A DNA stretch of 46,790 nt. Source: Sphingobacteriales bacterium 44-15. GTDB lineage: Bacteria; Bacteroidota; Bacteroidia; Chitinophagales; Chitinophagaceae. The stretch lies in assembly GCA_001899685.1 (NCBI GenBank), contig MKWG01000035.1:1-46790 (forward strand). The letters run 5' to 3'. The position numbers and the translations under genes are program-made. Every line of letters starts with the position of its first letter. The first letter of the stretch is position 1. Below the pieces are notes generated by a model. It worked only from the letters and a program-made list of their open reading frames with translations, ran no database searches and was not told where the DNA came from. Below, piece after piece: positions 1-46,790 of this stretch.

Positions 1-132
1 ACCGGCACGCCGCTCGGCCACGATCCTTCGGGCAATACCGTAACCACCATTACCGTCATTACCAGCACCGGCGGAGAGATCATCACCGCCTTTCCCGGCG
101 TATTGCCGCCGCAACAGCAAGACCTCACCTAA
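1..132 (+). CDS. 3' end of a possible polymorphic-toxin gene (partial)
   Basis: Frame 1 is open from the window edge to a TAA at 130-132 and gives 43 residues. The tail contains HDPSGNTV, a run of beta-branched residues (TTITVITST), then GGEIITAFPG and a short Pro/Gln end. A terminal beta-hairpin ending in T-A-F/Y-P is typical of BECR-fold RNase toxin domains (EndoU, CdiA-CT and related families), which sit at the C-terminus of large secreted Rhs, CDI or T9SS toxins. That is a family-level resemblance from a short stretch, so the call is tentative. Ten bases separate the stop from the next gene on the same strand, as toxin and immunity genes are usually arranged. Nothing can be said about the rest of the protein, which lies outside the window. 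Confidence 0.4.
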   Translation, partial: TGTPLGHDPSGNTVTTITVITSTGGEIITAFPGVLPPQQQDLT

Positions 133-142
133 AAACAAAAAG

Positions 143-751
143 ATGAAAACCAAACACCACAAAGACCCGTTCAACACCCAATGCTGGCTCTGCGAATGCA
201 TTACAGACCCTTACCAGGTAATCGCCCACTTCTTTGCCGAAGCGCATGTGCACCACTTTCGCAGGCTCATCAAAAAGCTGGTGTGCCATGCCAGTGGTGT
301 AGGTGTGTATAAAGAATATCCACCCGGTGATGTACTTATATACAGTAAGATCATCCGCTCGCTTATAAAAGCCGCTGATGCTTTGAGGCATACAAAGCAC
401 AGCGCTGTTACTATTAAAAAGGAAGACCTCTTCCATAAAAAATACTATTGCAGCCATTATGTTAGCGCAGATGTGTGGAAGGAGCTTCCGCGCTGCCTGT
501 CTGAAAAAGAATATAGTGATCCATACCGGGCATTTCAGCAGTTTTTCAGCTACCGGTCGCTCAATAGCTGGATGCAGTGCTGGGAGCAGGTAGTGGAGAA
601 TGCCCTGAACAGTGATACTACCGCTATAACAGCCCCGCTAACAGTATGCATTCATTTGATAAAGCTGGTAGAAGCCGCGCACCTGGTGGATGTAAGGGAG
701 GTAACTCATGTGGGTGAATGTGTAAAGAATAGTAAGTCATTATCATTATAA
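143..751 (+). CDS. Hypothetical protein, candidate immunity protein
   Basis: A 202-residue protein without signal peptide or membrane segment, so probably cytoplasmic. It is rich in His and Cys (for example CWLCEC at residues 14-19 and HVHHF at 36-40) and looks mostly helical (IAHFFAEAHVHHFRRLIKKLV, shown here by its start IAHFFAEA; later FQQFFSYRSLNSWMQCW). I do not recognise a named family. Its ATG lies 10 bases after the stop of a gene that may encode a BECR-type toxin. Single, small, cytoplasmic proteins in that position are commonly immunity proteins, so that role is inferred from position only. The start is the first ATG after the upstream stop; no Shine-Dalgarno sequence is seen, as usual in this phylum. 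Confidence 0.55.
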   Translation: MKTKHHKDPFNTQCWLCECITDPYQVIAHFFAEAHVHHFRRLIKKLVCHASGVGVYKEYPPGDVLIYSKIIRSLIKAADALRHTKHSAVTIKKEDLFHKKYYCSHYVSADVWKELPRCLSEKEYSDPYRAFQQFFSYRSLNSWMQCWEQVVENALNSDTTAITAPLTVCIHLIKLVEAAHLVDVREVTHVGECVKNSKSLSL

Positions 752-890
752 TGGTATTTGCTACAAGCAGAATGGTTTTCCTGATAGCTCAGGCATATGA
801 ACTGGTGGTATAAGCATGTTAAAAACACTTGTGTACCAGGTGCCTTAAAAGTATATGTGTCTTTAAAAGTCCCGCTTTTATTTTATAAAT

Positions 891-1040
891 TTATTAAATA
901 GCGAAATATTTTATCAACAGCCTGAATACATTTATATAAATCTTGTAGAAGCCGGGTTTGTAGAGAAAGCAGAGGATTATATTTATAGCAATATAGGAGA
1001 AACCAATATGGTAAACGTACATCGGGGCTGTTTCTGGTGA
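891..1040 (+). pseudogene. 3' remnant of a REP-associated (IS200-like Y1) transposase
   Basis: In the 312 bases between the neighbouring genes one frame stays open from about 891 to a TGA at 1038-1040. It reads SEIFYQQPEYIYINLVEAGF followed by VEKAEDYIYSN. This matches the conserved C-terminal block of REP-associated tyrosine transposases, which has the form QKLxYIHxNPVxAGxVxxxxDYxYSS. The NPV proline is changed to Leu (INLVEAG). The catalytic tyrosine and HUH region that should lie upstream is absent, and no start codon precedes the block. It is therefore a decayed fragment. The 752-890 part of the gap shows nothing I can assign. Confidence 0.7.
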
Positions 1041-1063
1041 ATGTTAATTTTTAAATCCAGCTC

Positions 1064-2320
1064 ATGAAATATATAATCACATTTGTTATTACTTTACAGT
1101 ATCTGTTTGTCAACGCGGGCACTATGCAGGTGATCACTCCCAATGATTTTACCGGCAGTGATATCGAACGCATACAGGCGGCTATCAATGCTGCCAAAAC
1201 AACTACTCATAAAGTTGTGATCCCGCAGCGCAATTCAAACGGCAGCAATAGTTGGAAAATAGACAGAGCGATAGTATTACCCGGCAATATGACGGTCATA
1301 CTGGATAATTGTGTTATTCAGTTGTCTGATTCCTGCAGGGATAATATGTTTCGTAGTGATAATGTAGGGATTGGTATTACAGATCCCGTGTGGATCTATA
1401 ATATAAGTATTGTGGGAGTAGGAAATGTACTGTTAAGAGGTGCTGATAATCCTCGGTCAACGGGAGATGCTTATAGAACCCTGGCACTAAGCCCTGCTAA
1501 AGGAAGGGTGAGCTATGGGAGTGATGCGGGAAAAGAGGGAAGAAAACAAAAAGGTGACTGGCGTAACAACTTGATCCAGATTGCTTATGTGGATGTATTT
1601 ACGCTAAAGAATATAGAAATAGAGCACTCCCATGCATGGGCTATCAGCTTTGAAAGATGCAGGAACGCCGAATTGTCTGATATCAGGTTCAATAATCCCG
1701 AAACCATTATTGTAAATGGCGTAGAAAAAAAAGTGTTCAATAAGGATGGGATCAACTTAAGACATGGTTGCAAATATTTTCGTATAAATAATATTACCGG
1801 TATAAACGGGGATGATCTGATCGCTCTTTCCAGTCTTGATGCAGCGCCTTATTATCATACTAATGGCGACATCAATTCTTATCAGGTCACTTCTACCAAA
1901 TGGAATGGACCAGAAGATGATACAGAACAAATATTCATCACCAACTGCCAGACCAATTATACAGGAGTAGCCATCCGTGCAAGCGACAGTGCAGGCATAC
2001 ACAATGTATATATCAATGGGGTTATAACAAAAGCAAGGCCTGACACGCCTGCCCCTTATGGGGGAAGTCCTTATACGCTGCTGGTTGGCGTCGGTGGCTA
2101 TGGTAAGTCGTCGGTGCCCGGTAAGATCAATAATATCTATGCTATGAATCTTGTTGGAGACGGTAAGACGCTGGTTTTAATAGAATCTCCCATAGCTGAT
2201 TGTGTATTTATGAACGGGATTTACACGGGACAGGATTCTTCTGCGGTCAAATACACGATTGATAGAGCCAGTACCAAAGCTATACAGGAAATCAACGTCA
2301 TCAAAACAGGTAAGGACTAG
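1064..2320 (+). CDS. Secreted GH28-like right-handed beta-helix protein
   Basis: A 418-residue protein with an N-terminal hydrophobic signal segment (about residues 1-19). The body is a parallel beta-helix of the pectate-lyase/polygalacturonase type, with recurring NI.I and NN..I turns. NKDG at 226-229 and GDD at 249-251 correspond to the NTD and DD motifs of glycoside hydrolase family 28, which hydrolyse galacturonan and related uronic polymers. The usual following GHG and RxK motifs are not evident: after GDD the sequence runs ALSSLDAAPYY, and later VAIRASDSAGIHNVYI. It may thus be a GH28-related enzyme with a different active site rather than a true polygalacturonase. It stands alone on the plus strand and converges with the next gene; the likely location is periplasm or cell surface. 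Confidence 0.65.
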   Translation: MKYIITFVITLQYLFVNAGTMQVITPNDFTGSDIERIQAAINAAKTTTHKVVIPQRNSNGSNSWKIDRAIVLPGNMTVILDNCVIQLSDSCRDNMFRSDNVGIGITDPVWIYNISIVGVGNVLLRGADNPRSTGDAYRTLALSPAKGRVSYGSDAGKEGRKQKGDWRNNLIQIAYVDVFTLKNIEIEHSHAWAISFERCRNAELSDIRFNNPETIIVNGVEKKVFNKDGINLRHGCKYFRINNITGINGDDLIALSSLDAAPYYHTNGDINSYQVTSTKWNGPEDDTEQIFITNCQTNYTGVAIRASDSAGIHNVYINGVITKARPDTPAPYGGSPYTLLVGVGGYGKSSVPGKINNIYAMNLVGDGKTLVLIESPIADCVFMNGIYTGQDSSAVKYTIDRASTKAIQEINVIKTGKD

Positions 2321-2423
2321 TGGCATTGTTACATTGTTGACGTAATGCGTAAAATATCTTTCCGTCTTTGCCATACTGCTAATACCCCAACCTCTCCTTT
2401 TTCCGATTTCCCTTTGATCCCTT

Positions 2424-4610
2424 CTACCGGTTTCCTTTTCTCTCCACCGGTCTTGTTACCGGTTTTTTATTAGCAGGCGTTGCCGGGCGTGCCTGCGCCG
2501 GTTTTGTTGGTGCAGGACGGGGCTTAACCGCCGGTTTTGTAGCCGGTTTCGTTTGTGGCGGTCTGGTGGCCGGTCTTGTTACCGGTTTGGTATTATTTTC
2601 CGATGGCCTCGGGCTTACAGGTCTTGCCGGCGTTGTGGGATTAGGGCGGGCAGGTGTTGTAGTGCCTGGTCTTGTTGAAGGTCTTGTGTTTTGATTATTT
2701 CCCGGTCTTGTACCAGGATTAGCCGGCCGCGTAGCAACAGGGCGTGTTACCCGGTCTCTTGTAACAACAGCCGGCCTGTTATGATATACGTTATCCCGTG
2801 TAACGGCAGGGCGGGCAACAGGTCTTGTATTCCAGTTGGCCGGGCGGTTTGCCACCACATTCGGGTAACGTGCAGGCGTGCCCGCTGGTCTGTGCCCATA
2901 ATACCCGCCGTTCCAGCCCCATGGACGGAATGGAGGGCGGAACATCGGAGGTCCAAACCATCCCCAGCCATGACCATGGTAATGATAATAATGCAGCCAG
3001 CCGAAATTAAAGCTCAGTCCCCAGCTTACGCTCCAGCCGGTCCAGGGGTTATACATCATTCCAAAACCCCAGGTACAAGGGCGGGGATAATACCAATGCC
3101 CATACCAGGGGCGGTAATGCCAGCCCGTACCCCAAACCATTGTATGATGATAACGGTAACTGCCGAGGTAGCCGGGCGTATATCCCACATATACATATTG
3201 CGGTGTGGTATGATAGATGTATACATATTTCGTGTTATAAGCGTTGCTGCTTGCCGGGATCTTTTCAACATCAGAAGGACGTTCATTGGCAACCTCCCAG
3301 GGACCATCAGGACGGCTGCTTTTAAACCAGATGCCATTTTCCAGGGCATAATACTGGTTATTGGGTGCAAGCATAACAGTGATATTGCTGTTTTCGGCAA
3401 GCGACAGGTTTGTATTTTCTATCGGTACAAACCTGGGGTTGCCATCATAGCTTACCGTACAGGTTGCGGCGCTCCTGTCTACTTTTGCTGTTTGCGGAAT
3501 ATTGGCATCCACGATCGCTTCCTCCGCGGCATCTGTACCAGCTACGCTGGAAAGCACGCCATCTTTTTCCGAACCTTTAGGGATAGATGCAAAAGCCGCA
3601 GGCAAAGCATCTGAAGGAACATACTCCCATGGCCCTTCTATAGTTGTGCTGGCATACCATCTTCCTGAAAGCAGGATATAATTTTTCTGCGATTCAACAT
3701 CTTTAAAAATTTCATCAAGAGAATTGTCAACATATAACAGGGTGGAGTTTTCCACTGCTTTGTAAGTCGGCTCTCCTTCTGTCTGAAGCAATTCTGCCGG
3801 CTCCGTACTTACCAAAATATCGGTAGGTACGGTAAACCTGGGTTCTTCTTCTTTGTCATTTTCCGTATCCTTTTGTTGTTGTTCTTTTATCGCGGCATCT
3901 ACAGCTTTAATTTTTGAAGGCAGGTTTTTTACATTCGACCAACCGCTTTTTACCCGGGACGAGCTATACCAAAAGCTGCCGCCATACAGGTAATATTTGT
4001 TGTCATCAGGATTTTTAACAATAAGGTAAGGTGAGTTTACCACCCGCGTCATTTTAAGATCGTCATCCTGTTGTTCAACAGGCTCTCCATCAAGCACAAT
4101 AAGCGTGGTGGGCTTATTCCTGTAATAAATAGCGGGTGGGGCGGTTTGTATGCCGGATTCAGTATCATCTTTCTCCTGCTGCATCATTTCGTTAACCCTT
4201 TCCAGGTCAAGCCTGATATTTATTTGCGGCGCCCCGCTTTCCACTGCCTGCTTCAGCGTTGCCCGGCTTGCTTCATCGCCGTCGGAAAATTTGGATTTGG
4301 TAACGGTGACAGATCTTACCGTTGCTGTTTTGTTATCAGTGTCAGGCAACAGCAGCGCATCAAACCACATTACCCCAAAAACCGGGTCGGCGCCTGCCGT
4401 TTTGCGGATAGATACCGCCGCCCTTGCGGTAATATTATTGCCGGCATATTTTTCGGGCTGAGGCTCAAATATGGAAATTATTTTTCCATCTGTGGTTGTA
4501 ATTTCCTTTGGCCAGGTATTTTGTGCAACACCTTTTAAAAAAGAAAGCTGCAATAAAAGCAGCCCCGGCAGTATGGTAATAAAAAATTTCATGTGAGGAG
4601 ATTTATCCAT
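2424..4610 (-). CDS. Secreted modular protein with WY repeats and His/Trp/Tyr/Gly-rich domain
   Basis: A 728-residue exported protein. A second ATG at 4592 (residue 7) directly precedes the signal peptide MKFFITILPGLLLLQL and could be the real start. The middle contains three similar segments with the pattern W(Y/F)xSSxxxGPW or SGW: GGSFWYSSSRVKSGW, GRWYASTTIEGPW and GIWFKSSRPDGPW. Then comes a strongly aromatic, His/Gly-rich region (about residues 480-590; WYGHWYYPRP, HYYHYHGHGWGWFGPP), followed by a tail of about 130 residues made almost only of Pro, Arg, Thr, Ala and Lys. Similar proteins are often annotated carbohydrate-binding family V/XII, without biochemical support that I know of. Role unknown; envelope or matrix binding is an inference. 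The Arg/Thr/Pro tail produces long spurious reading frames on the other strand. Confidence 0.75.
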   Translation of the reverse strand: MDKSPHMKFFITILPGLLLLQLSFLKGVAQNTWPKEITTTDGKIISIFEPQPEKYAGNNITARAAVSIRKTAGADPVFGVMWFDALLLPDTDNKTATVRSVTVTKSKFSDGDEASRATLKQAVESGAPQINIRLDLERVNEMMQQEKDDTESGIQTAPPAIYYRNKPTTLIVLDGEPVEQQDDDLKMTRVVNSPYLIVKNPDDNKYYLYGGSFWYSSSRVKSGWSNVKNLPSKIKAVDAAIKEQQQKDTENDKEEEPRFTVPTDILVSTEPAELLQTEGEPTYKAVENSTLLYVDNSLDEIFKDVESQKNYILLSGRWYASTTIEGPWEYVPSDALPAAFASIPKGSEKDGVLSSVAGTDAAEEAIVDANIPQTAKVDRSAATCTVSYDGNPRFVPIENTNLSLAENSNITVMLAPNNQYYALENGIWFKSSRPDGPWEVANERPSDVEKIPASSNAYNTKYVYIYHTTPQYVYVGYTPGYLGSYRYHHTMVWGTGWHYRPWYGHWYYPRPCTWGFGMMYNPWTGWSVSWGLSFNFGWLHYYHYHGHGWGWFGPPMFRPPFRPWGWNGGYYGHRPAGTPARYPNVVANRPANWNTRPVARPAVTRDNVYHNRPAVVTRDRVTRPVATRPANPGTRPGNNQNTRPSTRPGTTTPARPNPTTPARPVSPRPSENNTKPVTRPATRPPQTKPATKPAVKPRPAPTKPAQARPATPANKKPVTRPVERKGNR

Positions 4611-4753
4611 TTACACAATAAATGTACTTTTTATTTTTGAAAAGATAAATCGCGATGGACCAGGCAGAGACAGGCATAATACGTGGACGAAAGTCTTAAA
4701 AATAAATTAACTTTCAGCTGATATTTTAATTTGTTTAATAAAAATGTATTGTT

Positions 4754-4954
4754 ATGCCTATTGTAAAAGTCATTGAAGTTATTGCTTCTTCAGAAAAAGG
4801 AATTGATGACGCTATACAGCAAGCCGTTGCAGAAGCATCTAAGACAGTTAGGAATATTGATTCTGTTTATGTAAAAGATATCAAGGCTCACGTAAAAGAC
4901 GGCAGGGTGGCTTCTTACGGGTGTATCTGCAAGATTTCCTTCAGGGTTGATTAA
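4754..4954 (+). CDS. Dodecin family protein lacking the usual flavin-binding residues
   Basis: A 66-residue protein matching the dodecin fold: KVIEVIASS near the N-terminus, a helix IDDAIQQAVAEASKTVRN, then two strands ending KISFRVD. Dodecins form hollow 12-mers that store flavins or related ligands. In characterised flavin-binding dodecins the strand after the helix carries a conserved Trp (xLxWFEV), and a later strand carries Gln (YQV). Here these positions read NIDSVYV and SYGCICK, so Trp is Ser and Gln is Gly. The family call is firm from length and pattern. Flavin binding is doubtful. The gene stands alone with 143 bases upstream and a repeat element downstream. Confidence 0.88.
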   Translation: MPIVKVIEVIASSEKGIDDAIQQAVAEASKTVRNIDSVYVKDIKAHVKDGRVASYGCICKISFRVD

Positions 4955-4983
4955 ATAGTTCAGTCCTGTAACTTAGTGTTATG

Positions 4984-5093
4984 TTAAACGTGAAACGGCA
5001 GACTTGTCTACCGGTTTACCTGCCGTAGGCATGGCAGGCAGACGATAAATGTGAGCATTTCACATTTATCGCCTCACCTCTCACAAAGAAATA
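4984..5093. repeat. Intergenic GTGA/TCAC repeat element, copy 1
   Basis: Starts with GTTAAACGTGAAACGGCAGAC and contains two hairpins. CTGCC and GGCAG flank a GTAGGCAT loop. CGATAAATGTGA (5043-5054) and its exact reverse complement (5060-5071) flank a GCATT loop. The core GTGAGCATTTCAC recurs with one change in the copy at 10870-10931. It belongs to the dispersed family also seen at 9257, 10870, 31524, 33254 and 37600. Confidence 0.7.
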
Positions 5094-5190
5094 CGAAAAA
5101 TCATTGTTGACATAACGCCGGTTTAAAAGACCACTTTACATAGCTGCATGCTATAGGGGGTGATCTTTTTTTGTTACCGGGCAACTCATT

Positions 5191-7611
5191 TCACTTCCTC
5201 ATCAGCCAAATCTCCGTAACCTGTGAGCCTCTTTCTCCTTCGCCGCAGGTCCAGGAGAACACCACTTTACCCGAGGCGGTAGCTTCCCTGGGAATATCAA
5301 ATTCATAAGTAGGCTTTGTACCGGTTTGCATAAAATCGTGGATGATAATATTATCGTTGGCAACAAGCTTTATTCTGGAACGGAACCTCCCGGTATAAGT
5401 TATCCGCATTTTGTATTGCACTGCGGTATCGAGATTGTTATATTCAATTTTCAGGGGCGTATCATACAGGGTATTGATCTGGCTCATCCAGGGACCAGGT
5501 GTGGTTTCCCCCGAAAAACCTTTTGATTGCACTTCATGCACCCATTCTTCTCCTATTACGCCTACGCCGAAGCTTTTCCTTGGAGAGGAAAGACTGCCGG
5601 GGTCTTCCGCCCAGGTTTTGCCATAGATTATCCTGTAGTTGCTCTCGGGGTTGCCGAAATGATCGTAAAAACCGCCGGGGCCGGGATCCGTGCGATGCAG
5701 CATCGCGTAGAGCTGCTTTGCTCTTTCCTCATCATCAGCGATCCGATCCAGCACATTCAACTGATCCATTAACCATGGGGCATCATTCAGGGGAATATCC
5801 ATATTATCAATGAAGTTCCCCCTGCCGGGCATAGCGCCGTGCTTTTCTATTGTCAACTGTGCACCGATGCTGCTATACAAGGAGTCTGCGAGCACATAAC
5901 ATTTTTCCTTCAATGCCGGTGCAACGGGCTCATCCTGCCCCTGCTGCAATATCATTCTGGCTTTTAATACAGCAATCGAGGATGTTGCGGGCGTTGCAGC
6001 ACTCAATACCGTTCTTGCCTCTGATTCCAGCGCTGTTTCATGAATAAGCTTACGCCTTACATAAGCGTCATAATATGCACGCAGCAGGCACATCTGGAAC
6101 CGGAAATTCTTCATCAGGGCGGGAGTCGCTTTTTGCTCAAGATCCTGCCATTGCATCAGGGTCTGTTCTACCGTATTGTTGCTCAGCAAAGGACCGCGGA
6201 GGTTTTTTTCTAAATTAAAAATACCCTGTGTTGCTGCTTCACAAATACCTGAGCCCATAAACAACCGGGTATAGTCTCTTATAGTTTCTATTATTGGCGT
6301 GGAAGGATCCCAGTCCTGGTCGCTCCAGATGAATTTATTCACATCATCGTTTGTACCTTCGGAGTAGCTGATGCTGCCGGAAGCATATTTGGCAAACACA
6401 TTATGTATATGCTTTTCATCCTGCGGGCGGGGGTTGATACATTCCCTGCCCAGCGTTTGCGCATAAGCCAGGTCCCAGTCGGGTATGGGATACTGGCAGC
6501 TAAGGCTGTGTGTAATGTCAGGATATCTCCTGATGGGAATATCAGCCTTCACCAACTGACGCAGCTCTGCAATAGGTATCTTGACCCAGGGCCCAAATAC
6601 CACGCCTCCCAGCCACGGGTAACCGGAGTTCACCTGCCTGAAAAACTCGTCAAACCATTTTTGAGTGGGGCGGAAGACCTGTGGAGATACCCATATTTTG
6701 GCATTAGGATGAAATTGCCGCAATGTTATGGCAATTTTTCCCAGCCAGTCAAACAATACTCCGGGTTCCAGGTCGCCGGGATCTCCTCCCGGCACAAAAA
6801 CATTATCCAGCTTTGGAAGTGAAGCGAATACTTCCATGCGCTCCTGCAGCTCTTTGCGCAGTTCCTGCCTGTTGGTATAATCTTTTCCCATATTCGGGTA
6901 CCACATCCATACGTCCAGGTTGTAAGCCTTGCAGATGCGCGACTGCTCAATAATCATTTTTTCCGGACGCAGCTTCATGTGCACACTGGTATCTTCGTCA
7001 TCCGTGCGTGGGGGCAATATCTCAATGCTGTTTGCGCCAAACAACGCAAGCTCTCTTATATACTGGTCATATTGCTCTACAGAAAAAGCATCATAAGAAT
7101 TGGTTTTAGGGCGAAAGCCTAACTGGTGCCCTCTGATGGGATAGGCCGGAGTTGAAGAGATCGTTGCCGCAACAGGCAGCGTTATCCTGCCTTGCTGCAT
7201 ATCGGCTTTCCTGAGCAATCTTCCTATTCCGTACAGCACACTTCTTGCATCTTTGCCTGAAATAATTACGGCAGACGATGATGCTGATACCAGCAGGCGG
7301 TATCCCTCATTGCCGGGAGCGGGTAATGTAGTCAAAGCTTCCTCCAATGCTTTGGGTAATTTCGATATTCTCTCTTCTGCAACAAGATATATAACTGCCC
7401 CATGTTCTTTGGGGATTTTGTTTGCAACAGTGAACTGTATCCTGGTTCTTTTCTCCACTTCTTCTTTTAGTACCTGCAGCGGTTTATTAAGTGATACTGC
7501 TTTAGTATCTTCTACCCATACGATGGCATTTGAAAGATCAAGGGACTGGGAGAAACCGGAGTACCGGGTTAATAATAAAAAAAAGAGGGAAGTAAGCATT
7601 CTGAATTTCAT
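5191..7611 (-). CDS. Secreted GH20/GH67-like glycosidase family protein
   Basis: About 806 residues from the ATG at 7611, which puts MKFRMLTSLFFLLLTRYSGF at the N-terminus as a signal peptide; an ATG nine bases further out is possible. The N-terminal 150 residues resemble the alpha/beta domain found before the catalytic barrel in GH20 hexosaminidases and GH67 alpha-glucuronidases (GYRLLVSA, VIISGKDARSVLYGIGRLLR). A barrel-like domain follows (RGHQLGFRPKTNSYD, NSIEILPPRTDDE, VWMWYPNMG, VFVPGGDPGDLEP, IWVSPQVF). The C-terminal 130 residues look like a beta-sandwich (YKMRITYTGRFRSRIKLVAN). The exact substrate is not deducible; cleavage of a uronic-acid or amino-sugar polymer is an inference from the domain order. 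Divergently placed from the DUF1800 gene, 144 bases apart. Confidence 0.7.
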   Translation of the reverse strand: MKFRMLTSLFFLLLTRYSGFSQSLDLSNAIVWVEDTKAVSLNKPLQVLKEEVEKRTRIQFTVANKIPKEHGAVIYLVAEERISKLPKALEEALTTLPAPGNEGYRLLVSASSSAVIISGKDARSVLYGIGRLLRKADMQQGRITLPVAATISSTPAYPIRGHQLGFRPKTNSYDAFSVEQYDQYIRELALFGANSIEILPPRTDDEDTSVHMKLRPEKMIIEQSRICKAYNLDVWMWYPNMGKDYTNRQELRKELQERMEVFASLPKLDNVFVPGGDPGDLEPGVLFDWLGKIAITLRQFHPNAKIWVSPQVFRPTQKWFDEFFRQVNSGYPWLGGVVFGPWVKIPIAELRQLVKADIPIRRYPDITHSLSCQYPIPDWDLAYAQTLGRECINPRPQDEKHIHNVFAKYASGSISYSEGTNDDVNKFIWSDQDWDPSTPIIETIRDYTRLFMGSGICEAATQGIFNLEKNLRGPLLSNNTVEQTLMQWQDLEQKATPALMKNFRFQMCLLRAYYDAYVRRKLIHETALESEARTVLSAATPATSSIAVLKARMILQQGQDEPVAPALKEKCYVLADSLYSSIGAQLTIEKHGAMPGRGNFIDNMDIPLNDAPWLMDQLNVLDRIADDEERAKQLYAMLHRTDPGPGGFYDHFGNPESNYRIIYGKTWAEDPGSLSSPRKSFGVGVIGEEWVHEVQSKGFSGETTPGPWMSQINTLYDTPLKIEYNNLDTAVQYKMRITYTGRFRSRIKLVANDNIIIHDFMQTGTKPTYEFDIPREATASGKVVFSWTCGEGERGSQVTEIWLMRK

Positions 7612-7755
7612 AATTATCACTTTGATGTCCGGGTTGAAAATGCGCCTTTGATTGCAAGTATATAAAAAATAAATTAAGGGCGGTAAATAACAGAGCTTTC
7701 ATCTATCGTTATATACTCTTTTTATCGTAGCATAATTAAACCTTAGGACACAAAA

Positions 7756-9228
7756 ATGGTCTTACCCCCAAATTTGCTTATGGCGTCAGCGGCACAGCAG
7801 CATAATCTTCATCTTTTATGGAGGGCGGGATTTGGTCCTTCCGCGTCGCAGCTTCCCGGGCTCCGGCATATTTCCGCAAAAAAATTATATCATTCCCTGT
7901 GTATGTCTTCTGAAAAAAAGACGGAAGATCTTGATGTGATTGATAAAGACCTTACTGCCCTGGCCGCCAATGCTGCCGGCATGAGCATGAGGAAAATGGT
8001 ACCGGACGATGAAAAGAAACTGCTGAGGGTAAAGAACCGCGACAGTATAAATCGTCTCAACCTCACCTGGCTGGACACGATGGTGACAACAGATGCCCAG
8101 TTGCTTGAAAAAGCTGCTTTCTTCTGGCATGGTCATTTCGCCTGCAGGAATACTAACGCAATATATCAGCAGGCACTTTTGAATATTATAAGACGATCCG
8201 CCCTCGGCAGCTTCAGAGATCTGCTGCATGAGGTATCCAAAAGCGGCGCCATGATGAATTTCCTCAACAATAATCAGAACCGAAAAGGACATCCCAATGA
8301 GAATTTTGCGAGGGAAGTGATGGAATTATTCACGCTGGGCAGGGGTAACTATACAGAAACGGATGTGAAGGAAGCTGCCCGTGCATTTACCGGATGGGGC
8401 GCTGACCCTGCAGGTCAATTTGTTTTTCGCAGGCAGCAGCATGACACCGGTGAAAAAACGGTGCTTGGTAAAACAGGCAATTTTGATGGTGATGACGTGC
8501 TGGATATTTTGCTTGATCAAAAGCAGACCGCCCGTTTTATTGTTCAGAAAATATATCGCTTCTTCGTGAATGAACAGTTGGATAATGATAATATCGCGGC
8601 GCTTGCTGATCACTTTTACAATAGCGGCTATGATATTGCAGCGCTGCTGAAAGAGATATTTACTGCCTCATGGTTTTATGACAGGGTAAATGCGGGAGCC
8701 AGGATAAAATCACCAGTCGAGCTTATTGTCGGCATCCGGCGCATGCTGCCTATGCATATTGAAAACAGTAATGCTTTACTGACTTTGCAACGCATATTAG
8801 GGCAGGTATTATTATATCCTCCCAATGTGGCGGGTTGGCCCGGGGGTAAAAACTGGATTGACAGTTCCACGCTTATGATGCGGATGCGGTTGCCGGGGCT
8901 GCTGAGTGATGCGGATATATTGAATGTAAGACCAAAGGACGACGATGACCAGATGATGGGCAGAAAAGATGATGAAGCAACGGTCCGTTTCCGGGCGAAA
9001 GAACGGAAAATATTCAATGCTGACATTGAGTGGGGCATCTATACAGGAATATTTGCAGATATACCTAAAGAAAAGCTTATAGGCGCGATGGCAGGCGTAT
9101 TGTTGCAGACTGATACAACGGTACAGGAAGAGCTTGTCCGTAAGCATGCTGATGTATCGTCGAGAGATAATTTTATCAGGTCGGCCACCATCCGTATGAT
9201 GAGCCTGCCTGAATACCAGATGTGCTGA
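7756..9228 (+). CDS. DUF1800 domain-containing protein
   Basis: 490 residues with the family's conserved landmarks: HLLWRAGFGPS near the start, FWHGHFA, a LGSFRDLLHEVSKSGAMMNFL block, NENFAREVMELFTLGRGNYTE, AARAFTGW, and near the C-terminus LGQVLLYPPNVAGWPGGKNWI. DUF1800 proteins nearly always occur next to a DUF1501 gene, as here, and are thought to be exported; their function is not established. No convincing signal peptide is seen. The first ATG is used, but an in-frame ATG eight codons later (7780) starts closer to the conserved part and is equally possible. A repeat element separates it from the DUF1501 gene, so the two may not be tightly co-transcribed. Confidence 0.9.
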   Translation: MVLPPNLLMASAAQQHNLHLLWRAGFGPSASQLPGLRHISAKKLYHSLCMSSEKKTEDLDVIDKDLTALAANAAGMSMRKMVPDDEKKLLRVKNRDSINRLNLTWLDTMVTTDAQLLEKAAFFWHGHFACRNTNAIYQQALLNIIRRSALGSFRDLLHEVSKSGAMMNFLNNNQNRKGHPNENFAREVMELFTLGRGNYTETDVKEAARAFTGWGADPAGQFVFRRQQHDTGEKTVLGKTGNFDGDDVLDILLDQKQTARFIVQKIYRFFVNEQLDNDNIAALADHFYNSGYDIAALLKEIFTASWFYDRVNAGARIKSPVELIVGIRRMLPMHIENSNALLTLQRILGQVLLYPPNVAGWPGGKNWIDSSTLMMRMRLPGLLSDADILNVRPKDDDDQMMGRKDDEATVRFRAKERKIFNADIEWGIYTGIFADIPKEKLIGAMAGVLLQTDTTVQEELVRKHADVSSRDNFIRSATIRMMSLPEYQMC

Positions 9229-9256
9229 TGTGCATCTGTTGGCATGTTAAGGCTGT

Positions 9257-9332
9257 TATGTCGCATAGATTCGTGAGAAGAGAAACGTAAGACGTGAGGT
9301 TCTCACGTTTGTCGTTTATCGTTTCACGATTA
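9257..9332 (+). repeat. GTGA/TCAC repeat element, copy 2; left arm of an inverted pair
   Basis: Runs from TATGTCGCATA to GTTTCACGATTA. It contains a hairpin with ACGTGAG at 9292-9298 and CTCACGT at 9302-9308. Read in reverse complement, the element at 10870-10931 has the same order of words (TATGTCGCATA, ATTCGTGAGAAG, GAAACG, CTCACGTTTGTCG, TTTCACGATTA). The main difference is two short insertions in the present copy. The two face each other across the DUF1501 gene. Confidence 0.8.
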
Positions 9333-9356
9333 GCTTAACACCGGAAAGAATTGCAT

Positions 9357-10556
9357 ATGCTTATTAAAAGAAAAGAATTTATACAGGCTGGCTCGCTGGC
9401 AACAGCTTCCATATTGCTGCCGCGGTTTTTGAAGGCTTTTGAAAATAAGAATGCCGTGCCGCCCGGCAACAAAGTGGTGGTCGTCGTCCAACTGAGCGGC
9501 GGCAACGACGGGTTGAATACCGTCATTCCTTTCCGGGATGACCTGTATTATAAGGCAAGACCTCAATTGGGGATCGCGGCGTCGAAAGTATTACAGCTTA
9601 ATGATGAGGCAGCGCTTCATCCTGCCCTGAATACTTTCCGGCAGTTATATGATGAAGGCAGTCTCGGTATTATTAACAGTGTAGGCTACCCGAACCCGGA
9701 TCGCTCCCATTTCCGCAGTATGGATATCTGGCAGTCTGCCAGCAGCAGCGATCAATACCTGCATTCCGGCTGGGCAGGGCGTTATCTTGACGCCCAGTGC
9801 AGTCAGTGCGACAAGCCCACGCAGGCAATAGAAATAGATGAGGTGCTCAGCCTTGCGCTTAAAGGTGATATAATGAACGGGCTGGCAGTAAAAGATCCCA
9901 AACGTTTATACGGTACATCGAACGAAACCTTTTTTAAGGATATACGTGCCAGCCATGAAGCTTTACACCAGGAAAGCCCTGCTGATTATTTATATAAGAC
10001 CCTTGCAGAAACATTATCTTCTGCAGATTATATTTTCAGGCAAAGCAGGCTTCATCCTTCCGCTGCGGTATACCCTGCTACCGGGCTGGGTAACAGCTTA
10101 AGGACCATTGCTTCACTGATATTCTCAGATATCAACACAAAAATATATTATGTATCGCTCGGAAGTTTTGATACGCATGTAAGCCAGGATGCGCAGCAAC
10201 AGCGTTTGTTTACCGAAATGGATAACGCCATAGCTGCTTTTGTAAATGATCTTAAAGCCAATCACCGTTTTGAAGATGTATTGTTGTTTACCTTTTCGGA
10301 ATTTGGAAGACGGGTAGCTCAGAATGCCAGTAACGGGACAGATCATGGTACGGCAAATAATATGTTCCTCGTGAGCGGAGGGCTTCGCCGGCAGGGGCTG
10401 ATCAATCCTGTATGCGACCTCTCGGATCTGCAGGATGGCGATCTCAGGTTTAAAGTAGATTTTAAGGAAGTGTATGCCACTGTGCTGAATAAGTGGCTGG
10501 ATGCAGATGATGCCGCAATACTTGGGAAAAAATATACGTGTATGAATTTTATATAG
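9357..10556 (+). CDS. DUF1501 domain-containing protein
   Basis: 399 residues from the ATG at 9357; an upstream TTG two codons earlier is less likely. The N-terminus LIKRKEFIQAGSLATASILL resembles the Tat-type export signal of this family, but the twin arginine is KRK here. Conserved landmarks follow: VVVQLSGGNDGLNTVIP, LHPAL, GSLGIINSVGYPNPDRSHF, MDIWQSA, GWAGRYLDA, YYVSLGSFDTHVSQDAQQ, LLFTFSEFGRRVAQNASNGTDHGTA. The family is related to sulfatase/alkaline-phosphatase-like folds (the GSFDTH and TDHGTA segments carry likely metal-binding residues), but no reaction is known. Works with the upstream DUF1800 protein by constant association. It is flanked by inverted repeat copies, and a hairpin follows the stop. 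Confidence 0.92.
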   Translation: MLIKRKEFIQAGSLATASILLPRFLKAFENKNAVPPGNKVVVVVQLSGGNDGLNTVIPFRDDLYYKARPQLGIAASKVLQLNDEAALHPALNTFRQLYDEGSLGIINSVGYPNPDRSHFRSMDIWQSASSSDQYLHSGWAGRYLDAQCSQCDKPTQAIEIDEVLSLALKGDIMNGLAVKDPKRLYGTSNETFFKDIRASHEALHQESPADYLYKTLAETLSSADYIFRQSRLHPSAAVYPATGLGNSLRTIASLIFSDINTKIYYVSLGSFDTHVSQDAQQQRLFTEMDNAIAAFVNDLKANHRFEDVLLFTFSEFGRRVAQNASNGTDHGTANNMFLVSGGLRRQGLINPVCDLSDLQDGDLRFKVDFKEVYATVLNKWLDADDAAILGKKYTCMNFI

Positions 10557-10580
10557 ATGATCCGTAACCTGTCAGGATGC

Positions 10581-10601
10581 AGCCCGGAGAAAATCCGGGT
10601 T
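10581..10601 (+). terminator. Hairpin after the DUF1501 gene
   Basis: AGCCCGGA (10581-10588) and TCCGGGTT (10594-10601) form an 8-bp stem with one G-T pair and a GAAAA loop, 25 bases after the stop. There is no strong T-run, so it may be a weak terminator or a 3'-end stabilising hairpin. Confidence 0.5.
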
Positions 10602-10731
10602 GTTTGCGTATTATCAATTTTTCGCTTCATGCACAACTTTCCTGTTGGACACTAACCGGTAGCAGGTCCTGCACGGCCGTCATCACCCGCCTGCGAAAAA
10701 AAATGCCAGACCTGGCGTTTATCGGGAGAGC

Positions 10732-10855
10732 CCAAACCTTATGACCTTAATAACATGCATAACCCTGGTAAAATGACCCTATTACCTTATGTAGTATAAA
10801 TAATAATAAGGTGGCATCCATAAGTTATAGTCTTTTACTAAGGTCATAAGGTTGG
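10732..10855. repeat. 124-bp nested inverted-repeat element
   Basis: The outer arms CCAAACCTTATGACCTTA (10732-10749) and TAAGGTCATAAGGTTGG (10839-10855) are complementary except for one extra A. An inner pair ACCTTAT (10784-10790) and ATAAGGT (10806-10812) is nested inside. The word ACCTTATG occurs repeatedly in the element. There is no coding potential. It lies in the 473-base gap between DUF1501 and the thioredoxin-like gene, beside the repeat at 10870. It could be a MITE-like remnant or a structured RNA. Confidence 0.65.
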
Positions 10856-10869
10856 CACGCCGGGCTTGT

Positions 10870-10931
10870 TAATCGTGAAACGACAAACGTGAGCATCTCA
10901 CGTTTCACTTCTCACGAATGTATGCGACATA
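10870..10931 (-). repeat. GTGA/TCAC repeat element, copy 3; right arm of an inverted pair
   Basis: Contains AAACGTGA, GCATC, TCACGTTT, an 8-bp perfect hairpin, flanked by TAATCGTGAAACGACA on the left and ACTTCTCACGAATGTATGCG on the right. As reverse complement it matches the copy at 9257-9332 almost word for word. The remaining part of this intergenic region (10602-10731 and 10932-11000) shows only a small GCCAGACCTGGC palindrome. Confidence 0.8.
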
Positions 10932-11000
10932 CTCCTGTTTTTTTATCCAACAAAAAGCTAAATTGTACGTTAATTGCTGTATATCAATATAGTTTTTGAA

Positions 11001-11008
11001 TAGATTTG
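11001..11008 (+). promoter_or_regulatory. Bacteroidota -7 promoter box
   Basis: TAGATTTG fits TAnnTTTG, 21 bases before the ATG at 11030. An upstream in-frame TTG (11006) lies inside this box and so cannot be the start of translation from this promoter. A possible -33 TTG lies at 10974. Confidence 0.6.
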
Positions 11009-11029
11009 TACAGATTACAAAATCTGATA

Positions 11030-12469
11030 ATGAAGAAAACCATTTTACTTTTTGCATTCTTTACGGCAGTTTCATGGGGTTGGGCGCAGGAAGGCTACCA
11101 GATCAAAGTAACGCTCAAACCGTTCACGCAAGGTTATCTTTACCTGGGGCATCATTTTGGCAGCAAACAATATATTATTGACTCCGTAGCGCTCAATGTT
11201 GCCAGTGAAGTGGTTTTTTCGGGCAAAGAAAAGCTGCAGGGCGGCGTATACATGGTCATTTTTCCCGCAAAGAACGGCTGGTTTGAAATGCTGGTTGATA
11301 AGGCGCAGCATTTTGCAGTAACCGCCGACACCAGTGATATTATCGGTAATACCAAATTTACCGGCTCACCCGACAATGATCTTTTCCAGGAATATCAGAA
11401 AACGGCGCAGCAGAAAGGGAAAGCTATTTATGCGCTGCAAAGCCAGTTGAAAGAAAAGCCCGGAAGACCGGATTCTGCGAAAATAAAAGCGGAGATCATA
11501 AAGCTGAACGATGAAATGACACAATACCGCGAGCAGTATATCAGGGCTCATCCCGACAACCTGCTGGCAGCGATCTTCAGGGTGTTGCAGGAGCCTAAAG
11601 TGCCTGAAGCATCTAAACACCCGGGTGGAAAATATGATTCAACTTTTGCCTATCAATATTACAAACAGCATTACTGGGACGGCGTTTCCTTCACCGACGA
11701 ACGCCTGGTGCGTACCCCGGTTTTTGAGCCCAAGCTCCAGCGTTACTTCAATAATGTACTGATCCAGCAGCCCGACACACTTATAAAAGCCGCCGACAAG
11801 ATGCTGGATGCTTCCGAGCCAAATAAGGAAATGTTTAAATTCCTGTTGTCCACGCTTACGGAAAAATATATTAATCCTACCTATATGGGGCAGGATGCCG
11901 TATTTGTAAATCTTTTTGAGCGGTATTATGCCCCGGGAAAAGCTGATTACTGGCTAAATGAGAAATACAGGAAGGCTGTATTTGACAGAGCCTACAGCGT
12001 AATGGCAAACCTGATCGGAGAAAAAGCGGCTGATATGAATATGGTGGATACGCTCGGCAAAAGCAGAACGTTGTACAGCATTAATGCGCCATATACCGTG
12101 ATTTGCTTCTGGGACCCTACCTGCGGCCACTGTCAGAAAGAAGTTCCAAAACTGGATTCTCTTTTTCAAAATAAATGGAAAGCGCAGGGCGTTCAGATCT
12201 ATGGTGTGATGACAGACGGGGGCAAGGCAGCCTGGATGAACTTTATTCATGAGCATAGGCTCAAAGGCTGGAACCATGTATACCAGTTGCCGGAAGTGAA
12301 AGATGCTGAATACGCCGCAGGCAAACCGGGATACAAGCAACTGTTTGACGTGTACCAGACCCCTATCCTTTATCTTTTGGACAGGAACAAAAATATTATC
12401 GCTAAGAAGCTGAACTATGAACAGCTTGATGACCTGCTCCAGATGAAAATCAAAAACGCAAAAATGTAA
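11030..12469 (+). CDS. TlpA-like thioredoxin-fold lipoprotein-type/periplasmic protein (DUF4369/DUF5106-like)
   Basis: 479 residues starting with a signal peptide (MKKTILLFAFFTAVSWGWAQ). The first ~100 residues form a DUF4369-like beta domain (YQIKVTLKPFTQGYLYLGHH, then SGKEKLQGGVYMVIFPAKNG). A helical DUF5106-like region follows, then a C-terminal thioredoxin domain with CFWDPTCGHCQKEVP. The redox motif is CGHC at about residues 365-368, and the cis-proline segment is YQTPILYLLD. Such proteins act in the periplasm or on the outer face of the inner membrane as disulfide reductases. The start is set by the -7 box just upstream. It is followed after 18 bases by a peptidyl-prolyl isomerase, which makes an envelope-protein folding operon likely. 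No lipobox is seen. Confidence 0.85.
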   Translation: MKKTILLFAFFTAVSWGWAQEGYQIKVTLKPFTQGYLYLGHHFGSKQYIIDSVALNVASEVVFSGKEKLQGGVYMVIFPAKNGWFEMLVDKAQHFAVTADTSDIIGNTKFTGSPDNDLFQEYQKTAQQKGKAIYALQSQLKEKPGRPDSAKIKAEIIKLNDEMTQYREQYIRAHPDNLLAAIFRVLQEPKVPEASKHPGGKYDSTFAYQYYKQHYWDGVSFTDERLVRTPVFEPKLQRYFNNVLIQQPDTLIKAADKMLDASEPNKEMFKFLLSTLTEKYINPTYMGQDAVFVNLFERYYAPGKADYWLNEKYRKAVFDRAYSVMANLIGEKAADMNMVDTLGKSRTLYSINAPYTVICFWDPTCGHCQKEVPKLDSLFQNKWKAQGVQIYGVMTDGGKAAWMNFIHEHRLKGWNHVYQLPEVKDAEYAAGKPGYKQLFDVYQTPILYLLDRNKNIIAKKLNYEQLDDLLQMKIKNAKM

Positions 12470-12487
12470 TCAGCGTAAGCTGCGATT

Positions 12488-14434
12488 ATGAAAAAAATAC
12501 TGATCCTTGGCTGCTTCACTATTTCCTGCTATTGTGTGACTGCACAAACACTTTTTACTTATGGCAGGTACAAAGTTGATAAAGAAGAATTCCTGCGCGC
12601 TTTTTATAAAAACAATACCGGCGATAAGAGCGGGAAAGCTATGCGGGACTATCTTGATCTTTTTATTGCTTTTAAGCTGAAAGTACAGGCTGCCAGGGAT
12701 TTGGGGCTGGATACCATGCCCGGCCAGAAGACAGACCTGGAGCATTTCAGAAGGCAGATGGAGGAAGAATACAGCACAGACGATAGTGTAGTGACCGCTC
12801 TGTGCAACGAAGCCTTCCACAGAAGCAAAACAGATGTGCGGGTTGCTCATATCTTCATTCCTTTTGATCCCGACTATATAAATAATATGTCGCCGGGCGC
12901 TGAAAAATATGACACGGCCGCTGCGTTCAGCACGGCTATGCAAGCGTATGCCGCATTGAAGAAAGGAGAAGATTTTGGGGCGGTCGCGTTGCGCTATTCA
13001 CAGGACAGCTCGGTAAAAAACAATAAAGGAGACCTGGGATATATCAATGTCTTCACGCTTTCCTATCCCCTCGAAAGCATTGCATACAATTTAGCAGATG
13101 GCGCATTCGCCGCCCCGTACAGGAGCAGTATCGGGTATCATATCATTAAAAGAACAGCCAGCCGCCAGACATTTGGAAAGATGCGCGCTGCCCAGATATT
13201 GCTTGCCTATGCTGCCGACGAAAGCCCTAAAGAAAAGCAACACCAGCACCAGCTTGCAGATTCTTTATACCATGTCCTTAAAAAGGGCGGGGATTTTGAA
13301 GCGCTGGCAAAGCAGTTCAGCGCAGAAAGAAATGCATATATCACAGGGGGATTAATGCCCGACTTTGGCGTGGGAAAGTATGATCCTGTTTTTGAAAAAG
13401 CGGTGCTTGATTTGCAGCACGACGGGGATATTACGGCTCCTTTTGAAACTTCGTATGGAGTGCATATTGTGAAGCGCGTAAAACATATACCGGTAAATAC
13501 AAACAGCAGCCAGGCTGTTGCCATGTATAAGGCAGACGTGCTGCAGGATGCGCGGGTGAACCTTGCGCGGGATAAGTTCAGCGAGCATGTGGTACAGCAG
13601 GTGGGATATACAAAGATCTTTCAGCACGACGATCTGTTGTGGAAGGCTACAGACACGCTGCTTGCAACGGCTAATCTGCCCGGGAAAGGCATTACCGGTG
13701 AAACGGTATTGTTTTCCGTTGGCAACGAGCAAAAGAAAATGAGCGACTGGTTGAATTATGTGAAAGGCATCCGCTCTAATTACCGGCCCAATACGCCTCT
13801 CCCTTATGCTGATATCCGGAAAAAATTTGTTGAGCTCTCCGCTAATGAGTATTATAACAGGCACCTTGAAATATATAATACCCGCTTTCGCAACCAGCTC
13901 AATGAATTTGCAGAAGGCAATCTTTTATTTGACGTAATGGAAAAGCAGGTGTGGAATAAAGCGGCTGAGGATAAAGCGGCGCTGCGTGAATATTACGATG
14001 CTCATAAGACCAGCTATACCTGGGGGCCAAGTGTAAGCGCTATCTTTTTTACTACAAGCGATAAGGAAACAACCAAAGCAGTAAGAGACAATATCCAGTC
14101 ATATATTCCGCGCTGGCGGACGCTGTCGGAAAGCACGAATGGTAAGATCATTGCCGACTCGTCGAGGTTTGATATCGGCCAGATCCCCGGTGATCCCGCG
14201 GACATTAAGGCCGGAGCGCTTACTGCGCCGGTAATGGATACCGCCGGGGGATCAACCAATTTTGTATATATCATTGATACCTACCGGGAGCCGGCACAAA
14301 AAAGCTTTGAGGAAGCCAAAGGGATGGTGATCAATGACTACCAGGCGCTGCTGGAAGAAAAATGGGTGGCAAAGCTTAAAAAGCAATATCCTGTGAAAGT
14401 GAAGGAAAAGGTTTTTAAGCAACTGCCTGAATGA
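12488..14434 (+). CDS. Periplasmic double-parvulin peptidyl-prolyl isomerase (SurA/PpiC type)
   Basis: 648 residues with a signal peptide (MKKILILGCFTISCYCVTAQ). Two consecutive parvulin domains are readable. The first, about 117-222, has RVAHIFI, GEDFGAVALRYSQDSS, GDLGYIN and SIGYHIIKR. The second, about 232-331, has RAAQILL, GGDFEALAKQFSAE, GGLMPDFG and SYGVHIVKR. A helical chaperone-like region surrounds them, and a third, degenerate segment with predicted strands lies near the C-terminus (VSAIFFTTS, TNFVYIIDTYR). The expected role is cis-trans isomerisation of prolyl bonds and chaperoning of outer-membrane proteins in the periplasm. It is 18 bases behind the thioredoxin-like gene, probably in one transcript. 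Confidence 0.92.
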   Translation: MKKILILGCFTISCYCVTAQTLFTYGRYKVDKEEFLRAFYKNNTGDKSGKAMRDYLDLFIAFKLKVQAARDLGLDTMPGQKTDLEHFRRQMEEEYSTDDSVVTALCNEAFHRSKTDVRVAHIFIPFDPDYINNMSPGAEKYDTAAAFSTAMQAYAALKKGEDFGAVALRYSQDSSVKNNKGDLGYINVFTLSYPLESIAYNLADGAFAAPYRSSIGYHIIKRTASRQTFGKMRAAQILLAYAADESPKEKQHQHQLADSLYHVLKKGGDFEALAKQFSAERNAYITGGLMPDFGVGKYDPVFEKAVLDLQHDGDITAPFETSYGVHIVKRVKHIPVNTNSSQAVAMYKADVLQDARVNLARDKFSEHVVQQVGYTKIFQHDDLLWKATDTLLATANLPGKGITGETVLFSVGNEQKKMSDWLNYVKGIRSNYRPNTPLPYADIRKKFVELSANEYYNRHLEIYNTRFRNQLNEFAEGNLLFDVMEKQVWNKAAEDKAALREYYDAHKTSYTWGPSVSAIFFTTSDKETTKAVRDNIQSYIPRWRTLSESTNGKIIADSSRFDIGQIPGDPADIKAGALTAPVMDTAGGSTNFVYIIDTYREPAQKSFEEAKGMVINDYQALLEEKWVAKLKKQYPVKVKEKVFKQLPE

Positions 14435-14495
14435 AAGAAGCTACTAATTCCAGCGTCCTTAAAGTACAGGGTTTTACAGCATAACCGGATTTCTG

Positions 14496-14503
14496 TATCT
14501 TTG
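14496..14503 (+). promoter_or_regulatory. Bacteroidota -7 promoter box
   Basis: TATCTTTG fits TAnnTTTG and lies 19 bases before the ATG of the NifU-type gene. A TTTT/TTTA stretch about 20 bases further upstream could serve as -33 element. Confidence 0.6.
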
Positions 14504-14522
14504 CCTGCTAAATCTGAAGCGT

Positions 14523-15119
14523 ATGATCAGGACAGGTAATCCCGTAATAAGCATTTATACGGAAATGACCCCCAACCCGGAGACAATGAAGTTTGTAGCC
14601 AATAAGTTGCTGTACCCCGGAAAGAGTATTGATTTCCCGGATATGGAATCTGCAAAGCCTTCCCCGCTGGCCCAGGAGCTGTTTGGTTTTCCTTTTATAA
14701 GAGCAGTTTTCATCGCAAGTAATTTCGTAACACTCACCAAAACCACGGAAACTGACTGGCAGGATGTGATACCTTCTATCCGGCAGTTCCTGAAAGAATA
14801 CCTCGAAGAAGGTAAAAATGTGATCAATGAAGATGAGATAGTAATTACGAAAACCGAAGCATCCAATGCCATCAGCGCCGATGATGACGATGTGGTAAAA
14901 CGCATTAAGGAAATACTGGACAACTATGTTAAGCCTGCTGTAGAAATGGACGGCGGCGCCATACAATTCAGGAGCTATAATGATGGCGTGGTAAACCTCA
15001 TGCTGCAGGGTTCCTGCTCGGGGTGTCCTTCTTCCATGATCACATTAAAAGCCGGTATTGAAGGAATGATGAAGAGAATGGTTCCCGAAGTAAAGGAAGT
15101 GGTTGCAGAAGCAGAATAA
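14523..15119 (+). CDS. NifU-family iron-sulfur cluster carrier (Nfu type)
   Basis: 198 residues. The first ~90 form the Nfu N-terminal domain (TEMTPNPETMKFVANK, then ELFGFPFIRAVFIASNFVTL). The C-terminal ~75 form the NifU C-terminal domain with KEILDNYVKPAVEMDGGAIQ and the cluster-binding CSGCPSS (Cys 165 and Cys 168). This is the architecture of Nfu1/NfuA-type proteins, which accept and transfer 4Fe-4S clusters to apo-enzymes in the cytosol. The C-terminal domain shows both required cysteines. It has its own -7 box upstream and a hairpin terminator downstream, so it is likely monocistronic. No suf or isc genes are adjacent. Confidence 0.95.
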   Translation: MIRTGNPVISIYTEMTPNPETMKFVANKLLYPGKSIDFPDMESAKPSPLAQELFGFPFIRAVFIASNFVTLTKTTETDWQDVIPSIRQFLKEYLEEGKNVINEDEIVITKTEASNAISADDDDVVKRIKEILDNYVKPAVEMDGGAIQFRSYNDGVVNLMLQGSCSGCPSSMITLKAGIEGMMKRMVPEVKEVVAEAE

Positions 15120-15138
15120 TTGTTGTAATAGCATTAAT

Positions 15139-15174
15139 AAAAAAAGCTGTCCCATATTTGAGGCAGCTTTTTTT
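15139..15174 (+). terminator. Rho-independent terminator after the NifU-type gene
   Basis: AAAAAAGCTG and CAGCTTTTTT pair around a short CCATATTTGAGG-type loop, ending in seven T residues. It lies 20 bases after the stop. The A-rich left arm means it could also act on the opposite strand, but the convergent metalloprotease ends about 100 bases further on. Confidence 0.85.
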
Positions 15175-15269
15175 GTACTGAACCCTGCAAGGCGGGCATA
15201 AATAAGTTAGTAATAGTTAATCCATAATGTCCTTAATATCTCATTGGTTTAAAAATCTCCGTACTAATA

Positions 15270-17906
15270 TTATTTTACCGACAACGCTTTATCAATAATG
15301 AAATTAAGATTGGTACGGTGCGCCCTGGTTTGCTCATTAGTGGATACCGCTGTTGCCAGCATGGCTTTTATTTTCTTCAGTCCGGATAAAGCCGCAGATA
15401 TGGAAGCATTATCATACGTATTTGGCGTAGTGCCGGCAGCGATATTTGCCAGTGCTTTCACATATTCTGTCTGCAGGTTCAGGCGATAGAGGTTTACATT
15501 GCTCTTCAGGTCTTCCGCAAACAGGTATTTGTTCATGTCGGTAACAAGGTCGGCTGTGGTGTAAGTGTTGCCGTAAAGGCTGCTGTTGTTGATACGCTGT
15601 AAGGTAACCGGGTGCAACAGTTGTGCCAGCAGCGACAGTTGTATGCTCTGTACCACTGCCTGGGGCTTGTAATCTTCTGTAGAGCCGAAGAAATTAAAAC
15701 CGCGGCGCTGTTGCTGCAGGTAAGGGAACAAAGTAGCATCTGCATTGAATGTATTGGGCGAGAAAATATATTTGCTCAGCAGTGCCAGCGATTGCTTTTG
15801 CAATGCTGCAGGCACCGGGGTAAATGGTTTGGCTGCTGTTTGTTGGCCATTAAAGCTGCGGTCTACATATACCCCGCCGATATAGCGGCTGACCGCAGTA
15901 GCCATCTGCAGGCGTTGTGTCTGCAGCATAAGATAGCGCTGGCGGAGCAACTGGTGGCTTTCCCCGGGCTGGCTGTAACGCTCTTTCAGCCTGGGCAGCA
16001 GGGTATTTACAAGCTTAAACCGGTCTTCGGCATAGCGGATCATATCATTGCTCAGGTCATTCACCATCACCCGCGGATCAATCCCGTTGCCGGGAGCACG
16101 CATATCATCTGCATCATTGCCGAAGGCAAGCTGCGGGTCTGTACTGCGGCTGAGGATCTTATTCAATCCGGCCGCTTCTTCTGCCGGACTGAAAGGAGTA
16201 TAGCCATATTCGATAGCCCACAGGTCATAAGGTCCGGCCTTCGTCGTGAAATAATTGCCCTGCTTGCTCCTGTCGGGGCTTACATTGATAGAGGGATAAT
16301 CCATAACGGAGCCTATAAGCCCGATTTTCTCTGTGACAGATTTATCGTTTACCTGGTCGGGGCTGAGCATCTGGCTGGCTTTCATATTATGGTTCAGCCC
16401 AAGGGTATGCCCCATCTCATGCATGATAAGATAAACCAGGAATTCCCTGTGAAGCTGTTTTATTTCCTCCGGCTTATTGTCAAGTGTTTCCACCAGGGTG
16501 AGCCCTGCCGTATATTGCGCCTGCAATTCACGTGAGGCATTGCAATACATGAGGTGCGATTTTCCAAAGCTCAGGTGCGGCGCGGCTTCCTGCGCAGTAG
16601 TGGTTTCCCAGGGCAACTGTACAGCAGGCATGCCTGTCGCTGCAGCCCCGTTAAAAAGATCATCATAATTCACCATAGCGCCACCACCGCTTTTCCATTC
16701 TATGGTGATATCGGCGCCGAGTATCTGCCCGGTACGGGGATTAAAAAAGCTGGGGCCAATGGCGCCATAGCTGGGATAAGCGCTGCTCACCCAACGGATC
16801 ACATTGTAGCGGATATCTGCAGGATCCCAGGTGGCAGTATCGGGCATGATCTTCATTACTATGGCATGCTTAAAGCCGGCCTTTTCAAAAGCTTCATTCC
16901 ACTTTTCTCCTGCTTCTTTAATTATCTCACGGTATTCAACAGGAGTGGTATTTTCTATCCAGTATACAACAGGCTCTACCGGTTCGCTTACTGCCGCCGA
17001 AGGATCTTTTTTAACAAGTTTCCAGCGGCTGATAAAGTCCTTATAGGGTGTGGCGGAAGAGGAGGTAAGATCCTGCACTTCCGCACCAAAATAGCCTACA
17101 CGGGGGTCATCACGTCTTGGCCTGAAATCATCACCTTCGGGCACTGCAAGAAAAGAATGCTGCATCCGTATACGATTGTAACGTGCATCGGTAATATCAT
17201 CACCGCCCTGGTTGAAGGGTACGGGATTGTCATAGGCAAGATCTACAACTATATCCGTATTATCCGGGTAAGACCTGATCTGGTCGTATTTTGATTTGGC
17301 CACATTCAGATTTCCAAGATTAAACACTTTGGTGGGAGGGATACCGGGAGGTAAAATGGGCTTTATGGGATCTAATTTTTCGCTCAGGAACAGTCCGTCT
17401 GCCGCTACCAGGTAGCCTGCCGAATCTTCTGCCACCACTTTCTCCGAGAAAAACGTGGCTGGCGCTGCATCTACATTGGCGGCTTTGCTCACTGCATTGG
17501 ACGGATCATAATAGAAGCGTGTGTTCTGCTGTGAAAACTCCAGCTTGTCGAAGCTTTTGCTGATACTGAAGATAAAAGTAGTCCTGATCATATTCTGGTT
17601 GAGGTACAGGGAAGTTGGTCCTCCCAACGAAAAGCTCTGGTAGATATATTCTTTGCCAAGCTGATCTTTTCTGATATATAGTTGCACACTCCCCGTAGCA
17701 GTGTCCTGGTATACCGCGAAAAGACCTTCATTTTCTTTCGAGGATTTTGTTTTATCCTCAATAGTCGGCTTTGGCGATTTGGCGGCTGATTTTTTGGCTG
17801 TATCTGCAACGGGCGGGGCAGGAGGTGCGTTTTTGTTTTTTTGCGCCAGCGCCACGGTGCACATAACCGAGCACAATAGTGCCAATGAAAAATGTTTTGC
17901 ATGCAT
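15270..17906 (-). CDS. Secreted zinc-dependent metalloprotease (DUF5117/DUF4953 type)
   Basis: 878 residues with a signal peptide (MHAKHFSLALLCSVMCTVAL). A Lys/Ala/Pro-rich linker precedes the DUF5117-like beta domain (about 60-300). The protease domain contains HEMGHTLGLNHN: the zinc motif HExxH is at 496-500, with the third ligand in the extended GxxH form. A Met-turn-like segment, IGLIGSVMDYPSINV, follows. The C-terminal part is helical. The family is common in Bacteroidota and thought to act in the periplasm or at the surface; the substrate is unknown. It is divergent from the BlaI-type gene with 167 bases between. A near-consensus -7 box (TACCTTGG) is seen upstream on this strand. Confidence 0.92.
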   Translation of the reverse strand: MHAKHFSLALLCSVMCTVALAQKNKNAPPAPPVADTAKKSAAKSPKPTIEDKTKSSKENEGLFAVYQDTATGSVQLYIRKDQLGKEYIYQSFSLGGPTSLYLNQNMIRTTFIFSISKSFDKLEFSQQNTRFYYDPSNAVSKAANVDAAPATFFSEKVVAEDSAGYLVAADGLFLSEKLDPIKPILPPGIPPTKVFNLGNLNVAKSKYDQIRSYPDNTDIVVDLAYDNPVPFNQGGDDITDARYNRIRMQHSFLAVPEGDDFRPRRDDPRVGYFGAEVQDLTSSSATPYKDFISRWKLVKKDPSAAVSEPVEPVVYWIENTTPVEYREIIKEAGEKWNEAFEKAGFKHAIVMKIMPDTATWDPADIRYNVIRWVSSAYPSYGAIGPSFFNPRTGQILGADITIEWKSGGGAMVNYDDLFNGAAATGMPAVQLPWETTTAQEAAPHLSFGKSHLMYCNASRELQAQYTAGLTLVETLDNKPEEIKQLHREFLVYLIMHEMGHTLGLNHNMKASQMLSPDQVNDKSVTEKIGLIGSVMDYPSINVSPDRSKQGNYFTTKAGPYDLWAIEYGYTPFSPAEEAAGLNKILSRSTDPQLAFGNDADDMRAPGNGIDPRVMVNDLSNDMIRYAEDRFKLVNTLLPRLKERYSQPGESHQLLRQRYLMLQTQRLQMATAVSRYIGGVYVDRSFNGQQTAAKPFTPVPAALQKQSLALLSKYIFSPNTFNADATLFPYLQQQRRGFNFFGSTEDYKPQAVVQSIQLSLLAQLLHPVTLQRINNSSLYGNTYTTADLVTDMNKYLFAEDLKSNVNLYRLNLQTEYVKALANIAAGTTPNTYDNASISAALSGLKKIKAMLATAVSTNEQTRAHRTNLNFIIDKALSVK

Positions 17907-18038
17907 AAGCGATATTTTTTGCCAAGGTATAGAGAATGCCGTTTTGCGGCAGCAGATTGTTTTGAGAGGCGTTTTGACGGGTTGATGAAAAGAAAAAGAG
18001 TTACGGAAGGTAAAAGAGCAGAAAATAAATTTGATAAT

Positions 18039-18074
18039 TACGATAATTTCGTATATTTACGAAAAGTTCGTAAA
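18039..18074 (+). promoter_or_regulatory. Double palindromic operator of the BlaI-type repressor
   Basis: TTTACGAA (18056-18063) and TTCGTAAA (18067-18074) form a perfect 8-3-8 palindrome whose last base is the A of the ATG. A second, weaker copy, TACGA (18039-18043) and TCGTA (18049-18053), lies directly upstream. A site over the start codon suits negative autoregulation by the adjacent BlaI/MecI-type protein. No other gene needs this site except possibly the divergent metalloprotease. Confidence 0.65.
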
Positions 18075-18436
18075 TGTTAGAGAAGATTACACCCCAGGAA
18101 GAGGGAGCATTGCAGGCGTTGTACAAAGCCGGAGAAGGCAATATCAAGCTCATAATGGAAAACATGAGTGAACAATTGCCTTACACTACTGTTGCCTCTA
18201 CTATAAAGAACCTTGAACGGAAGGGATATATTTCTTCAAGGCTTATCGGTAACACTTATCTCTATACCCCGGTATTATCAGAGGCAGACTTTAAAAAAAG
18301 CTTTATGGGGGATGTTGTCAAAAATTATTTCGATAACTCTTATACTTCGCTGATCAACTTTTTTGTTGAGCAAAAAAAATTAAGTCCCAAAGAGCTGAAA
18401 GAGATCATAGCGATGATAGAGGGAAGGAAAAAATAG
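18074..18436 (+). CDS. BlaI/MecI/CopY-family transcriptional repressor
   Basis: 120 residues. The N-terminal ~75 form the winged helix of the BlaI family (ITPQEEGALQALYKAGEG, LPYTTVASTIKNLERKGYIS, GNTYLYTPVLSE), and the C-terminal ~45 form the dimerisation helices. Family members repress their own operon until a membrane metallopeptidase (BlaR1/MecR1) cuts them between these domains. The paired sensor-protease gene starts 21 bases downstream. The start codon lies inside the palindromic operator, so the transcript is practically leaderless. No beta-lactamase or PBP2a-like gene is next to it, so the regulated target is not visible here. Confidence 0.93.
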   Translation: MLEKITPQEEGALQALYKAGEGNIKLIMENMSEQLPYTTVASTIKNLERKGYISSRLIGNTYLYTPVLSEADFKKSFMGDVVKNYFDNSYTSLINFFVEQKKLSPKELKEIIAMIEGRKK

Positions 18437-18457
18437 CACCCAACTAAAATACATGCC

Positions 18458-20038
18458 ATGCCTTATTTCGGGGAATATATTTTAAAGCTGTCTGTAAGCT
18501 TCAGTATTGTCTGCCTGTTTTACCAGTTAGTGCTGAAAAGACTGACGTTTTACAACTGGAACCGGTTTTACCTGCTGGGCTATACCTTTCTGTGCTTTTT
18601 TATACCGCTTATCGATATTTCCGGAGTAGCGCAAAGTAGCAATATGACGGTTTATAAAACTATTGAACTCATTCCTTCCATAATGCCGGTGAGCGCCATC
18701 TCTTCGTACGTAGTCGCGGACGTGAATGGGACTGCGCGGCCGGCCACAGATCTGCTTTTTGTGCTATTCCTTACCGGCGTTATGATAATGGTAATACGAT
18801 TTGCCATACAACTCCTTTCCTTAAGGAGATTGATACGAAAGGCTGCGCTTATTTCTGATGAAAAGGTGAAGCTATACCAGGTAAACAGCAGGATCATTCC
18901 TTTTGCCTTTGGCAGATCTGTCTTTATCAACCGGTATCTGCATGAAACAAAAGATATAGAAGAGATCATAAGGCACGAGTTTGTGCATATCAGGCAAAAG
19001 CACAGCATTGATATAATATGGGCGGAATTATTGTGCGTATTCAACTGGTATAATCCCTTTGTATGGTGGCTGCGAAACTCAATAAAGCAAAACCTGGAAT
19101 ACCTGGCTGATGATAAAGTATTACAGGACGGCATTGATAAAAAGCAATACCAGTACCTGTTGCTGAAAGTATTGGGCGACCACAGGTTCGCTATAGTATC
19201 TCCTTTTAATTTTTCTTCACTCAAAAAAAGAATAGCAATGATGAACAAAATGAAAAGCACAGGCATCCACCTGCTGAAGTTCCTGTTTATTGTGCCGCTA
19301 ATGGCAGTGATGATCATGGCTTTCAGAAAAGATCATAGTGCATTGGCAAATAAAGCCATATTGTCTGTTTCAGGAATTACATTTGACGGTTTCTCTAAGC
19401 TGCCTATTGCCGGGGTAACTGTCAGGGATTCTATAACAGGACTACAAACTATTTCTGACAATCGGGGATTTTATACCCTGAATGTTCCCATAGAAGTCAA
19501 TATGCCCAGGCTAATTTGTATCAGATATCTCAAAAATGGATATTCCCGAGAACTGTCACTTAACAGTACCGCCAATTCTGATAATATCTCTCACCATCTG
19601 GTAGTATTAGCAGGGATGGTCACCGAAAAAGATAAAAGCAAAGGAGTACGCCCTTCCATTCATTCTATTATTGTGAAGAACGAATTGATTACCTATAGTT
19701 ATGTCCAGAAAAAACTACAGGAACAGATTATTCAAAATGACAAAGAGAAAGAAATAGAAAATTCAATCAGGCCAATCCGGGTAATAGATGGTATTCCTCA
19801 TGCATTCACGGAGTCCGGCGTAGCATGGTTTAGCAAGGAAGAAGTTGCGGTATCTCCTGAATGCAAAGCCTGGTTTGACGGAAAGATAATGAGCATTGAA
19901 GAAGTAAACAATACGGTAAGCCGCTTTGAATTAAATAGTGTTGGGGCAATGCCCAAAGCACAGGCAAAGAAAATACTTGGAGTAGACTGCAACGTACTGA
20001 TGCTGGCTAAAGACAGTAGTATTCCAAGAGATTTATAA
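18458..20038 (+). CDS. M56-family (BlaR1/MecR1-like) membrane metallopeptidase with carboxypeptidase-regulatory-like domain
   Basis: 526 residues. Membrane helices are apparent at about 7-26, 36-54, 99-120 and 273-290. The zinc protease domain carries HEFVH at 173-177 and NLEYLADD at about 212-219, which provides the further Glu ligand. In BlaR1 the region after the last helix is a penicillin-binding sensor. Here it is instead a CarboxypepD_reg-like beta-sandwich (ISGITFDGFSKLPIAG, VTVRDSITGLQTISDNRGFY) and then ~130 residues with no clear family. The signal sensed is therefore probably not a beta-lactam. The gene follows the BlaI-type repressor after 21 bases in one operon, and cleavage of that repressor is the inferred role. 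Confidence 0.9.
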   Translation: MPYFGEYILKLSVSFSIVCLFYQLVLKRLTFYNWNRFYLLGYTFLCFFIPLIDISGVAQSSNMTVYKTIELIPSIMPVSAISSYVVADVNGTARPATDLLFVLFLTGVMIMVIRFAIQLLSLRRLIRKAALISDEKVKLYQVNSRIIPFAFGRSVFINRYLHETKDIEEIIRHEFVHIRQKHSIDIIWAELLCVFNWYNPFVWWLRNSIKQNLEYLADDKVLQDGIDKKQYQYLLLKVLGDHRFAIVSPFNFSSLKKRIAMMNKMKSTGIHLLKFLFIVPLMAVMIMAFRKDHSALANKAILSVSGITFDGFSKLPIAGVTVRDSITGLQTISDNRGFYTLNVPIEVNMPRLICIRYLKNGYSRELSLNSTANSDNISHHLVVLAGMVTEKDKSKGVRPSIHSIIVKNELITYSYVQKKLQEQIIQNDKEKEIENSIRPIRVIDGIPHAFTESGVAWFSKEEVAVSPECKAWFDGKIMSIEEVNNTVSRFELNSVGAMPKAQAKKILGVDCNVLMLAKDSSIPRDL

Positions 20039-20082
20039 AATAAGTGGTTTAAAATCCGGATGGAATATATTCAGTGGAATGC

Positions 20083-20090
20083 TATCTTTG
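20083..20090 (+). promoter_or_regulatory. Possible -7 promoter box of the Rpn gene
   Basis: TATCTTTG fits TAnnTTTG and lies 12 bases before the ATG at 20103. It overlaps the beginning of a longer in-frame reading (ATG at 20079), so the later ATG is preferred. No clear -33 box is seen. Confidence 0.45.
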
Positions 20091-20102
20091 GCTATGACCA
20101 AA

Positions 20103-21053
20103 ATGAAAAAACCACCGATTATCCCAATAGGCAGGTATATTGATCCGCTAACTGATTTCGGGTTCAAAAGAATTTTTGGTTCTGAGCCAAATAAAGACCT
20201 GCTGATCGCGTTTCTCAATGAGCTGTTTAAAGGTCGAAAAGTAATCAAAGACCTGGTATATAATGCACAGGAAAACAATGGTCCTGTAAAACGTTACCGC
20301 AAAACCATTTTTGATCTTACCTGTACGGGAGGGGACGGCGAAACCTTTATCATTGAGATGCAGCGGGCGGAACAAAAATTCTTTACTGACCGGGCGATTT
20401 TTTATACTTCCAGCAAATTGTATGAGCAAGCGCCTAAAGGCAATAAGAACTGGGATTATGAGTTAACAGAAATATATTTTATTGGATTAATGGACTTTAA
20501 TTTCGACAATACTCCACAGGATAAATACCTGCATCGGGTGCGGCTGGCAGAAGAAGAAACTGGGCACACGTTTTATAACAAATTGGGATTCATATTTTTA
20601 GAGCTCCCCAATTTTAACCTGAAAGAAAAAGATATTAAGACAGATTTGCAACGTTGGCTGTATGTACTGCGCAACCTGTGGAAATTGGAAAAAATTCCGG
20701 TAATTTTACACCGAAGGATATTTCAGAAATTATTCCATATCTCTGAAGTCGCCAATCTAAAAAAGGAAGAATATATGTTGTACGAAAAAAACCTTTTGGA
20801 TAAATGGACAGAATATTCTGTATTGAAAACAGCAGAGGAAAAGGGTATGGAAAGAGGTATGGAGAGAGGTATGGAAAGAGGCATTGAAAAGGGGATTGAA
20901 AAGGGCATTGAAAAAGGTATAGAAAAAGGCAAGGAACAATTTGTAAGAAACCTGCTTTTGAATACCGGTTTTGGAATTGCTAAAATTGCAGCCCTGGCAA
21001 ATGTCACTGAAGCATTTGTAAAAAAAATTAAAGGAGAAAGGAAAAACCAGTAA
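20103..21053 (+). CDS. Rpn-family PD-(D/E)XK nuclease / transposase-like protein
   Basis: 316 residues from the ATG at 20103; ATGs at 20079 and 20094 are in frame but overlap a promoter box. The N-terminus has YIDPLTDFGFKRIFGSEPNK, the hallmark of this family. The PD-(D/E)XK core follows with FDLTC (Asp 71) and IIEMQRA (Glu 85, Gln 87), then the FTDRAIFYTSKLY-like helix and a LxxYxLxExxFxGLxDF-like strand. All three catalytic positions are intact. Rpn proteins are DNA endonucleases described as recombination-promoting and, in E. coli, as anti-phage toxins. Residues 249-276 are seven copies of a four-residue unit (MERG or IEKG). The last ~40 residues (QFVRNLLLNTGFGIAKIAAL...) form a compact helical domain. 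It stands alone after the M56 gene. Confidence 0.88.
   Translation: MKKPPIIPIGRYIDPLTDFGFKRIFGSEPNKDLLIAFLNELFKGRKVIKDLVYNAQENNGPVKRYRKTIFDLTCTGGDGETFIIEMQRAEQKFFTDRAIFYTSSKLYEQAPKGNKNWDYELTEIYFIGLMDFNFDNTPQDKYLHRVRLAEEETGHTFYNKLGFIFLELPNFNLKEKDIKTDLQRWLYVLRNLWKLEKIPVILHRRIFQKLFHISEVANLKKEEYMLYEKNLLDKWTEYSVLKTAEEKGMERGMERGMERGIEKGIEKGIEKGIEKGKEQFVRNLLLNTGFGIAKIAALANVTEAFVKKIKGERKNQ
20847..20930 (+). repeat. 12-bp tandem repeat inside the Rpn gene
   Basis: Seven in-frame units of the form ATG/ATT-GAA-AGA/AAG-GGT encode (M/I)E(R/K)G. The first three units begin with ATG (20847, 20859, 20871) and each is preceded, 6-12 bases upstream, by AGAGGT- or AAGGGT-like purine runs. Gain or loss of a unit keeps the frame. 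The later units carry ATT or ATA instead of ATG. Confidence 0.85.
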
Positions 21054-21263
21054 CTATATTTTTACTTTTAGCTCCCAGTTTTCCCTCAGTATTTCTTTAC
21101 ACGTTTCCTTCATAAGCAACATAAGTATTAGCATAAAGCAGAGGAGAGCATTTCACAACTGTAAATCAAAAGCCGGCAATGTAGAATATAATTTCTTTCA
21201 GATACAAAAACAACCAGGCCGCAGGGCGGTTTGATTTATTGTTGAATTTTTAAGAAAGAAATT

Positions 21264-22850
21264 ATGCTTATTCTACAGGGTGTTTCCTATACTCATCCGA
21301 ATAAAGACCTGCTGTTTGATAATCTCCATCTTACAGTAAACAACCACGATAAAATAGCCTTGATCGGTAATAACGGGACAGGTAAGTCCACCTTATTGAA
21401 AATAATAGCCGGGGAAGTACAACCTTCGGACGGACGATTAATCGTTGATACCAGTCCGTATTTTGTACCGCAGATCTTCGGACAGTTCAATCATCTGACC
21501 ATAGCGCAGGCATTGAAAATTGAAGACAAGACGAAAGCCCTGAAAGAAATTTTAAATGGCAGCGTTTCAGAAGAGCATTTCACTTTGCTTGGCGATGACT
21601 GGACGGTTGAAGAACGCTGCAGCGAAGCTTTGGAATACTGGGGGCTAATGGATCTTGACCTGTCGCAGAAAATAGGAACGTTGAGCGGGGGGCAGAAAAC
21701 GAAAGTTTTTCTTGCAGGCATTGCCGTTTACCGGCCTGAACTTATTTTATTGGACGAACCGAGCAATCACCTGGATATTTCGGGCAGAAAGCTTTTGTAT
21801 GACTTTATTCAATCTACACAAAGTACTCTAATTGTGGTGAGCCACGACAGGCAGTTATTGAACCTGCTGGATACAGTTTGCGAACTGAGCCAACATGGAA
21901 TAAAGGTTTATGGCGGAAACTACGAGTTTTATGCGACGCAAAAGCAAATAGAACAAAACGCTTTGCACCAGGATTTGCAAGACAAAGAGAAAGCATTGCG
22001 GAAAGCCAAAGAAAAAGAGCGTGAAACATCAGAGCGGCAACAAAAATTAGATGCCCGTGGAAAACGGAAACAGGAAAAAGCAGGTGTTGCCCGGATCATG
22101 ATGAATACTTTGAGGAACAGCGCAGAAAACAGCACTTCGAAATTGAAAAACGCTCACGCCGAAAAGATTGAAGGTATTTCGCGGAAGCTGCAGGAGCTCC
22201 GTTCCTCCCTGCCTGATACTGACAAAATGAAATTCGGCTTTGAGCATGCAACATTGCACAAAGGAAAAATCCTCTTTACCGCTGATGGCATTAATGTCAG
22301 TTATGGTCTGCAACTACTTTGGGCAGAAAACATGGAATTTCAAATTAAAAGCGGTGAACGTATCGCTTTAAAAGGGTTGAACGGCTCAGGAAAGACCACA
22401 CTGATCAAACTCATCTTAGGCAGCATGGCGCCGCAAACAGGCGCCGTTCACAAAGCAGACGTTCAGGCTGTTTATATTGACCAGGATTATTCCCTCATTC
22501 ATAATCAATTTACTGTTTACGAACAAGCACAAAAGTTCAATACCACCGCGTTACAGGAGCATGAAGTAAAAATCAGGCTTAGCCGGTTTTTATTCAGGAA
22601 AGAAGATTGGGATAAATCTTGCAGTATTTTGAGCGGCGGCGAAAAAATGCGTTTAATGCTATGCTGTCTGATCATAAGCAATAATTCACCAGACATTATA
22701 ATTTTAGACGAACCGACCAATAACCTGGATATACAAAACATTGAAATACTGACCAACGCTGTTAATGAATACCAGGGAACCCTGATTGTTGTTTCACACG
22801 ATGAATATTTTCTGCAACAGACAGGCATAGAAAGGGTGATCCAGCTTTAA
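21264..22850 (+). CDS. ABC-F family ATPase (ribosome-associated)
   Basis: 528 residues with two ABC cassettes and no membrane segments. The first has GNNGTGKST (35-43), LSGGQKTKV and LILLDEPSNHLD. The second has GLNGSGKTT, LSGGEKMRL and IIILDEPTNNLD. A charged linker of about 90 residues (KEKERETSERQQKL, then ARGKRKQEKAG and NAHAEKIEGISRKLQEL) lies between them. ABC-F proteins bind the ribosomal E site and act as translation factors or protect against ribosome-targeting antibiotics. The long linker is compatible with the resistance type, but the exact subgroup cannot be told by reading. The 210 bases upstream contain no evident promoter box. The 22851-22926 region downstream is AT-rich without a clear terminator. 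Confidence 0.93.
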   Translation: MLILQGVSYTHPNKDLLFDNLHLTVNNHDKIALIGNNGTGKSTLLKIIAGEVQPSDGRLIVDTSPYFVPQIFGQFNHLTIAQALKIEDKTKALKEILNGSVSEEHFTLLGDDWTVEERCSEALEYWGLMDLDLSQKIGTLSGGQKTKVFLAGIAVYRPELILLDEPSNHLDISGRKLLYDFIQSTQSTLIVVSHDRQLLNLLDTVCELSQHGIKVYGGNYEFYATQKQIEQNALHQDLQDKEKALRKAKEKERETSERQQKLDARGKRKQEKAGVARIMMNTLRNSAENSTSKLKNAHAEKIEGISRKLQELRSSLPDTDKMKFGFEHATLHKGKILFTADGINVSYGLQLLWAENMEFQIKSGERIALKGLNGSGKTTLIKLILGSMAPQTGAVHKADVQAVYIDQDYSLIHNQFTVYEQAQKFNTTALQEHEVKIRLSRFLFRKEDWDKSCSILSGGEKMRLMLCCLIISNNSPDIIILDEPTNNLDIQNIEILTNAVNEYQGTLIVVSHDEYFLQQTGIERVIQL

Positions 22851-22926
22851 CAAATAATTTATCCAGGCTGTATGATATACCGGTTAGATATAAGTTAATG
22901 TTCTAACCTGACACCTATATATTTCG

Positions 22927-22934
22927 TACTTTTG
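22927..22934 (+). promoter_or_regulatory. Bacteroidota -7 promoter box ahead of the structured RNA
   Basis: TACTTTTG fits TAnnTTTG. Transcription would begin at about 22938-22942, some 250 bases before the GreA/Rnk-like start codon, at the left edge of the helix-rich region. Confidence 0.55.
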
Positions 22935-22939
22935 CTCAA

Positions 22940-23152
22940 ATGCACAGGCATAGATTTAACCATATCATTTATTACTCTGATTCCACGTTATCCTTTAACC
23001 GCATTGTTCCTTTTGCGGGTAGGCGTCTCTATGCCTTTTCAAATCTCAAAGACTTCAATAAGTAGGCCCCGGCAACTGCTTTAAGTTCCGGGGGATATAA
23101 ATGTATGCTTTGCCTGGTGGCAAAGTAGATTGGTATGTTGTTAGCACATACC
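22940..23152 (+). ncRNA. Candidate structured RNA (5' leader or small RNA)
   Basis: Five helices follow each other closely. AGGCATAGA (22946-22954) pairs perfectly with TCTATGCCT (23028-23036) and encloses CCGCA (22999-23003) with TGCGG (23014-23018). CCCCGG plus AACT (23067-23077) pairs with AGTT plus CCGGGG (23084-23093), with one bulged C. CTTTGCC (23108-23114) pairs with GGCAAAG (23119-23125) over a TGGT loop. GGTATGT (23132-23138) pairs with ACATACC (23146-23152). A promoter box sits just before it and the coding region starts 35 bases after it. I do not recognise a known RNA family. A 41-codon reading frame (22940-23065) overlaps the first half and may be chance or a leader peptide. Confidence 0.5.
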
Positions 23153-23187
23153 TGTAATTATTTTATTTATATCAATTAAAATTTACA

Positions 23188-23583
23188 ATGGAAAACAGGT
23201 TCATATTACTGGATGAAGACCATAAGCTACTTACACAAGCGCTGGAAACCGATAAGCGCTTCGCTTTATTGAGCGATGCAGAAAGAAACGGCATTAAAAA
23301 CAGGCTTACCAATGCAGAACTGGTAACAACAGCAGACTTTCCCAATAATGTTTCCCGGCTGTATGACGTTATAACGCTCCGGAATATTCATTTACGGCAG
23401 AACATCCAGTACAAGGTCGTTCCGCCCGATGAAAGAGATGACTGGAAGGGAAAAATATCAGCGATCTCCCCGCTGGGTATCCTGCTGATGGGTGTTACCA
23501 ACGGGCAGTCCATCGTATTGCAAACCAACAAAAAGAAGAAGCATTATGTAGTTATGGAAGTCCGCAACGCGATGTATATATAA
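23188..23583 (+). CDS. GreA/GreB C-terminal-domain protein (Rnk-like)
   Basis: 131 residues. A short N-terminal helical part (HKLLTQALETDKRFALL) precedes a GreA/GreB C-terminal-type beta domain: VSRLYDVITLRNIHLRQNIQ, then YKVVPPDERDDWKGKISAIS and PLGILLMGVTNGQSI. The segment ISAISPLGILLMG is the FKBP-like signature shared by GreA, GreB and Rnk. The long coiled-coil of Gre factors is missing, so this is closer to Rnk, which binds RNA polymerase in enterobacteria. No name is certain. It follows the helix-rich RNA region and may be controlled by it. A long hairpin starts 21 bases after the stop. Confidence 0.78.
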   Translation: MENRFILLDEDHKLLTQALETDKRFALLSDAERNGIKNRLTNAELVTTADFPNNVSRLYDVITLRNIHLRQNIQYKVVPPDERDDWKGKISAISPLGILLMGVTNGQSIVLQTNKKKKHYVVMEVRNAMYI

Positions 23584-23604
23584 ATCAGCCCCGAATAAAA
23601 GGAA

Positions 23605-23670
23605 AGATAGCCACAAGTGCACGAATGTATTTTAATATATTTATTTGTGCATTCGTGGCTTTGTGTATCT
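23605..23670. repeat. Long imperfect hairpin after the Rnk-like gene
   Basis: The left arm (23605-23627; AGATAGCCACAAGTGC then ACGAATG) and right arm (23650-23670; CATTCGTGGCTTTG then TGTATCT) are largely complementary around an AT-only loop of 22 bases. ATTCGTGG recurs at 23701-23708. Ends AGATA/TATCT are perfectly paired. It may be a mobile repeat or act as a bidirectional terminator. Confidence 0.6.
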
Positions 23671-23728
23671 AAAAATCATTCTGCCGTGCGGGACGCTGGA
23701 ATTCGTGGAATATCAAAATAAAATTTGC

Positions 23729-23770
23729 GCAGTTAAATAACTGCATATATATTTGCAGTCAAATAGCTGC
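23729..23770 (+). promoter_or_regulatory. Twin ArsR-type operators with -7 promoter box
   Basis: GCAGTTAAATAACTGC (23729-23744) is a perfect 7-2-7 palindrome. GCAGTCAAATAGCTGC (23755-23770) is an imperfect copy starting 26 bases later. The -7 box TATATTTG (23748-23755) lies between them, so binding would occlude the promoter. The ATG of the ArsR-type gene follows after three bases. The arrangement implies autorepression. A TTG at 23753, in frame, is inside the promoter box and is not a start. Confidence 0.7.
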
Positions 23771-23773
23771 ATA

Positions 23774-24097
23774 ATGGATTTACGAAGAGATGTTTTTCAG
23801 GCAATAGCAGATCCCACCCGCCGGGCTATACTTACCTTGTTAGCCGCTCATGCCATGACGCCGGGCGCCATCGCTGCTAATTTTGATTCGACAAGACAAA
23901 CCATTTCAAAGCATATCCAAATTCTTACCGAATGTGAGCTGCTGAAGCAGGAGCAGAACGGCAGGGAGATTTATTATCATTTCAATCCTAAAAAGATGAA
24001 AGAGATCGCTGATTTTCTTGAGCCTTTCCGCAATATGTGGGACGACAGGTTTAACAAGCTGGAAGCAGTAATGAAACAATACAAATCAAAAAAATAA
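23774..24097 (+). CDS. ArsR/SmtB-family transcriptional regulator
   Basis: 107 residues from the ATG at 23774. A typical winged-helix: [20 protein letters not shown], then [20 protein letters not shown] as helix-turn-helix, [20 protein letters not shown] as recognition part, and [20 protein letters not shown] as wing and dimer helix. No cysteine metal-binding motif (such as CVC) is present, so metal sensing is unlikely. This subgroup is regularly followed by an SRPBCC gene, as here. It heads a three-gene operon (gaps 6 and 15 bases) and likely binds the twin palindromes just upstream. The ligand is unknown. Confidence 0.93.
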
Positions 24098-24103
24098 CAC
24101 AAT

Positions 24104-24583
24104 ATGGAACGCAAAACAAAAGTGCTTGCCGAAGACGGGAAGCCGGATATACTGATCACAAGGGAATTTGACCTTCCTGTGGAACTTTTATTTAAAGCTT
24201 ATACCGAACCCGGGCTGCTTGAACAATGGATGGGGACCAAAGTACTAAAGCTTGATAATAAGCCATTGGGCGCTTATGCATTTGAAACATCCGACGGGCA
24301 GGGAAATATATTGTTTAAAGCGCATGGCGCCATTCATGATATGGTTGCCAATCAAAAAATTGTGCGCACATTTGAAATGGAAAATGCCGGTTTTGATGTG
24401 CAGCTTGAATTTTTGCAATTTGAACAGCTTACCCCGGATACCAGCAAGCTTACAATTCAAACCATCTTCCGCTCGGAGGCGCACAGGGCAAAACAACTGA
24501 AAATGCCTTTTGCTTATGGCATTAATATGGCGCACGACCGCCTGCAGGAAATTATTCATGCATCAGGTGCTAATAAGCAATAA
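24104..24583 (+). CDS. SRPBCC (AHSA1-like) domain protein
   Basis: 159 residues covering one START/Bet v1-like helix-grip domain. It begins with ILITREFDLPVELLFKAYTE, followed by PGLLEQWMG, which is the standard AHSA1 N-terminal pattern. Later strands include GNILFKAHGAIHDMVANQKI and VRTFEMENAGFDVQLEF. The long C-terminal helix is INMAHDRLQEIIHAS. The fold makes a hydrophobic cavity; the ligand is unknown. The gene starts six bases after the ArsR-type gene and is very likely translated from the same mRNA; it may bind the molecule that the pathway responds to. Confidence 0.92.
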   Translation: MERKTKVLAEDGKPDILITREFDLPVELLFKAYTEPGLLEQWMGTKVLKLDNKPLGAYAFETSDGQGNILFKAHGAIHDMVANQKIVRTFEMENAGFDVQLEFLQFEQLTPDTSKLTIQTIFRSEAHRAKQLKMPFAYGINMAHDRLQEIIHASGANKQ

Positions 24584-24598
24584 CCAAAATCGTGATCA

Positions 24599-25009
24599 AT
24601 GTCAAAACAAAACAACGCTTCAAACAAAAAGCGTACAATTATCTATTGGATTGCTACAGTATGGCTGTCATTGGGAATGACCTCAACAGGAATTGTTCAA
24701 CTGATGAAAATGAAGGAAGAGGTGGATATGATGAACCATTTGGGGTACCCGATCTATTTCTTAACCATTATTGGGGTCTGGAAAATAGCAGGCGTGGTCG
24801 CCGTTCTCATTCCCCGGTTTCCTTTACTCAAAGAATGGGCTTACGCCGGTTTCTTTTTTGTTATGTCAGGCGCTGTACTTTCCCACTTCGCCGCCGGTGA
24901 TGAAGCAAAAACCTTATTCGGCCCTGTTTTGTTGATTACCCTCACTATTATATCCTGGTACTTCAGACCTGAAAGCCGGAAATTACGGCAGCCCGTTAAC
25001 CCGCAATAA
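24599..25009 (+). CDS. DoxX-like membrane protein
   Basis: 136 residues with four hydrophobic segments: about 12-32 (TIIYWIATVWLSLGMTSTGI), 48-68 (YPIYFLTIIGVWKIAGVVAV), 77-95 (WAYAGFFFVMSGAVLSHFAA) and 104-123 (LFGPVLLITLTIISWYF). The short charged stretch MKMKEEVDMMNHLGYP between helices 1 and 2, and the KIAGVVAVLIP segment, are typical of the DoxX/DoxD-like family. Function is not established; integral inner-membrane protein. Third gene of the ArsR-SRPBCC-DoxX operon, a common arrangement in Bacteroidota. Confidence 0.9.
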   Translation: MSKQNNASNKKRTIIYWIATVWLSLGMTSTGIVQLMKMKEEVDMMNHLGYPIYFLTIIGVWKIAGVVAVLIPRFPLLKEWAYAGFFFVMSGAVLSHFAAGDEAKTLFGPVLLITLTIISWYFRPESRKLRQPVNPQ

Positions 25010-25028
25010 TTCAGGACATAGGCTAAGG

Positions 25029-25082
25029 CGCAAGGCATGCCTTGCGTCTACTTACCACTTATCACCTACCACTTACCACTTA
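25029..25082. repeat. 18-bp perfect palindrome and TACCACTTA repeat
   Basis: CGCAAGGCATGCCTTGCG (25029-25046) is fully self-complementary. It is followed by a run built from ACTTACCACTTA- and TCACCTACCAC-type words that ends at the stop codon of the helicase gene. It lies between two convergent genes, so the palindrome may terminate both transcripts, although it has no T-run. Confidence 0.6.
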
Positions 25083-28000
25083 ACTAAACAGGTATTCCAC
25101 ATCTTCCCTCGAAAGGCTCTTCACAAAACTGGAGTCGTCTGCGATCAGGTCCCTGGCAAGTGATCTTTTCTTCTCCTGCAACTGCAGTATCTTATCTTCA
25201 ATGGTATCCTTACAGATCATACGGTAGGCGAAGATATTCTTGGTTTGTCCTATGCGGTGTGTACGGTCAATCGCCTGCTGTTCTACCGCAGGATTCCACC
25301 AGGGATCAACGATATACACATAATCTGCTGCGGTCAGATTCAGACCCACGCCTCCCGCTTTTAGCGAGATAAGAAATACGCGGCAGGTGTCGTCACTCTG
25401 GAAACGGTTGATGGCCCTTTCGCGTTCTGTAGCGGAAGTGCTGCCGTCAAAATATTCAAAAGGCACTTCCAGCGCTTTGAGCTTTTCCTTGATCAGCGCG
25501 AGCATGCCAAGGAACTGGGAAAATATCAGCGCTTTATGATTGCTGATATTCTCTGTGATCTCACGGCCTATCTCTTCGAGCTTTATGGAATGGTTGGGGT
25601 ATGCTTCAGGTTCATTCATGATAGCCGGTGAATCGCAGATCTGGCGCAGCTTCATCAATCCCTGCAGGATCGTCAGTTGAGATTTTGCAATCCCCTGTTC
25701 GTTGATAACACCAAGTATTTTATTGCGGTATTCATTGCGGTAAGCTTCATATATCTCCCGCTGATCGTCCTGCATTTCACAGAAGAGGATGGTCTCTGTT
25801 TTATCCGGCAGGTCTTTGGCCACCTGCTCTTTGGTCCTGCGGAGGATAAAAGGATACAGCAGCTTCTTCAGGTGATCTTTCCTGTCCTGCTCACCGAATT
25901 TGTCAATGGGTGTTGCAAATTCATTCCTGAAATATTCCACTGTGCCCAGCATACCCGGGTTGAGAAAGTTCATCTGGGCATATATATCGAATGTGTTGTT
26001 TTGAAGCGGCGTACCGCTCAGGCAAAGCCTGTTTTTGGCAATAAGCAGTCCGGCTGCCCTGGTAACTTTGCTCTGGGGATTTTTGATCGCCTGTGATTCA
26101 TCAAGAACGACATAGTCAAACTGCATTTCCGTAAGCAGCTTGATATCGCTCCGCAACGTGCCATAGGTGGTTATGATAATATTAGCAGCAGCAAAAGCTT
26201 CCTTATCTCTTGTCCTGTCTCCCCCGTGATGAATAAGATAAGTAAGATCAGGAGTGAATTTTTTTATTTCATTCTCCCAGTTGAACATCAGGGTGGTAGG
26301 GCACACTACTATTGCCCTTAGGGAATGATTGGTATCATTATAGAATTGCAGGAATGACAATGCCTGCACCGTCTTTCCCAAACCCATATCATCCGCAAGA
26401 ATACCACCCCAGCCTACCTCGCTCAGGTAATTGAGCCAGTGATAGCCCGCTACCTGGTAGGGACGCAGCACATGCGCCAGCCGGGCGGGCGGATCTATTT
26501 CCTTAATACGGTTAAACCCGCGAAGGCGGTTATATTTTTCCTCAAGCTCAATCATTACTTCGGTCTCATCTCTCTCGCTGTATAATTCATCAATTACACT
26601 CAGATGATATTTTGACAACCGGAGAGAATTGCTTTTGCTTTCGCCTACCCGGAATAAGAGTGAATATTTTTTTAGCCAGTTCTCCGGCAAAATACCAAGC
26701 GTGCCATCATTCAGTTGCACGAACTGCTGTTTATTGGCCAAAGCGCGTTTTATTTCGGCTATGCTTACCTGTTGTTCCCCGAACACTACATTCACTTTTG
26801 CATCAAACCAGTCTGTACCGCTGCTGATATGGATCTGTGTAGAAGGGCGAGCTGTATTAAAACGAAAGTTTTTCAACACATCAAAGCCCACCACCGGTAC
26901 ATTCATTTCCTTCATGCTGTCCACAAAAAGGAAAAACCAGTTGTTCTTCAGCACATCGGCGCCTTTTAATGCCAGTGTAGCCGCCCCTTCAGGATGAATA
27001 AAATTTGAATGCAGGTTTTCCAGCTTTTTAATGAACTGCATTTCCGCCTGCCTGTCGCGGTGTATCTCAAGTACTTTATCATTGACTGCTATGGTGATGA
27101 TATCTTTTTCGTTGAAACGGGTTTCAAAGCCTTTGTAGGAGAATACCGGCACGAACACGAGGTATTCGCCTTTCTCCTGCAACAATACTCTTATATCAGG
27201 GCTCCCGTCCTTTACTTCATGCACAAGGGTTTTGTCAAATTTTACCTTGTACTCTTTAGTAAGGGGTATGATCTCTTTCTGAAGATAGCCCGGCCAATCT
27301 TCCGAAGGTATTGTAATGACCGGCCTGCCTGAAAATCTTTCTACTTCCGCAATGTCTTCCTGGCGGTTCCAGTTGTAAAAGGTATCGGCATATTTAAAAA
27401 GCATATTACCCGGCCATTCATTTTCCTCAAGGCCTACTTCCGTGCCGTTTACCTGCACATGACAGGACAGCTCTATGTTGTTCTTCTGCGACTTAATGAG
27501 AAAGACCGGGGTTACTACTTCCTCCGACAATTGAGCAGGCCGCAGGTTGGCTGTTACAAAATTCTTTTTTGGAGGTAAAAAGTAAGTAAGGGCACTGTCT
27601 TTTTGCTCATTCAGCAGCTTTATAAGTTTGGGATACCAGTATTCGGTGATAAGAGACCTTGTTTCTTCGGGGAGCTCATCTTCTTCGGAATGAATAATAT
27701 TTTCCCATATCCCGGAGAAGGGGGAATTGCGGCTCACATATTTATTGACCTCGGCTTCCTGCAGCTTTCTTACCTGCTGGAGCAACTGGCGGTCAGATTC
27801 GGGGAAAATATCTGCATTCACAAACTTACCCAGATCCAGCCGTTCTACCTTGCCCGTGAATCCCGTTCCGTCTTCCGCAGCTTCCCCGCTTACTGCATCT
27901 AATGAAAAATATGGATAGGTTTTATTGGATCCGTTAAAAACGAGGCCGATCCGTTGGGCATTGGGCACAGAAACTGCCGTCTCTACTGCTACTTCAGGTT

Positions 28001-28850
28001 CCTTTACTTCTGCTTCTGCCGCCGCCACCGTTCTTGGCTTTGTGGCCTGTGCAACGGGATCCAGCCGCTTGATAGACGGATCCAGCACCCGGAGAAACGG
28101 CTTGCCTTCTTTGTATGCAAACTCAAATTTGCCTGTAAGATCATCTTCCAGCGAATAACCATACGCCTCAAGCAATTTATTCTTTTGTTTATCCCAGTTG
28201 CGTATCGAATCAAAATAATGAGGTCCGTAAGCATTGAGCAATTGCAGGAATACGGCTACTTTGTGCACACATAACGGATGCCCCTGCTCTTCACATTTGC
28301 AGGAAGTATCAAAGTTCCTCTCTTCGTTTTTCTGTAGTACTACGATAAAGGTATCTCCCCCGACAACAAGGCTGGCCTCCACACGCTCGTTTGCCGCAGA
28401 TAAAATGTTCGCCTTCTGAGACCGCATTATTGTCTCTGCCTCGGCATAGCTTTCAGGAGAGCTCAATAGTTTGATCGTCTTAAGATCAATGTCTTTCATC
28501 TTGATCACGGTATGCCGCTGGTGATACAGGATATCTTTTTCTCCAAGAATATTCTTGTCCAGCAGTTCCTGCAACTGCAATAAAGCTGCGGTTTCATGAC
28601 GGCATATATCACCAAGGTTATAAGGGCAGGTGCAACGCACGGAAAGCCCTTTGGGGTCTTTATATTTTTGTATGTATACTTTATAGAAAGTAGCGTAGCT
28701 GTCGTCTTTTACACGAAAAGTGACTGAGCCCAGCAAATCGTCATGCTCAACCAGTTCAACGTATCCGATAGAGTGGATCTTTTTCCCGCGGCGGATTACT
28801 TCGTCTGTACCGTTGTTGTATACAAACTTGATCAGGTGTGGTAAGGCCAT
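25080..28850 (-). CDS. SNF2-family DNA-dependent ATPase/helicase with two SWIM zinc fingers
   Basis: 1256 residues. SWIM-type CxC...CxH sites occur twice near the N-terminus: CTC...CRH (Cys 73, 75, 83; His 85) and CKC...CVH (Cys 184, 186, 194; His 196). A long beta-rich central region of unknown family follows. The C-terminal ~450 residues form a complete SNF2 motor. Motif I is ADDMGLGKTVQ (Lys near 826) and motif II LDESQ in place of DEAH. Motif III is LSGTPLQNN, and the C-lobe has SLKAGGVGLNLTAADYVYIV, PWWNPAVEQQAIDRTHRIGQ. Bacterial SNF2/RapA-like proteins remodel protein-nucleic-acid complexes; the target is unknown. The ATG is the only plausible start. It is monocistronic by layout. Confidence 0.95.
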   Translation of the reverse strand: MALPHLIKFVYNNGTDEVIRRGKKIHSIGYVELVEHDDLLGSVTFRVKDDSYATFYKVYIQKYKDPKGLSVRCTCPYNLGDICRHETAALLQLQELLDKNILGEKDILYHQRHTVIKMKDIDLKTIKLLSSPESYAEAETIMRSQKANILSAANERVEASLVVGGDTFIVVLQKNEERNFDTSCKCEEQGHPLCVHKVAVFLQLLNAYGPHYFDSIRNWDKQKNKLLEAYGYSLEDDLTGKFEFAYKEGKPFLRVLDPSIKRLDPVAQATKPRTVAAAEAEVKEPEVAVETAVSVPNAQRIGLVFNGSNKTYPYFSLDAVSGEAAEDGTGFTGKVERLDLGKFVNADIFPESDRQLLQQVRKLQEAEVNKYVSRNSPFSGIWENIIHSEEDELPEETRSLITEYWYPKLIKLLNEQKDSALTYFLPPKKNFVTANLRPAQLSEEVVTPVFLIKSQKNNIELSCHVQVNGTEVGLEENEWPGNMLFKYADTFYNWNRQEDIAEVERFSGRPVITIPSEDWPGYLQKEIIPLTKEYKVKFDKTLVHEVKDGSPDIRVLLQEKGEYLVFVPVFSYKGFETRFNEKDIITIAVNDKVLEIHRDRQAEMQFIKKLENLHSNFIHPEGAATLALKGADVLKNNWFFLFVDSMKEMNVPVVGFDVLKNFRFNTARPSTQIHISSGTDWFDAKVNVVFGEQQVSIAEIKRALANKQQFVQLNDGTLGILPENWLKKYSLLFRVGESKSNSLRLSKYHLSVIDELYSERDETEVMIELEEKYNRLRGFNRIKEIDPPARLAHVLRPYQVAGYHWLNYLSEVGWGGILADDMGLGKTVQALSFLQFYNDTNHSLRAIVVCPTTLMFNWENEIKKFTPDLTYLIHHGGDRTRDKEAFAAANIIITTYGTLRSDIKLLTEMQFDYVVLDESQAIKNPQSKVTRAAGLLIAKNRLCLSGTPLQNNTFDIYAQMNFLNPGMLGTVEYFRNEFATPIDKFGEQDRKDHLKKLLYPFILRRTKEQVAKDLPDKTETILFCEMQDDQREIYEAYRNEYRNKILGVINEQGIAKSQLTILQGLMKLRQICDSPAIMNEPEAYPNHSIKLEEIGREITENISNHKALIFSQFLGMLALIKEKLKALEVPFEYFDGSTSATERERAINRFQSDDTCRVFLISLKAGGVGLNLTAADYVYIVDPWWNPAVEQQAIDRTHRIGQTKNIFAYRMICKDTIEDKILQLQEKKRSLARDLIADDSSFVKSLSREDVEYLFS

Positions 28851-28995
28851 ACTTTAAAACGTTCAGGATTGCCTTTTGTTCAGAAAAGGCTAATTGGCGA
28901 AATTACGGAAAAAATGCAAGTTGGCGATGAGCAAATAATCAACAGACCATTTCAGACTTAATGCAGCAGTCCGCGGGATACAGAATAGCCTGTCT

Positions 28996-29931
28996 TTATA
29001 AGCTTACTTCTTTAGAAACAATTTTTTTCACATGTTTCATGGAGGATACCTTACCTGAAAGATAGCCTAAAGCCAGCGCCAGTGGATAGTCGCTTATCCA
29101 ATGGACTTCCGTATTCATCATTGCCCATGCCGTTAATCCCATTACCGAATAACCAACAGGTTTGATCCATTTTTTTTCAGGGTAATTACTGCTTAACACG
29201 GTCACTGTCGCCATCATCGTAGCTAAATGCCCTGAAGGGAAAGCATCATATTTGGGAGTGTTTTTCTGGTACTCCCTGAAAGCAGGCAGTGGGCACCAGG
29301 CGCCGCCTTTCGCAGTGGCCACAAAAGGGCTTTCCCTTCCGGATATACGCTTTAATATCTGCGTGGTAACCCCCATGATGATAAAAGTTTCGGCTAAATC
29401 ACCGGCTGTTTGTATAGCGCGGAAGTCGTTTTTTATTTTTCCATATACCCATAATCCGCCGGCTAAGAACATACTCGTCCCTCCTTCCCCCAATTGATAT
29501 AATGCGGAATTAAAGTTTTGGGGATATTTGATGATTTTAGCCTCCCCGATCCTTCCTGCAACACCATAACTGGTAGCATCCGACAAATGTATACTTCTGG
29601 ATATCTGCCTTACATCATCCAACCATAACTGGTCAAGTGGTAATAATATCGCTGTGGAAGCAGCTACCAGCGCCAGACCTTTTAAGTTCGATTTTTGAAA
29701 AGGTGATTTGGCGATCTGCCACATATCATCCGGCAAGTCACGCACAAAATGAAACACACCACGCGAATCAAATACCATTTCATTTTTCCTGTACTGAATA
29801 ACAAGCTTTTTATTCGCTGTGTCAAAGTATTTTATAAATGCCGACGGATGCGCAGGAACAGTATCTGTTTCCTGCGCATAAATAGTACATGATAATAACA
29901 GGGAAAGCAATACACCTATACTCCGGACCAT
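28996..29931 (-). CDS. PAP2-family phosphatase
   Basis: 311 residues with a signal-like N-terminus (MVRSIGVLLSLLLSCTIYAQ). The phosphatase signature is in three parts. The first is LKRISGRESP (about 192-202), a slightly altered KxxxxxxRP. The second is PSGH at 232-235, and the third is EVHWISDYPLA (His 277, Asp 281). The active site histidines are present. PAP2 enzymes remove phosphate from lipids such as undecaprenyl pyrophosphate, phosphatidic acid or lipid A on the outer face of the membrane; the exact substrate is not decided by the sequence. A second PAP2 gene lies just upstream (31 bases), probably in one operon. Confidence 0.9.
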   Translation of the reverse strand: MVRSIGVLLSLLLSCTIYAQETDTVPAHPSAFIKYFDTANKKLVIQYRKNEMVFDSRGVFHFVRDLPDDMWQIAKSPFQKSNLKGLALVAASTAILLPLDQLWLDDVRQISRSIHLSDATSYGVAGRIGEAKIIKYPQNFNSALYQLGEGGTSMFLAGGLWVYGKIKNDFRAIQTAGDLAETFIIMGVTTQILKRISGRESPFVATAKGGAWCPLPAFREYQKNTPKYDAFPSGHLATMMATVTVLSSNYPEKKWIKPVGYSVMGLTAWAMMNTEVHWISDYPLALALGYLSGKVSSMKHVKKIVSKEVSL

Positions 29932-29962
29932 ATATCTTATAATGATTTTATTTTTCTATTTC

Positions 29963-30655
29963 CTATGCAAGCCGTATTACCTTTTTGCTTTTAAAAACTA
30001 TATTTTTAAGCTTCCCGGTAGTAAAATAAGCCAGTTTCGTGGAAATGATCCCAACTCCCGCACCGGCTATAACATCACTCAGCGAATGTCTGTTGTTGTA
30101 CATCCGGAAATAACCTGTAGCGGCAGCACAGGCATACCCTGCCACCCCATATAGTACTGACCGGTCCTTATATTCCTCAAACAACAATTCCGCACCTGCA
30201 AAAGCTGCTGCAGTATGGCCGCTTGGAAAGGAATTGTAAGCCGACTGATCGGGTCTCTGCTGGTGTGTTTGCCTTTTAGCAGAACAAACAATAGTAGTTA
30301 AAAATACATTTGATAAAAGGCATGTTGCTGACAGATCTCTTAAATTACTTTTGCCCCTGATACCTGCCGCACTCAATCCCAGCACGGCAACGCCCGGAGC
30401 ATACTGTATATAATTATCAACATGCGTCCGGGTATAGGCTCCTTTTCTGCAAACCATTTTCTTCAAATCATAATTAAATCTGCCCAGATTGGAATTACAG
30501 ATGGATGTGACGCCATAACTCACCAGCACAGAAGGCAAAATATATTGTTTCCACTTAGATGGCGCTGCTTCGATGGAGTCGGTTTGTTGTGCTATAGTAA
30601 GTAAACCTTGTAAAAGCAGGGAGGATGTCAAAAAAACATGAGGCTTTTTTATCAT
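29963..30655 (-). CDS. PAP2-family phosphatase (lipid phosphatase-like)
   Basis: 230 residues. It carries a signal-like or first membrane segment near the N-terminus and further hydrophobic segments around 84-98 and 155-190. The three catalytic motifs are textbook: KRQTHQQRP (Lys 127, Arg 134, Pro 135), PSGH (144-147) and RMYNNRHSLSD (Arg 184, His 190, Asp 194). This is smaller and closer to consensus than the adjacent paralogue. Membrane phospholipid or undecaprenyl-pyrophosphate phosphatase activity is the family role. It is followed 31 bases later by the second PAP2 gene. The promoter region (30656-30780) is AT-rich, without a perfect -7 box. Confidence 0.92.
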   Translation of the reverse strand: MIKKPHVFLTSSLLLQGLLTIAQQTDSIEAAPSKWKQYILPSVLVSYGVTSICNSNLGRFNYDLKKMVCRKGAYTRTHVDNYIQYAPGVAVLGLSAAGIRGKSNLRDLSATCLLSNVFLTTIVCSAKRQTHQQRPDQSAYNSFPSGHTAAAFAGAELLFEEYKDRSVLYGVAGYACAAATGYFRMYNNRHSLSDVIAGAGVGIISTKLAYFTTGKLKNIVFKSKKVIRLA

Positions 30656-30780
30656 GCAGTCGTTTGTGAGGATTATTAAAGAAATTGAATCTCACATAAA
30701 TATATAAAAGATTTTACACTGAAATACTGCTGTTACCAGTAAGGGGCATCGCGGATAACCAACAACTGAACATGTTATTG

Positions 30781-31512
30781 TTATCCGATACACAGCTTCC
30801 CATCCTTATACAATGGTAATACATTCGCCGTGTCGGGTATAAGGCAATGCTGAATGTCTTTTTCCAGCCCATAAGCGCTTAAGCGCATATAGTGCGATGC
30901 ATTTTTGCTTTTTATGAAGGCGTACAGATCCTGCGCGCCATCTTTGTACAGCGAGTGGGCCATTCCGGAGGAATCGCAGTGGATCTGAAAATGATCTTTC
31001 ACTTTGTCAATCACCGCTCCGGCAAATAATGTGTCCTCAATATTTACCCGGTTTTTCCAGGCGGCGCAGGCGAGGATGACATTTTGCTGCCGGCTGGTTA
31101 AATAATCCACGACCGACGATATATTGGCGAAAGCGCCGGTAATAATGGTTTTAGCTCCTTTTTCAAGCGCCATATACAACAGCCTGGTACCATTGGTTGT
31201 AGTAAGCACTAATGTCTTATGCTCAATAAAATCCCTGCCATATTCAAACGGAGAGTTTCCATGTTGGAGTCCCTCAATCACCTTACCATCACGCTCACCT
31301 GCTGTAATACCGTTTACAGACCTGCCAACCGCTATGCATTTTTCTACGCTGTCAACCGGCATAATGCAACTGGCGCCATTGTATAACGCAGTGGCAATAG
31401 TGGATGTGGCGCGTAATACATCAATGATCACTACAATGGCATCGTCAATATCATAGAGGTGCAAAAGTGCAGGAGAAAGTACGGTATGTAATGTTGGTTT
31501 ATTTGCATTCAT
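30781..31512 (-). CDS. comB: 2-phosphosulfolactate phosphatase family protein (ComB-like)
   Basis: 243 residues from the ATG at 31512. An ATG 51 bases further upstream would add residues encoded by the repeat element, so the inner start is chosen. Family landmarks: VVIIDVLRATSTIATALYNG, then AGERDGKVIEG, FEYG, LVLTTTNGTRLL, VILACAAWKNRVNIEDTLFA and a C-terminal HCLIPDTANVLPLY. ComB hydrolyses (2R)-phosphosulfolactate to sulfolactate, a step in coenzyme M synthesis in methanogens. Bacteria outside that pathway also carry it, in sulfolactate or sulfonolipid-related contexts. No other sulfonate genes are nearby, so the role here is open. Downstream of the SRPBCC gene, with a repeat in between. 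Confidence 0.9.
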   Translation of the reverse strand: MNANKPTLHTVLSPALLHLYDIDDAIVVIIDVLRATSTIATALYNGASCIMPVDSVEKCIAVGRSVNGITAGERDGKVIEGLQHGNSPFEYGRDFIEHKTLVLTTTNGTRLLYMALEKGAKTIITGAFANISSVVDYLTSRQQNVILACAAWKNRVNIEDTLFAGAVIDKVKDHFQIHCDSSGMAHSLYKDGAQDLYAFIKSKNASHYMRLSAYGLEKDIQHCLIPDTANVLPLYKDGKLCIG

Positions 31513-31523
31513 GTATTTCGCAT

Positions 31524-31640
31524 TGTGAAACGTCAGGGGTGAGAGGATGTGGTGAATAGGCAATAGTAAATGGTGAAAAGTGAGAGGATAGACGTGAGAT
31601 ATACACTTTTCGCGTTTCTCTTTTCACGTCTCACGATTTA
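31524..31640. repeat. GTGA/TCAC repeat element, copy 4
   Basis: Includes GTGAAACGTCAGGGGTGAGAGG, GGTGAATAGGCAATAGTAAA, GTGAGAGGATAGACGTGAGA and TTTTCACGTCTCACGATTTA (each quoted in part). GTGAGAGGAxAGACGTGAGAT is shared with copy 5 at 33254. It fills the gap between the SRPBCC and ComB-like genes and would add a spurious N-terminus to the latter. Confidence 0.7.
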
Positions 31641-31650
31641 CATAGCCCCA

Positions 31651-32124
31651 CTATCCCATCACGGTACGCCATTTATCCGATTCGGCGTATTGCCTGATCA
31701 ATTCGTTTCTTTTATTCAGCATTTTCTCAAAATACCCTTTCATAAAAATCCTGCCTACCAGCCCGCCTACGGCATCTCTTGGTTCTTCCATATATACCAG
31801 GTCAATCAGCAGGGTACCATTGTCAACCTCCTTGAAATGATGTTCATGGCGAAAGCTTTTGAGATCACCTTTCACCTGCTCTTCCACAAATTTCTGGGGA
31901 GCATCCATTTCCGTTATCCTCAATGTCATCATCCGGGTTTTACCCAGGTGTTTTGCACTCAGCGTGATGGTGTCACTGACATTGAGGAGAATGCTGCTCG
32001 CATTGGCGGTCAATACTTCACTTCTGCCTTCCAGCGCTTTCCTGAAAACAGTAGTATTTCTTGAAAGATCAAACACGAGCTTTGCAGGGGCTTTGATAAA
32101 GGTGGTAAGATGAATGGAAAACAT
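31651..32124 (-). CDS. SRPBCC-family protein
   Basis: 157 residues from the ATG at 32124; an earlier in-frame ATG would overlap the end of gcvT. Begins MFSIHLTTFIKAPAKLVFDL, followed by SRNTTVFRKALEGRSE, the usual start of the Bet v1/START-like helix-grip fold. Later strands include MMTLRITEMDAPQKFVEEQV and TLLIDLVYMEEPRDAVGGL. It ends with a long helix (FEKMLNKRNELIRQYA). The GRIFMKGYFEKML stretch is typical of the ligand-binding SRPBCC subgroup of Bacteroidota. The ligand is unknown. Located 16 bases after gcvT on the same strand, so probably co-transcribed with it. Confidence 0.85.
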   Translation of the reverse strand: MFSIHLTTFIKAPAKLVFDLSRNTTVFRKALEGRSEVLTANASSILLNVSDTITLSAKHLGKTRMMTLRITEMDAPQKFVEEQVKGDLKSFRHEHHFKEVDNGTLLIDLVYMEEPRDAVGGLVGRIFMKGYFEKMLNKRNELIRQYAESDKWRTVMG

Positions 32125-32140
32125 TGGATCTGATTTTATG

Positions 32141-33235
32141 TTATGGCTGCTGCACAAAAGGTAATTTGGATACCCTGGCTTTCAGCAATTTATCCCTCAC
32201 TTCTATAAATATCTCACTGTCTATCGGGGCAAACTCACTCATCACATATCCCATACCTATAGCTCTGCCCAGCGTAGGTGATTGCGTACCTGATGTTACC
32301 CGCCCGATAAGGTTGCCTTCGCTGTCCTTTATCCGGTAATCGTGACGCGGTATGCCTTTCTCTGTCATTTCAAAGCCCACCAGCTTTTTATCGGGGCCGG
32401 CCGCTTTCTGCTTTTGAAGATAGTCGCTCGCCGTGAATTTTTTAGAAAACTTCGTTATCCAGCCCAGTCCGGCTTCCAGCGGCGTGGTAAAATCGTCAAT
32501 ATCATTTCCATACAGGCAATATCCCATCTCCAGCCTGAGCGTATCACGGGCGCCGAGCCCTATAGGCTTTAAACCTTTTGCAGACCCTGCCTCAAAAATG
32601 GCATCCCATACTTTACCGGCATTGCCATCCTTGTCTTCAAAATATATTTCTACCCCGCCTGCCCCGGTATAACCTGTAGCGCTCACTATCACATTATCAA
32701 CGCCGGCAAACTTACATTTTACAAAAGTGTAGTATTTCAGGTTCAGTATGTCCGTCTCTGTGAGGGACTGCAATATTTTTGCAGCATTGGGCCCCTGCAC
32801 AGCCAGCAGGCAGGTCTTGTCGGAAATATTGTGCATTTCTACTCCTGCCGTATTATGAAAGCTGATCCAGTCCCAGTCCTTGTCAATATTAGCTGCATTC
32901 ACTACCAGCATGTACACTTTGTTCTCTTCTATGCAGTATACCAGCAGGTCATCTACTATCCCCCCGTTTTCATTGGTAAGGCTGCTATACTGCACTTTGC
33001 CTGCCGTAAGCTTAGCTGCATCATTAGTGGTTACACGCTGGATCAGGTCAAGGGCGCCTTCACCTTTGAAAATAAACTCTCCCATGTGGCTTACGTCAAA
33101 AATGCCTGCATTATTCCGTACTGCCGCATGCTCATCATTGATGCCGGTATAGCTTATGGGCATATTATACCCGGCAAATTCAGCCATCCTGGCGCCTGCA
33201 GCAATATGCTTAGCGGTAAAAGGGGTTTGTTTCAT
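32141..33235 (-). CDS. gcvT: Aminomethyltransferase, glycine cleavage T protein
   Basis: 364 residues, the normal length for GcvT. Landmarks: [23 protein letters not shown]-like [95 protein letters not shown], and the C-terminal domain with [29 protein letters not shown]. It transfers the methylene group of the H-protein-bound aminomethyl to tetrahydrofolate and releases ammonia, in the cytosol. gcvP and gcvH are not in the window. It is the head of a short minus-strand unit with the SRPBCC gene; a repeat element occupies its upstream region. Confidence 0.97.
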
Positions 33236-33253
33236 TGAAATAACTGTTTATTT

Positions 33254-33410
33254 GGTGAATGGAGGTAATGGTGAATAGTGAATGGTGAGACGTGAGAGGA
33301 CAGACGTGAGATCTTCACCTCTCACATTTGTCGTTTCACATTTCACGTTTGTCGTCTCACGTTTGTTGTTTATCGTTTGACGTTTCATCATTGCCCATTG
33401 CCTGTTCACC
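33254..33410. repeat. GTGA/TCAC repeat element, copy 5 (longest)
   Basis: A compound copy. GGTGAATGGAGG and GGTGAATAGTGAATGGTGAG (left) lead to ACGTGAGAGGACAGACGTGA. The run TTCACCTCTCACATTTGTCG and four further TCAC/CGTTT words follow. TCATCATTGCCCATTGCCTG at the right end is the reverse complement of GGCAATAGGCAATAGTGA-type words at 31560 and 37610. Its right part is the 3' end of the carbonic anhydrase gene. Confidence 0.75.
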
Positions 33411-33923
33411 CTCTTTAAACCATGAACTGTACATCAAATAATTATTGGCAATACGATTTATTTCCCCGCTGATCAGCTCCCGGGAAATATCTTTTACCTT
33501 ACGGGCAGGCACACCCGCATAAATAGTGCCCGGTTCCACCTTTGTGCCTTCAAGCACTACCGCTCCCGCCGCAATGATGCTGTTGCTGCCTATCACCGCA
33601 TTATCCATTACGATAGCCCCCATTCCGATCAGCACATTGTCATGCACGGTGCAGCCATGCACAATAGCATTATGCCCTATGCTCACATTGTTGCCTATGA
33701 TTGCTTTCGTCTTTTCGTAAGTGCAATGTATTACAGCGCCGTCCTGTATATTCACTTTATTCCCTATCCTGATGGCATTCACGTCGCCACGCACCACAGC
33801 ATTGAACCAGACGCTGCAATCATCACCCAGTACAACATCTCCCACTATGGTAGCATTAGGCGCTATATAGCAGTTATCACCGGTTGCAGGATATATACCT
33901 TTTACAGGCAGTATTACAGGCAT
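33357..33923 (-). CDS. Gamma-class carbonic anhydrase family protein
   Basis: 188 residues forming a left-handed hexapeptide beta-helix: YIAPNATIVGDVVLGDDCSV, VVRGDVNAIRIGNKVNIQDG, IIGNNVSIGHNAIVHGCTV and LIGMGAIVMDNAVIG. The three zinc-ligand histidines are at 66 (VIHCT), 84 (IGHN) and 89 (IVHG). The family includes CamH/YrdA/PaaY-type proteins that hydrate carbon dioxide or act as thioesterase-like accessory proteins; activity cannot be assigned. The last ~15 residues (EQAMGNDETSNDKQQT) and the stop are encoded by the repeat element, so the original C-terminus was probably shorter or different. It lies 37 bases after the PfkB kinase gene. Confidence 0.92.
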   Translation of the reverse strand: MPVILPVKGIYPATGDNCYIAPNATIVGDVVLGDDCSVWFNAVVRGDVNAIRIGNKVNIQDGAVIHCTYEKTKAIIGNNVSIGHNAIVHGCTVHDNVLIGMGAIVMDNAVIGSNSIIAAGAVVLEGTKVEPGTIYAGVPARKVKDISRELISGEINRIANNYLMYSSWFKEGEQAMGNDETSNDKQQT

Positions 33924-33960
33924 TTCAAATTGGGTTTAAAACAGAAGATCGCCAATGCTC

Positions 33961-34890
33961 TTAACCGGCAACAAGGGAAATATCAAAGTTCACCAGGTCT
34001 ACGAACTCCTGGATCCTTTCGTCAATATCATTCTTGCTCAATTCTTTCAGGCGTGTAGTGCCGAATTTCTCCACACAAAAAGAAGCTATGGCGGATCCGA
34101 CAATAATAGCCGATTTCATCCCTTCAAATGAAAAATCTTTTGTGTTGTCGAGGTATCCTGCAAAGCCGCCCGCAAAAGTATCTCCTGCCCCGGTTGGGTC
34201 AAATACCTCTTCAAGCGGCAGGGCAGGAGCAAAAAATACATGATCATCATGGAACAAAAGAGCGCCATGTTCGCCTTTTTTGATGATCAGGAATTTTGGT
34301 CCCATTTTGATGATCTCTTTGGCAGCTCTTACCAGAGAATACTGTCCGCTCAGTTGCCTCGCTTCGCTGTCATTTACCAGCAACACGTCTATTTTAGACA
34401 AGACTGTTTCCAGGTCGGGTAGCGCCGTTTCCATCCAGAAGTTCATGGTGTCCAGCACGATGAGCCGGGGACGCTTTTGCATCTGGTCAATAACGCTCAG
34501 CTGCACTGCCGGCGAAAGATTGCCAAGCATCAGTATATCTGCGCCCTGGTAGCTCCGGGGAACTACCGGTTCGAATTCACCCAAAACATTTAACTGTGTT
34601 TCAAGCGTATCCCTCGTATTCATATCCATGTGGTAACGGCCGCTCCAGAAAAATGACTTTTTGTCTTTTTTTACCTGAACTCCTTCAAGGTTCACCCCCC
34701 GTTTTACCAGCATATCCAGCTCTTCCTGCGGGAAATCTCCTCCTACTACAGAGATCTGTTGAATAGGTTTGGTAAAATTGGAGGCGCTCCAGGCAATATA
34801 AGTAGCCGCGCCACCTACAATTTTATCGCTTCTGCCAAAAGGAGTTTCTATTGCATCAAATGCCATAGAGCCGACAACGATCAAAGACAT
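33961..34890 (-). CDS. PfkB-family carbohydrate/nucleoside kinase
   Basis: 309 residues. The N-terminal signature SLIVVGSMAFDAIETPFG and GGAATYIAWSAS and the C-terminal ATP/anion-hole motif DPTGAGDTFAGGF (231-243, catalytic Asp 237) place it in the ribokinase/PfkB group, with LLVNDSEARQLSG and LIIKKGEHGALLF as further landmarks. The pattern VGSMAFDAIETPFG resembles the adenosine-kinase-like and sugar-kinase-like members common in Bacteroidota; the acceptor sugar or nucleoside is not decided. Cytosolic. The first gene of a minus-strand run that continues with the carbonic anhydrase. A perfect -7 box lies 41 bases upstream. Confidence 0.93.
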   Translation of the reverse strand: MSLIVVGSMAFDAIETPFGRSDKIVGGAATYIAWSASNFTKPIQQISVVGGDFPQEELDMLVKRGVNLEGVQVKKDKKSFFWSGRYHMDMNTRDTLETQLNVLGEFEPVVPRSYQGADILMLGNLSPAVQLSVIDQMQKRPRLIVLDTMNFWMETALPDLETVLSKIDVLLVNDSEARQLSGQYSLVRAAKEIIKMGPKFLIIKKGEHGALLFHDDHVFFAPALPLEEVFDPTGAGDTFAGGFAGYLDNTKDFSFEGMKSAIIVGSAIASFCVEKFGTTRLKELSKNDIDERIQEFVDLVNFDISLVAG

Positions 34891-34930
34891 ACGGGGTTGT
34901 TTAGTGAATAAATTTGTTTTTAAAACCGTG

Positions 34931-34938
34931 CAAAGCTA
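34931..34938 (-). promoter_or_regulatory. Bacteroidota -7 promoter box for the PfkB gene
   Basis: Read on the minus strand it is TAGCTTTG, a perfect TAnnTTTG, giving a 5' leader of about 35 bases. No clear -33 box at the usual distance. Confidence 0.5.
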
Positions 34939-35084
34939 AGGCAAATATGTAAGCCGTTAACGGGCGCATTTCAATTTTTCACATGCGGGTGGTAACGCCA
35001 TGTCCCTCAACTTTAGCAAAAAGAATTCCCGGCAATGGTACGTGAGACAGGTATCAAGGCGATCGAAGAGGCGGTGATTTATAC

Positions 35085-35092
35085 TATTTTTG
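35085..35092 (+). promoter_or_regulatory. Bacteroidota -7 promoter box, near-leaderless start
   Basis: TATTTTTG fits TAnnTTTG and ends four bases before the ATG at 35097, which supports that ATG over a longer reading in another frame that begins at 35035. Confidence 0.5.
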
Positions 35093-35096
35093 AAGC

Positions 35097-35381
35097 ATGG
35101 AAACCGAAAATTTTATCTCAAGCCTGGCTGATGACACGCCGCCATCGGCAATATCGGTCTACCTGCAGGCGCTTTGGTATGACGGAAAAGGCAACTGGGA
35201 AAAAGCGCATACCATTATACAGGATATTGACGACGGCAAAGCGGCATGGATACATGCTTACCTGCATAGAAAAGAAGGAGATAACGGCAATGCACGATAC
35301 TGGTATTCCCGCGCCGGGAAAGCATTTCCATCCGTACCTCTCCAGCAGGAATGGGAAATGATCGTTGGAGCGCTTATATAA
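35097..35381 (+). CDS. Small conserved protein, TPR-like
   Basis: 94 residues, no signal peptide. The pattern SVYLQALWYDGKGNWEKAHT, IIQDIDDGKAAWIHAYLHRK, EGDNGNARYWYSRAGKAF reads as two or three helix pairs of the tetratricopeptide type, with the invariant-looking AAWIHAYLHRKEGD. Similar short proteins occur in Bacteroidota and Proteobacteria without an assigned role. The start follows a -7 box directly, and the gene ends in a strong terminator. A 108-codon frame beginning at 35035 overlaps it out of frame and lacks any recognisable pattern. Likely cytoplasmic; function unknown. Confidence 0.8.
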   Translation: METENFISSLADDTPPSAISVYLQALWYDGKGNWEKAHTIIQDIDDGKAAWIHAYLHRKEGDNGNARYWYSRAGKAFPSVPLQQEWEMIVGALI

Positions 35382-35418
35382 GAAAGCGAAGCTGTTTTTC
35401 AGGAACAGCTTCGCTTTC
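35382..35418. terminator. Bidirectional terminator between convergent genes
   Basis: GAAAGCGAAGCTGTT (35382-35396) and AACAGCTTCGCTTTC (35404-35418) form a perfect 15-bp stem with a TTTCAGG loop. It starts right after the stop of the small protein gene and ends 15 bases before the stop of the DUF937-OmpA gene on the other strand. Confidence 0.9.
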
Positions 35419-35432
35419 CGAACATTTTCATT

Positions 35433-36656
35433 TTATTTTTCTCTCACATTGATGGATATCCTCCTGTTTTTCTTTTTGTTGGCTTCGGTATCATTAGGGG
35501 CAACAAAATGAGTGGGGCCATATCCCTCTGCAGCTTCCAGCTGGCTGCCATGTCCGAACTCCTTCAGTTTGGCGCTTACCGCATCGGCTCTTTCCTGCGA
35601 AAGCTTTACATTCGACAGGGAATCGCCTGTATTATCGGTATAACCGCCTATCTTGATCTTCACTTTTGGAAAAGCCTTTAAAATAGCCGCTATATTCTGC
35701 ACCTGCTTCAAAGATGCTGCAGTGATCGTGGCACTTCCGGTTTCAAAGTTCAGGTTGTCAAAATCAAACCATTTCTCTTTGCTTACGGGTTCGTTCGAAT
35801 TGAGGTAGGCTACGAGGTTATCCTCTATTCCGCCTTTATAAGCATCCAGCTCGGTTCCGTCGGGCAATTTCACTTTCAAAGATTCTCTTACCGGTTCTGC
35901 CGGTAAAATCTCTGTATGCTCTTTGTCTTCATGCGCCGCTGCAGGAATATGTTCAGCCCCGCAGCTTCTGAAAATATACAATAGCAGTACAAATATTCCT
36001 ATAGCCCAAAATGCGGGGACAAGCCAGTTGCTTTTTCTTGTCGTTTCCGGTGGTGCATTATGAGATGTATGAGCGGCAGTTTCAGCAGATAAGGTACTCG
36101 ATTTTGATCCGACTCCTGCCAGACTTCCTATACCAGGTACGCTTGCCAGGTTAAAGCCCGGAGGGATCGCAGATAAGATGCTTTCTTTCTGGCTTGCCAG
36201 GAGGGAACCTACCTCAGCAGCTCCCAGGTTGTTTGCGAAGGCATAGCTGCCAAGCTTATCAAGTGCGGCCGGAGCGATCGCTGACAACAGAGCGGTGACT
36301 GACAACCCTTTAATGCCCGAAAAGCGTGCGATAAGACTACTAATGCTATCAGACTTATCTCCCAGGATCCGTGCGGCAATATCCGATAAACCCGGTCGGC
36401 TGCTTCCTCCATTTTGAAAAAGCTCTACAAGCCTGCCTGATATCCCGCTATCGGCAGATTGCCTGGCAACTGAGAGAAGCGTTTGAGCGCCATCTGCCGT
36501 TCCGGCCTTTTCCAAAAAAAACGTTAATACAGATGGCACAGCCGCCTGCAGCGCTTTCTGAATATTGCCTTCACTTTCTTCCAGGGAAGATGCAATTTTA
36601 CTTACCAGGTCGTGATTGAAGAGACCGGAAACGGAATCAAGAAGATTGAATGACAT
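35433..36656 (-). CDS. DUF937-OmpA fusion protein, inner-membrane anchored
   Basis: 407 residues without a signal peptide. Residues 1-175 match DUF937 (LLDSVSGLFNHDLVSKIASS, GNIQKALQAAVPSVL, and a second half VTALLSAIAPAALDKLG). A single membrane segment is at about 211-229 (WLVPAFWAIGIFVLLLYIF). The OmpA/MotB-type peptidoglycan-binding domain covers about 285-405: FDFDNLNFETGSATIT, VKIKIGGYTDNTGDSLSN, LSQERADAVSAKL, and NRRISINV. The layout implies DUF937 in the cytoplasm and the OmpA domain in the periplasm bound to peptidoglycan. DUF937 is a helical family of unknown role. Convergent with the small protein gene; the upstream 275 bases are shared with the divergent response regulator. Confidence 0.92.
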   Translation of the reverse strand: MSFNLLDSVSGLFNHDLVSKIASSLEESEGNIQKALQAAVPSVLTFFLEKAGTADGAQTLLSVARQSADSGISGRLVELFQNGGSSRPGLSDIAARILGDKSDSISSLIARFSGIKGLSVTALLSAIAPAALDKLGSYAFANNLGAAEVGSLLASQKESILSAIPPGFNLASVPGIGSLAGVGSKSSTLSAETAAHTSHNAPPETTRKSNWLVPAFWAIGIFVLLLYIFRSCGAEHIPAAAHEDKEHTEILPAEPVRESLKVKLPDGTELDAYKGGIEDNLVAYLNSNEPVSKEKWFDFDNLNFETGSATITAASLKQVQNIAAILKAFPKVKIKIGGYTDNTGDSLSNVKLSQERADAVSAKLKEFGHGSQLEAAEGYGPTHFVAPNDTEANKKKNRRISINVREK

Positions 36657-36787
36657 AATAGAAGTTTTTTGTGAAGAAATTACTTATTTATCAGTAAGTG
36701 GATATTTGTATGAAAAATTTTCTTTATCTTTTCAGAAATAGTTGATTTACTTTCATTTGTAATTATTTAAATTCGCTCTTAAGATAT

Positions 36788-36801
36788 AGCATATATATGC
36801 T
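36788..36801. promoter_or_regulatory. Perfect 14-bp palindrome in a divergent promoter region
   Basis: AGCATATATATGCT is fully self-complementary and lies midway between the divergent DUF937-OmpA and response-regulator genes. It could be an operator; the surrounding AT-rich sequence makes a chance match possible. The remainder of this 275-base gap shows no further structure I can call. Confidence 0.4.
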
Positions 36802-36931
36802 TTCTGGATACTGTACTAATATTTTCCAATTAGTTTCGTATATTAATAATAATAAAATCTTTTAAGGTAAAGTAAAAATTTAATTTAAAGATCAATATTT
36901 CCGGTATTTTATAACCTAAAACCTTATCCGA

Positions 36932-37594
36932 ATGTTCACAGACAACCTAACGTCAGTTGAAAAAAAAATAACAATACTCATTGTAGATGATCATAAGCTC
37001 ATCAGGGATACCTGGTCTTTTATCCTGAACAGCGATGAACGTTTCCAGGTCATTGCTGAAACCGACACGGGGCAAAGCGCTATTGAAATATCAGACAGTT
37101 ACCACCCTGATATTATTTTGATGGATATCAACATGAGCCCTATGAACGGGTTTGAAGCCACTAAAGAAATACGCAGGATATCCCCTTCTTCAAAGATCAT
37201 TGGCGTTTCGATGCACTCGCAGCCCGCCTATGCTAAAAAGATGCTGCAGGTAGGCGCTGTAGGCTATATCACCAAAAATTCCTCTAAAGAAGAAATGATC
37301 ACCGCTATCAGCGAAGTAGCGGGCGGAAGTAAATATATTTGTAACGAAGTAAAGACCATTCTCTCAGAACAGATACTGGAAGATAGCGAAAAGCCGGATG
37401 TAAACCTGCTCTCGCAACGGGAAGTGGAGATCATAAACCTGATCAAACAGGGACAGTCATCCAGGGAAATAGCGCAACACCTTAATATTACCCTTAAAAC
37501 GGTGGAAGTGCACCGCCATAATATCCTGAAGAAGCTGAATTTAAAAAATACCGCCGCGCTGGTGAATTTTATTAATAATGCGGGGATGAATTAA
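36932..37594 (+). CDS. NarL/FixJ-family response regulator
   Basis: 220 residues. The receiver domain (about 12-130) has the acidic pair Asp 19/Asp 20 (LIVDDHKL), the phospho-acceptor Asp 65 (ILMDINM), the switch Ser/Thr in GVSMHSQ and the conserved Lys in VGYITKNSS. The LuxR-type helix-turn-helix (about 153-205) reads LSQREVEIINLIKQGQSSRE, IAQHLNITLKTVEVHRHNIL, KKLNL. It therefore should be phosphorylated by a histidine kinase and bind DNA as a dimer. No kinase is next to it, so it is an orphan regulator here. It is divergent from the DUF937-OmpA gene and could regulate it. Confidence 0.95.
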   Translation: MFTDNLTSVEKKITILIVDDHKLIRDTWSFILNSDERFQVIAETDTGQSAIEISDSYHPDIILMDINMSPMNGFEATKEIRRISPSSKIIGVSMHSQPAYAKKMLQVGAVGYITKNSSKEEMITAISEVAGGSKYICNEVKTILSEQILEDSEKPDVNLLSQREVEIINLIKQGQSSREIAQHLNITLKTVEVHRHNILKKLNLKNTAALVNFINNAGMN

Positions 37595-37599
37595 GGGAG

Positions 37600-37726
37600 G
37601 TGAATGGGCAATAGGCAATAGTGAATGATGAAACGTGAGAAGTGAAACGCTTGCAGGTTGTAGGTTGCCACTTGAAACCTGACACTGTAACCTGAAACCT
37701 CATACCTCATACCTGAAACCTCACTT
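37600..37726. repeat. GTGA/TCAC repeat element, copy 6, with ACCTGAAACCT words
   Basis: GGTGAATGGGCAATAGGCAA, TAGTGAATGATGAAACGTGA and GAAGTGAAACG repeat the left module of copies 4 and 5. The right half consists of ACCTGAAACCT-, CATACCT- and GTAACCT-like words in tandem and runs up to the ATG of the amidase gene at 37727. Confidence 0.7.
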
Positions 37727-38530
37727 ATGTCTTCATTATCCATTACCACTGTTCAGGCCAATTTGCATTGGGAAGATAAGGCTGCCAACCTGGCTATGCT
37801 GGAAGACAGGATCGACAGCATACAGGCCCGCACCGAAATTGTAGTGCTTCCCGAAATGTTCAATACAGGCTTCAGCATGCATGTCCAACAGCTCGCAGAA
37901 CCCATGGAAGGCAGCACTATGGCCTGGATGAAAAGAATAGTAATGGAAAAAAAGATCATTCTTACGGGAAGTATGATCATTGAAGACAACGGGAATTATT
38001 TTAACAGGCTGATATGGATGCTGCCCGACGGCAAATACGGGAGCTACGACAAGCGCCACCGCTTTGGCTATGCCGGCGAAGATCAATACTTTACGGCTGG
38101 CAATAGACGGCTGATCGCGTCGGTAAAAGGATGGAAGATCAATCTGCAGGTGTGCTACGATCTCAGGTTCCCTGTATGGGTAAGGCAGCAGATCATACCC
38201 GGCGATGGCGCCGCACCGGAATACGACCTGATCATATATGTTGCCAACTGGCCGCAAAGAAGAAGCCATGCATGGAAATCATTGCTTACAGCCAGGGCTA
38301 TAGAGAATCAATGCTACGTGGCGGGCGTAAACAGAACGGGTAATGACGGTAATGGCATTTATCACAGCGGAGACAGCATGATCATTGACCCGCTGGGGGA
38401 AATAATATACCATGCCGGTGAAAAGGAAGAAAACTTTACGGCCGTTCTGCAAAAACAGCATCTTGATGCTGTCCGCACTTCATTCCCTTTCTGGAAAGAC
38501 GCCGATCATTTTTTAATAGACCCGCAATAA
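37727..38530 (+). CDS. Nitrilase-superfamily omega-amidase (YafV-like)
   Basis: 267 residues. The catalytic triad is Glu 43 (VLPEMFNTGF), Lys 109 (YDKRHRFGYAGE) and Cys 143 (VCYDLRFPVW). The motifs GSMIIEDNGNYFNRLIWMLP and RSHAWKSLLTARAIENQCYV, with YHSGDSMIIDPLG, match the omega-amidase/YafV branch. Those enzymes hydrolyse 2-oxoglutaramate and 2-oxosuccinamate to 2-oxo acids, mainly as a repair step after transamination. The branch call is good, the precise substrate less so. Cytosolic. The start lies directly after a repeat element; nagA begins 15 bases after the stop, so both are probably in one transcript. Confidence 0.9.
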   Translation: MSSLSITTVQANLHWEDKAANLAMLEDRIDSIQARTEIVVLPEMFNTGFSMHVQQLAEPMEGSTMAWMKRIVMEKKIILTGSMIIEDNGNYFNRLIWMLPDGKYGSYDKRHRFGYAGEDQYFTAGNRRLIASVKGWKINLQVCYDLRFPVWVRQQIIPGDGAAPEYDLIIYVANWPQRRSHAWKSLLTARAIENQCYVAGVNRTGNDGNGIYHSGDSMIIDPLGEIIYHAGEKEENFTAVLQKQHLDAVRTSFPFWKDADHFLIDPQ

Positions 38531-38545
38531 AAAATTATACTGCTC

Positions 38546-39652
38546 ATGAAAACCGCTTATACGCATTGCACGATATATACCTCTGAAGAGCAACTGACCG
38601 GTAAGGCTATACTGGTAAATAACGGGGTAATAGAAGATATTACAGACGCCGGCAGCATCGACACTGGTTATGACATAAAAGATCTTGAAGGATTAAATAT
38701 AGCTCCCGGCTTTATAGACCTGCAGATATACGGGGGTAACGGAAAACTCTTCTCTGCAGACCTTGATACGGCATCCATTCAGGCTACCTATGAGTACTGC
38801 CTGAAAGGCGGGTGTACGCAATTTATGATCACCATGGCCACTAATACCATTGAGATATTTTTGAAAGGTATGGAAGCCGTACGCCATTATTGGGAACAGG
38901 GGGGAAAGGGTTTGCTGGGATTGCACCTTGAAGGGCCTTACCTCAACCCCGAAAAAAAAGGAGCGCATCTTGCAGATTGCATAAAAAAGCCTACTGTGGC
39001 AGAAGTAAAAATGCTGCTTGACCAGGGCGGGGGTGTTTTGAAAATGATGACGGTTGCCCCTGAAGTTTGTGATGCAGCCATTATTGAATTGCTTTTGCAG
39101 AACGGCATTATTGTTTCGGCAGGCCATAGCAATGCCACTTATGAAGAAGCCACAGCAAAATTTGCCACGGGCATTCCTACCGCCACGCATCTCTTCAACG
39201 CGATGTCTCCGCTCCAGAGCAGGGCGCCGGGAATAGTAGGCGCCATATATAATGACGACCAGATCAAAGCCAGCATTGTTGCCGATGGTATACATGTAGA
39301 TTTTGCCGCGGTAAGCATCAGCAAAAAGATCATGGGTAAGCGGTTATTCTTTATTACCGACGCCGTTGCCGAAAGCAGCAGGGGCGGCTACCAGCATATA
39401 TTCACCGGCGACAGGTATACCCTCCCCAATGGCACGCTCTCAGGGTCTGCACTTACTATGATGAAAGCTGTAAATAACGTAGTGCAGCATTGTAATATTC
39501 CGCTTGATGAGGCGCTGAGGATGGCTTCCACCTATCCTGCACAATTGCTCTCAGGAGATATTCTCCTTGGCAGGATAGCAAAAGGTTATGCAGCCGACTT
39601 AGTGGTTTTTGACGATAAGCTCTCCGTCAGGGAGGTGATCACCAATGGATGA
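38546..39652 (+). CDS. nagA: N-acetylglucosamine-6-phosphate deacetylase
   Basis: 368 residues of the amidohydrolase superfamily. LHLEGPYLNPEKKGAH carries the metal-binding Glu, SAGHSNA the first His, THLFNAMSPLQSR the second His, and FITDAVAESS the catalytic Asp. The N-terminal HxH found in many amidohydrolases is replaced by DLQIYGG, as in the mononuclear NagA of E. coli. It removes acetate from GlcNAc-6-phosphate to give glucosamine-6-phosphate, in the recycling of cell-wall amino sugars and chitin use. It follows the omega-amidase gene (15 bases) and converges closely with the T9SS protein gene, with 12 bases between stops. No nagB or nagE is in the window. Confidence 0.95.
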   Translation: MKTAYTHCTIYTSEEQLTGKAILVNNGVIEDITDAGSIDTGYDIKDLEGLNIAPGFIDLQIYGGNGKLFSADLDTASIQATYEYCLKGGCTQFMITMATNTIEIFLKGMEAVRHYWEQGGKGLLGLHLEGPYLNPEKKGAHLADCIKKPTVAEVKMLLDQGGGVLKMMTVAPEVCDAAIIELLLQNGIIVSAGHSNATYEEATAKFATGIPTATHLFNAMSPLQSRAPGIVGAIYNDDQIKASIVADGIHVDFAAVSISKKIMGKRLFFITDAVAESSRGGYQHIFTGDRYTLPNGTLSGSALTMMKAVNNVVQHCNIPLDEALRMASTYPAQLLSGDILLGRIAKGYAADLVVFDDKLSVREVITNG

Positions 39653-39664
39653 CGATTGTACTGG

Positions 39665-41173
39665 CTATTGCTTCAGCACCTTACGGATGAACAGGTTATC
39701 TTTTGTTCTCCCGGTAATGAAATATACCCCCCTGCTCAAACCACCCAGTTCTTCCATGCTGTAATTATATTTTCCGGGAAGGCATTGCAACTGGTGCGTT
39801 TGCAGCGTTCTACCATACATATCCACTACGCTCAGTTGCACATTTTGTTTACTGTCGCTGAAAAAGCTGATCTCCAGCTTATCGCTGAATGGTGATGGCG
39901 CGGCCTGGAGGTTAAAGCTGTTCCCGTCATTTTTTCTTACTGACAATATTTTGCTGTAGTACACCTGGCTGTCTAACGTAACTACCCGGATGCGGTAATA
40001 TTGTTCTCCCGAAAAGTCAGCATGGTCATCTGTAAACCGGTATGTCGCAGGAAAAGTATTAGTGCTGTTTACCTTACCGATGCGTTTAAAATCATCATTA
40101 TTGCCCGAACCTGATATTTCCACTTCAAAATAGCTGGCGCCGGGCTGATCATATTCCCAGGTGAGATTGACCTTGTTATCAGATAACCGGGAAGTAAAAT
40201 TGGTAAGACCCTCAGGCAGGAGGCTGCTGGGGATAAAGGCATCAAGATTGAGACCAAATAACTGTGCTTTAACTATAAGGGGACTGCTAATGCGTTCGTT
40301 TGTGATATGTACCCGTGTTGGTTTTACGGCTGTAATACCTTCCACCTGTCCTGTAAATATTACAGATCCTAAACCTATCTTTTGCTTACCGGTAGCTGAT
40401 TCAAAAACATGGTCCATATCTGTAAAACCGGTTACCAACCAAATCCAGCCCTTAGTATTTATTCCAGCTACATTCACATTGTCATACCCGAGTAAAGCCA
40501 CAATCCTGTCGTTCATTTTTGTTGCGCTGGTTATCAACACCCCGTCCGTAGCAAGATTATCTAATTTTGTTGCCGTATAAGTACCTGCTGTTGCCGGTAT
40601 GGTATAATGCACGGTATAACCTGTAACCCAGTTTTTTGTAAACAAGTGCAGCTTTCCGTTATCATAAATAACTGCTTCGCAATCAAACTGGGTATTATTA
40701 CTGGTACACGTAAAATCAACCGGGCAAAATGTGCTCTGGTCTTCGTATGCAAAGTTAATTACCTGTATATCGCCTGCAGGAATAGTGCCGGCGCTTCCGG
40801 TAATATTGAGTATTGATTGCTTGGGTACTTTATAGAATTTGAGATCCTTGCGGCTACCATTTATATTATTTCCAAAATCACCTATATACAGATGTGTATC
40901 GTCCTGTGTGATATCCTCCCAATCAACATTAGTTGCTCCTCCAATGGTGATCGTTTTTATTATCAGCCCGGTTGTTGAATCAATTTCAAAAATCACCGGG
41001 CTATTACCACTATCCTCATGTCCGTATAACTTTCCATTCCAGTAAGCAATCCCGCTTATTTCGTCTAAATCAGGAGTTGGTAAGTCTGCTTTATGTACTA
41101 AAGTGGCAGTCTGCGCCATTACTGAAGCTGAAAAAAAGATGGAAATTATGATCAGGGTAGATTTAAGAACCAT
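39665..41173 (-). CDS. T9SS type A sorting-domain protein, secreted
   Basis: 502 residues with a signal peptide (MVLKSTLIIISIFFSASVMA). The first ~300 residues resemble a beta-propeller of the SMP-30/esterase-like type (LDEISGIAYWNGKLYGHEDS, DWEDITQDDTHLYIGDFGNN, FDCEAVIYDNGKLHLFTKNW). A fibronectin type III-like segment follows (about 315-420; VNLTWEYDQPGASYFEVEIS). The C-terminal ~75 residues are a type A sorting domain: LQAAPSPFSDKLEISFFSDS, VQLSVVDMYGRTL and GVYFITGRTKDNLFIRKVLK. This tail sends proteins across the outer membrane through the type IX secretion system. Function unknown. Converges with nagA; own promoter not recognised in the 179 bases upstream. Confidence 0.9.
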   Translation of the reverse strand: MVLKSTLIIISIFFSASVMAQTATLVHKADLPTPDLDEISGIAYWNGKLYGHEDSGNSPVIFEIDSTTGLIIKTITIGGATNVDWEDITQDDTHLYIGDFGNNINGSRKDLKFYKVPKQSILNITGSAGTIPAGDIQVINFAYEDQSTFCPVDFTCTSNNTQFDCEAVIYDNGKLHLFTKNWVTGYTVHYTIPATAGTYTATKLDNLATDGVLITSATKMNDRIVALLGYDNVNVAGINTKGWIWLVTGFTDMDHVFESATGKQKIGLGSVIFTGQVEGITAVKPTRVHITNERISSPLIVKAQLFGLNLDAFIPSSLLPEGLTNFTSRLSDNKVNLTWEYDQPGASYFEVEISGSGNNDDFKRIGKVNSTNTFPATYRFTDDHADFSGEQYYRIRVVTLDSQVYYSKILSVRKNDGNSFNLQAAPSPFSDKLEISFFSDSKQNVQLSVVDMYGRTLQTHQLQCLPGKYNYSMEELGGLSRGVYFITGRTKDNLFIRKVLKQ

Positions 41174-41352
41174 AAACTACATTTAGGGATACCAGGGATA
41201 ATACATAGTATATAGCAACCACCGGTTGCATGGTATGCAATCAGTTTCCATATACAGAGGTAAATGACAGAAAGGTTTTCCTAACAGTGGGTATTACAAA
41301 AGATATATCAGGGGATATGGGCTTATAAAGAGGGTATAAAGCTACAAATTTT

Positions 41353-42885
41353 TTACCGGGAATTACTATTATTTTTTCGTTGCCGGATGATTTCCATTGT
41401 TCTTTTCATTTTCCCGTCTATCTCTTTTCTCACGTTCTCCACAGTCGGCGGCACGTATATGTCCGGCATCACCCCGCTTCCTTTTTCAGTGGCAGTGTGA
41501 TTATACTGCACTATCCTGAACAAAGGCAGCCTCACTTTCATGCCGGTACGGGGCAGCGTAACGTCAGGAATGCGGATACCGCTGTTGCCATACCATCCGC
41601 CCCCTGCCTCTTCTCCCAGCAGGGTTACATTGTCCTGCCCTTTTACCGCATTGGCAAACAGGGTGGAAGCGGAGAATGTAGGGCCATTGATCAGTATATA
41701 TACATTTCCTGAAAAATGATTTTTACGTCTTGGGTGAAATACGTGTTTCTCCCAGTACCTGAAATGATACCTGCCGTCGGCTTCTTTCCTGGTCACAAAA
41801 AACAGCAGCAGCGAATTGAAAAGCCCGGCTTTAAAATATTTTTTATAATGCCCCAGCCCGTTATGGTTGGTAAACATTGTATCGCATACTTTAAAATCAG
41901 AATCTCTTATATACCGGGTAAGCGCGGTATAGTTGGAGACATTGCCTCCTCCATTGCCCCGTATGTCAATGATCAGGTTTTCAATATGCTTTTTCCGGAA
42001 TGTCCGGAAACTCTTTCTGAAAAAGACAGGCAGTCTCCCCCCGGTAAAGCTGTTGATCTCCATAACAGCCACGCTGTCTTCGTGGTTGATTTTTAACGAC
42101 CTGATCCGCGCCCATTTTTCAGGTTTTTCGTCAGGATCTATCTGCTTATTACGGGAGTGAATAAATGCTTTAACGAGGCTGTCGGTGGAGGGATCAAAAA
42201 CAGGCACCTCTTTGGTGCGTTCCATCCCGAGACTGTCTAAATATCCTATCGAATAGGTTTTGGAGAGCCCCAGTATATTGCGGTGGTAATAAGGAAAAGC
42301 CGCGCTTAGCCTTACATAGTTCACATTATCGGCATATCCGTCCGTTGGCATATAGCGGAAAAGCGTGTCAGTCAGCTTTTTTTCATTAAGCCCGTTGATG
42401 CTGGTGATAATAGCTCCTTTCTTCAGGATGCTGTCGTTTTTATTGAGATTACGGGTAAGCACCATAGTATCCGGCCATATTTTCATGAACAGGGGAAAGG
42501 AAGGCTGTGCATGTTCCCTGATCTGTTTGTTGTACTGCCTTGGATAATTAAAGCTGGTATGCCCGCAATGGATCATGGTAGTAACGGGAGCCAGTATCCG
42601 GAACCCGAACTGTTGCCTCGTCATAGAATCATTGATAGCATTATAGTAGCTGTCAAAATAATGATCCATGCTGTCCTTTGGAGTATACCAGTATAATGCG
42701 GGGTGAAATTTTTCGAGTATCTCCCGTAAAATCGTATAATCTTCCCGGAGCGCTGCCGGTGAGAATTTTTTTTGCGAAGAATAGAGCCTGGCACTGCTGC
42801 GGCAACCGGAAACAGATTGTACAACCAGAAAAATTACCATTCCATAGATAAGCCTCTTTACCATTGCCGCCATTAACGATTTCAT
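41353..42885 (-). CDS. S41-family peptidase, putative lipoprotein
   Basis: 510 residues. A hydrophobic N-terminal segment ends in VVQSVSGC (Cys 28), a plausible lipobox, so the protein is probably lipid-anchored. The middle has a small PDZ-like segment (KKGAIITSINGLNEKKLTD), and the S41/tail-specific protease core follows with LIIDIRGNGGGNVSNY, ILINGPTFSASTLFANAVKG (catalytic Ser in FSAS) and LGEEAGGGWYGNSG. The start ATG overlaps the stop of thiL by one base in the pattern TAATG, which implies translational coupling. An ATG at residue 8 could be an alternative start. The substrate is unknown; S41 peptidases trim periplasmic proteins. Confidence 0.9.
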   Translation of the reverse strand: MKSLMAAMVKRLIYGMVIFLVVQSVSGCRSSARLYSSQKKFSPAALREDYTILREILEKFHPALYWYTPKDSMDHYFDSYYNAINDSMTRQQFGFRILAPVTTMIHCGHTSFNYPRQYNKQIREHAQPSFPLFMKIWPDTMVLTRNLNKNDSILKKGAIITSINGLNEKKLTDTLFRYMPTDGYADNVNYVRLSAAFPYYHRNILGLSKTYSIGYLDSLGMERTKEVPVFDPSTDSLVKAFIHSRNKQIDPDEKPEKWARIRSLKINHEDSVAVMEINSFTGGRLPVFFRKSFRTFRKKHIENLIIDIRGNGGGNVSNYTALTRYIRDSDFKVCDTMFTNHNGLGHYKKYFKAGLFNSLLLFFVTRKEADGRYHFRYWEKHVFHPRRKNHFSGNVYILINGPTFSASTLFANAVKGQDNVTLLGEEAGGGWYGNSGIRIPDVTLPRTGMKVRLPLFRIVQYNHTATEKGSGVMPDIYVPPTVENVRKEIDGKMKRTMEIIRQRKNNSNSR

Positions 42886-43913
42886 TATTTGAATGCATTC
42901 CAGCCCTGGGCAGTAATCGCATGCTTTTTGCCGGAGCGCGTAATGATATTTACTCCTTCACCGGGTTCAGTGATATACCCTATAACGCTGATCTGCTCAT
43001 TTAGTACAATTTTATCGTAATCTTTTTGATCAAGGGTGAACAGCAGCTCATAGTCTTCGCCCCCGCTCAGTGCGCAGGCAGTGGGATCAAGCTCCAGCTT
43101 AAAGGCAAACTCCCGCGACTGGTCTGCAACGGGCAATTTATCTTCATACAATATGCTGCCGGCATTGCTCTGTTTGCATATATGCAGTATTTCGCTGCTC
43201 AGCCCGTCGCTGATATCCATCATGCTTGTAGGCAGGATGTCATTTTTCTCAAAAAATTCAATAATGTCTTTACGGGCTTCGGGCTTCAGCAGACGGCGTA
43301 AAATATAATCCTGCCCTTCCAGGTCTGGCTGCACTTCCGGGCTTTCAAGGAAAATTTTCTTTTCGCGCTCCATAAGCAAAAGCCCGAGGTATGCAGCGCC
43401 CAGGTCGCCGCTTACACATACCAGGTCGCCTTTTTTAGCGCCATCACGTTTTACAAAACGGTCCTCAGCCACCTCGCCGATCGCCGTTACGCTGATAATA
43501 AATCCTTTATTGGACGTAGTAGTATCGCCGCCCACCAGGTCAACATTATATTTTTCGCAGGCAGCATATACTCCCTCGTAAAATTCTTCGAGCGCTTCCA
43601 CGCTGAAGCGGTTGCTGATGCCAATGCTCACTGTCACCTGCGTGGGTATGGCATTCATGGCATATACATCGCTAAGGTTTACGATCACACTTTTATAGCC
43701 CAGGTGCGTAAGCGGCGTGTATACCAGGTCAAAATGCACCCCTTCTATCAAAAGGTCTGTAGTAACCACCACCCGCTTTCCAAAATGATCAAGCACCGCA
43801 GCGTCGTCGCCAACGCTTACCACGGTAGATGCATTCCGCGTTTCATTATTGCGCGTAAGGTGATCTATCAAACCAAATTCTCCCAATGATGCGATCTCTG
43901 TTCTTGAAGACAT
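42885..43913 (-). CDS. thiL: Thiamine-monophosphate kinase
   Basis: 342 residues. Landmarks of ThiL: GEFGLIDHL, VSVGDDAAVLD, TTDLLIEGVHFDL, GYKSVIVNLSDVYAMNAIPT, NVDLVGGDTTTSNKGFIISV, AKKGDLVCVSGDLGAAYLGL, MMDISDGLSSEI, ALSGGEDYELLFTL. It phosphorylates thiamine monophosphate to the diphosphate cofactor with ATP in the cytosol. The aspartate clusters for magnesium (GDDA, DVYAM, GGDT, DISDG) are all present. It overlaps the S41 peptidase by one base. No other thi genes lie in the window, and no riboswitch is seen upstream (43914-43982). Confidence 0.96.
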   Translation of the reverse strand: MSSRTEIASLGEFGLIDHLTRNNETRNASTVVSVGDDAAVLDHFGKRVVVTTDLLIEGVHFDLVYTPLTHLGYKSVIVNLSDVYAMNAIPTQVTVSIGISNRFSVEALEEFYEGVYAACEKYNVDLVGGDTTTSNKGFIISVTAIGEVAEDRFVKRDGAKKGDLVCVSGDLGAAYLGLLLMEREKKIFLESPEVQPDLEGQDYILRRLLKPEARKDIIEFFEKNDILPTSMMDISDGLSSEILHICKQSNAGSILYEDKLPVADQSREFAFKLELDPTACALSGGEDYELLFTLDQKDYDKIVLNEQISVIGYITEPGEGVNIITRSGKKHAITAQGWNAFK

Positions 43914-43982
43914 GCTGTATCGTTGAATTTATTTATGTTAAAGGATTTTGGGATGCACACATATTCACCATCCATCTTTTTA

Positions 43983-44678
43983 TCATTCCTGCCTTATACC
44001 TCTCTTCTTCCTGTCTTTCTCCAGCATCAGCAGTACTATATCATCAGCCAGTTTATTTAAATGCAAACTGTCGAGCCCGTTATACCAGCCTCTCACCACC
44101 CGGTCTTTATCGAGCATAAAAAAATATTCCGTGTGAATGAAGTTGGTATCTATATTGGTATCGGCAATATTAGCTTTAAATTCATTTTTAGCTATATCAT
44201 ATATCTCCTCCTTGCTGCCGGTAAGCAGCCACCAGGTATCGGGATTGATGCCAAACTTGTCTGAATATTTTTTCAGGCGTTCCACTGAATCACGCTTTGG
44301 GTCTACGGTAAATGATAAAAACCTGACGACGGTATCTGTTTTGTTAAAGGCATCCTGCAGCCGTTTCATGTTCCGTGTAAGCGCCGGGCAAATGGTAGGG
44401 CAGGAGGTAAAAAAGAAATCGGCCACGATAATTTTATCTTTCAGATCGCTCAGGGATACCTGCTTATCCAACTGGTTGGTAAGCGTAAAATTCCTTACCC
44501 GGTGCCAGATAGTATCCTGCACCGTTTTTCCATAATCATCCCGGGTAACTACGGTGTCATAAAAATAGCGTTTCGGCATTACTACTGCCCCGGCGGCGAA
44601 ATGTTTCAGCAAAAAATAACAGGTAAGAGGGAGAGCTAAAGCCAGCAGCACTGCGAAAAGAGATTTCCTGCTCATCAT
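43983..44678 (-). CDS. SCO1/SenC-family copper chaperone-like protein
   Basis: 231 residues. One N-terminal membrane anchor (about 7-27), then a thioredoxin-fold SCO domain with FFFTSCPTICPALTRNM (Cys 93 and Cys 97) and the third copper ligand His in FIHTEYFFMLD. Further landmarks are SFTVDPKRDSVERLKKYSDK and WWLLTGSKEEIYDIAKNEF. The role is assembly of the CuA centre of cytochrome oxidase or thiol redox at the outer face of the inner membrane. No cox genes are in the window. It has a perfect -7 box eight bases before its ATG, so it is nearly leaderless. It is followed by thiL and the S41 gene on the same strand, with 69 bases between. Confidence 0.94.
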   Translation of the reverse strand: MMSRKSLFAVLLALALPLTCYFLLKHFAAGAVVMPKRYFYDTVVTRDDYGKTVQDTIWHRVRNFTLTNQLDKQVSLSDLKDKIIVADFFFTSCPTICPALTRNMKRLQDAFNKTDTVVRFLSFTVDPKRDSVERLKKYSDKFGINPDTWWLLTGSKEEIYDIAKNEFKANIADTNIDTNFIHTEYFFMLDKDRVVRGWYNGLDSLHLNKLADDIVLLMLEKDRKKRGIRQE

Positions 44679-44685
44679 AGTGGCG

Positions 44686-44693
44686 CAAAGATA
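44686..44693 (-). promoter_or_regulatory. Bacteroidota -7 promoter box for the SCO gene
   Basis: On the minus strand TATCTTTG, a perfect TAnnTTTG, seven bases before the ATG of the SCO gene and eight bases after the upstream gene's stop. It indicates a separate, leaderless or near-leaderless transcript. Confidence 0.55.
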
Positions 44694-44700
44694 AGCCCTT

Positions 44701-45342
44701 CTACTGTTTCAGTATCCTTTTGGACTCGTTAATAGTATTGCCGCGAACGGATAAAATATAATCTCCTTTAGGTACGCTGTACATATCTAATATATGTTGC
44801 ACGTAGCGGGTGGTCTTTTTAAACTGGTAGCTGCGGATATATTTTCCGCTCAGGTCATAAAGGGTACATGAAATATCTCCGGTCTCCTCATTATTGAGGA
44901 TAAGAGAGGCATTATTGAAAACAGGGTTAGGCATAATGCTGATCTCCGTTCTTGCCTGCCGCGGGTAGCGAACGGACTGCACTCCTGACAAAACCGTTTG
45001 CCCAAGGCTGTTTGTGCAGGCAAGGCGGTAGCAGCTGCTGTCTGACAAAGGAAGCTGCTCAGAAAATTCATAGTTGCTTCCCGGTAAAAGCTCCCGGACG
45101 GAAATGGTTTGTACCGGCTTGAATGCTAATCCGTCAACAGAGCGTTCCACAATAAAGTTAACACTGTCTGAAATGCTGCCGGAAGCCTGCCACCTGAGCT
45201 GTACCGTATTATTAGCAAGGTTAGCAGTAAAAGCATCAATATTTATAAACGAGGAATCCTGTGCATGAGCTATTGTATTCGCAAGCAAACACGCCAGCGT
45301 GGGGAGTATACAGAAAAACAATTTGTGGCGAAGGATCCTCAT
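44701..45342 (-). CDS. Short T9SS type A sorting-domain protein, secreted
   Basis: 213 residues with a signal peptide (MRILRHKLFFCILPTLACLL to about residue 28). A single fibronectin III-like/beta-sandwich segment (about 30-125; VQLRWQASGSISDSVNFIVE, then RSVDGLAFKPVQTISV) precedes a C-terminal type A sorting domain. That domain has EISIMPNPVFNNASLILNNE, ISCTLYDLSGKYIRSYQF and VPKGDYILSVRGN. It is likely a cell-surface protein passed through the type IX system; with only one module its role is unknown. The domain order is the same as the C-terminal half of the larger T9SS protein at 39665. Upstream of the SCO gene on the same strand. Confidence 0.88.
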   Translation of the reverse strand: MRILRHKLFFCILPTLACLLANTIAHAQDSSFINIDAFTANLANNTVQLRWQASGSISDSVNFIVERSVDGLAFKPVQTISVRELLPGSNYEFSEQLPLSDSSCYRLACTNSLGQTVLSGVQSVRYPRQARTEISIMPNPVFNNASLILNNEETGDISCTLYDLSGKYIRSYQFKKTTRYVQHILDMYSVPKGDYILSVRGNTINESKRILKQ

Positions 45343-45467
45343 ACCATACAGGATTGGGCTTTTGGTTTTTCTTCAAAAATGTAATGGGTAACAAAAATGA
45401 AGGGAGTTTGAAAACGCGAAAATTATGCCAGTCGTATAAGGGAAGTCCTAATTATTTATTAAAACGA

Positions 45468-46790
45468 TTATTGGTTACCGTTACTAATGATGCCGAGATA
45501 ACGCCCCATCCAGTAAGGCAGCAGCCATACATCTCCCGCACCGAGCTCTGCGCTGCCGCCGTGTTCCCTGTCCAACGTAAAGAGGTTCCTGTTATGTTTC
45601 AGTTCAGGGCGTTCATCAGGCGGCAATACTGCTGTGGTAAGCTGCTCCCTGAAATTTTGAGGGATAGTGTCTATGTCTTTCCTGGAACTATTATGAACCG
45701 GCCATTCTATCATATCCATCGGCATCTCTTTAAGAAACCAGATACTCTCATTCAGATCGAATGCCTTTGCGCCTGTCATAGCATAGCAGAAGTTCCATAA
45801 AGCATCCTTTTCGGGGCGTTCTGCCTCCCAGTGATCCCTGATGGCTTCTTTATAAACGGTCTTCAGCGAATCATTGAAAGCATAGGGGTAGAGTCCCCAG
45901 TAAGCGAGAAAATACATCTCATCATCAGAATGATTCCACTCTTTCGAAAGGGCCCTGCTCCAGGCATCAGCCGTATCCGGCGCACTGCCGATGCTGCTGA
46001 TGGGTCTTGAGAGGTTTTTGAGATATCCCTGCTTATATAGCAAATCCTCCGCTACCTGCTTATACTTTTCTTTATGAGTAAAGTGATAGGCTGTTTGAAG
46101 AAAGGCAATAATATTGGAAGAATATAATTTCCTGTCACCCACCATTTCAGGGAAACGGTTTACATAGTCGGGATGCCATATCCCCCATAAAGTAGGCTTA
46201 CCGTCAAAATCAATCAGGCGCAGCTCATTATCCACTATATAAGACATCAGCCCGTCCATTAATGCAACGGCCCGCCTGCGGAGGCTTTCATCGTCCATAT
46301 ATTGCGCGATGAGGGTAAGGGCAAACATCTGGCCTACGGTTTGGTCGCTGCTTGATGCACCCCGCCAGTCCCACTCCGGATCCTCTGCCTGCTTCCAGCT
46401 TACCGACGAGTCGTAACCTTTATACCAGTAATCTTTGAGATAATCACGAACTTCTCTTTTAAAAGGCATGATGCCGTGCCGCTCGTAAGACCGGCCAAAG
46501 TATCCAGGTATATTATTTATGGTAAACAGGCGCTCCATACCCTCAAAAGCTTCGATGCAGTTTTGCCTTGCTTCGGGGGCATGCGTAACGAGGTAACGAA
46601 AAAGCTGGCTACCGAGATACATGGAAGTCCAAAGGTTGTCGCTGTCGTGCGGAGCCAGCTCATCGGAAGAAAGATTGCCGTTACGCACTCGTGTTATATC
46701 GCAATACAGTCCGTAACGAATATGCCTGAGCCTTACCTGCCTGTCGTAAAAGGCAGCCTTCTCTGCCAGGGTCATTTCCTTAAAGCATAT
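45468..46790 (-). CDS. C-terminal part of a (alpha/alpha)-barrel-like protein (partial)
   Basis: The frame is open to the window edge on this strand (ICFKEM precedes the first internal ATG at 46775), so the N-terminus is outside. 440 residues are visible. LAEKAAFYDRQVRLRHIRYG, then DSDNLWTSMYLGSQLFRYLV, IPGYFGRSY, and later SSNIIAFLQTAYHFTHKEKY and FLAYWGLYPYAFNDS show alternating helices of an (alpha/alpha)6-barrel type, as in several glycosidase-like and regulator-associated families in Bacteroidota. I recognise the general pattern but no enzyme. Conserved-looking Trp, Asp and His clusters (DSDNLWT, WDWRGASSSDQTVGQ) could form a ligand site. The final 125 bases to the T9SS gene contain no distinct element. 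Confidence 0.7.
   Translation of the reverse strand: MCFKEMTLAEKAAFYDRQVRLRHIRYGLYCDITRVRNGNLSSDELAPHDSDNLWTSMYLGSQLFRYLVTHAPEARQNCIEAFEGMERLFTINNIPGYFGRSYERHGIMPFKREVRDYLKDYWYKGYDSSVSWKQAEDPEWDWRGASSSDQTVGQMFALTLIAQYMDDESLRRRAVALMDGLMSYIVDNELRLIDFDGKPTLWGIWHPDYVNRFPEMVGDRKLYSSNIIAFLQTAYHFTHKEKYKQVAEDLLYKQGYLKNLSRPISSIGSAPDTADAWSRALSKEWNHSDDEMYFLAYWGLYPYAFNDSLKTVYKEAIRDHWEAERPEKDALWNFCYAMTGAKAFDLNESIWFLKEMPMDMIEWPVHNSSRKDIDTIPQNFREQLTTAVLPPDERPELKHNRNLFTLDREHGGSAELGAGDVWLLPYWMGRYLGIISNGNQ

Follow-up and report, generated by a model that had tools for sequence, protein, structure and literature searches.

In this study, the question was what occupies the interval between the end of an ABC-F gene (22850) and the start of a 131-residue gene (23188) in the window, a 46,790-nucleotide stretch of DNA from Sphingobacteriales bacterium 44-15. 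Near relatives of this genome were Terrimonas sp. NS-102 (87% identity) and Pseudoflavitalea rhizosphaerae, and the window is hence Terrimonas-like. The interval was found to be a leader, and its features all lie on the + strand. A promoter -7-like box of the TAnnTTTG type, TACTTTTG, is located at 22927..22934. The ATG of a small ORF of 41 codons, MHRHRFNHIIYYSDSTLSFNRIVPFAGRRLYAFSNLKDFNK (22940..23065, stop TAG at 23063-23065), lies 5 nt 3' of this box, and the small ORF is therefore probably leaderless. The ORF ends in the conserved peptide motif YAFSNLKDFNK (23030..23062), for which comparison of leaders gave the family core S-x-x-K-(D/A)-F. Hairpin P1 (CCCCGG..CCGGGG, 23067..23093, pairing 23067-72 with 23088-93) is supported by covariation, and its 5' arm begins 13 nt past the first base of the last Phe codon. 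Helix P2 (23094..23173, pairing 23094-23102 with 23165-23173) encloses a domain with hairpins P3 (CTTTGCC / GGCAAAG, 23108..23125, pairing 23108-14 with 23119-25) and P4 (GGTATGT / ACATACC, 23132..23152, pairing 23132-38 with 23146-52); these three helices were compared in seven leaders. P4 is weakly terminator-like, and its terminator-like pattern is present on both strands. An earlier note on this DNA had pointed out the box, the 41-codon frame, the helices and a gene start 35 bases after 23152. All were borne out, the helices P1–P4 by covariation in the seven leaders.

The gene after the leader (23188..23583, 131 aa), presumed to be the regulated one, encodes an Rnk-like protein with a GreA/GreB C-terminal domain (Pfam PF01272, 3.1e-11). 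This was the only domain found in the protein (residues 58-126 of 131); a GreA N-terminal domain was not detected, and the protein scored under the NCBIfam cut-offs for GreA and for nucleoside diphosphate kinase regulator. A profile of the protein and 12 relatives matched PDB 2pn0 and 3bmb (regulator of nucleoside diphosphate kinase), GreA, and Gfh1. The ABC-F protein encoded directly 5' of the leader (21264-22850) scored 392 bits, with a cut-off of 380, for an NCBIfam ribosomal-protection-like ABC-F family. Its gene was considered as a partner of the leader and rejected. No such ORF was present in about 1.36 kb upstream of the leaders of two relatives (G006 and G002), so the neighbourhood in the window was taken as incidental.

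The folding of the region was compared with shuffled sequence. The 261-nt stretch 22927-23187 folded at -67.6 kcal/mol, whereas 200 dinucleotide shuffles averaged -52.7 kcal/mol (z -3.3) and none of them did as well; the z of the 213-nt core was -2.3. Among 78 window stretches of the same size, taken every 600 bases regardless of coding content and with 30 shuffles each, 2 were at z ≤ -3 and 8 lay below the core. The helix density had earlier been described as far above that of the rest of the window, and this description was not confirmed, given those 8 stretches; folding energy alone is therefore weak evidence. The region is singled out by comparative evidence, and folding energy alone would not single it out. 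A long-range helix in the predicted fold (22946-54/23028-36) was partly kept in the two nearest relatives and not seen in G013, in a by-eye comparison of few relatives. A search with Rfam 15 gave no match at gathering score in the whole window, in agreement with the earlier remark that no known riboswitch could be recognised. At E ≤ 10, the interval 22850-23250 gave six matches, every one far under gathering score, and the sole match in 20 leader loci was a tRNA.

Leaders of relatives were found with protein and DNA searches of 58 and 98 relatives, and occurred before gre-like genes in several relative genomes. Twelve aligned leaders shared a gapless block with the frame x-x-x-S-x-x-K-D-F followed by a GC hairpin. 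The frame was open through K-D-F in all 12, and a start codon lay 3-8 nt past a TAnnTT(T/C)G box in 9 of them, the exceptions being L014, L017, and L018. With a covariance model of motif and hairpin, 115 of 394 family genomes had a match at E ≤ 0.1; at E ≤ 1e-3, the model gave 97 places in 87 of the 394 genomes. Among the matches listed, 110 at E ≤ 0.0111 were taken, and the counts rest on the 97 with E ≤ 1e-3, which include 11 of the 12 model-building leaders. A recognisable peptide was absent in about half of the 13 weaker matches (above E 1e-3). Since the 97 places were picked by a model of motif and hairpin, the figures for motif, spacing and hairpin are partly selected. A possible second copy in the window's own genome, matching at E 0.0035, was not leader-like on reading, and another match at E 0.59 was left unread. 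No plasmid relatives were found.

The small ORF carried the marks of a coding sequence. Among 95 distinct leaders, the motif was Y70/F11 - Y65/F18 - F56/Y16 - S86/P9 - N44/S28/T19 - F68 - K93 - D80/A15 - F94. The third codon position was the most variable one at S, K, and the last F; the D/A position differs, its third base being conserved too. In three pairs among the window, G006, and G002, pS was 0.39-0.54 and pN 0.09-0.19, and in the pair G013/G274, with few changes, pS was 0.11 and pN 0.05. An in-frame start 3-8 nt past a TAnnTT(T/C)G box was present in 71 of the 97 leaders, against 0 of 97 for each of the other frames, and the start and box positions lie outside the block covered by the search model. 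The box-plus-start pattern was seen at the next downstream gene in 1 of 97 places, with the gene start taken mechanically. The strict pattern was missing in 26 of the 97 leaders. The codon signature and the position of the start thus indicate that a small ORF of coding type is conserved ahead of the gene.

To our knowledge, Bacteroidota do without Shine-Dalgarno sequences. The geometry of -7 boxes in this phylum implies that the leader mRNA would begin at or near the ATG of the small ORF. According to the available text of two transcriptome maps, very short or absent 5' untranslated regions are rare in Bacteroidota, at ~3.7% and 5.5% (PMC7366714, PMC9723704). The usual -33 TTTG was not enriched upstream of the boxes (6 of 71; two adjacent stretches gave 9 of 71 and 7 of 71). 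The 71 aligned leaders showed T-rich positions 26-28 nt before the -7-like box and an A/T-rich stretch immediately 5' of it. With that TTTG missing, these features could belong to a distinct type of promoter.

Hairpin P1 was examined in 98 model matches (95 distinct), one of which is a weak second match in L132. On the 95 distinct rows, in an alignment that was fitted to the model and hence leans towards the structure, 97.1% of cells were paired and 5 of 6 pairs had both-side changes. Such changes occupied 41 cells against 6.3 in shuffles. Covariation was 0.278 against 0.102 in shuffled alignments, with 0 of 500 shuffles as high, and the signal was destroyed when the partner was slid. When arm starts between 9 and 17 nt from the first base of the Phe codon were allowed, P1 began at 13 nt in 67 of 97 leaders and within 12-14 nt in 90. 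In 22 leaders, the stop codon came before the hairpin arm, 2 or 3 codons past the Phe; in the other 75, it came 7 to 18 codons past the Phe. Hairpin and spacing are thus kept both in leaders with a translated arm and in those without. These figures argue that RNA structure is conserved at a ribosomal distance from the conserved end of the ORF. Programmed frameshifting was considered from the spacing; no slippery heptamer was seen.

The purifying selection on the peptide would also suit a product that acts in trans, with the hairpin behind the ORF serving only as an mRNA-stability element. In one large group of relatives, conservation reaches well upstream of the motif (..CYTCSFTEFLPF..), which favours such a peptide. 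Against it, the start-to-K length varies from 8 to 48 codons across leaders, a spread that fits a function confined to the end close to the peptidyl transferase centre. The RNA distance between the shared residues and the hairpin is also nearly fixed, which a trans-acting peptide would not need. A trans-acting peptide was therefore considered unlikely, and a leader peptide that acts in cis was preferred.

Helices P1–P4 were analysed together in seven leaders of the window's branch, including the window, in a MAFFT alignment with the structure taken from the window. L175 was excluded from this set; its peptide and P1 were present, and its P2–P4 region did not look alike. The covariation score was 0.304 against 0.172 in shuffled alignments, and 0 of 500 shuffles were as high. 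Both-side changes occurred in 1 of 6 pairs of P1, 1 of 9 of P2, 4 of 7 of P3, and 3 of 7 of P4 in these seven leaders. P2 was the weakest helix, with 82.5% of cells paired. The number of further pair types in P1–P4 was not above that of shuffles (135 of 500) in the seven leaders. The earlier note had named two outcomes that would speak against its proposal, namely no covariation in related genomes, or conservation of the frame as protein with no conserved helices. Neither was found: covariation was present, and helices were conserved along with the peptide frame.

The covariation of P1–P4 in the window's branch would fit a pure RNA regulator, that is, a riboswitch or a protein-binding leader with an incidental frame. 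A precedent exists in the leader RNA GraL, which is tied to the regulation of greA in E. coli; autoregulation of greA by way of GraL is reported in the available text of that source (PMC6829880). The codon-position signature, pN below pS and the in-frame starts (71 of 97 leaders, against 0 of 97 in each other frame) speak against an incidental frame, and the support for P2–P4 is limited to the window's branch, the one branch checked. A pure RNA regulator was hence judged quite improbable. The present element resembles GraL as the leader of a Gre-factor gene and differs from it in its host, E. coli being a distant organism; the two were set apart by description. We know of no conserved peptide that forms part of GraL.

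The motif is rich in aromatic residues, and 54 of 97 leaders had five of them in the nine motif positions. An amino-acid attenuator could account for this if charged Phe or Tyr tRNA were measured and stalling at the aromatic codons controlled a terminator. For Flavobacteriaceae, the available text of PMC9723704 describes attenuation by leader peptides ahead of amino-acid operons, and conserved 5' elements ahead of pheA. The leaders themselves spoke against attenuation of this kind. A single Phe was near-invariant, Ser and Lys were about equally conserved, and 44 of 97 leaders had two or fewer Phe in the motif. Leaders outside the family such as SSKDFIK* had one Phe, a run of codons for a sensed amino acid was not found in the 97 leaders, and none of the downstream gene types seen belonged to aromatic biosynthesis. 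Neither the inconstant aromatic content nor the kind of genes downstream suits Phe/Tyr attenuation, which is therefore less likely. A classical terminator/antiterminator mechanism was not supported either. A run of at least five T within 20 nt of the hairpin was present in 13 of 97 leaders, so a U tract was not consistent, and no partner for the hairpin arms was above shuffles (mean z -0.11 to -0.25). An intrinsic terminator with a U tract and a competing antiterminator was thus not found, P4 in the window being the weakly terminator-like hairpin. Taken together, amino-acid attenuation was regarded as improbable, and ribosome pausing at the leader peptide was preferred. Pairing between the motif codons and the start region of the next gene was examined in 59 loci and gave -7.91 against -7.18 kcal/mol in permuted pairs, with 0 of 60 permutations as low. 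This pairing was no better than that of other windows in the same loci and was dropped.

The genes after the leader were recurrent. In 94 of 97 places, the strand of the leader carried at least one of five gene types after it, with a downstream stretch of 0.9 to 3.1 kb examined (median 3.0) and with four of the five types defined from these same 97 loci. A Gre-like gene on the same strand followed the leader in 66 of 97 places, and none was found upstream or antisense within the stretches examined (upstream median 0.6 kb). A membrane-anchored protein of the glutamate-synthase-domain type followed in 23 of 97 (PF01645 in a representative), a protein of cluster c1 in 31 of 97, and a small protein with two transmembrane segments in 20 of 97, the last class being approximate, by clustering and size. 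The c1 proteins (e.g., L078, L085) have about 155-195 aa, and two representatives gave no Pfam match above cut-off. A sodium/hydrogen exchanger (PF00999, CPA1-type) followed in 5 of 97 places (L106, L114, L121, L149, and L153), which suggests a wider regulon. None of the five types was seen in three places (G069, G239, and G257 C203). The earlier note had left the type of regulator between a cis-acting leader sensing a ligand or translation rate, with leader-peptide attenuation as another option, and a free small RNA. The leader-peptide option is supported, since the frame is conserved at the protein level and the hairpin at the RNA level. The recurrent genes in 94 of 97 places and the translated look of the core speak against a free small RNA.

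As judged from the comparison of leaders, the coding motif, the predicted hairpin at ribosomal distance and the gene set are conserved together. The element is fairly probably a cis-acting leader-peptide regulator, in which a pause at S-x-x-K-(D/A)-F beside the hairpin would set downstream expression; we infer pause, signal and output from the sequences. The ribosome would translate the leaderless small ORF. The distance between the start of the P-site codon and the point where mRNA enters the ribosome is about 13 nt. A ribosome with the Phe codon in its P site would thus have the hairpin at this entry, and the nascent motif and the hairpin may jointly make it pause. Pausing at K-(D/A)-F is favoured because the 13-nt geometry and the constant motif with a variable remainder resemble arrest peptides. 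The length of the pause would vary with a cellular condition, which may be the state of translation or the binding of a metabolite or drug to the ribosome. It would in turn determine, through transcription, translation or mRNA stability, the amount of the downstream Gre/Rnk-like gene product. In the window's branch, the P2–P4 domain would relay the pause to the start region of the gene.

TnaC, ErmCL/ErmBL, SecM, and MifM are known leaders in which a short ORF has a C-terminal end that is critical and is closely followed by RNA structure. The present element is like these arrest-peptide leaders in having a short ORF, a C-terminal motif and a downstream RNA structure. It differs from them in the motif S-x-x-K-(D/A)-F, the leaderless-type start and the downstream genes, and here arrest is predicted. 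Among elements of the same phylum, Bacteroid-trp (RF01692), a cis-regulatory 5' element, appears in a table of PMC2864571. The 5' elements of pheA and hisG are described as cis-regulatory, some with leader peptides, in the available text of PMC9723704. The present element shares the phylum and the cis-regulatory 5' position with these three; it has no Rfam match, no codon run for one amino acid, other downstream genes and no clear terminator, and was set apart from them by description.

The distribution outside the family was investigated with a second model. Of 248 order genomes, 18 matched, 16 of them family members; of 395 class genomes, 15 matched, 13 of them outside the family. Fifteen outside-family loci were read, of which 7 were leader-like before gre-like or glutamate-synthase-like genes and 8 were not, and 2 were left unread. 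In family f61, 27 of 151 genomes matched at E ≤ 1e-3. Many of the 24 matches inspected, of 31 listed, had ..SSKDFIK* or similar before gre-like or, by eye, glutamate-synthase-type genes. The core was kept despite the loss of most aromatic residues (SSKDFIK*, SNNKAFVI*).

A protein-led test was performed on 25 outside-family Rnk-like loci. L230 was excluded as GreA-like, and further Rnk-like matches were not among the 25. K-(A/D)-F with a strong helix at 12-13 nt was found within 700 nt upstream in 6 of the 25; the two controls, the opposite strand and the downstream side, each gave 0 of 25. Pattern and thresholds were fixed after viewing the same loci, so the controls weigh more than the 6. 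The other 19 loci were without such an element within 700 nt. In L207, peptide and hairpin were present, and the strict spacing rule failed since the helix extends further. The peptides in outside-family Rnk-like loci ended in ..SHNKAFIN*, ..SNNKAFVI*, ..SNNKAFVF*, and similar strings. In the whole window, the same scan for motif and helix gave the leader and one more place, on the minus strand near 2070.

A wider reading can be offered tentatively. Several Bacteroidia families may share a class of leaderless leader peptides with S-x-x-K-(D/A)-F as a new arrest motif and a hairpin at the mRNA entry, which would sense the state of the ribosome. Its regulon would comprise Rnk-like factors that bind RNA polymerase, glutamate-synthase-like enzymes anchored in the membrane, small membrane proteins and, in certain species, a sodium/proton antiporter. 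In the accessible part of the open-licence literature, no description of the element was found, and the peptide strings matched no paper. If the reading is true, a conserved, probably leaderless peptide tied to a hairpin before Gre/Rnk-type genes would provide a testable link between translation state and transcription in Bacteroidota, and the motif would be a defined candidate for a new arrest motif.

Two further arrangements of leaders were observed. In L237 (G991:C1:1487933-1488013), the leader peptide seems to carry the motif twice (..SRKAFINKLPFFSNNKDFNN). L240 and L258 (G976:C2:497087-497386) are two tandem leaders about 230 bases apart, followed by one gene resembling the glutamate-synthase type.
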